From: Alphaproteobacteria bacterium
GTDB taxonomy: Bacteria; Pseudomonadota; Alphaproteobacteria; Geminicoccales; Geminicoccaceae
NCBI GenBank assembly: GCA_030431615.1
Contig: JAUIID010000020.1
Span: forward strand, 1-41,442
Length of the DNA stretch: 41,442 nucleotides
Direction: 5' to 3'
How positions within the stretch are numbered: the first letter of the stretch is position 1; each line of letters starts with the position of its first letter. Positions 1 through 41,442 of this stretch are shown here, one piece after another. The translations under genes and the position numbers were made by a program. The notes beneath the pieces were generated by a model. That model saw only the letters and a list, made by a program, of their open reading frames with translations. It was not told the origin of the DNA and made no database searches.

Positions 1-636
1 CATGATGACGAAGCTCAGGATGAGCCCGACCAGGAGCGTCTGCATCACCTGCGGCACGACGATCTCGACGAGGATGCGCAGGCGCGAGGCGCCGAGATTG
101 CGCGCCGCCTCGAACATCGACCGGTCGAGCCCGGCCATCGCCCCGGCAACCAGGAGTGCGACGAACGGCGTCTGCTTCCAGACGAAGGCGATGACGATGC
201 CCCGCCAGTCGAGAAAGCTCATGGTCTGCAAGGGCGTCAGCAGCCCCGCCTCGACCAGCATGCCGTTCATGAGGCCGTTCTTCGCGAGGAAGGTGCGCAT
301 GAGCTGGCCCGCCACGATGAACGGGATGAAGAGCGGCCAGCGATAGAGCCAGCGCAGGATGGCCTGCGCCCGCGGGTTGCTGCCGAGCACCAGGTAGCCG
401 CCGATGGCGACGGCGAAGACGGCGATCAGCAGGGTCGAGATGCCGACGATGAGGAAGGTGAAGAGGATGTCGCTCCGGTAGAGCTCGACCGCCTTCGTGA
501 AATTGCCGAACCCCCAGCCCTCGCCGGTCACAAACGCGCCGGCGAGCGAATAGAGGAGCGGCCAGACGAAAAGCAACAGGATGACGCCGAGTGCCGGCAG
601 CACCAGGAGCGGCCCCAGGAACGGGCTCGCCTTCAT
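1..636 (-). CDS. ABC transporter permease, spermidine/putrescine type (3' end beyond window)
   Basis: Inner-membrane permease of a binding-protein-dependent importer, partial: 212 codons are present and the C-terminal end lies beyond base 1. The ATG at 636 opens a protein starting MKASPFLGPLLVLPALGV, whose first membrane segment lies at about residues 5-30. Further hydrophobic segments follow at about 55-85 and 150-170. Near residues 178-198 is the EAA-type loop that docks on the ATPase (EAARNLGASRLRIL). It sits 46 bases after the binding-protein gene and shares its strand, so it is read as the third gene of the operon ATPase-binding protein-permease. A second permease gene would be expected just outside the window. 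Substrate is unknown; the PotB-like family imports polyamines, iron or other small organic compounds. Confidence 0.88.
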   Translation of the reverse strand, partial: MKASPFLGPLLVLPALGVILLLFVWPLLYSLAGAFVTGEGWGFGNFTKAVELYRSDILFTFLIVGISTLLIAVFAVAIGGYLVLGSNPRAQAILRWLYRWPLFIPFIVAGQLMRTFLAKNGLMNGMLVEAGLLTPLQTMSFLDWRGIVIAFVWKQTPFVALLVAGAMAGLDRSMFEAARNLGASRLRILVEIVVPQVMQTLLVGLILSFVIM

Positions 637-682
637 CGCGGCAAGGCGGGAACGCCCCTTCGGACGCTCCCGCCGGCCTCGG

Positions 683-1831
683 TCAGTTCGTCACCTGGCG
701 CTCATAGGCCTCCAGGATGGCGTCGAAATAGGGGCCGATCGGGAAGGGCTTGCCCTTCTCGGCCAGGTCCTCCGGTCCAACATCGGCGAAGAGCCGCTGC
801 CAGGTGGCGTCGTCCAGCTCCGCCTGGACGTGCTGCGCGTCGATCCCGGGATACCAGTTGAAGCGCTCGACGATGCCCTCGGCCTGCACCGCCGGGCTGG
901 TGGCGAGCTCGATGAACTTCTCCGCGAGCTCGGCATTGGCCGCACCTTCCGGCACGACGTAGTACATGGGCTGGCCGGGCATGCCGGGACCGATGAGCGA
1001 GAGCTTGAGGTCCGGGTTCAGCCGGCCGTCCGCCTGCCACGTGTAGAACATGTCGACCCAGACCGGGCCCATCGCGATCTCGCCGCGATTGAGCATGTCG
1101 AGCGTGCCGGCATTGCCCGGGCTGAAGGTGACGTTCTCGTTGAAGGACTTGAGCGAGGCCAGCGCGTCGGACCAGGCGGCCTCGGTCCCCGCATCGAACG
1201 GGCCGTTCATGAGCTGCTCGCCCTGGTCGGTGAAGGCGTACATCCAGCCCATGACGAAGCTGACGCCCGACATCCCGCCCTTGATGCCGTTATAGCCGAA
1301 CGCCCCGGGGTTCTCCTCGACCCAGGCCACGAGATCCTCGTAGGTCGCGGGCGGCTCCGGCACGAGCGCCGGGTTGTAGGCGATCGCCGTCTGGCTGTGG
1401 AACATCGGCATGACATAGCCGTCGACATCCGTGCCGAGCGCCATCTTCGCCGTGTCGCGGGTCACGAGGTCGCCGGTCCCGATCTTGTCCCGGTAGGTCT
1501 CGAGCAGGCCCTCCGAGACCATCTGGCCCGCCATCTTCTGATGCACCACCGCGACGTCGACATCGACGGTCTCCGCCCCCGCCGCCTCCTGTGCCGCGAG
1601 CCGCTCGTAGATCATCTGCGAGCCGGCATCGCCCGGGCCCGTGCCGAGTGCCCGCACCGTGTTGCCCGGATTGGCCGCCTCGAACTTGGGTGCGAGGAAC
1701 TCGTTGATGTAGTCCACCATGTTCTGGTCGCCGGCCGTGACCACCGTCAGGGTCTCGGCCGTCGCCAGCGACGCCGTCGCCAGCATGGTGCCGCCGATCA
1801 GGCTCGCCATCGTCACCTTGGATTTCCGCAC
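683..1831 (-). CDS. ABC transporter extracellular solute-binding protein (PotD/AfuA-like)
   Basis: Periplasmic ligand-binding protein of the importer, 382 residues. The start is the GTG at 1831: a strong GGAGG stands just upstream, between the ATPase stop and this codon, and the next residues form a signal peptide (RKSKVTMASLIGGTMLATAS, cleavage after ATA at about residue 25). The reading frame is open further upstream, but that part overlaps the ATPase gene. The mature protein begins ETLTVVTAGDQNMVDYI, typical of family 1 solute-binding proteins, and ends with the C-terminal helices seen in PotD-like proteins (EKFIELATSPAVQAEGI). The gap to the ATPase gene is 11 bases. Expression is likely higher than that of the other subunits, but nothing in the sequence proves this. 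The ligand is not deducible; the divergent amidase genes suggest an amide or other nitrogen compound. Confidence 0.9.
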   Translation of the reverse strand: MRKSKVTMASLIGGTMLATASLATAETLTVVTAGDQNMVDYINEFLAPKFEAANPGNTVRALGTGPGDAGSQMIYERLAAQEAAGAETVDVDVAVVHQKMAGQMVSEGLLETYRDKIGTGDLVTRDTAKMALGTDVDGYVMPMFHSQTAIAYNPALVPEPPATYEDLVAWVEENPGAFGYNGIKGGMSGVSFVMGWMYAFTDQGEQLMNGPFDAGTEAAWSDALASLKSFNENVTFSPGNAGTLDMLNRGEIAMGPVWVDMFYTWQADGRLNPDLKLSLIGPGMPGQPMYYVVPEGAANAELAEKFIELATSPAVQAEGIVERFNWYPGIDAQHVQAELDDATWQRLFADVGPEDLAEKGKPFPIGPYFDAILEAYERQVTN

Positions 1832-1842
1832 GTCGACCTCCT

Positions 1843-3000
1843 TCAGGCTTGGTTGCGCGAAAGCCCGCCGCGTCCGGAGCCATCGGCCCCGTCTGTATCG
1901 GCGGGAAAGAGAAAGAGATGCCGGGCCGGCAGCCGGACCTCGACCCTGGTCCCGGGCGCCTGGCATTGGGCATCGTCGACGAGGAAATGCCGCTCGCCGA
2001 TGGCAACCTCGTGACGCCAGACGCCGCCCGGATAGCTGACCGCGAGCACCCTGCCCGTCAGCGACAGGGCCTCGGTCCCCGGACCGTCACCGGCGTCGTC
2101 CGCGGCGACGAGCGTCGCTGCCTCGCCGCGGAAGAAGGCCTGCAGCCGGCACGCCCCCTGTCCTGGCAGGGCGTCCGCCGTCGGCAGCAGGTCGCGGGCG
2201 AGCCGCGCTGCCCGGTGGTCGGCGCCGGCGGCGATCATGACGCTGGCGCCGTCGAGCTCCGCCTCGAGCGTGACACTGTTGTCGGCGCCCATGAAGTCGG
2301 CGACGAACGGGCTCGCCGGGTGGTTGTAGATCCGCTCCGGCGGCCCCGCCTGGGCGATCCGGCCGGCATCGAGGATGACGATCCGGTCGGCCATGACCAT
2401 CGCCTCCTCGCGGTCATGGGTGACGTGGATCGCGGTGATGCCGAGCCGCCGCTGCAGGGCGCGGATCTCGTGCCGCACCGTCTGGCGGATGCGCGCGTCG
2501 AGATTGGAGAGCGGCTCGTCGAGCAGCAGGATCTTCGGGTCGACGGCGAGCGCCCGGCCGAGCGCCACGCGCTGCCGCTGCCCGCCGGAGAGCGCCGTGA
2601 CGTTGCGCTCGCCGAGGCCGGCGAGCCCGAGCATGGCGAGCAGCTCCTCGACCTTGGCGCGGATCGCCCCCCGGCCCTGCCGCCGGAGCTTCAGCCCGTA
2701 GCCGATGTTCTGCGCCACGGACATGTGCGGCCAGAGCGCATAGGACTGGAAAACCATGGCCATGTCGCGCCGGTCGGGCGCCAGGCGGGTGATGTCGCGC
2801 TCGCCGATCCGCAGCCGCCCGCTCGACGGGCTGAGGAAGCCGGCGATCGTCCGCAGGAGAGTGGTCTTGCCGCAGCCCGACGAGCCGAGCAGCGCCACGA
2901 GCTCACCCTTGCCGACCGCCAGCGAGAGGTCGTGCAGCACCGGCGTCGATCCATAGCGGACCGCCATCCGGTCGATGTCGAGGAATGCTTCGCTGGCCAT
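1843..3000 (-). CDS. ABC transporter ATP-binding protein, PotA-like, with TOBE domain
   Basis: Cytoplasmic ATPase that drives the importer, 385 residues. All nucleotide-binding motifs are intact: Walker A GSSGCGKTT, Q-loop in VFQSYALWPHM, signature LSGGQRQRVALGRALA, Walker B ILLLDEP, D-loop SNLDARIR, and the switch histidine in IHVTHD. After about residue 240 the chain continues into a TOBE-type regulatory domain, as in PotA, FbpC and UgpC. The ATG at 3000 is chosen because it leaves the usual short lead (MASEAFLDIDRMAVRYG) before the ATPase core; the open frame continues to 3201 but that part is not conserved-looking and lacks a clear ribosome site. It is the first gene of the operon and is divergent from the acetamidase gene across 199 bases, where promoters for both directions must lie. 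Confidence 0.93.
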   Translation of the reverse strand: MASEAFLDIDRMAVRYGSTPVLHDLSLAVGKGELVALLGSSGCGKTTLLRTIAGFLSPSSGRLRIGERDITRLAPDRRDMAMVFQSYALWPHMSVAQNIGYGLKLRRQGRGAIRAKVEELLAMLGLAGLGERNVTALSGGQRQRVALGRALAVDPKILLLDEPLSNLDARIRQTVRHEIRALQRRLGITAIHVTHDREEAMVMADRIVILDAGRIAQAGPPERIYNHPASPFVADFMGADNSVTLEAELDGASVMIAAGADHRAARLARDLLPTADALPGQGACRLQAFFRGEAATLVAADDAGDGPGTEALSLTGRVLAVSYPGGVWRHEVAIGERHFLVDDAQCQAPGTRVEVRLPARHLFLFPADTDGADGSGRGGLSRNQA

Positions 3001-3199
3001 TTCGCTCGGGCGCTTTGCCGGCGGCCCTGCCGCACGTGCTTCTCGTTGAACCGACACCTCCCTGGGATCGGCATGTGACAACCCGATGACAATGACGCGA
3101 AGCGGCCCCGCCGCCAAGCCCGAAGATCGAGCGCTCGCTCTGGACGGGAACCGGCGGGAGTGCCACTTTTCCCCCCGGTTCGAACGGGGAGGAAACGAC

Positions 3200-4189
3200 A
3201 TGAGCGACTGGCTCGAGCGGAGCTACATGGCGCGGCTCGGCGTGGCCAGGGGGCAGGAAGGCCGCCGGCACGAGCTCGACCTCGAACGGCAGGGCGCCTT
3301 CCACTATGTCTACGGCCCCTATGCCGAACCGGTCCTGACCATCGATCCGGGCGACATCGTGGTGGCCGAGACCGAGGACGCCTTCGGCGGCGCCATCAAG
3401 AGCGAGCGCGACATGCCGTCGGCCGTGCTCAACATGCCCTTCGTCAACCCGCAATGCGGCCCGATCCGCATCGAGGGGGCGAAGAAGGGCGACGTCGTCG
3501 CGGTGCGCATCCTCGACATCGAGCCGAGAGGCCCGCAGCCGGTCGGCACCACCGCCCTCATCCCCGAGTTCGGCGGCCTGGTTGCCACCCCCGTCACCGC
3601 CATGCTCAACCGGCCTCTGCCGGAGCGGGTCAAGAAGATGGCGGTGACCCGCGAGGGCGTCGTCTTCAACGAGCGCATCACGCTCCCCTACGAGCCCTTC
3701 ATCGGCACGCTCGGCGTCAGCCCGGAGATCGAGGCGATCAGCTCGCTGACCCCGGACTACTACGGCGGCAACATGGACCTGCCGGACATGGCGCCCGGGG
3801 CCATCGCCTATTTCCCGGTGCAGCACGAGGGCGCCTTCCTCTATGTCGGCGACTGCCACGGCACCCAGGGCGACGGCGAGCTCTGTGGCGTCGCGGTCGA
3901 GATCCCCTCCACCACCACCCTGCATGTCGACCTGATCAGGGGCTGGCCGATCGCCTGGCCCAGGCTCGAGAACGAAAAATTCATCATGTCGATCGGCAGC
4001 GCCCGGCCGATGGAGGACGCGGCGCGCATCGCCTATCGCGACCTCGTCCGCTGGCTGGTCGCCGACTACGGCTTCGAGGAGAGCGAGGCCTATTTCCTCC
4101 TGACCCAGGCCGGCCGGGTGCGCCTCGGCAACATGGTGGATCCCAAGTACACGCTCGGCGCCTCACTCCTCAAAACCTATCTCGACTGA
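3200..4189 (+). CDS. Acetamidase/formamidase family protein
   Basis: Predicted amide hydrolase of the FmdA/AmdA family, releasing ammonia from formamide, acetamide or related short amides; 329 residues, cytoplasmic. Recognisable family segments are the early GPIRIEGAKKGDVVAVRILD, the block PFIGTLGVSPE, GGNMDLPDM, and LYVGDCHGTQGDGELCG, which carries the metal-binding acidic and histidine residues of the fold. The start at 3200 is supported by a GGGAGG ribosome site eight bases upstream; an in-frame ATG at 3086 lies in non-conserved sequence. It heads a plus-strand run with the SDR gene (16-base gap) and the amidase, opposite the ABC importer. The exact substrate is open: members of this family also act on larger amides and on uncharacterised compounds. 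Confidence 0.88.
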   Translation: MSDWLERSYMARLGVARGQEGRRHELDLERQGAFHYVYGPYAEPVLTIDPGDIVVAETEDAFGGAIKSERDMPSAVLNMPFVNPQCGPIRIEGAKKGDVVAVRILDIEPRGPQPVGTTALIPEFGGLVATPVTAMLNRPLPERVKKMAVTREGVVFNERITLPYEPFIGTLGVSPEIEAISSLTPDYYGGNMDLPDMAPGAIAYFPVQHEGAFLYVGDCHGTQGDGELCGVAVEIPSTTTLHVDLIRGWPIAWPRLENEKFIMSIGSARPMEDAARIAYRDLVRWLVADYGFEESEAYFLLTQAGRVRLGNMVDPKYTLGASLLKTYLD

Positions 4190-4205
4190 ACAGGGAGCAG
4201 AAACG

Positions 4206-4967
4206 ATGGATCTCGGGCTCAAGGGTCTCAGGGCAATCGTCACCGGTGGCACCAAGGGCATCGGCCGCCGCGCGGCCGACATCCTCGCCGACGAGGGCTG
4301 CCATGTCAGCGTGTGCTCGCGCCACGAGGGCGAGGTGAAGGACTGCGTCGCCGCCCTCGAGAAGAAGGGGGTGAAGGCACACGGCTCGGCCCTCGACGTC
4401 GCCGACAAGGCCGCCCTCGAAGCATGGGTGGCGAGTGCCGCCGCCGAGCTCGGCGGCATCGACATCGTCGTCGCCAATGTCTCGGCGCTCGCCGGCGACG
4501 GCACCGAGGAGGCCTGGCAGAAGCAGTTCGAGGTCGACGTCATGCACACGGTGCGTACCGTGAATGCCGCCATGCCGCAGCTCGAGGCGTCGAAGGCCGC
4601 CTCGGTCGTCATCGTCTCCAGCGTCTCCGGCCGCGAGGTCGACTTCTTCGCCGGCTCCTACGGCGCCACCAAGGCCGCCCTCATCCACTACGCCCACGGC
4701 CTCGCCTGCCAACTCGCCCCGAAGAGCATCCGGGTGAACTCGGTCTCGCCCGGCAATGTCTATTTCAAGGACGGCATCTGGAACTCGATCGAGACCGACA
4801 ATCCGGACCTCTTCAAGGCCGCCCTCGACCTCAACCCGACCGGCCGCATGGCGACCGCCGAGGAGGTCGGCCGCGGCATCGCCTTCCTCGCGAGCCCGGC
4901 CTCGAGCTTCACCTCCGGCACCAACCTCGTGATCGACGGGGCGCTCACCAAGGGCGTGCAGTTCTAG
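4206..4967 (+). CDS. SDR family NAD(P)-dependent oxidoreductase
   Basis: Classical short-chain dehydrogenase/reductase of 253 residues, the usual length. The Rossmann cofactor motif TGGTKGIG is at residues 13-20, the structural NAG-like block is VANVSA near 90, catalytic serine is in SSVSG near 138, and the catalytic tyrosine and lysine are Y152 and K156 in SYGATK. The C-terminal TSGTNLVIDGAL is the standard SDR ending. The ATG at 4206 follows a GGGAGCAG ribosome site. It lies between two amide-hydrolysing enzymes, so it probably oxidises or reduces an intermediate of the same pathway; the substrate cannot be told from sequence. The NNAG motif of the family is altered here to NVSA. Confidence 0.92.
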   Translation: MDLGLKGLRAIVTGGTKGIGRRAADILADEGCHVSVCSRHEGEVKDCVAALEKKGVKAHGSALDVADKAALEAWVASAAAELGGIDIVVANVSALAGDGTEEAWQKQFEVDVMHTVRTVNAAMPQLEASKAASVVIVSSVSGREVDFFAGSYGATKAALIHYAHGLACQLAPKSIRVNSVSPGNVYFKDGIWNSIETDNPDLFKAALDLNPTGRMATAEEVGRGIAFLASPASSFTSGTNLVIDGALTKGVQF

Positions 4968-4976
4968 GCCCCCTCG

Positions 4977-6245
4977 ATGCCAGGCGCCGCCGAAGGGGCG
5001 GGCTTCCCGGACCGTGCGGCGGCGCTGAACGAGCGCTTCCACTGCTTCGTCACGCTCACCCCCGACGAGGTCTCGACCGGCACCGGGCCGCTCGCCGGCG
5101 TGCCGGTGGCGGTCAAGGACTGCATCCCGATCAAGGGTGTCGCCTGCACCTGGGGCAGTGCCGTCTTCAGGGACCGCATCGCCGCGGCCGACGCCCCCGT
5201 CGTGGCGCAGCTCCGCGAAGCCGGGGCGCGCATCGTCGGCACCGCCAATCTGCACGAGTTCGCCTTCGGCGGCACGACGCAGAACCCCTGGTTCGGGAAC
5301 TGTCGCAACGCCTGGAATCCCGAGCGCGTGCCGGGCGGGTCGAGCGGCGGGTCCGCCGTGGCGGTGGCCCTCGGCCTCGCCGCTCTGGGCGTCGGCACCG
5401 ACACGGGCTGCTCGGTCCGCCTGCCGGCCTCGCTCAACGGCCTCCTCGGCCTGCGCCCGACCCACGGTGCCATCTCCAACCGGGACATCATGCCGGTGAG
5501 CCCACCGCACGACACAGTGGGCTTCATCGCCGCCGACACGGAGACGATCCGCCGGGCCTTCGCCGCCACCTGCCGCCTGGACCCGGCCGATCCCTTTTCC
5601 CGCCCCGCCGCGGCCTTTGCCAACCCCCAGCACATCAGGCTCGGCGTCGCCAGCGCGCTTCTCGCGGCAACCGAGCCCGACATCCGCGAAGCCTTCGAGC
5701 GCGCGGTTGCAAGGCTCGAGGCCCTGGGCTGCACGGTCCGGGCCATCGCCGAGCCGGCCCTCATCGAGGCGGCCATGCACATCGCCCCGCTCGCCATGGC
5801 CGACATGGCCGAATTCCATCGCCAGCGCCTCGCCCATGACGCGGATCGCATCGGCAGCGCCATCCACCAGCGCGCCGCCCGCGGCCTTGCCATGCCGGCC
5901 ACCGAATATGCCGGCCACCTGCGCTGGCGCGAAAACAACGGCGCGGTCATCAACGGGCTCTTCGAGTCCGTTGACGCCATCCTCTCGCCCACCGTGCCGG
6001 TGACCGCCCCGACCCTCGCGGAAGCGGCGGACGCGGTGGGCAGCACAGCCCTCCTCAGCCGCAATTGCTGGGCAGCACCCGCGGCCGGCATCCCCGCCCT
6101 GACGGTGCCGTGCGGCCGGGACCGCCACGGCATCCCCATCGGCCTGCAGCTGATGGGCAGGGCCTGGGCGGAGCCCTTCCTCCTCGACCTCGCCACGCTC
6201 TTCCTCGGCCAGGATGGCCCCGTCCCGTTGCCGGTCCAGACCTGA
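4977..6245 (+). CDS. Amidase signature family enzyme
   Basis: Serine amidase of the amidase-signature superfamily, 422 residues. The Ser-cisSer-Lys triad is visible: Lys47 in VAVKDC, the cis-serine in PGGSSGGS (residues 122-123) and the nucleophile Ser146 in GTDTGCSVRLPAS. The usual GTDTGGS carries Cys instead of the second Gly at 145, which is tolerated in some members. The C-terminal GIPALTVPCG and PIGLQLMG blocks are also typical. The gene starts nine bases after the SDR stop with no obvious ribosome site, which suggests translational coupling or a slightly different start. With the acetamidase-like enzyme it gives the locus two unrelated amide hydrolases. It is not GatA: there is no gatB or gatC nearby. 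Confidence 0.9.
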   Translation: MPGAAEGAGFPDRAAALNERFHCFVTLTPDEVSTGTGPLAGVPVAVKDCIPIKGVACTWGSAVFRDRIAAADAPVVAQLREAGARIVGTANLHEFAFGGTTQNPWFGNCRNAWNPERVPGGSSGGSAVAVALGLAALGVGTDTGCSVRLPASLNGLLGLRPTHGAISNRDIMPVSPPHDTVGFIAADTETIRRAFAATCRLDPADPFSRPAAAFANPQHIRLGVASALLAATEPDIREAFERAVARLEALGCTVRAIAEPALIEAAMHIAPLAMADMAEFHRQRLAHDADRIGSAIHQRAARGLAMPATEYAGHLRWRENNGAVINGLFESVDAILSPTVPVTAPTLAEAADAVGSTALLSRNCWAAPAAGIPALTVPCGRDRHGIPIGLQLMGRAWAEPFLLDLATLFLGQDGPVPLPVQT

Positions 6246-6363
6246 GGGGCACCCCGGGGTGTGGCAAGCCGACAACAATGGCGGAATCGCGGTGGGCGTT
6301 AGTGGCATTTGAACCATCGAAGCCACATCATAGCAGCCGGACCAGCGTAAGGCGTTTGCGACC

Positions 6364-6570
6364 ATGGAACAGATCGGCCCCTCGACCGACGAGCAGCCGC
6401 AGCAACCGATGCAGGGCATGCCTGCCGCGGCCCGGCCGGCGGCATCTCCGCCACCCTGCAGCTATCGGGTAAGCCACTCCTCGGGCGAGACCATCTGCTC
6501 CGACCTCGCCTCGGCGCGCCTCGTCCTCGCCCAGAAGCCGGGTGCGAAGATCTTCCTGCAGCGCGGCTGA
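6364..6570 (+). CDS. Small hypothetical protein
   Basis: Possible 68-residue protein in the gap between the amidase gene and the OmpA-like gene. The C-terminal half (from CSYRVSHSSGETIC to KIFLQRG) has strong G/C preference at third codon positions, as real genes in this window do, and contains two cysteines. The N-terminal half is Gln/Pro/Ala-rich and low in complexity. No clear ribosome site precedes the ATG. I do not recognise the family. The rest of 6246-6684 shows no other gene; a perfect 12-bp palindrome CACCCCGGGGTG lies at 6250-6261 just after the amidase stop. Confidence 0.45.
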   Translation: MEQIGPSTDEQPQQPMQGMPAAARPAASPPPCSYRVSHSSGETICSDLASARLVLAQKPGAKIFLQRG

Positions 6571-6684
6571 ACGAGCGGCGACGCAGGGAGCGGCATCGGC
6601 AGCGAGCCGCCCTCATCCCCGGACCGGAAAGAGAAGCGGGCGACCGCGTCAACGGCCGCCCGTCCTTGCATGGTCGTTGCGCGA

Positions 6685-7653
6685 TCAGAAGAGGAACCCG
6701 AGGCCCACGCTGCCCCAGACGATGCCCTTGTCCCAATCCGAATTGCGGAACTGGTAGTCGTAGGCGACCTTGGTGTTCAGGACGGTGCTCTCGCTGATCC
6801 GGAAGTTGAACCCGAGCTCCGGGCCGGCCAAGAAGCCCTGCTGCACCCCCGGCCCGTAGATATAGCCGGCATTGGCGCTCAGATACGGGTTGACGATGTC
6901 GAGGTTCAGCGGCGTCAGGCCGATCGACACGCCGCTCCGCCCGTTGGCGCCGTCGTCATCGCCGTTGAAGCTGTAGAGGACCGCCTGCTTCAGCGCGACG
7001 CTGAGAAAGTCGCCAGGCAAGGCGTTGAAGCTGAACTCGACGCCGGCGAGATCGTTCTGCGACTTGCCGCCGCTGCCATCCTTGTCCTTCTCGCCGAAAT
7101 TGTGGCCGTAGATCGCCGCCATGCGGAGCCCGAGGAACACGGGCTCCTCCTCGTCCGAAGGCGCCTCCTCCTGCACGGGCGCGGGCGCCGCCGCGACGAC
7201 CGCCGGTGCCGGGGCCGGCTCGGGGATGTCGAACAGGATCTCCACCCGCCGATTGCCCGGCTCGCGCACATTGTCGCCGGTCGGGATGCGCAGGTTCTCC
7301 TCGCCGCGCCCGACCACGACGATGTCGGCCGCCAGCACGCCCCGGCGTTCGAGCTCGGCCGCGACGGCCTGCGCCCGCTCCTCCGACAGGCGCAGGTTCA
7401 ACTCGGCCGGGCCGGAAGTATCCGTGTAGCCCGTGACGTCGATCCGGGCGCTGCCGGTCGAACGGAACTCCTCGATCGCCTCGGCGACGACCTGCTTGTC
7501 GTCGGCGCTGAGCACCGACTTGCTCAGCGGAAAGAAGATCAGATACTTCCCGGGCGCCTCCATGAACGGCGCGTCCACACCGGACGTCGACTGCGCGTGC
7601 ACAGTCGGCGCGACGAGCGCCACCATGGCCGCGGCCAGCATAAGCGACTTCAT
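6685..7653 (-). CDS. OmpA-domain outer-membrane protein with C-terminal beta-barrel-like region
   Basis: Predicted envelope protein of 322 residues. The start at 7653 follows AAGGAG at a spacing of eight and opens a signal peptide (MKSLMLAAAMVALVAPTVHA). Residues about 30-140 are an OmpA/MotB-type peptidoglycan-binding domain: VTGYTDTSGPAELNLRLSEE and GRGEENLRIPTG with the closing NRRVEILFD. A Pro/Ala/Glu linker at about 142-170 leads to a C-terminal part with alternating hydrophobic strands that ends in Phe (SVGLGFLF), the usual mark of an outer-membrane barrel. Normally the barrel comes first and the OmpA domain last; here the order is reversed. It probably tethers the outer membrane to the cell wall. 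It is a single-gene unit with a long upstream gap. Confidence 0.85.
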   Translation of the reverse strand: MKSLMLAAAMVALVAPTVHAQSTSGVDAPFMEAPGKYLIFFPLSKSVLSADDKQVVAEAIEEFRSTGSARIDVTGYTDTSGPAELNLRLSEERAQAVAAELERRGVLAADIVVVGRGEENLRIPTGDNVREPGNRRVEILFDIPEPAPAPAVVAAAPAPVQEEAPSDEEEPVFLGLRMAAIYGHNFGEKDKDGSGGKSQNDLAGVEFSFNALPGDFLSVALKQAVLYSFNGDDDGANGRSGVSIGLTPLNLDIVNPYLSANAGYIYGPGVQQGFLAGPELGFNFRISESTVLNTKVAYDYQFRNSDWDKGIVWGSVGLGFLF

Positions 7654-8031
7654 CACCAACACTCCTTCAACTCCAGAGAGGGGCAGCTGCGCGAGTCCAC
7701 AGGCGGCGCTGCTTGTGCCGGAGCACATGCACATTGCCTTTCAGCTCGGTCGTTTCTCGAGATGTCGGAGGGTCTAATAGTCGGCTGCTGACCGGGTTCC
7801 GCACCGGCCGCACGGCCGCCGTCCGCGGCGGAACTCGCCTTCAGCGTGTGACATTTCCGAGGCAGTCAGCGGGCCCGCAGGGAAGGATCGCTCTGCTCCG
7901 TCCAGCCGGCCGGTGTTCGCCCATCCGGTCAGGAGTCCGGGGCCGCATCCCCTGTCGCCGGAACGCTCGGACCTCGATCCTGAAAGATCTCCCCGCTGCA
8001 ACGGATGGCGGGTTCAGCCATCCGACGGGCG
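7654..8031. other. Intergenic region without a convincing gene
   Basis: About 380 bases between the OmpA-like gene and the glycosidase-like gene, both on the minus strand. All six frames give only short ORFs without plausible composition. The OmpA-like gene needs its promoter here, but no consensus -35/-10 pair stands out. The only structured element I see is the hairpin at 8003-8023. Confidence 0.5.
8003..8023 (-). terminator. Hairpin after the glycosidase-like gene, possible weak terminator
   Basis: Perfect 7-bp inverted repeat GGATGGC/GCCATCC with a 7-base loop, nine bases past the stop codon of the gene ending at 8032. There is no following run of T on the minus strand, so intrinsic termination is doubtful; it may instead protect the 3' end. 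Confidence 0.35.
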
Positions 8032-8946
8032 TCAGCCAGCTTGCGGGCCGAGCAGCTCGGCAATCGCGATGCCGGATTCACCGGCCACTGCATAAAGCAG
8101 CCAGCTCTGTCCGCCCTCGCGGAAGATCGCCGGGTCGCGCAGCTGCCGAACCGGCCCCCTGACATTGCCCTCGCGCGACGGCTCGAGCGGCCGGTCGCCG
8201 CCCTCCCAGCTCGCCTCCGGCGCCAGCACCGTGACCGGCTCGCTCGGCCGCCAGTCCGTCCAGGGAGGGCTCAGGTCCATGGCGGCGAGCAGGATGCGCT
8301 CCGGCCGGTCGCCGATCCGCGTGTAATAGACGAGCGCCCTGTCGCCATCGACCGCCACGGCCGAATGGCGCATGCCCGGCGCGAACACCACCGGCCCCGC
8401 CTCGAACCCGGAGATGCCGTCCCGCGACCGGTAGAGCTGGCCCGGCATGCCCAGCCCGTAATGCCAGCCGCCATGCCGGAAGACCCGCCAGTAAGGCACA
8501 CCCAGTGTCTCGGGCCGCACCTCGAAGTGCAGCCCGTCGGTCGACAGCGCCACCCGCGTCCGCTGCTCGCCACCTCCGCCCGTCGCGGTGTCCGAGCCAT
8601 GGAAGAAGAGGCGAATCCGCCGCTCCCCTTCATCCACATGCACGTCCGGCGAGGCCAGATGCCCGGCGAAGCCGGACTCCGCCAGCGGCAGCACGCCCGG
8701 CTCGTGCATGCGCCACGGCCCGGCCAGGTCATCGGCGAAGGCGAGCCGGATATAGGCCCCGTCATGATGCCCGAAATACAGGTAATAGCGCCCGAGCGCC
8801 CCCTCCACCCACTCCGGCACGCGGATCAGGGAGGGCCCGTTGATGTTGTCGCCCATCCGGCCGTCCATGTGCGGCCGGATGACCGGATTGCCCGCCAGCC
8901 GCACGACGCGGGGTGGCGGGGGTGGCGACAGTTGCCCGGTTGGCAT
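8032..8946 (-). CDS. Five-bladed beta-propeller glycosidase-like protein (GH43/GH32-like fold)
   Basis: 304-residue protein with the repeating blade pattern of the GH43/GH62/GH32/DUF377 propellers: NPVIRP near the start, PSLIRVPEWV followed by GRYYLYFGHHDGAYIRLAFA, SPDVHVDEGERRIRLFFHG in the middle, and RDPAIFREGGQSWLLYAVAG at the end. No signal peptide is seen, so it is probably cytoplasmic. It may cleave or phosphorolyse an oligosaccharide, but catalytic acids cannot be assigned from sequence alone and some relatives are inactive. It starts eight bases after the HigA stop on the same strand, so it could be read through from the NYN/HigA module. The start lacks a strong ribosome site. Confidence 0.7.
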   Translation of the reverse strand: MPTGQLSPPPPPRVVRLAGNPVIRPHMDGRMGDNINGPSLIRVPEWVEGALGRYYLYFGHHDGAYIRLAFADDLAGPWRMHEPGVLPLAESGFAGHLASPDVHVDEGERRIRLFFHGSDTATGGGGEQRTRVALSTDGLHFEVRPETLGVPYWRVFRHGGWHYGLGMPGQLYRSRDGISGFEAGPVVFAPGMRHSAVAVDGDRALVYYTRIGDRPERILLAAMDLSPPWTDWRPSEPVTVLAPEASWEGGDRPLEPSREGNVRGPVRQLRDPAIFREGGQSWLLYAVAGESGIAIAELLGPQAG

Positions 8947-8954
8947 GCGCCCGG

Positions 8955-9296
8955 CTATCCGACCGTCGACATCGGCCGGTCCCGGGTCGGCAGCCGCCGA
9001 ATATCGGCACCCGACGTCCGCTCGGCCACCGCGACATCGAACTGTGCCTGCAGGTTCAGCCAGAACTGGGGCTCGGTGCCGAACCAGTGGCCGAGACGCA
9101 GGGCGGTATCGCCCGTGATCGAGCGCTTGCCGGCAATGATCTGGCTCACCCGGTTCGCCGGCACGTCAATCTGCCGGGCAAGCTCGGTCGGCGTGACCTC
9201 GAGCTCGATCAGTTCGTCCTTGAGAACCTCGCCGGGATGCACGGTTCGCGTCAGCATCGTCTCATCCACATCGAGCTTACCGATCATTGATAGCAT
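8955..9296 (-). CDS. higA: HigA-family antitoxin (XRE-type helix-turn-helix)
   Basis: Up to 113 residues; helix-turn-helix repressor of the HigA addiction-module family. Family marks are TVHPGEVLKDELIELEVTP, the recognition region ARQIDVPANRVSQIIAGKR, then SITGDTALRLGHWFGTEPQFWLNLQAQFD. Starts at 9296 and 9287 (MIGKLDVDE) are both possible; GGGGAG of a ribosome site lies within the preceding small ORF. The expected partner toxin HigB, normally encoded just upstream as a protein of about 90 residues, is absent. The upstream neighbours are instead a 37-codon ORF that overlaps by 20 bases and a NYN-domain protein. Expected role: binds its own promoter and neutralises a linked toxin, here perhaps the NYN protein. 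Confidence 0.88.
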   Translation of the reverse strand: MLSMIGKLDVDETMLTRTVHPGEVLKDELIELEVTPTELARQIDVPANRVSQIIAGKRSITGDTALRLGHWFGTEPQFWLNLQAQFDVAVAERTSGADIRRLPTRDRPMSTVG

Positions 9297-9390
9297 GCTC
9301 CCCGGATGCGATACGCTGAACGGTTACCCCTTCCCGCTCCACCACGTATTGCGCCAGCGTGGCGGCAAGGAAGACGCCGGCGTTAGCCAT
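9277..9390 (-). CDS. Short ORF overlapping both NYN gene and higA
   Basis: 37-residue ORF (begins MANAGVFLAATLAQYVVERE). Its ATG overlaps the last eight bases of the NYN gene in the arrangement ATGGCTAA, and its end overlaps the higA start by 20 bases, a layout typical of translational coupling. A GGAA-type ribosome site within the NYN gene's end is weak. The peptide has an amphipathic, mostly hydrophobic N-terminal half and a charged C-terminal half. I do not recognise it. It may be a real small protein, a leader that couples higA translation to the NYN gene, or a chance frame. Confidence 0.4.
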   Translation of the reverse strand: MANAGVFLAATLAQYVVEREGVTVQRIASGEHAINDR

Positions 9391-10231
9391 CAGCTTCTTC
9401 GTCGTCACGGCGAAGCTGATCCTGGCGCAAGACCGAGACCAGACCATCGATGTGCTCGAACAAATCGTCGCCGACCTGCTGCCACATGGGGTCGAGGATG
9501 AACTCGACACCCTCACGCCGGGCGAGTTTGGCGGCGGGCACGAAGTCGCTATCGCCGGTCACGAGGATGATGGTGTCGGCCTGCTTCTTCAGCGTGATCG
9601 ATGCGATGTCGAGGCCGATCCGCATGTCCACGCCCTTCTGGCGCAGCCCGAGTGCCACGTCGGCGTCTCCAAGTTCTCGCCAGGCGGTAATCACGCCGGC
9701 AAGCCCGCGTCTTTGCTCTGCGGTCGGCACGTCCGCATCTCTCCCATCGAGCGCCGCCTCCAGAAACGGCAGGCAGTCCCTGGTCTTGAGCAGACGCTTG
9801 GTCAGCCGGGCCGCAATCTGCCACTCGCTCTCCTTGCTGACCTTGCCGAGTCGCAGCGCGAACTTGCGTTTCTGGCGAAGGGCCTGAAACAACGCCTCAC
9901 GAAAGGCGGCCTGCTCGGTGCGCGCGTACTCGATTCGACGATTGGCCAGAGGATGATGCGAGACACCATCGTACGGGCGGGCATCGTAGTAGAACAGCCG
10001 GTAGACGTGATCGAGCCAGCGGCTCGGGTTGGCGTTATTCCTTTCGCCAATCAATCGTTGGACATGTCGCTTGCAGAGAATGCGCGCGGTTTCCCCAACG
10101 GCCTCTGGTGTGCCGCGAAACTGTTCGCCGACCACACGCGGCAGCCGCTTGATGAAGAAGCCGCCGTCGATGAGGACCGCTATCCGCCGAACCCGCACGA
10201 AGCCGCCCCCGAAACAAAAAAAAGGCCCCAT
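9383..10231 (-). CDS. NYN-domain protein (LabA/DUF88 family, predicted PIN-like RNase)
   Basis: Predicted Mg-dependent ribonuclease of the NYN (COG1432/LabA-like) branch of PIN-fold enzymes, 282 residues. The acidic active-site positions are present: Asp in VLIDGGFF near residue 22, acidic residues in KGVDMRIGLDIASI, and Asp residues in ILVTGDSDFVPAAKLARREG. A central helical, basic region (about 60-190) is extra. Two starts are possible: ATG at 10231, or GTG at 10198 (VRVRRIAVLIDGG), which has a GGGGGCGG stretch upstream and begins right at the conserved core. The segment between them contains an 8-base homopolymer at 10216-10223. Third-position GC is lower than in neighbouring genes, as expected for transferred DNA. 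The gene is followed by a short ORF and higA with overlapping ends, suggesting a toxin-antitoxin-like pair. Confidence 0.82.
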   Translation of the reverse strand: MGPFFCFGGGFVRVRRIAVLIDGGFFIKRLPRVVGEQFRGTPEAVGETARILCKRHVQRLIGERNNANPSRWLDHVYRLFYYDARPYDGVSHHPLANRRIEYARTEQAAFREALFQALRQKRKFALRLGKVSKESEWQIAARLTKRLLKTRDCLPFLEAALDGRDADVPTAEQRRGLAGVITAWRELGDADVALGLRQKGVDMRIGLDIASITLKKQADTIILVTGDSDFVPAAKLARREGVEFILDPMWQQVGDDLFEHIDGLVSVLRQDQLRRDDEEADG

Positions 10232-10282
10232 GCTTTCTGCACACGCTCGGGATAGCTGAGCGGGCGTACTTGCAAGGGGCGG

Positions 10283-10303
10283 ATGTCCTGATAATTAGGA
10301 CAT
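10283..10303. promoter_or_regulatory. Operator-like palindrome upstream of the NYN/higA module
   Basis: 21-bp near-palindrome with arms ATGTCCT and AGGACAT around an AT-rich centre. It lies 52 bases upstream of the NYN ATG. A TTGACA hexamer (minus strand, 10313-10308) sits directly beside it, although no well-spaced -10 is obvious. This is where a HigA-type repressor would be expected to bind. Confidence 0.55.
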
Positions 10304-10407
10304 TCTATGTCAAAATGCAACCAACACAGAGACAGCTCGCGCTAGATCCGCCGACTGAAAATACCGATGACGTGCCTAAACGACCATCCTTTCAGCTCCT
10401 TTTTCAG

Positions 10408-11598
10408 CTAGTCCCCCTCCACCACCCGCCGCTGCGCCACATACCCCGCCAGCGCCGCCTCATCGACCGATATCCCCAGTCCCGGCCCGACGGGGATTGC
10501 CACCGCCCCGTCCTCGAGCCTGAAATTCTCGTGCAGGATGCCGTCGCGGAGCGGGTTCAGGGTGCGGTCGTACTCGACCATCGGCTCGTTCTGCAGGGTG
10601 ACGGGGGCCGCCGTGTGCGGCATGGGCGGGATGGTAGCGATCGCCTGCAGGGCGGCGGCCACGGCGACGCCGGAGCCCCAGACATGCGGGATGGTCAGAA
10701 CACCGTGCTGGCCCGCCGTCGCCAGGATCTTGGCGAACTCGCTGAAGCCGCCCGAGGCGCAGATGTCGGGCTGGACGATGTCGCAGCAGCCCTTGCCGAT
10801 GAAGTCGCGAAAGCCGAACCGGGCGAACTCGCACTCGCCGCCGGCAATGGGCGTGTCCAGCTTCTCGCGCAGGAGGCGGTAGCCGGCATGGTCCTCGGGC
10901 GGCACCGGCTCCTCGAACCAGAGGAAGTCGTGCTCGTCCATGACCCGGCCGATCCGGAGCGCCGTCGCGGCGTTGTAGGCGTGGTTGGCGTCCGCCATCA
11001 GCCGCACCGCCGGCCCCACCGTGCTGCGGATGAGCTCGATCCGCGCCCGGTCCTCGGCGACGGAGAGCAGGCCGAGCTTGATCTTGACGGCCGTCACACC
11101 CGCCGCCTCGTAGCCCGCGACCTCTGCCGCCAGCGCCTCCATCATCCGGGGCGTGTCGCGGAAGAATTCGGGGTAGTAGCAGCCCGTGCCATAGGCCATG
11201 GCCCTGTCGCGGAAGGTACCACCCATGAGGTGGTGCACCGGTCGGTCCAGCGACTTCCCCCAGATGTCCCAGAGCGCGATGTCGATCGCACTCATCGCCT
11301 CGATATACGTGCCGGTCCGGCCGAAATCGCGGCTGAAGCTGTAATTGTCCTCCCAGATGCGCACGGGCTGGTCGGCCCGCCGGCCGATCAGCCGCGGCCC
11401 CAGCACGTCGACCACGGCGGACGCCACGGGCTCGCCCGGCCCGTACTGGCCGCCCTCGCCCCAGCCGACGAGCCCGTCATCGGTGGTGATCTTCACGAGC
11501 AGCGAGTTGCGCTCGGGGAAGATGGCCTGCGACGAGTAGAACGTCTTCGCCCCGATCGGCACCTTCAGCGCCAGCGTCTCGATGGTCCGGATCTTCAT
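10408..11598 (-). CDS. Mandelate racemase/muconate lactonizing family protein, galactarolactone-cycloisomerase-like
   Basis: Enolase-superfamily enzyme of 396 residues. Acid/base lysines are in VKIKLG (172-174), metal ligands are D203 (MADANHAY), E229/E230 (WFEEPVPPED) and E255 (AGGECEF), and the catalytic histidine is H305 in IPHVWGSG. The run CCDIVQPDICASGGFSEFAK and the C-terminal PMVEYDRTLNPLRDG closely recall the D-galactarolactone cycloisomerase Gci of Agrobacterium, which opens sugar-acid lactones in galacturonate oxidation. That assignment is from memory of the family, so substrate is inferred. The start at 11598 opens the conserved N-terminal strand (MKIRTIETLAL); the frame continues upstream in non-conserved sequence. 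It is divergent from the MAPEG gene. No other uronate-pathway genes are visible here. Confidence 0.85.
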   Translation of the reverse strand: MKIRTIETLALKVPIGAKTFYSSQAIFPERNSLLVKITTDDGLVGWGEGGQYGPGEPVASAVVDVLGPRLIGRRADQPVRIWEDNYSFSRDFGRTGTYIEAMSAIDIALWDIWGKSLDRPVHHLMGGTFRDRAMAYGTGCYYPEFFRDTPRMMEALAAEVAGYEAAGVTAVKIKLGLLSVAEDRARIELIRSTVGPAVRLMADANHAYNAATALRIGRVMDEHDFLWFEEPVPPEDHAGYRLLREKLDTPIAGGECEFARFGFRDFIGKGCCDIVQPDICASGGFSEFAKILATAGQHGVLTIPHVWGSGVAVAAALQAIATIPPMPHTAAPVTLQNEPMVEYDRTLNPLRDGILHENFRLEDGAVAIPVGPGLGISVDEAALAGYVAQRRVVEGD

Positions 11599-11861
11599 CT
11601 GTTTCTCGTCCCCTTCGTCAGCGCCAGCCCGACCGGCAGCGAGCCAGAAGCGCAAATGCATCCCGCCGTCAACATCGCCTGCGCGTCGCCGGCACCTGGT
11701 TCGCCAGGCCTGTCGCGCCAATCGCCGCGTCGTCCTCGCCAGCCTGGATAACCGGCTATTACCTCGTGATTGACTTTCTCGATTTTTTATTTGCAAACAG
11801 TGACCCGGGGCAAATGAAACTGCACGGCCGTCATTGCCCGCCAGGCGGAGGACAATTGCCC
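11599..11861. promoter_or_regulatory. Divergent intergenic region with AT-rich core
   Basis: The cycloisomerase-like gene (minus) and the MAPEG gene (plus) diverge here. An AT-rich stretch at about 11763-11805, including TTGACT at 11769-11774 on the plus strand, stands out from the GC-rich background and is the most likely site of both promoters. No exact -10 could be assigned. Confidence 0.4.
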
Positions 11862-12326
11862 ATGACTGCCCTCGACCTCGCCGACCCGCTGTTCGCCACC
11901 TACGTCATCGCCGCGACGCTCATCATCCTCAAGGCCATCGCCATGCCATGGCTGACCGTGGTGCGGATGATGCAGGAAAAGGGCGGCTTCCGCTCGCCGG
12001 AGGACCTCAGGAAAACACCGCTCAACCCGGAGCCGAACCCGGCCCAGCTCGAGCCGAACGACCGCGTCGAGCGCGTCCGCCGCATCCAGCTGAACGACCT
12101 CGAAAGCCTGCCCTATTTCCTCGTGGCGGGGCTGATCTTCGTGCTGACGGGACCGCCGCTGCTGCTCGCCCAGATCCTGCTCTATGGCTACGTGGTATCG
12201 CGCCTGCTCCACTTCGCCGCCTACCTCACCGCGCAGACCCACGACATGCGCGCCATGCTTTGGACACCTGGCTCCCTTATCCTGTTCTTCATCACGCTCT
12301 GGTCGTTGGCCGCAGCCGTGCTGTGA
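11862..12326 (+). CDS. MAPEG family membrane protein
   Basis: Integral membrane protein of 154 residues with four predicted membrane segments (about 15-40, 75-95, 97-117, 130-153). The family signature is the charged loop ERVRRIQLNDLESLPYFLV, which matches the glutathione-binding loop of microsomal glutathione S-transferase 1. A GGAGGA ribosome site nine bases upstream fixes the ATG at 11862. Likely activity is glutathione-dependent detoxification or peroxidase activity at the membrane; many bacterial members are untested. A gene for glutathione synthesis (gshA) is elsewhere in the window but not linked. Confidence 0.88.
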   Translation: MTALDLADPLFATYVIAATLIILKAIAMPWLTVVRMMQEKGGFRSPEDLRKTPLNPEPNPAQLEPNDRVERVRRIQLNDLESLPYFLVAGLIFVLTGPPLLLAQILLYGYVVSRLLHFAAYLTAQTHDMRAMLWTPGSLILFFITLWSLAAAVL

Positions 12327-12344
12327 GCGACCCGCCGGTCGGGG

Positions 12345-12569
12345 CTACTGCGCCTGCTCGCCCTGCTGCCGGCGGAAATACTCCCAGGCGTCGACCTCCT
12401 CGCCTTCCGGCAGGATGCACACGCCGCGCGTGCCCGCGGCCTCCTGGCGCATCTCGTAGCGGCCGCCCGATTCGGTGCAGAAGACCGCGGCCGGGTTGGC
12501 GATGGCCAGGGCAGGTGCCGGGGCCAGCGGCAGGGCGAGGGCAGGCAGGAGCCAGGCAGCACGGCGCAC
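12345..12569 (-). CDS. DUF333-family small exported protein
   Basis: 74-residue protein with a signal peptide (MRRAAWLLPALALPLAPAPA, cleavage near ALA at 22) followed by the compact DUF333 domain: ANPAAVFCTESGGRYEMR, then GTRGVCILPEGEEVDAWEYF. The family usually carries a further cysteine in the CDEW-type motif; here that position is Val (EVDAWEYF). Members are described as putative hemolysins, a weak historical label. It ends 18 bases from the convergent MAPEG gene and starts just downstream of pntB on the same strand, so it may ride on that transcript. Confidence 0.8.
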   Translation of the reverse strand: MRRAAWLLPALALPLAPAPALAIANPAAVFCTESGGRYEMRQEAAGTRGVCILPEGEEVDAWEYFRRQQGEQAQ

Positions 12570-12588
12570 GGATCGTTCCTGCCCCGGC

Positions 12589-14043
12589 CTACTCGATCGC
12601 CTTGACGATCTCTTCCGTCATCTTCTTGGCATCGCCGAACAGCATCATGGTGTTGGGCGTGTAGAAGAGCGTGTTCTCGATGCCGGCATAGCCCGCCGCC
12701 ATCGACCGCTTGACGAAGAAGACGGCCTTGGCCTTGTCGACGTCCAGGACCGGCATGCCGAAGATCGGGCTCTGCGGGTCGTTCTTGGCGGCCGGGTTGG
12801 TGATGTCGTTGGCGCCGATGACATAGGCCACGTCCGCCTGCTGGAAGTCGCTGTTGATGTCCTCCATCTCGTGGACGACGTCGTAGGGGATATTGGCCTC
12901 GGCGAGCAGCACGTTCATGTGGCCCGGCATGCGGCCGGCCACCGGGTGGATGGCAAAGCGCACCTCGACGCCCTTCTTGGTCAGCACGTCGTAGAGCTCG
13001 CGCACCGCGTGCTGCGCCTGCGCCACCGCCATGCCGTAGCCCGGCACGATGATCACCGACTGCGCGTTCTCCATGATGAAGGACGCATCGTCGGCCGAGC
13101 CCGCCTTGACCGTCTTGTCGCCGTCATCCGCCGCAATGGCCCCGGTCTCGCCGAACCCGCCGAGGATGACGGAGATGAACGAGCGGTTCATCGCCTTGCA
13201 CATGATGTAGGAGAGGATCGCACCCGAGCTGCCGACGAGGGCCCCGGTGATGATCAGCATCGGGTTCTGCAGGGTGAAGCCGATGCCGGCTGCGGCCCAG
13301 CCCGAATACGAGTTGAGCATCGAGATGACGACCGGCATGTCGGCGCCGCCGATCGGGATGATCAGCAGCACGCCGAGGGCGAAGGCGAGCAGCGTCATCA
13401 GGAAGAAGGCGAGGCCGCTCTCGCCGCTGACGAAGGCCGCGAGCATCAGCAGGGTGATGACGGCGATCGCCACGTTCAGCACATGGCGGTGCGGCAACAT
13501 GATCGGCTTGCTGCTCATCGCCTTGGCGACCGGCCCCTTCAGGGCGCCCAGCCGGTTCTCGATCGCCGGCGGCAGCTTCGCCTGCAGCTTGCCGAAGGCG
13601 ATGATCGAGCCCGTGAAGGTGATCGCCCCGATGATCGTGCCGAGCCCCATCTCGAAGAGCGACAGGAGCTTGATCGAGCCGTCCGCCTTGACCAGGCCGA
13701 AATCGACCGGGTTGAGGAAGGCCGCCGCCGCCACCAGCACGGCAGCGAGGCCAACGAGCGAGTGGAACCCGGCGATGAGCTGCGGCATCGCCGTCATCTC
13801 GATCTTCTTGGCGATGACGTAGCCGACCGCACCGCCGGCACCGAGCCCGACGATGATCAGGAGATAGGCCAGGAACGAGGGGTCCGGCAGCACCATAAGC
13901 GAGACGACGATGGCGAGCGCCATGCCGCCCATGCCGTAGCGCAGCCCGGCCTGCGAGCTCGCCGGATGCGAGAGGCCGCGCAGCGCCAGGATGAAGCAGA
14001 CGGCGGCGACCAGATAGCCGATGGCGGCGAGGTTCATGCTCAT
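12589..14043 (-). CDS. pntB: NAD(P) transhydrogenase subunit beta
   Basis: Membrane and NADP(H)-binding subunit of proton-translocating transhydrogenase, which uses the proton gradient to reduce NADP+ with NADH. Length is 484 residues. The first 270 or so are a series of membrane helices (for example YLVAAVCFILALRG at the start). The C-terminal domain binds NADP(H) through IIVPGYGMAVAQAQHAVREL and includes VAGRMPGHMNVLLAEANIPY and the ending PNTMMLFGDAKKMTEEIVKA, all characteristic. It is the last gene of the three-gene operon, 19 bases after pntAB. Confidence 0.97.
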   Translation of the reverse strand: MSMNLAAIGYLVAAVCFILALRGLSHPASSQAGLRYGMGGMALAIVVSLMVLPDPSFLAYLLIIVGLGAGGAVGYVIAKKIEMTAMPQLIAGFHSLVGLAAVLVAAAAFLNPVDFGLVKADGSIKLLSLFEMGLGTIIGAITFTGSIIAFGKLQAKLPPAIENRLGALKGPVAKAMSSKPIMLPHRHVLNVAIAVITLLMLAAFVSGESGLAFFLMTLLAFALGVLLIIPIGGADMPVVISMLNSYSGWAAAGIGFTLQNPMLIITGALVGSSGAILSYIMCKAMNRSFISVILGGFGETGAIAADDGDKTVKAGSADDASFIMENAQSVIIVPGYGMAVAQAQHAVRELYDVLTKKGVEVRFAIHPVAGRMPGHMNVLLAEANIPYDVVHEMEDINSDFQQADVAYVIGANDITNPAAKNDPQSPIFGMPVLDVDKAKAVFFVKRSMAAGYAGIENTLFYTPNTMMLFGDAKKMTEEIVKAIE

Positions 14044-14062
14044 GCCCGTTTCTCCTGCCGCC

Positions 14063-14350
14063 TCAACTGCGCTTCTTGAACATGGCGAGCATGCGCTGGG
14101 TCACCGCGAAGCCGCCGAAGATGTTCACGGCGGCGAGGATCACGGCGATGAAGCCCAGCACCGTGGCGAAGCCCGAGGCGGCACCGGCCGCGATCAGGGC
14201 GCCGACGATGATCACCGAGCTGATCGCGTTGGTCACCGACATGAGCGGCGTGTGCAGGGCGGGCGTCACCGACCAGACCACGTAGTAGCCCACGAAGATC
14301 GCGAGCACGAAGACGATGAGGTCGAAGACCCCGGGATCGATGGCTTCCAT
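14063..14350 (-). CDS. pntAB: NAD(P) transhydrogenase subunit alpha part 2 (membrane)
   Basis: Small membrane subunit of the transhydrogenase, 95 residues, corresponding to the C-terminal membrane part of E. coli PntA, here a separate gene as in Rhodospirillum rubrum. Three hydrophobic helices are visible (about 8-30, 40-60, 62-85), with the conserved [26 protein letters not shown] between the first two and [14 protein letters not shown] at the end. It lies 23 bases after pntAA and 19 before pntB. Confidence 0.96.
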
Positions 14351-14373
14351 GGCGCGCTTCCTCGTTCAGGCTC

Positions 14374-15495
14374 TCAGGCGTTCTGCAGGTTGGGGTGGAC
14401 GATCGACCCGCCCTTGGTGATCAGGGCACCCTTGACGAGGTCGTCCTCCTCGTTGACCGCGAACGCCTTCGCCTCCTTGTCGACCAGCAGCATGACGAAG
14501 TTCATCAGGTTCTTGGCGTAGAGGACGGAGGAGGCCGGGGCGAGCCTGGAGGGCAAATTCATGGCCCCGATCAGCGTCACGCCGTTCTCGGTCGTCACCG
14601 TCTCGCCGGCGACGCTGCCCTCGACATTGCCGCCGGTCTCGGCGGCGAGGTCCATGACCACCGAGCCCGCCTTCATCGACCCCACCATGGCGCCGGTGAC
14701 GATCCTTGGCGCCTTCCGCCCCGGGATCTGCGCCGTGGTCACGACGATGTCCTGGCTCTTGAGGTGCTCGGCCACCATCTCGGCCTGCTTCTGCTGCTCC
14801 TCCGGGGTGAGCGGCCGGGCATAGCCGCCCGAAGTCGCCCCGTCCTCGGGGATGAAGCCCACGAACTTCGCCCCCAGGCTCTCGATCTCCTGCTTCGCCG
14901 CCGGGCGGACGTCGGTGGCGGTGACGACGGCCCCCATCCGCTTCGCGGTGGCGATCGCCTGGAGCCCGGCGACACCGGCGCCGACGACGAAGAACTTGGC
15001 CGGCGTCACCGTGCCGGCGGCGGTCATCATCATCGGCATGCAGCGCGAGTAGGCGGCAATCGCGTCGACCACGATCTTGTAGCCGGCGAGATTGGCCTGG
15101 CTCGAGAGGATGTCCATGGCCTGGGCACGGGTGGTGCGCGGCAGAAGCTCCAGGGCGAAGGCGGTGACCCCCTTCGCCGCATAGGCCTCGACCTGCTCGC
15201 GGTTCTGGTAGGGGTCGAGCGCCCCCACCAGGATCTGCCCCTCGCGCAGCCGCTCCAGCTCGGCGCCGGTCGGCCGCTGCACCTTGAGCACCAGGTCGGC
15301 CGCCCAGGCCGCGTCGGCGTCGGCGATGGTCGCCCCGGCCTTGCCAAAGGCCTCGTCGGCGATCGCCGCGCCGCGCCCGGCACCCGCCTCGACCACCACC
15401 TCGACGCCAGCGCCGGCGAGCTTCTTCACCGTCTCGGGCGAAGCCGCGACACGCTGCTCGCCCGGCTGCTGCTCCTTGGGGACTCCGATCCTCAT
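14374..15495 (-). CDS. pntAA: NAD(P) transhydrogenase subunit alpha part 1 (NAD-binding)
   Basis: Soluble NAD(H)-binding subunit, 373 residues. The first strand MRIGVPKEQQPGEQRVAASP, the RQD-loop region ILSSQANLAGYKIVVDA, the dinucleotide fold FFVVGAGVAGLQAIATAKRMGA and the signature VTATDVRPAAKQEIESLGAKF are all present. It lacks the membrane part, which is encoded by pntAB. It is the first gene of the operon; GGAGGGAGG lies 12 bases upstream of the ATG, a slightly long spacing. The 224 bases up to the divergent GGDEF-EAL gene must hold the promoter, though no consensus is evident. Confidence 0.97.
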   Translation of the reverse strand: MRIGVPKEQQPGEQRVAASPETVKKLAGAGVEVVVEAGAGRGAAIADEAFGKAGATIADADAAWAADLVLKVQRPTGAELERLREGQILVGALDPYQNREQVEAYAAKGVTAFALELLPRTTRAQAMDILSSQANLAGYKIVVDAIAAYSRCMPMMMTAAGTVTPAKFFVVGAGVAGLQAIATAKRMGAVVTATDVRPAAKQEIESLGAKFVGFIPEDGATSGGYARPLTPEEQQKQAEMVAEHLKSQDIVVTTAQIPGRKAPRIVTGAMVGSMKAGSVVMDLAAETGGNVEGSVAGETVTTENGVTLIGAMNLPSRLAPASSVLYAKNLMNFVMLLVDKEAKAFAVNEEDDLVKGALITKGGSIVHPNLQNA

Positions 15496-15719
15496 GACTG
15501 GCTGCCGCCTCCCTCCACCATGCGTGCGCGTTGATAGGCAATCGGTCCGACCTGCGCAATGCGTGCCGTGGAGCAGCCGCTGGCAGCCGCCTCGGGAGAT
15601 TCCCCGACACCGGGCCAGGCTTGCGCCGCAATTGAGAGTCGCTGCGGAACTCTCTACCTTCCACCGCGTCGAGCAGGGGTCTCCGGCTGCCCGCTGGCTG
15701 CCGCACGAGGAATGACGCC

Positions 15720-17720
15720 TTGGATAGCAGCGCCACCGCCGCTCCCGCCACGCCGTCCACGGCCAAGGGCGTGCTGCTCCGCCAGCTCCAGGCGCAGCAG
15801 ACCTCGCTCGCCATCATCAACGCCACCGTCGCCCTCGTCTTCGCCGGCTTCGCGGCGCTCTACGTCCCGCAAGGACCGATCATTGCCTGGCTCGCCTGTG
15901 CCCTCATGATCCAGGGCCTGCGCCTGATGATGGTCGGCGACGGCGACGGGCTCGGCCTCAGGCTGACCCTGGCCTCGCTCTTCACCGGGCTCGCCTGGGG
16001 GGCCATGGGCTGGCTCTTCGGCACGCTCGACGCGGTGATCCTGGATGCGGTCGTGGCCTTCGTGCTGGCCGGCATGGCGGCGGGCTCGATCGTCGCCCTG
16101 CCGGCCCATCCGCCGGCCTTCGGCGCCTTCCTCGCGGCAGCACTCCTGCCCTTCGCCGTGAAGCTGGGCCTCGATCCCCGACCGCACACCGACGTCATGT
16201 CGCTGCTGACCGTGCTCTACTTCATCGGCATCGCCTATCTCGGCCACCACAACTGGCGCACCCAGACCGCGAATGCCGGCCTCTTCCTGCGCAACCAGAC
16301 GCTGGTCGATTCGCTGATCGAGGCGGGCCAGCAGCAGGAGGCGCGGGTGATCGAGCGCACGCGGCAGCTCGCCGAGGCGAATGCGCTCATGGCCGACGAG
16401 ATCAGGAAGCGGCGCAAGAGCGAGGCCCAGGTCCGCCACCTCCTGCACCACGATCCGCTGACCAACCTGCCGAACCGGCTGGTCTTCGCCGACCGGCTGG
16501 AGACCGCACTCCGCCGGGCCGAGCGCAGCCGCTCGCTCGTCGCCGTCGTCCTCCTCGACATCGACCGCTTCAAGACCATCAACGACACGCTGGGTCACGT
16601 CACCGCCGACCTCCTGCTCCGCGCACTCGCCGGCCGCCTCGCCGCGGCTTGCCGGGCGAGCGACACCATCGCCCGGATGGGCGGCGACGAGTTCGCCGCG
16701 ATCTTCGCCGATCTCCAGACGCCGGCCGATGCCGATGCGCTCGCCGCCAAGCTGGTCGAGCAGCTCCGCCGGCCCTTCGAGATCGACGGTGCCGAGGTCG
16801 CCGCCTCGGCGAGCCTCGGCGTCGCCCTCTTCCCGGACCACGGAAGGGACGCCGCGACCCTGCTCACCGGCGCCGACCTCGCCCTCTACGAGGCCAAGCA
16901 GAAAGGCCGCGGCCAGCACCGGCTGCTCTCGGCCGAGATGCTGGAGCTCGCCCGCGGCCGCCGGCAGATCGAGACCGAGCTGGCCGGCGCCGTCGAGCGC
17001 GGCGAGCTCCGCGTGCTCTACCAGCCGCAGACCTCGCTCAGCCGCAACCGCATCACCGGCGCCGAGGCCCTGGTGCGCTGGCTGCACCCCGTCCACGGCC
17101 TGCTCTCGCCCGGCGCCTTCATCCCCGCCGCCGAATCCTGCGGCCTCATCCGGGAGATCGACCACTGGGTCCTGGCCAATGCCTGCCGGGCGGCCACCAG
17201 CTGGCAGGCCTTCGGCCACCCCGTCCGGGTCGCGGTCAACCTCTCGCCGGTCGAGTTCCGCCAGCCGGGGCTCGCCAGCCGCATCGCCGCCCATCTCGAC
17301 GATGCCGGCCTCGCCCCCGACCTGCTCGAGATCGAGATCACCGAGAGCGCCTATCTCGACCGCGCGACCGCCGCGGTCGAGGAGCAGCTCGACGAGATCA
17401 AGGCACTCGGCGTACGCATCGCCATCGACGACTTCGGCACCGGCTACGCCTCCCTCGCCTATCTCCGCTGGCTGCCGATCGACGTCATCAAGATCGACCG
17501 GAGCTTCGTCTCCGGCATCGCCACGAGCCGGCACGACGCCGCCATCGTCGCCAGCACCGTCTCGCTCGCCGACACGCTCGGCAAGACCGTCATCGCCGAA
17601 GGCGTCGAAACCGAGCAGCAGGCCGGCATTCTCGAAAGGCTGGGCTGCGACCAGCTGCAGGGCTTCCTCCTCGGCCGCCCGGCAAGCCTCGGCCAGCTCC
17701 ACCGCCGGCTCGCCGCCTGA
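15720..17720 (+). CDS. Membrane-anchored GGDEF-EAL cyclic-di-GMP protein
   Basis: Dual-domain c-di-GMP signalling protein, 666 residues. Residues about 30-190 hold several membrane helices forming a sensor region, followed by a coiled coil (about 200-235). The GGDEF domain has an intact GGDEF at 321-325 with the inhibitory RxxD (RASD, 312-315) five residues before it. The EAL domain has EAL at 449-451, ITES, IDDFGTGYASLAYL (570-571 are the DD pair), KIDRSFV and VIAEGVET, so both cyclase and phosphodiesterase sites look complete. The start is a TTG at 15720 with GAGGA eight bases upstream; an ATG seven bases earlier is in another frame. It is divergent from pntAA and is followed after 17 bases by an envelope-protein gene. 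Confidence 0.93.
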   Translation: MDSSATAAPATPSTAKGVLLRQLQAQQTSLAIINATVALVFAGFAALYVPQGPIIAWLACALMIQGLRLMMVGDGDGLGLRLTLASLFTGLAWGAMGWLFGTLDAVILDAVVAFVLAGMAAGSIVALPAHPPAFGAFLAAALLPFAVKLGLDPRPHTDVMSLLTVLYFIGIAYLGHHNWRTQTANAGLFLRNQTLVDSLIEAGQQQEARVIERTRQLAEANALMADEIRKRRKSEAQVRHLLHHDPLTNLPNRLVFADRLETALRRAERSRSLVAVVLLDIDRFKTINDTLGHVTADLLLRALAGRLAAACRASDTIARMGGDEFAAIFADLQTPADADALAAKLVEQLRRPFEIDGAEVAASASLGVALFPDHGRDAATLLTGADLALYEAKQKGRGQHRLLSAEMLELARGRRQIETELAGAVERGELRVLYQPQTSLSRNRITGAEALVRWLHPVHGLLSPGAFIPAAESCGLIREIDHWVLANACRAATSWQAFGHPVRVAVNLSPVEFRQPGLASRIAAHLDDAGLAPDLLEIEITESAYLDRATAAVEEQLDEIKALGVRIAIDDFGTGYASLAYLRWLPIDVIKIDRSFVSGIATSRHDAAIVASTVSLADTLGKTVIAEGVETEQQAGILERLGCDQLQGFLLGRPASLGQLHRRLAA

Positions 17721-17737
17721 CCGAAAGGATGCACCTC

Positions 17738-19123
17738 ATGCGCAAGACGCCGATGCTCGCCGTCCTGGCCGCCCTGGCCTGCATGCCGGCCGCGGCCGGC
17801 ACGATCACGGGCACCGCCGCCTATCGCGAGCGGCTGGCCCTGCCGCCGGACGCAGTCTTCGAGGCGACTCTGGAGGACGTCTCCCGCGCCGACGCGGCGG
17901 CCATCGTGCTGGGCGAGGCACGGGTCGAGCCGGCGGGCCAGGTGCCGATCCGGTTCGCCATCACCTTCGACGACGCCCTGATCGACCAGCGCATGAGCTA
18001 CAATGTCCGCGGTCGGATCACCGTGGGCGGCGAGCTCTGGTTCACCACGACCGAGTCCCACCCGGTGCTGACCCGGGGCGGCGGCAGCGAGGTGACGCTC
18101 CGCCTCGAGCGTGTCGCGAGGCAGGCGGAAGCCCCGCTGCCGGCCACACCCGACCCGCTCGCCCCCCTGCCCGCGAGCTTCACCGGCACTCTCCCCTGCG
18201 CCGACTGCCCCGGCATCGACTGGCAGGTCGACCTCCTCGCCGACGGCAGCTTCCAGCTCCGCCAGACCTGGCAGGACCGCGGCCCCGACAACAGCGAGGA
18301 CGACATCGGCCGCTGGGCGATCGGCAGCGACGCGCGGAGCCTGATCCTCCAGGGCGGCAGGGAAGCGCCCGTCATCCTCGACGTGCAGGACGCGAACACG
18401 CTCCGGCTGATGGACCAGGAAGGGCGCCCGATCGCCTCCGACCTGCCCTACGACCTCGCCCGGAGCGACGTCCCGCCCCTCGAGCCGCGGCTCGTCATGA
18501 GCGGCATGTACAGCTACATGGCCGACGCCGGCAGCTTCACCGAATGCCTGACCGGCCGCCGCCTGCCGGTTGCCACGGTGGCCGACAACGCCGCCCTCGA
18601 GCGCGCCTATCTCGAGGCGCGCAGCGAGCCCGGCGCTGCGCCCCTCGCCATCGTCGAGGGCCGCATCGCCCGCCTGCCGCCCATGGAGGGGACGTCGCTC
18701 GTGCCGCAGCTCGAGCCCCTCGCCTTCATCCGCATCGAGCCCGGCGCCACCTGCCCGCCGCCCTTCGCCCCGGCGGAGTTCGCCGGCACTCAGTGGCGCC
18801 TGACCCGGCTCGGCGACGACGCCGTCCAGCCGGCCGACAGGCGCGATCCCCCCGGTCTCACGCTGGATGCCTCGGGCGACGCCGCCGGGCGCTTCGCCGG
18901 CTCCGGCGGCTGCAACCGTCTCGTCGGCGGCTACACGCTCGACGGCGACCGGATCGCCTTCGGCTCGGTCGCCGGCACCATGATGTTCTGCGACGGCCTG
19001 ATGGAAACCGAGCAGGCCCTGATCGCGGCCCTCGACGCGGCGCGAAGCTGGCGCGTGCTCGGCCGCCAGCTCGACCTCATGGGCGAGGACGGCACCCTTC
19101 TCGCCCGCTTCGCCCCCGACTGA
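17738..19123 (+). CDS. Three-module envelope protein: YbaY-like, NlpE-like and META (HslJ-like) domains
   Basis: Exported protein of 461 residues. The signal peptide is MRKTPMLAVLAALACMPAAA; the cysteine there is not in a good lipobox, so membrane anchoring is uncertain. Residues about 22-130 resemble YbaY/pilotin-type domains (GTAAYRERLALPPDAVFEAT). About 145-280 resembles the NlpE N-terminal copper-resistance domain (GTLPCADCPGIDWQVDLLADG, with the CxxC pair). About 345-460 is a META/HslJ domain (FAGTQWRLTRLGDD, SGGCNRLVGGYTLDGDRI, MMFCDGLMETEQAL). The ATG at 17738 is preferred to that at 17729 because AAAGGA is spaced eight bases from it. It probably senses or buffers stress at the envelope; its coupling to a c-di-GMP gene suggests a surface-sensing role, which is inference. 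Confidence 0.85.
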   Translation: MRKTPMLAVLAALACMPAAAGTITGTAAYRERLALPPDAVFEATLEDVSRADAAAIVLGEARVEPAGQVPIRFAITFDDALIDQRMSYNVRGRITVGGELWFTTTESHPVLTRGGGSEVTLRLERVARQAEAPLPATPDPLAPLPASFTGTLPCADCPGIDWQVDLLADGSFQLRQTWQDRGPDNSEDDIGRWAIGSDARSLILQGGREAPVILDVQDANTLRLMDQEGRPIASDLPYDLARSDVPPLEPRLVMSGMYSYMADAGSFTECLTGRRLPVATVADNAALERAYLEARSEPGAAPLAIVEGRIARLPPMEGTSLVPQLEPLAFIRIEPGATCPPPFAPAEFAGTQWRLTRLGDDAVQPADRRDPPGLTLDASGDAAGRFAGSGGCNRLVGGYTLDGDRIAFGSVAGTMMFCDGLMETEQALIAALDAARSWRVLGRQLDLMGEDGTLLARFAPD

Positions 19124-19153
19124 CCGGGGCCGCCGACTGACCGGGGACCGCCG

Positions 19154-20815
19154 CTAGCCGCCCTCCCTCTCGACCCGGAGCCACTGATAGCCGTAGCGCG
19201 GCAGCCTGCTCTGGACCTTCCCGCCCTTCCGCACGTCGACCTCGCCAGTGCCGAAAAGGCACCTCAGCCCGGCCGCCCGGTCTTCCCGGTCCAGCGCGAA
19301 TGTCGTCTCGACCGGCTCGGCGGCGAGATTGTGCAGCAGGATGGCGACGCTCGCGCCCCAATCGTAACGCAGGGCAAACACCGCCGCTTCCGGCACCTCG
19401 ATGACACGCCACTCCCCGAAGGCGATCTCGGGCGTCTGGCGGCGCCGCCGGATCAGGCGCTCGGTCCAGCGCAGCAGCGAATCGGGATCGCGATCCTGGT
19501 CCTGCACATTGATCCCGGCCGGGCCCCACTTGCGGCCCGCGACGAGCGGGCGGCGCATGGCCTTCGCCGGCGCGTCCGAGAAGCCGCCATTCGGCCCCGT
19601 GGTCCATTGCATGGGTGCCCGCACGCTCATGCGCCCGGGAATGTCGAGGTTCTCGGCCATGCCGATCTCCTCGCCGTAAAACAGCACCGGCGCGCCGGGC
19701 AGCGCGAAGGCGAGGCTGTAGATCATGCGGAGCCGGTCCTGGTCGCCGCCCACCATGGTCGGCAGGCGACGCCGGAGCCCGCGGCCGAAAAGCTGCATGT
19801 CCGGCTTGGGGCCGAACGCCGCGAACACCTCCCGGCGCTCGGCCTCGGTCAGCTTGTCCAGCGACCACTCGTCGTGGTTGCGAACGAAATTGGCCCAGGC
19901 GCTCCGGTCCGGCAGGGCCGGCATGGCGCGCAGATTGTGGATCAGCGGGCCGGCATCGCCCCGCACCAGGGTCAGCGCCATCGCCTGGTTGAGGTTGAAG
20001 TTCAGCGACATGTGCAATTCGTCGCCGCTCTCGTCGCCGAAGAACGTGCGAACGTCGTCATATTCGAGGTTCACCTCGCCGAGCATGATGGCACCACCGC
20101 TGCGCCGCGCGAGAAAGGCGCTCAGGTCGCGCAGCCAGTCGTGCGGCATGATGCTCATCCCGGTCGCGATGCCGTCGGTCTCGAGCAGGAACGGCACCGC
20201 ATCGACCCTGAAGCCCGAGAGCCCGAGCTGCAGCCAGAACCCGACGATCTTGCGGATCTCGGCGCGCACCTCGGGGTTGGCGATATTCAGATCCGGCTGA
20301 TGCTCGTAGAAGCGATGCAGGAAGAATCGCTTCGTCTGCTCGTCCCATTCCCAGTTGCTCTGTTCCGCGTCGGGGAAGACTAGGCCCTCCGGCCCGCCTT
20401 CGGGGATCGCATCGCGCCAGACATACCAGTCATGATAGGGCGAATCCGGCCCCTGCCGCGCACTCTCAAACCACGGGTGCTCCTTCGAGGTGTGGTTGAC
20501 CACGAGGTCGGCAATCACCCGCATCCCCCGGTCCCGCGCCGTGCGCATCAGCTCGACGAAGTCGCCGAGCGTGCCGAGACGACGGTCCACCGCATAGTAG
20601 TCCGTGATGTCGTAGCCATCGTCCCGGTTGGGCGTGGGATAGAACGGCATCAGCCAGAGACAGGTCACCCCGAGCGCCGCCAGGTAGTCGAGGCGGCTGG
20701 TGAGCCCGGCGAAATCGCCGATCCCGTCACCGTCGCTGTCCTGGAAGGTCTCGACGTCGAGGCAGTAGAAGACCGCGTTCTTCCACCACAGGTCGCTGGT
20801 CCGGCTCATGTCCAT
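19154..20815 (-). CDS. GH13 alpha-amylase family protein, trehalose-synthase (TreS)-like
   Basis: Alpha-glucosyl-transforming enzyme of family GH13, 553 residues. The opening WWKNAVFYCLDVETFQDSDG and LGVTCLWLMPFYPTPNRDDG is the pattern of TreS and its relatives. Catalytic residues are Asp205 (GFRVDAV), Glu247 (LGEVN) and Asp315 (FVRNHDE). TreS isomerises maltose and trehalose; related enzymes are alpha-glucosidases or sucrose-acting, so the substrate is inferred. There is no maltokinase extension and no treY, treZ or glgE neighbour. The start at 20815 has GGGAGG upstream; an in-frame ATG at 20884 lies outside the conserved protein. It is convergent with the envelope protein gene and divergent from the small membrane ORF. 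Confidence 0.88.
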   Translation of the reverse strand: MDMSRTSDLWWKNAVFYCLDVETFQDSDGDGIGDFAGLTSRLDYLAALGVTCLWLMPFYPTPNRDDGYDITDYYAVDRRLGTLGDFVELMRTARDRGMRVIADLVVNHTSKEHPWFESARQGPDSPYHDWYVWRDAIPEGGPEGLVFPDAEQSNWEWDEQTKRFFLHRFYEHQPDLNIANPEVRAEIRKIVGFWLQLGLSGFRVDAVPFLLETDGIATGMSIMPHDWLRDLSAFLARRSGGAIMLGEVNLEYDDVRTFFGDESGDELHMSLNFNLNQAMALTLVRGDAGPLIHNLRAMPALPDRSAWANFVRNHDEWSLDKLTEAERREVFAAFGPKPDMQLFGRGLRRRLPTMVGGDQDRLRMIYSLAFALPGAPVLFYGEEIGMAENLDIPGRMSVRAPMQWTTGPNGGFSDAPAKAMRRPLVAGRKWGPAGINVQDQDRDPDSLLRWTERLIRRRRQTPEIAFGEWRVIEVPEAAVFALRYDWGASVAILLHNLAAEPVETTFALDREDRAAGLRCLFGTGEVDVRKGGKVQSRLPRYGYQWLRVEREGG

Positions 20816-20994
20816 GTCGCCTCCCTGCCGCTCGGGCGTTCCGGACAGGTTGGCCGTAACCGGGTGGCCTTGGCAATGCCCCACCTCGCCGCCGGCAGAC
20901 CGCCCGAAACCACAGTCGAACGCCGAGCTTTGGGAACTTTGCCCCGGCGTGCCCGTTCGTGCCCCAGACCAATTTCCACATCCGGGAGCGGATC

Positions 20995-21069
20995 ATGCAC
21001 GGAATCATCTACCTCGTCGGGCTCGTCGTCGTCGTTCTGGCGGTGCTCTCGCTCCTCGGCCTGCGCTGA
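20995..21069 (+). CDS. Tiny membrane protein, 24 residues
   Basis: Single-helix hydrophobic peptide beginning MHGIIYLVGLVVVVLAVLSL and ending in Arg. A GGGAG ribosome site eight bases before the ATG, G/C-rich third codon positions and a clean stop support translation. Short proteins of this kind, with a similar sequence, are common and mostly unannotated in alphaproteobacteria. It lies 41 bases upstream of a larger membrane protein whose gene is followed by a second tiny membrane peptide, so the three probably form one transcript ending at the terminator near 22150. Confidence 0.7.
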   Translation: MHGIIYLVGLVVVVLAVLSLLGLR

Positions 21070-21110
21070 GCGCGCGTGTTCCCAACCCCTTTCCATATCT
21101 GGAGGATACG

Positions 21111-22028
21111 ATGACGCTCGCCACCGAGCCGGCACCCAGCCGGCCAGTCGCCACCCCTCAAGCGTACGCCCCGACCGAGTCGCCCGCCAGCTATGTGGAC
21201 TGGGGTGCGGTGATCGCCGGTGCCGTGGTCGCTGCTGCCCTCTCCCTGGTGCTGCTGACTTTCGGCTCGGCGCTGGGCCTCGGCCTCACCTCGCTCGAGC
21301 CCGGCGAGGGCGTCTCGCCGCTCTGGCTCGCCATTGCCGCCGCCATCTGGCTGCTCTGGGTGCAGATCTCGAGCTTCATGGCCGGCGGCTATCTGGCCGG
21401 CCGGTTGCGCCGCCACATCGGCGACGCCGACCCTGACGAGACGGACGTCCGGGACGGCAGCCATGGCCTGCTCGTCTGGGGCACCGGCACGCTCGTCGGC
21501 GGTCTGCTGCTGGCAAGTGGCCTCCTGGGCGCCGTCCAGACGACCGCCCAGGCCACCTCGAGCGTCGCCGGCGCCGCGGTCCAGGCCGCCGGCAGTGCTG
21601 CTGACGAGGCGTCGTCCTTCACCGGCTACCTGACCGACACGCTCTTCCGCGACGAGGGCAATGCCAACGCGGCCGAGGACGGCGAGCAGGCGCGCAGCGA
21701 GGCCGGGCGCATCGTGGCGCAGGCACTGGCCGAGGGCGAGATCACCGCCGATGACCGTGCCCGTCTGGTCGAGATCGTGGCGAACCAGACCGGCGCCGAA
21801 CCGGCCCAGGTCGAGGCGCGGGTCGCCTCGCTCGAGAGCCGCATGCAGCAGCAGGCCGAGGCAGCCGTCGAGGCGGCCGAGACCGCCCGTCGCTGGAGCG
21901 TCATCGGCGCCTTCATCGCCGCCGCCACCATGCTGATCAGCGCCGCCGGTGCCTACCGGGCGGCGACCATGGGCGGCAGCCACCGCGATGCCGGCCTCCG
22001 CAGCCCCTTCTGGCGCCGCGCCCGCTGA
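21111..22028 (+). CDS. Integral membrane protein (YrzE/PhnA-like), function unknown
   Basis: 305-residue membrane protein with four predicted helices: about 28-55 (WGAVIAGAVVAAALSLVLLT), 67-90 with the Gly-rich GYLAGRL at its end, 115-137, and 262-285 near the C-terminus. Between helices three and four lies a soluble, charged, probably coiled-coil region (about 175-260). An N-terminal Pro/Ala-rich tail precedes the first helix. The ATG at 21111 follows GGAGGATACG. Similar proteins in alphaproteobacteria are called PhnA-like or YrzE family without a known function. Its neighbours are two tiny membrane peptides; a stabilising or complex-forming relation is possible. Confidence 0.8.
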   Translation: MTLATEPAPSRPVATPQAYAPTESPASYVDWGAVIAGAVVAAALSLVLLTFGSALGLGLTSLEPGEGVSPLWLAIAAAIWLLWVQISSFMAGGYLAGRLRRHIGDADPDETDVRDGSHGLLVWGTGTLVGGLLLASGLLGAVQTTAQATSSVAGAAVQAAGSAADEASSFTGYLTDTLFRDEGNANAAEDGEQARSEAGRIVAQALAEGEITADDRARLVEIVANQTGAEPAQVEARVASLESRMQQQAEAAVEAAETARRWSVIGAFIAAATMLISAAGAYRAATMGGSHRDAGLRSPFWRRAR

Positions 22029-22058
22029 GCCGCTGACCGCAAAGGAAAGGACGCCGCC

Positions 22059-22130
22059 ATGCCTTACGTGATCCTCTGGCTGCTCGGGATGCCGCTGACT
22101 CTGGTGATCATCCTGGCCATTCTTCTCTAG
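22059..22130 (+). CDS. Tiny membrane protein, 23 residues
   Basis: Peptide MPYVILWLLGMPLTLVIILA plus three residues, one hydrophobic helix. GGAAAGGA lies about eight bases upstream of the ATG, and the ORF stops just before a strong terminator, as expected for the last gene of a transcript. Small proteins beginning MPYVxLWxLG are widespread beside stress-related membrane genes in proteobacteria; their function is unknown. Confidence 0.7.
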   Translation: MPYVILWLLGMPLTLVIILAILL

Positions 22131-22133
22131 CCG

Positions 22134-22174
22134 AAAAGAACGGGGCGGGGTGCCTGGCACCCCGCCCCTTTTCT
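22134..22174. terminator. Strong, probably bidirectional intrinsic terminator
   Basis: Hairpin with 13-base arms GGGGCGGGGTGCC (22142-22154) and GGCACCCCGCCCC (22156-22168) flanked by AAAAG before and TTTTCT after. It stands between the plus-strand small membrane ORF and the minus-strand glycerophosphodiesterase unit, so it can serve both directions. Confidence 0.9.
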
Positions 22175-22206
22175 CGCCCACGACCAGTCACGAGATAAAG
22201 CGATCT

Positions 22207-22287
22207 TCAGCCGCCCTCGATCGCGCCATTCACCGGATAGGCGGAGACTGGCGCCGGCGCCTTGATCTGGATCAGCCGCCGCTTCAT
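22207..22287 (-). CDS. Possible 26-residue ORF coupled to the glycerophosphodiesterase gene
   Basis: ORF beginning MKRRLIQIKAPAPVSAYPVN, whose ATG overlaps the preceding stop codon as ATGA. This overlap and the G/C-rich third positions support translation by coupling. There is no hydrophobic segment; the N-terminus is basic. I do not recognise it, and at this length it may be chance. Confidence 0.35.
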   Translation of the reverse strand: MKRRLIQIKAPAPVSAYPVNGAIEGG

Positions 22288-23285
22288 TCGCCGAGCGCCC
22301 TTCGCGTGAGATCGGGCTGATCCGTGAAGAACCCGCTGACCTCCACGGCCTCCAGCCCCCTGACCAGCTCGCCCATGTCCGCCGCCCAGCCCGGCAACCG
22401 GTCCGCCCGCAGGGTATAGGCATGAACGGCGAGGCCGCGCGCGGCCGCCCGCTCGGCCAGCCCGGTCGACCCGCCGGCATCATCGAGAACCCGCCCGATG
22501 GGCACGCCGATCCCGTCGACCACGCCGGCAAGCTCGGCAAGGCCCGCATCGGCCACCAGCGCCTCGTAATCCGTGCCGGCCGCATCCGGCCAGCTGTTAC
22601 CGCCGATAAGCTGGACCAGCGGGCCCGCATAACCCAGCTCCTTGCGGATCCGTTGCGTCTCCGCCCAGTCGAAGCCCTGGAGATAGAGCCTGGGATCGCC
22701 GGCGCTGCCATAGCCCGCCGCCGCCAGGGCCTCGAGCACCACCCGGCTGATGTCCTGCCCCTCGTCTCTGTGGAAAGCCGGCCGCTTGATTTCGACATAG
22801 AGCCCGATCGGCCGGCCGGTGCTCGCCTCCAGCCCCTGCACGAGCGCGATCGATCGGCTGAGCGTCGGCAGCTCGAAATCACCGCGCCCAACCGGGAATC
22901 GCGCAGAAAAAACGGCCTCGCCCGTCCCGGGATCGACCCGCTCGCCGACCGCGAGCGTCATGAGCTCGGCCAGGTCGAAGTCGATGGCGTAGAATCGCCC
23001 GTCAGCCCGTGCCCGGTCGGGAAACCGTGCTGCCACGTCAGTCGTCGCGTCCAGCGTCGGGTCGTGCAGCACCACCGGCACGCCATCCCGGCTGAGCACG
23101 ACGTCCAGCTCGACGAAATCCGCTCCGAGCCCCACCGCCAGCGCCTGCGCCTCGGCCGTGTGCTCGGGCAGATAGCCCGAGGCGCCGCGATGCGCGATCA
23201 CCAGCGGCTCCGCCCGGGCAAGCGTCGCACCGGCAACCAGCATCGCCAGCAGCGCTCCGGCAACCCCGCGTCCGCTCGCCCGCAT
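22284..23285 (-). CDS. Periplasmic glycerophosphodiester phosphodiesterase (GlpQ-like)
   Basis: Hydrolyses glycerophosphodiesters from phospholipid turnover to glycerol-3-phosphate and an alcohol; 333 residues. Signal peptide MRASGRGVAGALLAMLVAGA with cleavage near ARA at 24. The GDPD core is clear: VIAHRGASGYLPEHT (first catalytic His), VELDVVLSRDGVPVVLHDP (metal ligands and second His), a long insert typical of GlpQ, IGLYVEIKRP, and a C-terminal HAYTLR and SGFFTDQPD. GGGGAGG upstream fixes the ATG at 23285; an open frame further upstream is not conserved. It diverges from the TetR-like gene and overlaps a short downstream ORF. Confidence 0.92.
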   Translation of the reverse strand: MRASGRGVAGALLAMLVAGATLARAEPLVIAHRGASGYLPEHTAEAQALAVGLGADFVELDVVLSRDGVPVVLHDPTLDATTDVAARFPDRARADGRFYAIDFDLAELMTLAVGERVDPGTGEAVFSARFPVGRGDFELPTLSRSIALVQGLEASTGRPIGLYVEIKRPAFHRDEGQDISRVVLEALAAAGYGSAGDPRLYLQGFDWAETQRIRKELGYAGPLVQLIGGNSWPDAAGTDYEALVADAGLAELAGVVDGIGVPIGRVLDDAGGSTGLAERAAARGLAVHAYTLRADRLPGWAADMGELVRGLEAVEVSGFFTDQPDLTRRALGE

Positions 23286-23371
23286 CTTGTCCTCCCCAAG
23301 CCGCTGCCCCGCCCGCCGATCCGGTGTAGACTGCACGGCAAGGTCTGGAACAGGAACTGGCGGAGCCGGGC

Positions 23372-23941
23372 GTGGCGCGCAAGGCGGGCGACATCGAGAG
23401 CGAGGTGGTGAGTGCGGCCCTCGACATCGCCGATGCGGAGGGCTGGGGTGCTGTCCGCCTGCACCGGATCGCCGACCGAATCGGCCTGCCGCTGGAGCGG
23501 ATCGGTGCCCGCTTCCGCGACGTCGATGCCATCGCGGATTGCTGGTTCGCCCGGGCACGCACCGCACTCCTGGCCACGGCCGAGGCGGCGCTTGCCGACC
23601 GCACCGGCCCCGAGCGCCTCGCCATCGCCATCGAGCGCTGGCTCGACGCGCTGGAACCGCATCGCCGGGTCACGCTGCAGATGCTCCGGGCGAAGCTCTA
23701 CCCATCCCACCCGCAGCACTGGGTGCCCCTGGTCTTCTCCCTCTCGCGCCTCGTCCACGACATCCTCGACGTCGCCCGCCTCGACGGCGACGGCCGCCGC
23801 CGGCAGGCGCAGGAGGTCACGCTCACCCTCGTCATGCTGGCCACACTCGCCCAATGGGCCCGCGACCGGAGCGAGGGGGCGGAGCGGACCCGCGCCGGCC
23901 TCCGCCGCCGGCTGCGCCGCGCCGTCCTGCAGGACGCTTGA
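23372..23941 (+). CDS. TetR-like regulator
   Basis: 189-residue protein whose first 50 residues form a TetR-type helix-turn-helix (AALDIADAEGWGAVRLHRIADRIGLPLERIGARFRD). The rest is an all-helical ligand domain, with LEPHRRVTLQMLRAKLYPSH suggesting the COQ9-like C-terminal type. The start is a GTG at 23372 with GGAG upstream. Its stop overlaps the TTG start of the next gene, so it is co-translated with a DUF2459 lipoprotein and hrpB. It could control its own operon or the divergent glycerophosphodiesterase across the 86-base gap; no operator was identified. Confidence 0.78.
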   Translation: MARKAGDIESEVVSAALDIADAEGWGAVRLHRIADRIGLPLERIGARFRDVDAIADCWFARARTALLATAEAALADRTGPERLAIAIERWLDALEPHRRVTLQMLRAKLYPSHPQHWVPLVFSLSRLVHDILDVARLDGDGRRRQAQEVTLTLVMLATLAQWARDRSEGAERTRAGLRRRLRRAVLQDA

Positions 23942-24576
23942 GCATTCGCGCGGCAGCCCTGGCGTTCGTCTGGCTCACCGCCTGCGGCCCCGCCCTCCCC
24001 GAGCCACCGCCGGCGACCACGGCACGCGACAGGGCCGCGACCATCCAGGTCACCGCCAATGGCTGGCACACCGGCATCGTCGTGCCGGTCGCCGCCCTTG
24101 CCCCGGACATCCTGCCGGAACGGGCGGATTTCTCGGATGCACGCCACCTCGAGTTCGGCTGGGGCGACGCCGCCTACTTTCCCACGCCCGACCCGCCCCC
24201 CGGCGCCGTTCTCCGGGCCGCCTTTGCCGGCGGACCTGCCGTGCTGCACGTGACCGGCCACGCCCATCGGCCAGAGCCCGGCCAGAGGCGCGACGTCGTC
24301 GAGATCGACCTCACCGCCGCCGGCCTCCAGGCCCTCCTCCAGGCGCTCGACGCCACCTTCGAGCGCCCGGCCATGTCCCGCCCCGGCCTCGACCCGAAGA
24401 GCCGCTTCTACCCCGCCACCGGCCGCTTCAGCCTCCTCAACACCTGCAACAGCTGGACCGCCCGAAAGCTCGCGACGGCCGGCGTCAATCTCGACCCGAC
24501 CGGCGTGATCACCGCCGGCCAGCTCCTCTCGCGGCTCGACAACCTGCCGCAAGCCCTTGTGATACCGGCCTCTTGA
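23938..24576 (+). CDS. DUF2459 family lipoprotein
   Basis: 212-residue exported lipoprotein: a TTG start overlapping the previous stop (TTGA), a short signal peptide and lipobox LTAC with the modified Cys at residue 16. The DUF2459 domain is recognised by ANGWHTGIVVPV, LEFGWGDAAYFPTPDP, and the C-terminal FYPATGRFSLLNTCNSWTAR, where Cys and His residues suggest an NlpC/P60-like or other cysteine-dependent hydrolase fold; the activity is not known to me. The same overlap device links it to hrpB downstream. Confidence 0.85.
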   Translation: MSIRAAALAFVWLTACGPALPEPPPATTARDRAATIQVTANGWHTGIVVPVAALAPDILPERADFSDARHLEFGWGDAAYFPTPDPPPGAVLRAAFAGGPAVLHVTGHAHRPEPGQRRDVVEIDLTAAGLQALLQALDATFERPAMSRPGLDPKSRFYPATGRFSLLNTCNSWTARKLATAGVNLDPTGVITAGQLLSRLDNLPQALVIPAS

Positions 24577-27008
24577 GCGAGACGCCGCAACTCCGCGAAG
24601 CAGCCCGCACCCTGCCGGTCGCCGAGGCTCTCCCGGCGCTCCGGCGCACGCTCGCGGATTCCGGCCGGGCCGTGCTGACGGCACCCCCAGGCTCCGGCAA
24701 GACGACCCTCGTCCCGCTCCTGCTGCTGGCCGAGCCCTGGCTCGCCGGCGCCTCGATCCTGATGCTGGAGCCGCGCCGCCTCGCTACCCGGCAGGCGGCC
24801 GAACGCATGGCCGAGCTCTGGGGACAGAAGATTGGCGAAACAGTCGGTTACGCCATGCGCTTAGAGCGCCGGACCGGCCCCGCCACGCGCATCGAAGTGG
24901 TCACCGAGGGCCTCTTCGTCCGCCGCCTCCAGGCCGATCCGGGCCTCGACGGCGTTGGCCTCGTGATCTTCGACGAGTTCCACGAGCGCTCCCTCGACGC
25001 CGATCTCGGCCTCGCCCTCGCCCGCGAGGTGCGGGGCTCGCTCCGCCCCGATCTCCGCCTCCTCGTCATGTCCGCCACGCTCGACGCCGAGGCCGTCTCG
25101 GGCTTCCTCGACAAGGCACCCGTCATTCGCGCCACCGGCCGCCAGCACCCGGTCACGCTGCACCATCTGCCCGGCGCCGGCCCGGCCGAGGCGGCCCGCA
25201 CGGCCCTCGACCGCCACCTGGGCGACGTCCTCGTCTTCCTGCCCGGTGCCCGCGAGATCGAGCGCACCGCCGGCGAGCTCGCCGGCGCGTCGGCCGAGAT
25301 CCACAAGCTGCACGGTGCCCTCCCGAGAGCGCAGCAGGACGCCGCACTCCGCCCGTCGCCCGGCCGGCGCAAGATCGTCCTCGCCACCAACATCGCCGAG
25401 ACCAGCCTCACCATCGAGGGTGTCGGCAGCGTCGTCGATACGGGCCTCGCCCGACAGAGCCGCTACAGCCCGCGCACCGGCATGAGCCGGCTCGAGACCG
25501 TCCGCATCAGCCGCGCCAGCGCCGAGCAGCGGAGCGGCCGGGCTGGCAGGCTGGGCCCCGGCCATGCCTGGCGCCTCTGGCCCGAAGCCGAGACGCTGGG
25601 CCTCGCCCCGGCAGCCCCGCCCGAGATCGCCGAGGCCGACCTCGCACCCCTCGTGCTCGAGCTCGCCATCTGGGGCGTGCGCGACGCCGCCGGCCTCGCC
25701 ATGCCGACCACCCCGCCGGAAGGTGCCTGGGGTGCTGCCCGGGACCTCCTCACCGCCCTCGACGCGCTCGACGCCAGCGGCGATCCGACCCCGCATGGCC
25801 GCGCCATGGCGGCCTTGCCGGTCCATCCGCGCCTCGCCCACATGCTGCTCGAAGCGGCCCGCCACGCGGCGCAAGGCACCGCCCTGGCCCTGGCCGCACT
25901 CCTGGGCGAGCGCGACCCCTGGGCCGGCCGCCTCGGCCCCGACCTCGCCGACCGCCTCGCCCGCTGGTCCGAGGCCCCGCCAACCCTGCGCCGCACGGCC
26001 CGCCAGCTCGCCCGGCGCCTCGGCGTGGCCGAAGCCCCGCCCGACCCCGCCGCCGCCGGGCTCTGCACCGCCCTCGCCTTTCCCGACCGCATCGCCCAGC
26101 GCCGCCGGCGGGCCGCGGCCGAGCTCCGTCTTGTCAACGGCCGGGGGGCCCGCCTCGTCGCGGCCCCGGAGCTCGACTCCTTCGATTTCCTCGTCGTCGC
26201 CGAGAGCGAGGATGCCGGCAGCGACGCCCGCGTCCGCCTCGCCGCCGGCCTCGCCAAAGACGACCTCGACCGCATCGCCGGCCATCGCGTCACCGCCAGC
26301 CGCACCGTCGCCTTCGATGCCGAGCGCGGCGCCATCCTGGCCGAGGAGCAGGCGCGGCTCGGCGCCCTGGTGCTGGCCCGCCGCCCGGTTCAGGTCACCG
26401 ACGACGAGGCCCTGCCCGTCCTCCTCGACGCCATCCGCCGCCTGGGCCTGGCCATCCTGCCCTGGTCAGGATCGACCGGGGCGCTCCGCCGGCGGCTCGC
26501 CTGGCTGGCCCGGCTCGAGCCCGAATCCTGCCCGCCGGTCGACGACGCGACGCTGCTGGCCGAGCTGGAGCACTGGCTCGCCCCCTGGCTCGCCGGTGTG
26601 CGCCGCCTGACCGGGCTCGGCCAGGACAGCCTCGCCCAGGCCCTCCTCGCCCGCCTCGACCATGCCGGCAGAAGCCGGCTCGACCGCCTCGTGCCGACCC
26701 GCTGGACCACCCCGCTCGGCCGCGACATCGCCATCGACTATGCCAGCGACCCGCCGGCCATCGCCTGCCGCCTGCAGGAGCTGCTCGGCCTCAAGAGCCA
26801 CCCGACCATCCTGGATGGCCGCCCGCTCCGGGTCGCCTTGCTGTCGCCGGCCGGCCGGCCGATCCAGGTGACGGACGACCTGCCCGGCTTCTGGCGGGGC
26901 TCCTATGCCCTGGTTCGCAAGGAGCTCCGCGGCCGCTACCCGAAGCACCCCTGGCCCGAGAACCCGCTCGAGGCCGCCCCCTGGCGCCCGGGCCTCGGCC
27001 GCGGCTGA
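24573..27008 (+). CDS. hrpB: ATP-dependent helicase HrpB
   Basis: DEAH-box RNA-helicase-like protein of 811 residues, the usual HrpB length. Motif I GSGKT is at 40-44, motif II is DEFH (134-137, the HrpB variant of DEAH), motif III SATLD, motif V region ETSLTIEGV and motif VI QRSGRAGR. A ratchet/HA2 region and the HrpB-specific C-terminal domain follow (ending RGRYPKHPWPENP, a family hallmark). The start is a TTG overlapping the upstream stop in TTGA; the nearest alternative is far inside. HrpB's cellular role is poorly known. It converges on the nlpD-like gene with a gap of 10 bases. Confidence 0.95.
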   Translation: MSETPQLREAARTLPVAEALPALRRTLADSGRAVLTAPPGSGKTTLVPLLLLAEPWLAGASILMLEPRRLATRQAAERMAELWGQKIGETVGYAMRLERRTGPATRIEVVTEGLFVRRLQADPGLDGVGLVIFDEFHERSLDADLGLALAREVRGSLRPDLRLLVMSATLDAEAVSGFLDKAPVIRATGRQHPVTLHHLPGAGPAEAARTALDRHLGDVLVFLPGAREIERTAGELAGASAEIHKLHGALPRAQQDAALRPSPGRRKIVLATNIAETSLTIEGVGSVVDTGLARQSRYSPRTGMSRLETVRISRASAEQRSGRAGRLGPGHAWRLWPEAETLGLAPAAPPEIAEADLAPLVLELAIWGVRDAAGLAMPTTPPEGAWGAARDLLTALDALDASGDPTPHGRAMAALPVHPRLAHMLLEAARHAAQGTALALAALLGERDPWAGRLGPDLADRLARWSEAPPTLRRTARQLARRLGVAEAPPDPAAAGLCTALAFPDRIAQRRRRAAAELRLVNGRGARLVAAPELDSFDFLVVAESEDAGSDARVRLAAGLAKDDLDRIAGHRVTASRTVAFDAERGAILAEEQARLGALVLARRPVQVTDDEALPVLLDAIRRLGLAILPWSGSTGALRRRLAWLARLEPESCPPVDDATLLAELEHWLAPWLAGVRRLTGLGQDSLAQALLARLDHAGRSRLDRLVPTRWTTPLGRDIAIDYASDPPAIACRLQELLGLKSHPTILDGRPLRVALLSPAGRPIQVTDDLPGFWRGSYALVRKELRGRYPKHPWPENPLEAAPWRPGLGRG

Positions 27009-27018
27009 ACCCTGATGC

Positions 27019-28179
27019 TCACTCGCCCCGCTGGGCGATCTGCACCGAGCCGTCGCGCAGCATCTTCAGGGGATCGACCGGCGCCTTGCCGCGCCGGATC
27101 TCGAAATGCAGCTGCGGCTCGACCACCTCGCCGCTGCTGCCGACCTTGGCGAGCGGCTGGCCGCGCTGCACGACGTCGCCGCGCGCCACCAGCAGCGTCT
27201 CGTTGTGGGCATAGGCCGAGAGATAGCCGTCGGCATGGCGCACCAGGAGCATCCGCCCGAAGGCGGCGAGGTCCTCGCCGGCATAGACGACGAGGCCGTT
27301 CTCGGCCGCCCGCACGAGGCTGCCGGCCGGCGCCGCGATGTTGATGCCGTCATTCTGCCTGCCGTCCGGCTTGCTGCCGAAGCGGCTGATGACCGTGCCG
27401 CTCTCGAGCGGCCAGATGAAGCCCGCCCCCGAGAGGGGCGGTGCCGGCACGGCGGCGAGATCGCGCTGCCGCGCCGCCTGCTCGGCCGCCACCGGTGCTG
27501 CCGGCCGGGCTGCCACGGGCACCACCTCGGACCGCACCGTCGGAGCAGCTGCAGCCGTCCGCGCCGGCGCCGGCGCCTGGCGCGCCGCCACGACGGTCGA
27601 CGGCGCCGTGCCGCCCGGCAGCCGCACGCGCGTGCCGACCAGGAGCCGGTCCGGGTCGATCCCCGGATTGAGCGCGATCACGTCACCGAGCCCGACGCCG
27701 TTCGCCGCGGCGATCCGCGCCAGGCTGTCGCCCCGGACCACCGTATGGGTCGCACCACCGGCGGTCGGGGCCGCAGCCGCCCGGGCCGGCGCACCTCTGG
27801 CCGGATTGCGGGCCGCGATCGCCGTCTCGCCGGGCCGCGGCAGGCGCAGCACCTGGCCCACATAAATCGTATAGGGTGCGGAGAGCCCGTTCAGCGCCAC
27901 GAGATCCACCATGCCGACGCTGTAGAGCTCGGCGAGCCCGCTCACGGTCTCGCCCGGCATGACCACGTGCCGCCCGTTCTCCGGCACCATCCGCGAGCTC
28001 TCGCCGCTATCGGCGTAGATCGCCTTCCTGGCATTCTCCCAGGGCACCACCCCGCCCCAGTGCACCGGCTGGTACTGGGTGCAGCCCACCACCGACAGGA
28101 GTGAAACAAGAACGGGAAGCGCCGCGGCCGACCGGCCGCGACGTCCCCCACAGCAATTCGCGCGCAGGCCCCACCACAT
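27019..28179 (-). CDS. nlpD: NlpD-like LysM/M23 lipoprotein (amidase activator, degenerate peptidase)
   Basis: Envelope lipoprotein of 386 residues. The signal ends in lipobox VVGC with the modified Cys at about 33. Two LysM domains bind peptidoglycan: about 70-113 (VVMPGETVSGLAELYSVG) and about 144-188 (HTVVRGDSLARIAAANGVG). After an Ala/Pro linker the M23 domain spans about 255-380. Its zinc ligands look lost: the HxxxD motif reads NDGIN and the HxH reads QLH. That is the pattern of NlpD/EnvC, which activate cell-wall amidases instead of cutting the wall themselves. It follows surE and serS on the same strand, the classic surE-nlpD neighbourhood, but a pcm gene is not present between them. 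Ribosome site before the ATG is weak. Confidence 0.9.
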   Translation of the reverse strand: MWWGLRANCCGGRRGRSAAALPVLVSLLSVVGCTQYQPVHWGGVVPWENARKAIYADSGESSRMVPENGRHVVMPGETVSGLAELYSVGMVDLVALNGLSAPYTIYVGQVLRLPRPGETAIAARNPARGAPARAAAAPTAGGATHTVVRGDSLARIAAANGVGLGDVIALNPGIDPDRLLVGTRVRLPGGTAPSTVVAARQAPAPARTAAAAPTVRSEVVPVAARPAAPVAAEQAARQRDLAAVPAPPLSGAGFIWPLESGTVISRFGSKPDGRQNDGINIAAPAGSLVRAAENGLVVYAGEDLAAFGRMLLVRHADGYLSAYAHNETLLVARGDVVQRGQPLAKVGSSGEVVEPQLHFEIRRGKAPVDPLKMLRDGSVQIAQRGE

Positions 28180-28291
28180 GCCCCATAACTAGCGGAAAAC
28201 AGCAGTGGGATGCAAGAATTCGGCACCGGAAAACGTGATCCCGACGCCAGATAGTACCGTCGGCCAAGCACTCCCCAGTAGAACGACGCGA

Positions 28292-28313
28292 GCCCGGCCT
28301 TCAGGGACCGGGC
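28292..28313 (-). terminator. Hairpin between surE and nlpD
   Basis: 6-bp perfect arms GCCCGG/CCGGGC with a 10-base loop, 11 bases past the surE stop. The following minus-strand sequence is only modestly T-rich, so it may attenuate rather than end the serS-surE transcript. The 144-base gap 28180-28323 holds no gene. Confidence 0.35.
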
Positions 28314-28323
28314 GAGGCTACGT

Positions 28324-29112
28324 CTATTCTTTCTGTGATTGGAGGAGCTTGGTGAGCTTGGCGAAGCTCTCGCGATGCGTCATGTCGAGCTGGATCGGCG
28401 TCACCGACACCCAGCCGGCCCGCACCGCGAACACGTCGGTGTCGTCGGCATGCTCCGCCTCGTCGCGCGAAAGGCCAATCCAGACATAGGGTTCGCCGCG
28501 CGGGTCGATGCGCTCGATGAGCTCGTCGCCGATCTTCGACTTCCCCTGCCGCGTCACCTTCACGCCCTTGACGCTGCCGGCGACGACGTCGGGGAAGTTG
28601 AGGTTGACCAGCACGTCCTTCGGCCATTCCATTGCCAGCATGGGACGAATCACGCCGGGCGCCCAGGACTCGGCCGTCTTCCACTTGACCGGATGCCGCT
28701 CGTGGCAGGCCTGCGAGAAGGCGATCGCCGGCACCTGCAGCAGCGTCGCCTCCATGCAGGCGGCGATGGTGCCGGAATAGGTCACGTCCTCGCCGAGATT
28801 GTGGCCGTGATTGACGCCCGAGAGGACGAGGTTGATCGCCTTGTCCTCGAGGATGTTCTGCAGCGCCAGCAGCACGCAGTCCGTCGGCGTGCCGTCCACG
28901 GCGTAGTGCCGCTCGGAGAGCCGCCGCGTGCGGAGCGGCCGGCGCAGCGTCAGCGAATGGCCGGCGCCGCTGTGGTTGACCTCCGGGGCCACCACCCAGA
29001 CCTCGTCCGAGATCTCGCGGGCGATCGCCTCCATGACCTTGAGGCCCGGGGCGTTGATCCCGTCGTCGTTGGTGACGAGGATGCGGGGCTTCTCACCCGG
29101 TGACTTGAGCAT
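28324..29112 (-). CDS. surE: 5'/3'-nucleotidase SurE
   Basis: Metal-dependent nucleoside monophosphate phosphatase, 262 residues, full length. Hallmarks: [14 protein letters not shown] (metal-binding DD), [58 protein letters not shown] and the C-terminal [12 protein letters not shown]. The ATG at 29112 lies 20 bases inside the end of serS, so the two are translationally coupled. Role: stationary-phase survival and nucleotide pool balance. Confidence 0.97.
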
Positions 29113-30382
29113 TCGCTACCATCCGTTCCATGCCGCCCATATAGGGCCGAAGTGCCAGCGGCAGCGTGATGCTGCCATCCGCCTCCTGATAGTTCTCGAG
29201 CACCGCGATCAGCGTCCGGCCGACCGCCAGCCCCGAGCCATTGAGGGTATGCACGAAGCGCGTCTGCCGCTCGCCCTTCGGCCGGCAGCGCGCGTTCATC
29301 CGCCGCGCCTGGAAGTCGCCGCAGACCGAGCAGGACGAGATCTCGCGATAGGCGCCCTGCCCGGGCAGCCAGACCTCGAGGTCGTAGGTCCGCCGCGCCC
29401 CGAAGCCGGTATCGCCCGCCGCCAGCGTCATCACCCGATAGGGCAGCTCCAGCGCCTCCAGCGCCGCCGCGGCGCAAGCCGTCATCCGCTCGTGCTCCTC
29501 GGCGGACTGCTCCGGCGTGGTGATGCTCACCAGCTCCACCTTGGTGAACTGGTGCTGGCGGATCATGCCGCGCGTGTCCTTGCCCGCCGCGCCGGCCTCC
29601 TGGCGAAAGCAGGGGGTCAGCGCCGTGAACCGGTAGGGCAGCTCCGCCTCGTCGAGGATCTCGCCGGCCACGAGGTTGGTGAGCGGCACCTCGGCCGTCG
29701 GGATCAGCCAGCGCCCGTCGGTCGTCCTGAACTGGTCCTCGGCGAATTTCGGCAGCTGGCCCGTGCCGACCAGCGCCGCGTCGCGCACCAGAAGCGGCAC
29801 CGCCACCTCGGTATAGCCGTGCTGCTCCGTCTGCAGATCGAGAAGGAACTGGCCGATCGCCCGCTCGAGCCGGGCGAGCTGGCCCCGAAGCACGACGAAG
29901 CGCGCCCCGGCGAGCTTCGCCGCCGCCTCGAAATCCATGCCGAGCCCGGCGCCGAGCTCGTCATGCGCCTTCGGCTCGAAGCCGAAATTGCGCAGGTTGC
30001 CCCAGCGCCGCTCCTCGCGATTGTGGCTCTCGTCCGGCCCGTCCGGCACCTCCGGCAGGAGCGCGTTCGGCAGCTCCATCAGCCGCTCGTCGAGGGCGTG
30101 GCGCACCTGCTCCAGCTTCGCCTCCCGGATCTTCAGGAGATCCTTGAGCTGCGTCACCTGGTCGAGCAGCTCCGCCGGCGGCTTGCCGTCCGGCCCGCGC
30201 CGCTGGCCGATCTCCTTCGAGAGCCGGTTCCTGAGCGCCTGGTCCTCCTGGACCCGCGTCTCCAGGGCCCGCCATTCCTTGTCGAGCGCCAGGAGCTCCC
30301 CGGCGCAAGGCGCCACCCCGCGCCGCGCCAGCGCAGCATCGAACGCCGCCGGGTCCTCCCGCAGCCATCTAACGTCATGCAT
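29093..30382 (-). CDS. serS: Serine--tRNA ligase
   Basis: Class II aminoacyl-tRNA synthetase charging tRNA-Ser (and tRNA-Sec where present); 429 residues. The N-terminal tRNA-binding coiled coil is at about 30-105. Motif 2 is in [20 protein letters not shown] followed by FTKVE, the serine-binding region includes [17 protein letters not shown], and motif 3 is [19 protein letters not shown]. The ATG at 30382 opens the standard [11 protein letters not shown]. It heads the serS-surE unit and diverges from the AraC-type gene across 161 bases. Confidence 0.98.
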
Positions 30383-30543
30383 GGGGATCGAAATCTTTCA
30401 CACGAATGTCCGCGAACCCTCTAGCGGACGCCCGGCACCACCGCAACCGCCGGGGCATGACGGCGCCGGCTCGAGGGACAGGACCTATGGTTTCACACGG
30501 GCGTTCCGCCTATACATTAAATTAACATATCGACAACGACCGG

Positions 30544-31566
30544 ATGCATGCATACCGGGTCCGCAGAGCCATGGAGAAGCACCTTGGCAGAAAACGGCGC
30601 GCGATGATCTTCGAGACGACCGAGCATGTCACCCGAGAGAACGCGCCCGTGCGGCGACGCGGCATGTTCCATCACGAGCCCTACTTCGCGCTCGAGCCCG
30701 CCGCTGCAGCATCGATGCGGGTGGAGACCGCGTGGCTCGACCAGGCGCGCCTCTGCCGGGTGCGCTCCACCGGGCACGAGGTCCATCTCGCCGAGCCCGA
30801 GAACGCCACGGTGCTCATGCCGCGTCGGGGCCGGCTCGAGGTCGTGACCGAACAGGGCAGCTTCGCCGCCCGGCCGGGGGAGACCCTCCTCTTCATGCCG
30901 AACGCGCGCCGGACCAGGGTGGTGCCCGACCGGTCCGGCGCCTTCGAGTGTGACTGCGTGCTGCTGCCGAAGGCGGCTTCCGGCGCCGCACACGGGTCGC
31001 CTTCAGCGAAGGGCCGGGCGGCGGTCGAGCGTGCCTATGGGGGTGCCGCGACCGGCCGCTCCGATGCCTCGCTGCGCCGCTATGTCAGCCTGCTCATGAG
31101 CGACGGCACGCAGCAGCGGTCGTTCCTGCAGCAAGCCGCGGCACGCCGGGCCGCCGCGGCTCTGCTCGACGAGATCATCGGCGGCCTGATCGAGGAGGCG
31201 CGCGAGGCCGAGACGGCGGACCCGGTGGCTTCCCCGAACGACAGGCAGCTCGTCCGGCGGGCGGAGGATGTCATGCTCGCCTCGCTGGGCGATCCCCTGA
31301 CGGTGCGCGAGCTCGCCGACATGCTCGGCACGAGCCTGCGCCGCCTGCAATACGCGTTCCAGCGCGTGCGCGGCACGACCGCCCGGGCGCGGCTCGGCAA
31401 GTTCCGCCTCGAGCGCGCACGCCGGCTGCTGACCGACCCAACCGACAGCTCCTCGGTGACCGAGATCGCCCTCGATTGCGGCATCGCCCATTTCGGCCGG
31501 TTCGCCGCCGCCTATGCCGAGCGCTACGGCGAGATGCCCTCGCAGACCCTGCGCCGGGCGCGCTGA
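30544..31566 (+). CDS. AraC family transcriptional regulator
   Basis: Regulator of up to 340 residues. The C-terminal 100 or so hold the two helix-turn-helix units of the AraC family: LTVRELADMLGTSLRRLQYAFQ then VTEIALDCGIAHFGRFAAAYAERYG, ending MPSQTLRR. The N-terminal half resembles the AraC-binding-like sensor domain (ENATVLMPRRGRLEVVTEQG, PGETLLFMPN). The start is unsure: ATG at 30544, 30571 or 30604 are in frame and none has a good ribosome site. It is followed after 152 bases by the DoxX-NDH2-CNBD fusion gene, its most likely target. The upstream gap contains an AT-rich stretch (about 30511-30535) suited to a promoter. Confidence 0.9.
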   Translation: MHAYRVRRAMEKHLGRKRRAMIFETTEHVTRENAPVRRRGMFHHEPYFALEPAAAASMRVETAWLDQARLCRVRSTGHEVHLAEPENATVLMPRRGRLEVVTEQGSFAARPGETLLFMPNARRTRVVPDRSGAFECDCVLLPKAASGAAHGSPSAKGRAAVERAYGGAATGRSDASLRRYVSLLMSDGTQQRSFLQQAAARRAAAALLDEIIGGLIEEAREAETADPVASPNDRQLVRRAEDVMLASLGDPLTVRELADMLGTSLRRLQYAFQRVRGTTARARLGKFRLERARRLLTDPTDSSSVTEIALDCGIAHFGRFAAAYAERYGEMPSQTLRRAR

Positions 31567-31653
31567 CCCGCCCGGCGCCGGCCGCCGCGGCGTCAAGACG
31601 ACCGGCCTCACGAACTGCAAGTTTACGTCTCTTCTACGAGTATCAACTTGACG

Positions 31654-31682
31654 TTGACTTGAGCCCGTCCGACGGCAACAAT
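31654..31682 (+). promoter_or_regulatory. Candidate sigma-70-type promoter of the fusion gene
   Basis: TTGACT at 31654-31659, 17 bases, then AACAAT at 31677-31682 (5/6 and 4/6 to consensus), 37 bases before the ATG at 31719. A second TTGACG immediately precedes the -35 (31648-31653), giving a tandem TTGAC pair that could also be an activator half-site. It lies in an AT-rich break within GC-rich DNA. Confidence 0.5.
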
Positions 31683-31718
31683 ACTCTCGGCAGCCGCAAC
31701 CATCCGGGGGAAACGCGG

Positions 31719-34451
31719 ATGAATAAAGGTTTCGGGCTCGTGTCACGGATGGCGGCGACAGGATCGGTGCCTGCTTCGGGCATGCACCGGCCCGATCGTT
31801 GGCGCGCCTGCCGCGGCCTCGCTACTCTCGGCCTGATCACGCTGCTGGCCCTCCCGGGCACTGCCCTGGCGCACGAGCAATGGGTGCTCACGCCCGAGCA
31901 GATGGCGGAAATGGGTGCCAAACCGCTCCCCGACCTGTTCACGACCTGGTCGATCGGCAACGTGGCCCCGATCCTGGCCTTCGTCGCCTTTCTCGCCTGC
32001 TGGGTCCGGCTGGGCTTCACGGGCGCGCGCGAGCTCTTCCCGGACCTGCAGGCACGGCTGGCCTCGCACGGCGACATCGTGGCGCCGATCCTCAGGTTCT
32101 GCCTCGCCTGGATGCTCCTGTCCTCCAGCCTCGGCGCCGAGCCCCGCGTCGGGGTGGAGGCGTTCAGCATGCCCAGCCTCTTCGCGCCGGACCTGCTGCT
32201 GCACCAGCTCGGCCCCTATTGGGGATGGCTGCGCTGGGCCGAGATCGGCATCGCCCTCGTCCTGCTCTTCGGCATCTACGTGCGGTTCTTCGCCGGCGTT
32301 CTCCTGGGCCTCGCGATTCTCGGCATCGGCCTCTTCGGCACCGCCATCCTCTCCTATGTCGGCGCGCTGATCGGCGCCAGCATCTACCTCGTCCTGCAGG
32401 GCGGCGGGCGCTACTTCCCGCCGCTGCCGGTGGTCCAGGCGCTCAGGCCGCTGCAGGCATGGCTGGCGGCCCAGCCACGCCCGCGCGCCCAGGCGATCCT
32501 GCGCGTGCTGGCCGGCGTGACGGTGCTCTACATGGGGATCTCCTACAAGTTCCTGCATCCCAACCTGATGATCGGGATCATCGAAACCTACCAACTGCCG
32601 ATCCTGTCCAGCGCCCCCGAAACCTTCACCCTGATCATGATGCTGGTCGAGGTGGCGGCCGGGCTCCTGATCATCGCCGGCATCCTGCTGCGGCCGCTGG
32701 CCGTCGTCCTCATGGTCGCCTTCCTCTTCTTCGCCAGCCTCCTGCCGGAGAGCTACATGGCGCACGCCCTCTTCTACGGCGTCGTCATCTCGTTCTTCAT
32801 CAATGGCGCCGGCCACTGGCGGGCCCCGGAGGCGCGGGACGCAGCGGCGGAGATCGTCATCGTCGGCGGGGGCTTCGCGGCCATCGGCGCCGGCATGCGC
32901 ATCGAGAAGCTCGTGGGGCCGTACACGCACGTCAACGTCACCCTGGTGCACGACACCTCGAACATGCTGTTCTACCCGCTCCTGCCCGAGGTGGTCGGCG
33001 GCCTGATGCAGCCGGGCGACGTGGTCAATCCCATCCGCCGCATCCTGCCGCAGTGCCGGATCATCGGCGGCAGGCTCGAGGGTGTCGATTCCACGGCTCG
33101 ACGGGTCACGATCAGGCGCCGCCAGGGCGCCGCCCTGACGATCGGCTACGACCAGCTCGTCCTGGCCCCGTTCCTGCAACCCAACCTCGATCTGGCGCCG
33201 GGCGTGATGGCCCATGCCTGCTCGATCGATTCCGTCGGCGACGCACTGCATATCCGCGTGCGCATTCACAATCTCATCGAGGATGCCGAGCTCGCGGACG
33301 ACCCCGCCGAGCGTGCCCGGCTGCTGACCATCGCCGTCATCGGCTCGGGGCAGCGCTCCTGTGCCACCGCCGTCGAGATCGCCGCCCTGCTGCGCGCTTC
33401 CGCACCGTCCTACCCGGTCCTGCGCGAGCAGGCCTGGCAGGTCTGGCTCTACGAGGATACGAGCGAGCCCTACAGCGACTTCGAGGCCTCGCTCGCCAGC
33501 CGCCGGAACGCCGAGCTCCTCGAGGCGGGGGTCCGCCTCGGCGGGGTCGAGCGTGTCGCCAACGTCACCGACCGCGGCGTTGTCCTCGCCAGCGGCGAGC
33601 GGCGGCCGGCAGGGCTGGTGATCAACGCCGCGTTCCAGCAGCCCGTCCTGCAGATCGACGGGCGCGAAGTCCGGTGGCCGCCCGGCATCGACGACAATCT
33701 CGGCCTGCTCGGCCACCCGGACATCTGGATCCCGGCGAGCGGCGAGCCGGAACGCGCGCGGTTCCTGACGACGGCGGATCTCGCGAGGCTCGGGCGGGCG
33801 GCGGGCTACAATGCCTGGGCGCGCAGCCAGGGCCATCCGCCGCGGGGCCATCGCCTAGGGCGGCGACTGCTGCAGCCCTACAACATGGGCCGGCGCTCGC
33901 TCTGCGGCATCGGTGGGCTGACGATCTCGGGAACCCCGGCCTGGCTGCTCTCGCGGCTCGCCAACCTCGCGGAGCTGCCCGGGCTCGAGCGGAACCTGCG
34001 CATCCTGATCGACTGGCTGCTCGACATCCCGTTCCGTCACGATATCGCCGTGCTCACCCCCGACCGGACCGAACGGCTGCAGCGCAGCCACTTCGCGGCC
34101 GGCGACGAGGTCATCACCGAGGGCGACGTGGGCGAAACCGCCTATGTGGTGAATGCCGGCAGGCTGGCGGTGCTCAAGGATGGCCAGCAGGTCGCCGAGC
34201 TCGGGGAGGGTGACTGCTTCGGCGAGATCGCGCTCCTGAGCGGGGTCGTGCGCACCGCGACGGTGCGCTGCCTCACGGCCTGCGACCTGACCGTGCTCGT
34301 CCGCGACGATTTCCAGGCGCTCAGCGCCGGCCGGGGCGCGCTCGCCGCGGCCATCCGCCGGCAGGCCGACGAACGTCGGGCGGAGCTGGCCGGCAACGAC
34401 AACGAGCGCGGCGCCACGGGCCCGGACGGCATGCCCTCCCAAGTGGCCTAG
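31719..34451 (+). CDS. Fusion protein: DoxX-like membrane module, NDH-2-like FAD oxidoreductase, cyclic-nucleotide-binding domain
   Basis: 910-residue protein. The ATG at 31719 follows GGGGGA; an earlier in-frame ATG at 31476 lies inside the AraC gene. Residues about 33-52 look like a signal or anchor helix (TLGLITLLALPGTALAHEQW). About 75-370 contains many membrane helices with a DoxX-like pattern (LYMGISYKFLHPNLMIGI). About 380-760 resembles type II NADH dehydrogenase: IVIVGGGFAAIGAG (G383 on), NMLFYPLLPEVVGG, a second nucleotide-binding loop AVIGSGQRSCATAVE near 541, and PDIWIPASGE where NDH-2 has the FAD-binding GD motif. The second and third sites depart from consensus. About 785-865 is a cNMP-binding fold with FGEIALLSGVVRTATV (F834). 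A regulated membrane electron-transfer role is inferred. Confidence 0.85.
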   Translation: MNKGFGLVSRMAATGSVPASGMHRPDRWRACRGLATLGLITLLALPGTALAHEQWVLTPEQMAEMGAKPLPDLFTTWSIGNVAPILAFVAFLACWVRLGFTGARELFPDLQARLASHGDIVAPILRFCLAWMLLSSSLGAEPRVGVEAFSMPSLFAPDLLLHQLGPYWGWLRWAEIGIALVLLFGIYVRFFAGVLLGLAILGIGLFGTAILSYVGALIGASIYLVLQGGGRYFPPLPVVQALRPLQAWLAAQPRPRAQAILRVLAGVTVLYMGISYKFLHPNLMIGIIETYQLPILSSAPETFTLIMMLVEVAAGLLIIAGILLRPLAVVLMVAFLFFASLLPESYMAHALFYGVVISFFINGAGHWRAPEARDAAAEIVIVGGGFAAIGAGMRIEKLVGPYTHVNVTLVHDTSNMLFYPLLPEVVGGLMQPGDVVNPIRRILPQCRIIGGRLEGVDSTARRVTIRRRQGAALTIGYDQLVLAPFLQPNLDLAPGVMAHACSIDSVGDALHIRVRIHNLIEDAELADDPAERARLLTIAVIGSGQRSCATAVEIAALLRASAPSYPVLREQAWQVWLYEDTSEPYSDFEASLASRRNAELLEAGVRLGGVERVANVTDRGVVLASGERRPAGLVINAAFQQPVLQIDGREVRWPPGIDDNLGLLGHPDIWIPASGEPERARFLTTADLARLGRAAGYNAWARSQGHPPRGHRLGRRLLQPYNMGRRSLCGIGGLTISGTPAWLLSRLANLAELPGLERNLRILIDWLLDIPFRHDIAVLTPDRTERLQRSHFAAGDEVITEGDVGETAYVVNAGRLAVLKDGQQVAELGEGDCFGEIALLSGVVRTATVRCLTACDLTVLVRDDFQALSAGRGALAAAIRRQADERRAELAGNDNERGATGPDGMPSQVA

Positions 34452-34586
34452 GCTGGCAGGCCACGGCCGCCCTTCTGCACGTTCCGGATAGCCGAGCTGC
34501 GCATTCCGGCTTTCGCGGACGCTCCGCATTCGTCATTCGCCTGAGGGTCTGCAGCGCACGGCGCGACCCGGACACGGAAAATGGCA

Positions 34587-34611
34587 AGCCAGCTCGCAAG
34601 CGAAGCTGGCT
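34587..34611. repeat. Isolated hairpin between fusion gene and lipoprotein gene
   Basis: Inverted repeat with arms AGCCAGCT and AGCTGGCT, extended by CGC/GCG around an AA centre with one bulged A. No T-run follows, so it is REP-like or a weak terminator. The remainder of 34452-34660 shows no gene. Confidence 0.4.
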
Positions 34612-34660
34612 ACGCCCTGCCGCCCATCGCCCCGTTGCCTGCCAAGCCACGGGGGAAACC

Positions 34661-35146
34661 ATGAACGTCCTGCAACCCGGCCTCGCTCTCGGCCTGCTGG
34701 CGCTCGCCGCCTGCACGCCCGTCTCGCACGAGGATGCCAACCGCGCGGAGGACGAATGCCGTGCCGAAGCCCGCGACCTGGGCTACCGGCACATCTCGGT
34801 CACGACCGGTGCCATGGGCATCGGCAACGACGTGGATCTCGGCATGGCGGCGAGCCGCCACGGCAACGACTACACCGGCACCTGCGTCTATGACAAAGAT
34901 GCGCGGCGGGCCGAGGTCAGCTTCGATCCGGCCAGTCAATCAGGCGGCGGCGGCTCAGCCCATGCCCGGGAGGTCTGCACCGACGAGGCCGAGCTGCGCG
35001 ACTACAGCGTGCAAGGCACCAGCAAGGAGCAGGTGCGCAATCACGTCGTGCGCATGAACATGGACCTGCGCCGCCATGGGCACGACTATGTCGCCTATTG
35101 CCGCTTCGAGGACGGGCATGCCGATCTGGAGATCGACGACAACTGA
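34661..35146 (+). CDS. Lipoprotein with internally duplicated cysteine-containing domain
   Basis: 161-residue lipoprotein: signal MNVLQPGLALGLLALAAC with lipobox LAAC and the modified Cys at 18. The rest is two related halves. The first runs from CRAEARDLGY to RHGNDYTGTCVYDKDARRAE, the second from CTDEAELRDY to RHGHDYVAYCRFEDGHADLE. Each has an N-terminal Cys, an RHGxDY motif and a second Cys followed by an aromatic, which suggests one disulfide per half. GGGGGA five bases before the ATG supports the start. The family is not recognised. It begins a run of small envelope genes (to 36366). Confidence 0.82.
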   Translation: MNVLQPGLALGLLALAACTPVSHEDANRAEDECRAEARDLGYRHISVTTGAMGIGNDVDLGMAASRHGNDYTGTCVYDKDARRAEVSFDPASQSGGGGSAHAREVCTDEAELRDYSVQGTSKEQVRNHVVRMNMDLRRHGHDYVAYCRFEDGHADLEIDDN

Positions 35147-35205
35147 GCCAAAGCCCGCTCGAGCGAAAGAGCCCGGCCCGCGGGCCCAGTCGGGATAACG
35201 CCACC

Positions 35206-35694
35206 ATGCGCCACCAGACCATCGCCACCGTCGCCGCCCTGGCCCTGCTGCTCGCCGGCGGCCTGGCCCCGGCTGCCGCCGACGACGACATCCGCAAGGA
35301 GCGGGTGCAGTTCGAGCGGGGTGCCGAGAGTGCCGTGATCGAGGACTCGATCACCGGCTACGACATCGTCGACTACCTGCTCGGTGCCAGGGCCGGCCAG
35401 GCCATGAGCGTCAGCCTGGCGACCGACAACAATTCCAACTACTTCAACATCATGGCGCCGGGGGAGAGCGAACTGGCGATGTTCGTCGGCTCGATCTCCG
35501 GTAATGCGTTCGAGGGCGTCCTGCCGGCGGATGGCGACTACACCGTGCGTGTCTACCTGATGCGCAACGCCGCCCGCCGCAACGAGGATGCCAACTATCG
35601 GCTCGAGATGACCATCGGCGCCGGCACGACGGGTGCCAACGAGCCCGAGCTCGATTCGGCGGCGATTCGCCAGGCCCGGCCGCCGGCGACATGA
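35206..35694 (+). CDS. Likely periplasmic inhibitor of g-type lysozyme (PliG-like)
   Basis: 162-residue exported protein. Signal peptide MRHQTIATVAALALLLAGGL, cleavage near residue 25. The mature part matches the PliG pattern: VQFERGAESAVIEDSITGYD, GQAMSVSLATDNNSNYFNIM, GVLPADGDYTVRVYLMRNAA and a closing YRLEMTI strand. PliG proteins sit in the periplasm and block goose-type lysozyme, protecting the wall from host or competitor enzymes; that role is inferred from resemblance. A 20-residue acidic tail follows the domain. The frame is open upstream to 35098, but that part overlaps the previous gene. Confidence 0.75.
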   Translation: MRHQTIATVAALALLLAGGLAPAAADDDIRKERVQFERGAESAVIEDSITGYDIVDYLLGARAGQAMSVSLATDNNSNYFNIMAPGESELAMFVGSISGNAFEGVLPADGDYTVRVYLMRNAARRNEDANYRLEMTIGAGTTGANEPELDSAAIRQARPPAT

Positions 35695-35724
35695 CCCAGA
35701 GATCGAGATAACGGAGCCAACGCC

Positions 35725-36036
35725 TTGAAAACCATTCTTCTCCTGCTCGTCGGGGCCGTCATCGGCGCGGTGGTCGGTGTCTTCCTGTTCTCCGGAGTCC
35801 TCACCGGCGTCGGTGCCGGGGTCGGCATCATCACCGGGCTCAAGGCCGGCGCCTGCCTCACTGTCGAGGCCGCGAAGGAGCAGGGCCTGGTCACCGCCGA
35901 GCAGGTCGACGACGTGCTGAACGCCGCAGCCCGCCTGATCGCGGCCGAAGACCTCGGCGACGAAGCGTCCCTCTCCGGCGGCGACGCGGAATGTGCCAGG
36001 GTGGTGGCCGACCTCAAGGCAGCGGCCAGCCAGTAG
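35725..36036 (+). CDS. Small membrane-anchored protein, unknown function
   Basis: 103 residues from a TTG start at 35725 with GGAG nine bases upstream. The first 40 residues are one long Gly/Val-rich hydrophobic segment (KTILLLLVGAVIGAVVGVFL onward), and the remainder is a soluble acidic helical part (about 45-103) with two cysteines. No family recognised. It lies 30 bases after the PliG-like gene, probably in the same transcript. Confidence 0.72.
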   Translation: MKTILLLLVGAVIGAVVGVFLFSGVLTGVGAGVGIITGLKAGACLTVEAAKEQGLVTAEQVDDVLNAAARLIAAEDLGDEASLSGGDAECARVVADLKAAASQ

Positions 36037-36081
36037 CCGGCAGCCTGCCGGCACGCCGCGGCGGCACTGGATGAACCGGGA

Positions 36082-36366
36082 ATGAGCCTGATCTGCCGCC
36101 TCCTCCTGGGCCTTCTGGTCCTGGCCTACGCCGCTGCGGTCGCCATTTTCCTCGTTACCGTCTTCGGCCTCTTCGACCAGCCGGAGGACCCCCTCGGGGC
36201 GGTCTTCCTACTCCCGCTCGGCCTGCCCTGGAACCTCCTGCTGCGCGGCGCGCCAACGCCGCTCCTCCCCTGGCTCTTTGCCGCGGCGCCACTGGTCAAC
36301 ATCGCCCTCCTCCTCTGGCTGTGCCGCCGCAAGCGACGGCGCAGTGCCGGGTCGGATGGGGGTTGA
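36082..36366 (+). CDS. Small integral membrane protein, unknown function
   Basis: 94 residues with two predicted membrane helices (about 5-30 and 60-80) separated by a Pro/Leu-rich loop, then a basic tail CRRKRRRSAG that should stay in the cytoplasm. Third codon positions are G/C rich, which supports coding. Ribosome site is weak. No family recognised. Confidence 0.7.
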   Translation: MSLICRLLLGLLVLAYAAAVAIFLVTVFGLFDQPEDPLGAVFLLPLGLPWNLLLRGAPTPLLPWLFAAAPLVNIALLLWLCRRKRRRSAGSDGG

Positions 36367-36573
36367 GCTTGGTTTCCGCCACAGACATCTCAACTCATGC
36401 ATGAAGATCGAAATGTTTCGAACCAGATCTTGCGACGCTCTCCAGCGGGCGACCAGCGCAACAAGAGGTGCAGAGCATACCGGCAATGGCGTGATGAGCG
36501 ACCATCGTCAGCGTTGACGAAACCTTGCCACTCATGCCACTCTGGTGCGATTCTGGATGGGGCATCGTCGCAC

Positions 36574-38751
36574 ATGGCCAGCCCGCTCCTGCGCACTGCG
36601 GCTCTCTTTACCGGCTCGCTGCTCGGTGGTGCGGTCGGCGCGGTCGCGCTGGGTGGTGTCGCCATACCGGTCGACATTCTGATCGAGGCGGTTTTCGCTA
36701 ACCGCGAAGCGGCGGAACGGCGCGATATCAAGACGTTCATCGGGTTGGTTGCCAACGATTTGAGTATCGTCGGCCCGCGGGATGAACGCACCCTCGCCGC
36801 TGTCTGCAACAAGGTCGATCCCGCAATCCAGCGTTTCGGACCGACCTACAGCCGACTCGCCGAGTTCGGCCTCAACCCTGCCAAGGCCACGGGCGAGGTC
36901 GCACCGCATCTTCATTTCACGACCAAGAGCGAACGCACCGAGCTGGAGATTTGGTGCCTCAAACTGATCCGGCACTTCTACGAACGGCTTCCCCGGCACG
37001 CGGCGCTTCTGAACGAGATGCTGCCCGAACTCTGGACGGTACTGCTCAGACGTATCGACAGCATTCAGGATCTGGCCACCACCATGGCCGCCAACGACAC
37101 CGAGCGGAACCGGTTGCAGGCCGAGGTCAACGCCCTCCAGGCAAATGACGCCATTCGCGACCTTGCGATTGTCAGCCTCCTGCAGGATATCGGTGAGCGA
37201 ATTGGCGACCGCTCATCCTATCCGGATCAGCTGCGCCGCGCCGGAGAACGCTATCGTACCCTGCTCGCCGAGTCCGAGCGTCCACGCAACCTGGCGCCCG
37301 AGTTCGAAACCATACGCCAGCAAGTTGCCGTTCTCATTCGCGATGGCCTGCTCGACGACGCGGAGAAGCTGCTGAGTGACCTCAGCCAGCGGATGGCGAC
37401 ATGGCGAGAGCAACACCAGGCGATGTTGCATCGGGCCCAATGCGACGAAGCAGCCATCCTCGGCGAACGCGCGCTGATCGCCGAAGGTCGCCTGCGCTAT
37501 CGCGACGCCGCCGTCCTCCACGCGAATGCTGCGGATCTCACCGACTTCGACCCCGGGACGAGCTGGCATTACCGATGCGAGCAGGGCAACATGCTGCTGG
37601 ATCACGGCCGCGAGTTCGGCGACAATAACGCCCTCACCGAGGCCATCGCCGTCTACGAGCAGACGCTCTCACTCGTTCCTCGCAGCGGCCGGCCATACGA
37701 CTGGGCCAGGGTCCAGAACAATCTCGGCAACGCGCTACGAGCACTGGGTGAGCGCGAGCATGGCACAAAAGACCTCGAGCGAGCTGTCGAGGCCTACGAG
37801 CTGGCGTTGCTGGTCCGTCGCGACGACGATGTTCCCGACGAATGGGCGATGACCCAGAACAATCTGGGCGCCACGCTCGCGGCAATCGGCAAACGGGAGA
37901 GCGGCACCTCTATTCTCGAACGTGCCGTGGAGGCATACGAGCGGGCGCTCACCGTTCGCAGTTTGGAGCACGATCCAGACGGTTGGGCCACCACCAGACA
38001 GAACCTCGGCACGGCGCTCGCCGCGATTGGCGAGCGCGAGAACGGCACCCTCACACTCCAGCGAGCCGTCGACGCCTACGAAGACGCCCTCATTGTCCGC
38101 ACCCGCAAACGTGCGTCCTTGAGCTGGGCGTTGACGAAGAACAACATCGGCGATGCGCTGCGGATCATGGGTGAGCGCCAGGAGGATTACATTCTCCTCG
38201 AATGCGCGGTCAAGGCGTTCGAGGACGCGCTTCTCGAATATAAGCGCGAGCGCGTCCCCCTCGATTGGGCGATGACCTGCCACAACCTCGGCATCACACT
38301 GTTCGCTCTCGCTATTCGCAAGGACGACATCAACACGCTGCGAAGCGCGATCCAGTGCAGCGAGCAGGCGCTGCTCGAATATGACCGGGATCGCGTACCT
38401 AGAGACTGGGCCATGACCAAGAATGCTCTGGGCAACGCGTTGGCCGAGCTCGGCAACAGACTCGGCGACACCGAACTTCAGCAACGGGCAATCGAGGCTT
38501 TCGACGACGCCCTGCGCGAGCGTGGACGCGACATCGACCCGCTTTCCTGGTCCGATACGCAGCTAAATATCGCACTCACCTGGTTGCAGATCGGTCGGCG
38601 GACCAAGGATAGTGGTCAGCTGCGTCTCGCGCTCGAAGCGATCGACGGTGCGATCGACGAGTTCCGCAAAGCCGAATCGACGGCCAAACTCGCGACAGCC
38701 AACGGGTTCCGCGAGGAGATCCTCGCGGAACTCATTCCCACCCATGGCTGA
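36574..38751 (+). CDS. TPR-repeat protein with N-terminal hydrophobic segment and helical domain
   Basis: 725 residues from the ATG at 36574; the frame is open to 36397 but that part looks non-coding. Residues about 8-35 are hydrophobic and Gly-rich (GSLLGGAVGAVALGGVAIPV) and could span the membrane. About 40-330 is a helical region I do not recognise. The C-terminal part, about 328-712, is eight tetratricopeptide-like repeats, most exactly 47 residues long, built on WAxTxNNLGxAL, ALGER, LERAVEAYExAL. Third-position GC is lower than in surrounding genes. Such regular TPR arrays often serve as sensor or scaffold parts of bacterial immunity and signalling proteins; no effector domain is visible here. 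It is followed by unusual repeat arrays and convergent with brnTA. Confidence 0.88.
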   Translation: MASPLLRTAALFTGSLLGGAVGAVALGGVAIPVDILIEAVFANREAAERRDIKTFIGLVANDLSIVGPRDERTLAAVCNKVDPAIQRFGPTYSRLAEFGLNPAKATGEVAPHLHFTTKSERTELEIWCLKLIRHFYERLPRHAALLNEMLPELWTVLLRRIDSIQDLATTMAANDTERNRLQAEVNALQANDAIRDLAIVSLLQDIGERIGDRSSYPDQLRRAGERYRTLLAESERPRNLAPEFETIRQQVAVLIRDGLLDDAEKLLSDLSQRMATWREQHQAMLHRAQCDEAAILGERALIAEGRLRYRDAAVLHANAADLTDFDPGTSWHYRCEQGNMLLDHGREFGDNNALTEAIAVYEQTLSLVPRSGRPYDWARVQNNLGNALRALGEREHGTKDLERAVEAYELALLVRRDDDVPDEWAMTQNNLGATLAAIGKRESGTSILERAVEAYERALTVRSLEHDPDGWATTRQNLGTALAAIGERENGTLTLQRAVDAYEDALIVRTRKRASLSWALTKNNIGDALRIMGERQEDYILLECAVKAFEDALLEYKRERVPLDWAMTCHNLGITLFALAIRKDDINTLRSAIQCSEQALLEYDRDRVPRDWAMTKNALGNALAELGNRLGDTELQQRAIEAFDDALRERGRDIDPLSWSDTQLNIALTWLQIGRRTKDSGQLRLALEAIDGAIDEFRKAESTAKLATANGFREEILAELIPTHG

Positions 38752-38758
38752 AGCCCGA

Positions 38759-38903
38759 AGTCGTGCCGGATGCGACAGACAGGTCGGGTCTGTCGCATAT
38801 AGCGCGACACCTGCCGTGGCTTGTCGCGTATAACGCGACACTTACGCCCCAACTGTCGCATACAACGCGACACCTCTGCCGGGATGTCGCGTTAAATGCG
38901 ACA
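38759..38903. repeat. Array of 19-bp palindromes at 31-32 bp pitch
   Basis: Four 19-bp units TGTCGC-N7-GCGACA begin at 38791, 38822, 38854 and 38885, for example TGTCGCGTATAACGCGACA (38822-38840). The arms are perfect in all four and the centres are A/T-rich. A degenerate fifth unit at 38759 has only its right arm intact (TGCGACA). Steps are 32, 31, 32 and 31, mean 31.5 bp. The 12-13 bp spacers are unrelated in sequence. It lies 7 bases after the TPR stop and between convergent genes. Confidence 0.9.
38770..38798. repeat. Long-arm hairpin overlapping the first palindrome units
   Basis: Perfect 11-bp inverted repeat ATGCGACAGAC/GTCTGTCGCAT with a 7-base loop. Its right arm is shared with the left arm of the 38791 unit, so in RNA the two hairpins exclude each other. 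It may end the TPR transcript, although no T-run follows. Confidence 0.6.
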
Positions 38904-38910
38904 GTTCAGG

Positions 38911-39005
38911 GCGAACGAACCCACCAAACCGACGAGCGAACCCACGGATTCGACGATCGAACCCGGGAAATCGACGATCGAACCCAAGCTCGAGCGAACG
39001 AACCC
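38911..39005 (+). repeat. Tandem 20-21 bp direct repeats with core CGAACCC
   Basis: Five GAACCC cores at 38917, 38938, 38959, 38980 and 39000 (steps 21, 21, 21, 20). The two central units are nearly identical, sharing CGACGATCGAACCC. A partial copy GAACGAACC recurs near 39097. Short ORFs run through the repeat, but the 20-base last step and poor codon bias argue against coding. The rest of 38752-39163 holds no convincing gene. Confidence 0.8.
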
Positions 39006-39163
39006 AAGGGCCCGCAAGTCTTTGATCCGCCGTCCCTTTTCGCTATTTCCTACGGCCGCACCGCAGCTCGAGCGAGCCCGGGACCCGGAATCTGCCGAAC
39101 GAACCGAAGCCGCCCTTGCGCTTCGGGCCGACTTATGATAGGAATATTATCTGCGAAAGTTCG

Positions 39164-39520
39164 CTACTGGCCGGTCCGTCTCGCATGCTCCATGTAGCCG
39201 CGCAGGATTGCGTTGAGACGGGTCTGGTAGCCAGGGCCTTGGGCGCGGAGCCAGTCGAGGAGGTCCGCGTCGAGGCGAACGCTGATCCGTTCCTTGCGGG
39301 GTGGCCTGACCACCTCGGCATGATCCCAGAAGGTCGGGTCATTGCCGGCGTCGTCCGGGTCCATGGCGATCTGCCGGTCAAGTTCCGCTTCGTTGGTTGC
39401 ATCGACACGAGGCCGGTCGGTTTGCCCCGACGCCAGCCGGTAGCGACCGTCCGCCTCCTCGACCAGCACGCGCCCGTCAGGCAGGCCGATCGCCCGTACT
39501 GTCCTGCCGCTCTCGCGCAT
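39164..39520 (-). CDS. brnA: BrnA-family antitoxin
   Basis: 118-residue antitoxin of the BrnT/BrnA type II system. The C-terminal domain is clear: RKERISVRLDADLLDWLRAQ followed by GPGYQTRLNAILRGYM, the ribbon-helix-helix-like DNA-binding part. ATNEAELDRQIAMDPDDAGN is the usual preceding segment. The ATG at 39520 has GGGAG ten bases upstream. The same frame is open upstream through brnT to 39778 because brnT is shifted, so a fused 204-residue product could also be made. It probably represses the promoter upstream of brnT. Confidence 0.85.
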   Translation of the reverse strand: MRESGRTVRAIGLPDGRVLVEEADGRYRLASGQTDRPRVDATNEAELDRQIAMDPDDAGNDPTFWDHAEVVRPPRKERISVRLDADLLDWLRAQGPGYQTRLNAILRGYMEHARRTGQ

Positions 39521-39778
39521 AGTGTCGTTGCTCCCGCTGGTTGGCCTTGCGCGCCGAGATAAACGCCGTCGACCACCGCGCAGCGTGTAGGTGACATGAA
39601 AGAGGCGACCTTCCACCGGACAGAGGATGACGAAGCGCTGCTCGCCGTAGTCCCGCCGACGATCCTCGACCTCGATCGCTGCCGGGTCGTCGAAAACGCC
39701 GATCAGGTCGAGAAAATCGACGCCCTGATTGGCAATGGTCCACTGCCGCTTGGCATCGTCCCACTCGACAGCGATCAT
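39477..39778 (-). pseudogene. brnT: BrnT toxin gene, apparently frameshifted
   Basis: The frame from ATG 39778 encodes a good BrnT N-terminus (VEWDDAKRQWTIANQGVDFL, FDDPAAIEVEDRRRDYGEQR, then EGRLFHVTYTLRGG). The conserved C-terminal end FISARKANQREQRHYARER is found in the -1 frame from about 39563 to the stop at 39477. So a single-base change near 39565-39580 separates the two halves. BrnT is a RelE-like RNase; without its conserved tail the current product is likely inactive and runs in frame into BrnA. A sequencing error or rare ribosomal frameshift are alternatives; no slippery heptamer is evident. In an intact gene the end would overlap brnA by 44 bases, as usual. Confidence 0.8.
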
Positions 39779-39781
39779 CTA

Positions 39782-39802
39782 GTATGTACGCACTGTATGT
39801 AC
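39782..39802. promoter_or_regulatory. Operator-like direct repeat upstream of brnT
   Basis: Two copies of GTATGTAC (39782-39789 and 39795-39802) separated by five bases, directly upstream of the brnT ATG at 39778. Short repeats at this place fit autoregulation by the BrnTA complex. Parts also form TGTAC/GTACA dyads. Confidence 0.5.
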
Positions 39803-39817
39803 AAGGGCATTGCCCTT
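39803..39817 (-). terminator. Short hairpin at the gshA stop codon
   Basis: Perfect palindrome AAGGGCATTGCCCTT that begins within the gshA stop codon. Stem of seven with almost no loop and no T-run; weak evidence for termination of gshA before brnT. Confidence 0.3.
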
Positions 39818-41183
39818 AATAGGCATACCCCGCGAACACCGGATCGACCGAGCCCCGCCATTCGCTCTGGAACCGGGCGAGCTTCTCGTCGGCCGGGGTG
39901 ATGCCGGACTTGGCGATCTCCCAGAGCGCGTGGAGGTACTTGCGCTCGTCGCGGCCGTCCCAGTCCATGACGTTGCGCGCCGCGAGCCCGGCCTCGGCGA
40001 TCTCCATGGTCCGCAGCGCCAGGTCCTGGACGGTGCCGCCGCGGAACGGGGTCTTCAGGCCGAGTCTCGGTGTCATGTCACGCAGCTGCTGGTGCTCCTC
40101 GATGGACCAGTCCCGGCAGAGGTCCCAGGCGGCGGCGAGCGCCGTCGGGTCGTAGAGCAGGCCGACCCAGAGCGCCGGCAGGCCGCAGAGCTGGCGCCAG
40201 GGGCCGCCGTCGGCGCCGCGCATCTCGAGGAAGCGCTTGAGCCGCACCTCGGGAAAGAGCGTCGTCAGGTGATCGGCCCAGTCGCTCATCGACGGCTTCT
40301 CGCCCGGCAGCGCCGGCAGGCGGCCGTCGAGGAAGTCGCGGAAGGACTGGCCGGCGGCGTCGATGTAGCGGCCGTCGCGGTAGACGAAGTACATGGGCAC
40401 GTCGAGCACGTGGTCGACATAGCGCTCGAAGCCCATGCCGTCCTCGAAGACGAAGGGCAGGATGCCGCAGCGGTCGGGGTCGGTGTCGGTCCAGATATGG
40501 CTGCGGTAGCTGGCGAAGCCGTTGGCCTGCCCCTCCGTGAAGGGCGAGTTCGCGAAGAGTGCCGTGGCAATGGGTTGCAGCGCCAGGCCGACACGGAACT
40601 TCATGACCATGTCGGCTTCGTCGGCGTAGTCCAGATTGACCTGGATGGTGCAGGTCCGCAGCATCATGTCGAGGCCGAGCCGGCCCACCTTGGGCATGTA
40701 GTCGCCCATGATCTTGTAGCGCCCCTTGGGCATCCAGGGGATCTCGTCGCGCCGCCACTTGGGCTGGAAGCCCATGCCCAACATGCCGATGCCGAGCGGG
40801 TCCGCCACCTCGCGCACCTGCGCCAAATGCTGGTGGACCTCGCTGCAGGTCTGGTGGATGTGGCGCAGGGGAGCACCCGACAGCTCGAACTGCCCGCCCG
40901 GCTCGAGCGTGACATTGCAGCCATCGCCCTGCAGCGCGATCGGCTTCTCGCCCTCGCGCACCAGCTCCCAGCCGAACGACTTCGCCAGCCCCTCGAGCAG
41001 GGCGCGGATGCCGCGTCCGCCCTCATAGGGCAAGGGGCGAAGCGTTGCCCGGTCGAAGCCGAACTTCTCGTGCTCGGTACCGATCCGCCAGGCATCAACC
41101 GGCTTCGAGCCGGCTGCCAGATAGTCGATCAGCTGGCGCCGATCCTCGATCGGAGCACCCTTGCCCTGCGGTGGCGCCGACAT
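39816..41183 (-). CDS. gshA: Glutamate--cysteine ligase
   Basis: First enzyme of glutathione synthesis, joining glutamate and cysteine with ATP; 455 residues, the length of the plant/alphaproteobacterial-type enzyme. Characteristic segments: WRIGTEHEKFGFDRATLRPL, EPGGQFELSGAPLRHIHQTC, MGDYMPKVGRLGLDMMLRTC then IQVNLDYADE, and the C-terminal FLEMRGADGGPWRQLCGLPA. The ATG at 41183 (MSAPPQGKGAPIEDR) is chosen because a conserved N-terminus follows; the open frame up to 41402 overlaps the neighbouring gene. It is separated from that gene by 55 bases and shares its strand. Confidence 0.95.
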   Translation of the reverse strand: MSAPPQGKGAPIEDRRQLIDYLAAGSKPVDAWRIGTEHEKFGFDRATLRPLPYEGGRGIRALLEGLAKSFGWELVREGEKPIALQGDGCNVTLEPGGQFELSGAPLRHIHQTCSEVHQHLAQVREVADPLGIGMLGMGFQPKWRRDEIPWMPKGRYKIMGDYMPKVGRLGLDMMLRTCTIQVNLDYADEADMVMKFRVGLALQPIATALFANSPFTEGQANGFASYRSHIWTDTDPDRCGILPFVFEDGMGFERYVDHVLDVPMYFVYRDGRYIDAAGQSFRDFLDGRLPALPGEKPSMSDWADHLTTLFPEVRLKRFLEMRGADGGPWRQLCGLPALWVGLLYDPTALAAAWDLCRDWSIEEHQQLRDMTPRLGLKTPFRGGTVQDLALRTMEIAEAGLAARNVMDWDGRDERKYLHALWEIAKSGITPADEKLARFQSEWRGSVDPVFAGYAY

Positions 41184-41238
41184 CCGCGGTCCCTTCCCTG
41201 TTCCCTTGCCGCCCGGGCGTTCGCCGGGGCGGGCTCGC

Positions 41239-41442
41239 TCAGGCGAGCGCCGCCTCGACCTCGGCGTGGAGTGCACGCACCTCCTCGGCGGCAGCGCTCC
41301 TGGGCTCGCTCTCGACCACACCGAGCCCGCGCCCCAGGCTGGCGACGAAGGCCTGGCGGTTGCCGAGGCGCGCAGATAGCGCCGCATAGCCGCGCTCCGC
41401 AAGGGACTGCAGCGCCTCCTCGAAGCTCCGCCCGCGCGGCGG
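41239..41442 (-). CDS. Likely ParA-family ATPase, C-terminal fragment (5' end beyond window)
   Basis: 67 codons to a TGA at 41239; the gene continues past the window edge. The segment RLGNRQAFVASLGRGLGVVE followed by SEPRSAAAEEVRAL is the typical C-terminal end of ParA/MinD-type partition ATPases in alphaproteobacteria (re-assortment helix plus SxAAxEIR). Walker motifs lie outside the window, so the assignment rests on this tail only. Confidence 0.5.
   Translation of the reverse strand, partial: PPRGRSFEEALQSLAERGYAALSARLGNRQAFVASLGRGLGVVESEPRSAAAEEVRALHAEVEAALA

What the first reader, a model, noticed from the sequence alone, without database searches (positions are those of the whole stretch)
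8955..10303. Candidate new toxin-antitoxin pair: NYN-domain RNase with HigA-type antitoxin
HigA normally pairs with HigB, which is absent. Here higA follows a NYN/PIN-like predicted RNase with intact acidic motifs, through a 37-codon ORF that overlaps both genes (8 and 20 bases), and the unit starts with an operator-like palindrome. Gene order (RNase first, repressor second), overlaps and lower GC bias fit a mobile TA or defence module. That the NYN protein is the toxin is inference.
Basis: partly seen in the sequence, partly recalled or inferred. Interest (0 to 1): 0.72.

Follow-up and report, generated by a model that had tools for sequence, protein, structure and literature searches.

The report
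NYN ribonuclease with structured RNA partner
The gene is one of a widespread family of mobile RNA-cutting enzymes, each preceded by a small, strongly conserved folded RNA that probably keeps the enzyme in check; the neighbouring antitoxin-like gene higA looks like a chance neighbour.

Summary
HigA follows NYN in none of 17 other genomes of the class, 80 genome loci or 80 viral loci, and 20 of the 29 nearest HigA relatives sit behind HigB. What recurs is a ~68-nt structured RNA directly upstream of NYN (window 10285-10218, minus strand). It lies upstream of NYN in 78 of 80 genome loci (one of the other two has no upstream DNA) from at least seven phyla, and a related RNA in 47 of 69 viral loci. 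Stems covary strongly, AGUA/GA single-stranded bases are fixed, promoters cluster 5-8 nt upstream, and a U-tract ends it before the start codon. In Gram-positive phages the position is filled by Rfam TEG147, an orphan Staphylococcus aureus sRNA already seen by RNA-seq. The unit is mobile: 34 of 80 genome loci lie between a type III restriction Res gene and its methylase; others sit beside phage repressors and integrases. Best reading: a type III-like toxin-antitoxin or abortive-infection module, NYN as RNase toxin, RNA as antitoxin. The RNA-NYN unit is shown by comparative sequence; toxicity and neutralisation are inferred. Window higA is probably an orphan.

The parts
10218..10285 (-). Conserved structured RNA (R1 element): outer stem GCCCC/GGGGC, inner hairpin CGCTC/GAGCG, conserved AGUA and GA, U-tract at the 3' end
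   Evidence: R1 85.3 bits, E 2.3e-25 (the window is a member of the model's alignment); fold z -2.9; covariation in 61 sequences
10286..10330 (-). Presumed promoter region of the RNA (weak match to consensus in the window itself)
   Evidence: promoter clustering over 80 upstream regions; strict scan of the window finds none
10283..10303 (.). Palindrome ATGTCC-9-GGACAT overlapping the presumed -10 region; an overlapping GACAT-3-ATGTC lies next to it
   Evidence: sequence; similar GACATAATGTC in L030 and L084
9383..10198 (-). NYN-domain ribonuclease gene, phrog_5783 family, GTG start
   Evidence: PF01936, phrog_5783 E 3e-70, AF2 model pLDDT 93 with NYN/PIN fold, Z 15 to 2qip and MARF1 NYN
9277..9390 (-). 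37-codon ORF of unknown meaning, overlapping NYN and higA
   Evidence: no homologue
8955..9296 (-). higA, orphan HigA-type antitoxin/regulator; probably an incidental neighbour
   Evidence: TIGR02607; nearest relatives sit behind higB; absent beside NYN elsewhere

Best explanation
A mobile two-part RNA-protein module. One promoter transcribes a short folded RNA whose outer stem plus U-tract also works as an intrinsic terminator; occasional read-through makes the mRNA of the NYN endoribonuclease. The abundant RNA binds the NYN protein through its fixed single-stranded bases (AGUA, AU in the hairpin loop, GA before the closing strand) and holds it inactive, as ToxI does for ToxN or RCd22 for AbiF. 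When transcription or RNA stability is disturbed (phage infection, loss of the element, attack on the partner restriction system) free NYN cuts RNA and stops growth. Shown: conserved covarying RNA upstream of NYN, same strand, promoter and terminator layout, intact NYN active site and fold, mobility, defence/prophage context. Inferred: toxicity, binding, neutralisation, the trigger. HigA in the window plays no necessary part.
For: RNA upstream of NYN in 78 of 80 genome loci. Covariation: 97.3% of cells paired vs 86.4% shuffled, 100 double-change cells vs 24.6, 0/500. Viral set: 47 of 69 loci have R1 upstream; 151 double-change cells vs 34.2, 0/500. Fixed unpaired bases in both sets. -10 ends 5-8 nt before the RNA in 55 of 80; T-rich tail in 58 of 79. 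TEG147 matches upstream of NYN in 10 of 12 viral loci, 4 above gathering; Teg147 is an expressed 60-nt sRNA of S. aureus HG003 (PMC5826253). Active-site acids invariant in 45 of 45. R-M context 34 of 80, lysogeny region of phages, conjugative plasmids. RNA copies without intact NYN exist, one with NYN broken, as expected if the toxin is lost first.
Against: No experiment on toxicity or binding. No tandem RNA repeats in most loci, a hallmark of known type III antitoxins; only L102 has two R1 copies, and L009 looks like two by eye. Five R1 places of at least 37 bits have no NYN at all, so the RNA may have other jobs. Divergent NYN loci (L028, L121, L122, L124, L125) do not match R1, though hairpins are visible there. 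The window's own promoter matches the consensus poorly.
Confidence: 0.62

Rival explanations
1. The RNA is only a cis-acting leader: an attenuator/terminator that NYN binds or cleaves to control its own expression; NYN is a non-toxic RNA-processing or defence enzyme.
For: In cis, same strand, terminator-like, close to the start codon; Rfam types TEG147 as Cis-reg; a CRISPR-associated NYN protein is proposed to trim crRNA (PMC11346440, abstract).
Against: RNA copies persist without intact NYN; single-stranded bases are fixed across phyla beyond what a terminator needs; Teg147 is listed as a bona fide sRNA.
Confidence: 0.2
2. The RNA is an activator, guide or scaffold: NYN and RNA form an effector complex that attacks phage or plasmid RNA, not a toxin-antitoxin pair.
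For: Link to R-M genes and prophages; RNA-guided evolution of the AbiF/Cas13 line is described for another nuclease (PMC12373285, passages).
Against: No variable spacer-like segment: loop and junction bases are fixed or short.
Confidence: 0.12
3. One reading: NYN toxin with HigA protein antitoxin and operator binding by HigA.
For: Overlapping genes in the window, HigA family E 4e-27, palindrome at the promoter.
Against: HigA beside NYN in 0 of 17 other class genomes, 0 of 80 genome loci (only hit 5 kb away), 0 of 80 viral loci; 20 of 29 nearest HigA relatives follow HigB, none NYN; GACAT/ATGTC operator-like sites also occur at L030 and L084, where no HigA was found.
Confidence: 0.05

Closest known systems
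Type III toxin-antitoxin systems ToxIN/CptIN/TenpIN
   Same: One promoter, RNA antitoxin gene, Rho-independent terminator, endoribonuclease gene downstream; phage and plasmid carriage (PMC5086642, passages)
   Different: Toxin has NYN/PIN fold, not the ToxN/MazF-like fold; RNA is a single ~60-70-nt unit whose own outer stem is the terminator, not tandem repeats
AbiF with RNA RCd22 (Rfam RF03085 abiF)
   Same: Structured RNA directly upstream of a toxic protein, promoter before and terminator after the RNA, prophage-borne (PMC12373285, passages)
   Different: [quoted passage not shown] the Rfam abiF model does not match the window RNA
Rfam RF03535 TEG147 (S. aureus small RNA)
   Same: Same layout (outer stem, AGUA, inner hairpin, CGA, U-tract) and same position upstream of NYN in phages; L261 matches both models
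   Different: Rfam names it after S. aureus and no partner gene is given in the passages read; the window element does not reach it
phrog_5783 / NYN (PF01936, LabA-like)
   Same: The window NYN belongs to it
   Different: Family has no known function in PHROGs
HigBA
   Same: HigA present
   Different: No HigB; NYN precedes HigA only here

Membership tests
Type III toxin-antitoxin system | Small RNA gene directly upstream of the toxin gene on the same strand | tested here: met
   78 of 80 genome loci
Type III toxin-antitoxin system | Rho-independent terminator between RNA and toxin gene | tested here: met
   GC-rich closing stem plus T-rich tail in 58 of 79; termination itself not measured
Type III toxin-antitoxin system | Antitoxin made of tandem repeats | tested here: not met
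   Single copy in nearly all loci; two R1 copies only in L102
Type III toxin-antitoxin system | ToxN/MazF-like toxin fold | tested here: not met
   Model is NYN/PIN (Z 15 to 2qip, 14.9 to MARF1 NYN)
Type III toxin-antitoxin system | RNA neutralises a toxic endoribonuclease by binding it | not testable with these tools
   needs expression and binding assays
HigBA type II toxin-antitoxin system | HigB toxin gene next to higA | tested here: not met
   none at the window locus; PF05015 matches only on other contigs, C130, C214, C72, C252
NYN-HigA as a recurrent pair | Linkage in other genomes | tested here: not met
NYN / phrog_5783 family | NYN domain with invariant acidic residues | tested here: met
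   PF01936 37.2 bits, cut-off 24.2; phrog_5783; D8, D188, D194, D213, D215 in 45 of 45
Rfam RF03535 TEG147 | Score at or above the gathering cut-off | tested here: not met
   window: no match; 4 viral NYN loci pass

The most novel reading that the evidence does not exclude
An unrecognised, cross-phylum class of RNA-antitoxin systems built on NYN nucleases, of which the orphan S. aureus sRNA Teg147 is one member; when lodged between res and mod genes it works as a guard that kills the cell if the restriction system is lost or blocked, as the anticodon nuclease PrrC guards a type I system (PrrC recalled, not tested).
Probability: 0.3. Interest if true: 0.9.

Novelty: new variant of a known kind. 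Interest (0 to 1): 0.78.

Why it matters
It would add a nuclease fold (NYN/PIN) to the RNA-neutralised toxins, give a partner and a function to an orphan sRNA family (TEG147) and to an unannotated phage protein family (phrog_5783), and explain a gene lodged between the two halves of many type III restriction systems. All of this is directly testable with a two-plasmid experiment.

Tried and rejected
NYN-HigA pairing: tested in three sets and rejected. HigA remnant of HigB in the 37-codon ORF: no similarity seen, no homologue found. Rfam at gathering score for the window: none. Weak R1 matches L114-L117 (20-27 bits) and L175-L183, L185 (29 bits and below): no NYN found; treated as chance. DUF3800 in L173: suspected by eye from a recalled motif, Pfam gave no match for the 84-aa fragment, so not claimed. 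Foldseek alone ranked sirtuins first at E>=0.002; the realignment put NYN structures clearly first. Exact viral pattern for the chromosomal RNA: no match; BLAST of the TEG147 consensus in phages and plasmids: no match. Strict promoter scan of the window: none. Solved-structure sequence searches with NYN: none. Literature: ten searches; nothing in their listings links NYN to an RNA antitoxin; the library lacks most subscription papers and bioRxiv, and the large structured-RNA survey I looked for was not held.

Rows dropped: A3 uses 61 sequences (window, L002, 59 of the 80 loci); the other 21 were L088-L090 and L092-L109, of which 19 were found with R1, L099 was not found and L106 has no upstream DNA. 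A5 uses 46 of 47 R1-positive viral loci (L243 left out, near copy of L237) and was selected by R1, so it leans towards the structure. For one search, 12 viral loci that I judged near-duplicates were left out of the 80 and L297 was added. A4 uses window plus 44 loci after one search stopped at L094; L089, L095, L099, L101 and L107 were also left out then. The tree left out L108.

Full report
What the sequence shows. On the minus strand the window holds a NYN-domain gene, a 37-codon ORF and higA, overlapping by 8 and 20 bases, between an enolase-superfamily gene and an unrelated gene. NYN is PF01936 at 37.2 bits, HigA is TIGR02607 at E 4e-27. The predicted structure of NYN is confident (pLDDT 93) and aligns with the NYN proteins 2qip (Z 15.0, 2.9 A over 152 residues) and MARF1 (Z 14.9), well above the unrelated rows. 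The acidic residues D8, D188, D194, D213 and D215 (model numbering) are invariant in 45 of 45 relatives. The ATG at 10231 lies in an upstream RNA element; the GTG at 10198 fits the conserved start of relatives.

HigA is not the recurrent partner. In 289 genomes of the class, 18 including the window's own hold a NYN match at E<=1e-5; of these, HigA lies beside NYN only in the window. In 80 genome loci the only HigA hit is 5 kb away on the other strand (L075). In 80 viral loci there is none. HigA itself is common (92 of 289 class genomes); of the 29 nearest relatives examined, 20 have a HigB-like gene directly upstream and none has NYN. The window's genome holds PF05015 (HigB) matches on other contigs, two of them next to a HigA match (C130, C252). 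The simplest reading is an orphan higA that came to lie behind NYN.

A structured RNA is the recurrent partner. Aligning the DNA upstream of NYN showed a conserved element also at distant NYN genes. Among 80 NYN loci from 84,980 genomes (the best 80 of 192 relatives), 59 carry it in the alignment A3 (each also found by R1) and 19 more by covariance model at E<1e-6; L099 has no R1 match and L106 has no upstream sequence. In A3 (61 sequences) the structure of 14 pairs has 97.3% of cells paired (shuffled 86.4), 100 double-change cells (shuffled 24.6, 0 of 500 as high) and loses its pairing when slid by one to three columns. Unpaired AGUA, AUC in the hairpin loop and GA are nearly invariant. In viral contigs 47 of 69 NYN loci have an R1 match (E<=0.015) directly upstream; in 46 of them (A5, selected with R1 and therefore leaning towards the structure) the outer stem changes freely but stays paired: 151 double-change cells against 34.2 shuffled, again with GUA, AU and GA fixed.

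Transcription layout. In 80 upstream regions (79 loci and the window) the best sigma-70 match averages 8.61 of 12 against 7.27 in shuffles, and the -10 ends 5-8 nt before the element in 55 of 80. The 3' strand is followed by a T-rich tail in 58 of 79, and a median of 32 nt separates the RNA from the first matched NYN codon. So promoter, RNA with its own terminator, then NYN. The window's promoter itself is a poor match.

Link to a known sRNA. The RNA upstream of NYN in Streptococcus phage Javan85 matches Rfam TEG147 at 52.6 bits over the full model (gathering 56.1), and 10 of 12 viral NYN loci given have TEG147 matches ending within about 60 nt of NYN, 4 of them above gathering. TEG147 shares the layout with R1: outer stem, GAGAGUA, inner hairpin, CGAAAUC, U-tract. 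Teg147 is listed among bona fide sRNAs of S. aureus HG003 at 386294-386353, 60 nt (PMC5826253, passages), and as expressed from a genomic island (PMC3053349, passage). I could not check which gene follows it in S. aureus.

Mobility and defence context. In 34 of 80 genome loci the unit lies, same strand, between a Res-like helicase (PF04851) and a type III methyltransferase (PF01555; PADLOC MTase_III 1315 bits for L031); 4 have only Res, 2 only Mod, 40 neither, some because contigs end. Viral locus L220 has the same order, Thermus plasmid L026 has helicase-NYN-methylase, and L100 has an MmeI-type enzyme upstream. On the NYN tree the R-M context changes at least 14 times over 66 labelled rows, and phylum at least 9 times; the window's five nearest rows (L030, L049, L031, L032, L033) are all R-M loci, yet the window has no Res or Mod. 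In lambdoid phages NYN follows the repressor gene, in other phages it lies beside an integrase; 73 of 5426 complete E. coli genomes hold at least 80% of the ev099 locus. Tblastn finds NYN relatives in 162 plasmid records, 128 of them typed conjugative.

RNA without NYN. In 398 genomes of the phylum R1 has 16 places of at least 37 bits: 10 precede NYN, 1 precedes a NYN broken after its first residues (L162), 5 have no NYN (L167, L168, L169, L171, L173). In the class set all 4 places of at least 46 bits adjoin NYN. Orphan RNAs fit an antitoxin that outlives its toxin but also allow other roles.

Mechanism. The layout equals that of type III systems and of AbiF-RCd22, where the RNA both limits toxin transcription by termination and binds the toxin (PMC5086642; PMC12373285; passages read). 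A NYN ribonuclease of a CRISPR locus cuts ssRNA without sequence preference in vitro (PMC11346440, abstract). I therefore propose RNA-neutralised NYN toxin, probably for abortive infection or element maintenance. Toxicity and neutralisation are not shown.

Is it a type III member? It works like one on layout, but two usual features, tandem repeats and the ToxN fold, were tested and not met, so it is a new variant rather than a member of the described families. In ten literature searches I found no paper that links NYN to an RNA antitoxin; the library is incomplete.

Noticed in passing
window 10283-10315: Two overlapping inverted repeats with half-sites GACAT/ATGTC at the RNA promoter; L030 and L084 carry GACATAATGTC at the same place, so an unknown repressor may control the RNA.
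   Followed up: partly
L173:1501-1619 (-): R1-like RNA (37 bits) directly after a weak abiF RNA match (34.6 bits, gathering 37), between HsdM-like and HsdS-like ORFs (named by eye), with no NYN.
   Followed up: partly
L102:4695-4762 and 4911-4978: Two tandem R1 copies upstream of one NYN gene, the only clear repeat seen by model.
   Followed up: no
L167: Orphan R1-like RNA beside an array of CRISPR-DR16-like repeats, followed by a small antitoxin-like ORF (named by eye); the same genome (G453) has another R1 with NYN.
   Followed up: no
L168 and L280: An IrrE-type (Peptidase_M78) gene follows an orphan R1 RNA in L168 and follows NYN (weak match) in L280.
   Followed up: no
L002:640-1221: Nearest class relative of NYN (68% identity) is followed by a VapBC-like pair (named by eye), a second toxin-antitoxin unit in the same place as higA in the window.
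   Followed up: no

Follow-up and report, generated by a model that had tools for sequence, protein, structure and literature searches.

The palindromes at 38759-38903 of the window (the whole 41,442-nucleotide stretch that we analysed) belong to a larger structure: each such array makes up the left half of an oriented composite of about 400 bp. The sites of this composite have a fixed number, order and helical phase and are conserved where they stand, and between sister species the palindrome arms have switched sequence while the layout is kept. In our judgement, the chances are about even that the array serves as the operator half of a nucleoprotein element, dispersed over the chromosome, that controls an outward promoter in one genus of Alphaproteobacteria; the class was assigned from protein similarity.

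Layout of the composite element

The initial annotation had described four perfect TGTCGC-N7-GCGACA units and one degenerate unit in the window, spaced 32-31-32-31 bp with unrelated spacers and lying between convergent genes. All of these points were reproduced exactly, including the dissimilarity of the spacers (Table 1). Beyond 38903 the element continues with five 21-bp direct repeats (38912-39005) and then a promoter-like end near 39155. Terminator calling in the window returned none. The right-hand convergent neighbour is a 204-aa ORF with BrnT at residues 6-73 and BrnA at residues 157-196; the two appear to have been joined by fusion or a frameshift.

Table 1. Parts of the window's copy of the element and the genes flanking it
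Feature	Position	Strand	Remarks
Dyad unit A1	38759-38777		Degenerate AGTCGTGCCGGATGCGACA, 2 mismatches; place and spacing fit family unit 1
Dyad unit A2	38791-38809		Arms perfect
Dyad unit A3	38822-38840		Arms perfect
Dyad unit A4	38854-38872		Arms perfect
Dyad unit A5	38885-38903		Arms perfect
Direct box B1 (CGAACGAACCC)	38912-38922	+	Begins 8 bp past A5
Direct box B2	38933-38943	+	Offset +21
Direct box B3	38954-38964	+	Offset +21
Direct box B4	38975-38985	+	Offset +21
Direct box B5	38995-39005	+	Offset +20
T-tract	39037-39040	+	About 30 bp beyond B5; putative terminator only
Sixth B-type box (TCTGC-CGAACGAACC)	39096-39105	+	Precedes the promoter-like end; family-conserved
Promoter-like right end	39116-39151	+	Class II variant TTGCGC-N17-TAGGAA, TGATAGGAATATTATC; weak in the window copy, strong in most others
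TPR protein gene	36397-38751	+	Left convergent neighbour; flank, outside the element
Single ORF with matches to BrnT (toxin) and BrnA (antitoxin)	39164-39778	-	Right convergent neighbour; flank

Genome-wide, the tandem pattern of a dyad followed by the next arm at normal spacing occurs 128 times per strand, compared to 0 in the reversed control. The window's genome, a fragmented assembly of 5.33 Mb in 314 contigs, contains 38 arrays (that of the window and 37 others), and one or two further arrays may exist. A 39th lies on JAUIIK010000209.1, a contig labelled Chloroflexia. Because the end of this contig shares a 99-bp overlap of 100% identity with contig C181 of the window's genome, it is apparently a mis-binned contig from the same organism (locus L079). 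Near-matches to the dyad are found almost exclusively inside the arrays (at least 175 of 197, with around 13 expected by chance), and there are essentially no isolated sites. Two Akkermansia matches (L080 and L081) turned out to be simple tandem repeats of a different sequence and were set aside.

The components follow a single order in nearly all copies: five dyads are separated by 8 bp from five direct boxes, after which come a middle region, a further box and the right end. The 19-bp dyads (TGTCGC-N7-GCGACA) are spaced 32/32/32/31, and the direct boxes (CGANCGAACCC, consensus CGACGAWCGAACCC) are spaced 21/21/21/20 in most copies; the further, sixth box reads TTTTGC-CGAACGAACCC in the family. 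Over the 39 arrays, 145 of the 146 intervals between dyads measure 31 or 32 bp (32 in 105 cases, 31 in 40, and a single 34), with the 31-bp interval adjoining the boxes in nearly all copies. Five dyad units are present in 32/39 copies and the distance from A5 to B1 is invariant in 38/39. The initial annotation was right to dismiss a CRISPR array: the spacers are 12-13 bp compared to about 25-45 bp in CRISPR, and arrays with a set number of five units are repeated at 39 loci.

In the middle region, TTTT is found in 18/39 copies compared to 2.8 expected, often around 30 bp after box 5. We considered a forward terminator there and rejected it, finding a position-conserved T-tract with weak hairpins.

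Some minor features of the layout were also observed. In L056, L057 and L058, the outermost dyad is shifted by one helical turn, standing around 42 bp rather than 32 bp from its neighbour. The box region (38904-39033 and its equivalents in the other copies) carries GANTC, the CcrM site, at 14.6 per kb compared to 1.6 per kb in the background. Finally, the motif TCACGANCGCTTA recurs in either orientation in around 15 copies, both in the spacer between units 3 and 4 and around 80 bp left of unit 1; it is present in sister species too and is possibly another binding site.

The right end and the genomic surroundings

The right end of the family is sigma70-like and points outward (TTGAC-N17-TATAAT-like). 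In most copies its -10 lies inside a TAGG-N8-CCTA-like dyad, and the window and four other copies have a TGATAGGAATAATATC-like end instead. A sigma70 score of at least 9/12 is reached by 20/38 copies of the window's own genome and by 14/15 sister copies, compared to 1.4% of control segments. The window copy's right end scores just 7/12, and a sigma70 consensus scan of this copy gave no match. With its degenerate first dyad and no promoter by consensus scan, the window copy is a weak member of the family.

This end usually points into the 3′-terminal part of a convergent gene, in the antisense direction, and less often into a downstream gene. The convergent placement in the window had been taken to mean that the array is not an ordinary promoter operator. 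The placement itself is correct, but the conclusion is doubtful since most copies end promoter-like.

Using gene calls from a purpose-made simple hexamer model, we found that the element lies between convergent genes in 15/36 copies with both neighbours called, compared to 26/155 in the background (p = 0.003). The right-hand neighbour points towards the element in 27/36 copies (p = 0.004). We also considered whether abutting stop codons are specifically targeted and discarded the idea, as convergent gaps at these loci are small anyway (middle around 14 bp). Leading-strand orientation was likewise discarded: with GC skew positive in 16/38 copies, the orientation of the element gives no signal.

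The genes beside the 39 arrays are miscellaneous and have no common function. A link to TPR or ParA genes is not supported. The ParA-type gene placed around 2.3 kb from the window array is not there either; the neighbours are the TPR gene, BrnT-BrnA and a GCS2 glutamate-cysteine ligase. Near-identical arrays scattered among unrelated neighbours, or spacing that varies freely among homologous loci, had been named as evidence against phased binding sites. The scatter is real, but the spacing is rigid and no copies are near-identical.

Conservation of the sites and distribution in the genus

Across 180 units, the information content is 1.8-2.0 bits per base in the arms and mostly 0.1-0.8 in the spacers. 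From copy to copy, arms differ by 1.1%, spacers by 54% and cores by 45%. The contrast holds for the five closest pairs of arrays, in which 44/255 spacer positions and 0/300 arm positions have changed. Gene conversion accounts poorly for the intact arms, because it would have homogenised the spacers too, and so does neutral decay after insertion, because the arms would have been hit. With nearly constant arms and divergent spacers and cores, the dyad sites therefore appear to be kept where they stand by purifying selection. Conserved sites, unconserved DNA between them and constant phase, all seen here, are the marks of a protein-bound regulatory array.

A DNA search with one locus matched the boxes, and not the dyads, in two congeneric genomes (G001 and G002, which are 82-86% complete and have many arrays at contig ends). 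Most of the complete arrays at these loci nonetheless consist of five 19-bp dyads at 31-32 bp spacing, with half-sites TGNGYCR (e.g. TGAGTCGATATATGCGCCA). The same five boxes follow, and then TTGAC-N17-TATTATTCCTA. The gap between dyads and boxes is 18 bp in the sister species compared to 8 bp in the window's species, a difference of one helical turn. Together with the intervals in the window's species, this agrees with the earlier proposal of helically phased dimer sites. Because the sister species keep the layout while the palindrome sequence has changed, our data suggest an undescribed protein-DNA assembly that co-evolves with its putative binding protein.

Two copies occupy orthologous positions in the sister species: the right-hand genes share 76% amino-acid identity at one (L072/L090), and the identity is 64% at the other (L035/L099). 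Elsewhere copies are missing. The element is absent from the glutamine synthetase locus in G002 and from the CobT locus in both G001 and G002, and in these cases the gene is directly followed by a different gene. Such absences fit mobility or rearrangement equally well as regulation.

The distribution is narrow. Paired dyads occur in 1/385 genomes of the class sample, and paired boxes in 3/3 genomes of the genus and in 0/28 others of the family. The composite was not found in any genome searched outside the genus, and 400 kb of G007, from another genus, contained no analogous arrays when searched de novo. With a box-array profile, the three genomes of the genus gave 42, 11 and 10 matches, and other genera gave weaker ones.

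In three genomes of two sister genera the boxes are looser, and G020, G405 and G010 carry scattered loose clusters of the motif TTTTGCACGAACGAACCCGAG as well as in-frame occurrences inside genes. Because 5/12 TAGG-N8-CCTA sites of G020 lie 76-263 bp from TTTTGCACGAACGAACCCGAG clusters, the boxes and the TAGG dyad seem to predate the phased composite. Among the in-frame cases are cysS-like and gltX-like genes of G010 and G020 (L137, L155, L167, L168 and L175), where TTTTGCACGAACGAACCCGAG is read as LHERTR, CTNEPE or ARTNPS, as small repeats inserted into proteins. Another genus of the family has box-like repeats (GGGTTCGTTCGGCGGTTCGGCGGGTTCG) immediately upstream of 16S rRNA genes (G007:C1:119-204 and 2343226-2343311).

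Competing explanations and known systems

The reading that we rank first is regulation by a rigid complex. A putative dimeric protein A would bind the five dyads on a single face of the helix and a second putative protein, B, the five direct boxes, likewise in phase. A and B together would form one rigid complex, which would control the sigma70-like promoter at the right end, presumed to be active. The data fit phased arrays that are protein-bound, under selection and joined to an outward promoter; as the selected function we put regulation first, ahead of mobility in second place and chromosome organisation or a roadblock in third. Several findings run counter to it: the lack of a common function among the neighbours is unusual for a regulon, most of the promoters would yield antisense RNA with no evident use, the window copy is weak, and some copies are missing in sister species.

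A non-autonomous MITE-like element, with dyads and boxes serving as sites for a transposase or accessory protein and copies spread into intergenic gaps, is possible but improbable. The loci of the copies are indeed non-homologous, subfamilies can be distinguished (L045/L061/L064, L035/L041 and L057/L058), the element is missing from two loci in sister species, and the enrichment between convergent genes is what tolerated insertions would give. But near-identical recent copies are missing, the closest pair being 12% apart in the spacers with arms intact, and two copies have stayed at orthologous positions even though the flanking proteins are just 64-76% identical. Neither terminal inverted repeats nor target duplications were noticed when the ends were inspected by eye, the neighbours include no prominent transposase family, and the two loci without the element are not clean empty sites, as the next gene differs. 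Less probable still is a chromosome-organising or insulator element, in which stoperator-like or BIME-like sites would act as landmarks for a nucleoid protein or as roadblocks between transcription units. Around 40 sites per genome with mixed neighbours, a preference for convergent ends and no isolated sites would suit such a role. The promoter-like end of most copies would be needless for landmarks, the orientation is independent of GC skew, and canonical parS is present separately.

The remaining explanations we consider very improbable. As RNA, the dyads would give a row of hairpins in a transcript, as the initial annotation had raised, and the array indeed folds very stably (z = -6.6); perfect inverted repeats, however, fold stably regardless. 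The idea is weakened by an A.C mismatch at the closing pair in 29% of units, with the two sides anti-correlated (p = 7e-5), and by a spacing that is held to helical turns. At four related loci no Rfam covariance model matched at the gathering threshold, save a tRNA outside the element, and the Rfam match in the window is at chance level only. It is equally improbable that the elements are relics or decoys of an origin or partition locus of plasmid type, with iterons and a centromere-like array. Iteron origins have direct repeats at around two turns beside a promoter, and par loci have phased arrays beside a promoter. The five boxes at 21/21/21/20 reproduce the former layout, and arrays adjoining promoters the latter. 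An iteron origin, however, stands once per replicon with its initiator gene, whereas 38 copies lie on chromosomal contigs of the window's genome, and the 39 copies are between ordinary genes. No replication initiator stands out among the array neighbours, Rep and Par families are not prominent there, and none is near the window array. A viral, plasmid or phage source was rejected as well: viral contigs contain neither the dyad pair nor the box pair, and plasmid and phage records gave no match to the window element. The partition-site reading of the initial annotation fails, given that no ParA gene adjoins the array and canonical parS lies elsewhere, in two perfect copies in each of G000, G001 and G002.

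If protein-bound, the elements in which A and B would form a rigid complex offer, in each genome, a natural series of around 40 replicates of a nucleoprotein switch with strict geometry, and point to an unrecognised chromosome-scale control layer. Some 400 half-sites per genome have changed sequence between close species with the architecture fixed, which makes the co-evolution of a DNA-binding protein and its set of sites directly testable. Tentatively, the around 40 five-plus-five complexes may be one distributed regulatory or structural machine, an undescribed system at the level of the genus, in which hundreds of sites and their protein would have switched dialect in step between sister species, with the geometry held to the helical turn.

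A literature search on palindromic arrays between convergent genes found nothing, and one on the box sequence gave unrelated short sequence matches only. Among known systems, BIME, BOX and Correia-type sequences are composite intergenic repeats. Like our element they are dispersed, extragenic and modular, with tens or more copies, some of which carry promoters or protein sites. Unlike them, the element has five plus five sites in fixed helical phase with randomised spacers and invariant sites, and its arm sequence is replaced between sister species. Iteron origins and par centromeres share the phased direct repeats next to a promoter and the dyad at the -10 region, but the element has around 40 chromosomal copies with no rep or par gene attached. 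In stoperators, the sequence differs between immunity groups along with the repressor. The short intergenic palindromes of REP and of the GTAG- and CGTC-tagged repeats (PMC3733652) resemble the extragenic palindromes of the element, in which the GTAG or CGTC tag was not seen and which are phased, oriented and fixed in number. The stoperators of Cluster A mycobacteriophages (PMC9283540, PMC6550527) are likewise many dispersed repressor sites; they are asymmetric and belong to phage genomes, whereas the element has symmetric dyads in five-fold phased chromosomal arrays with an attached promoter.
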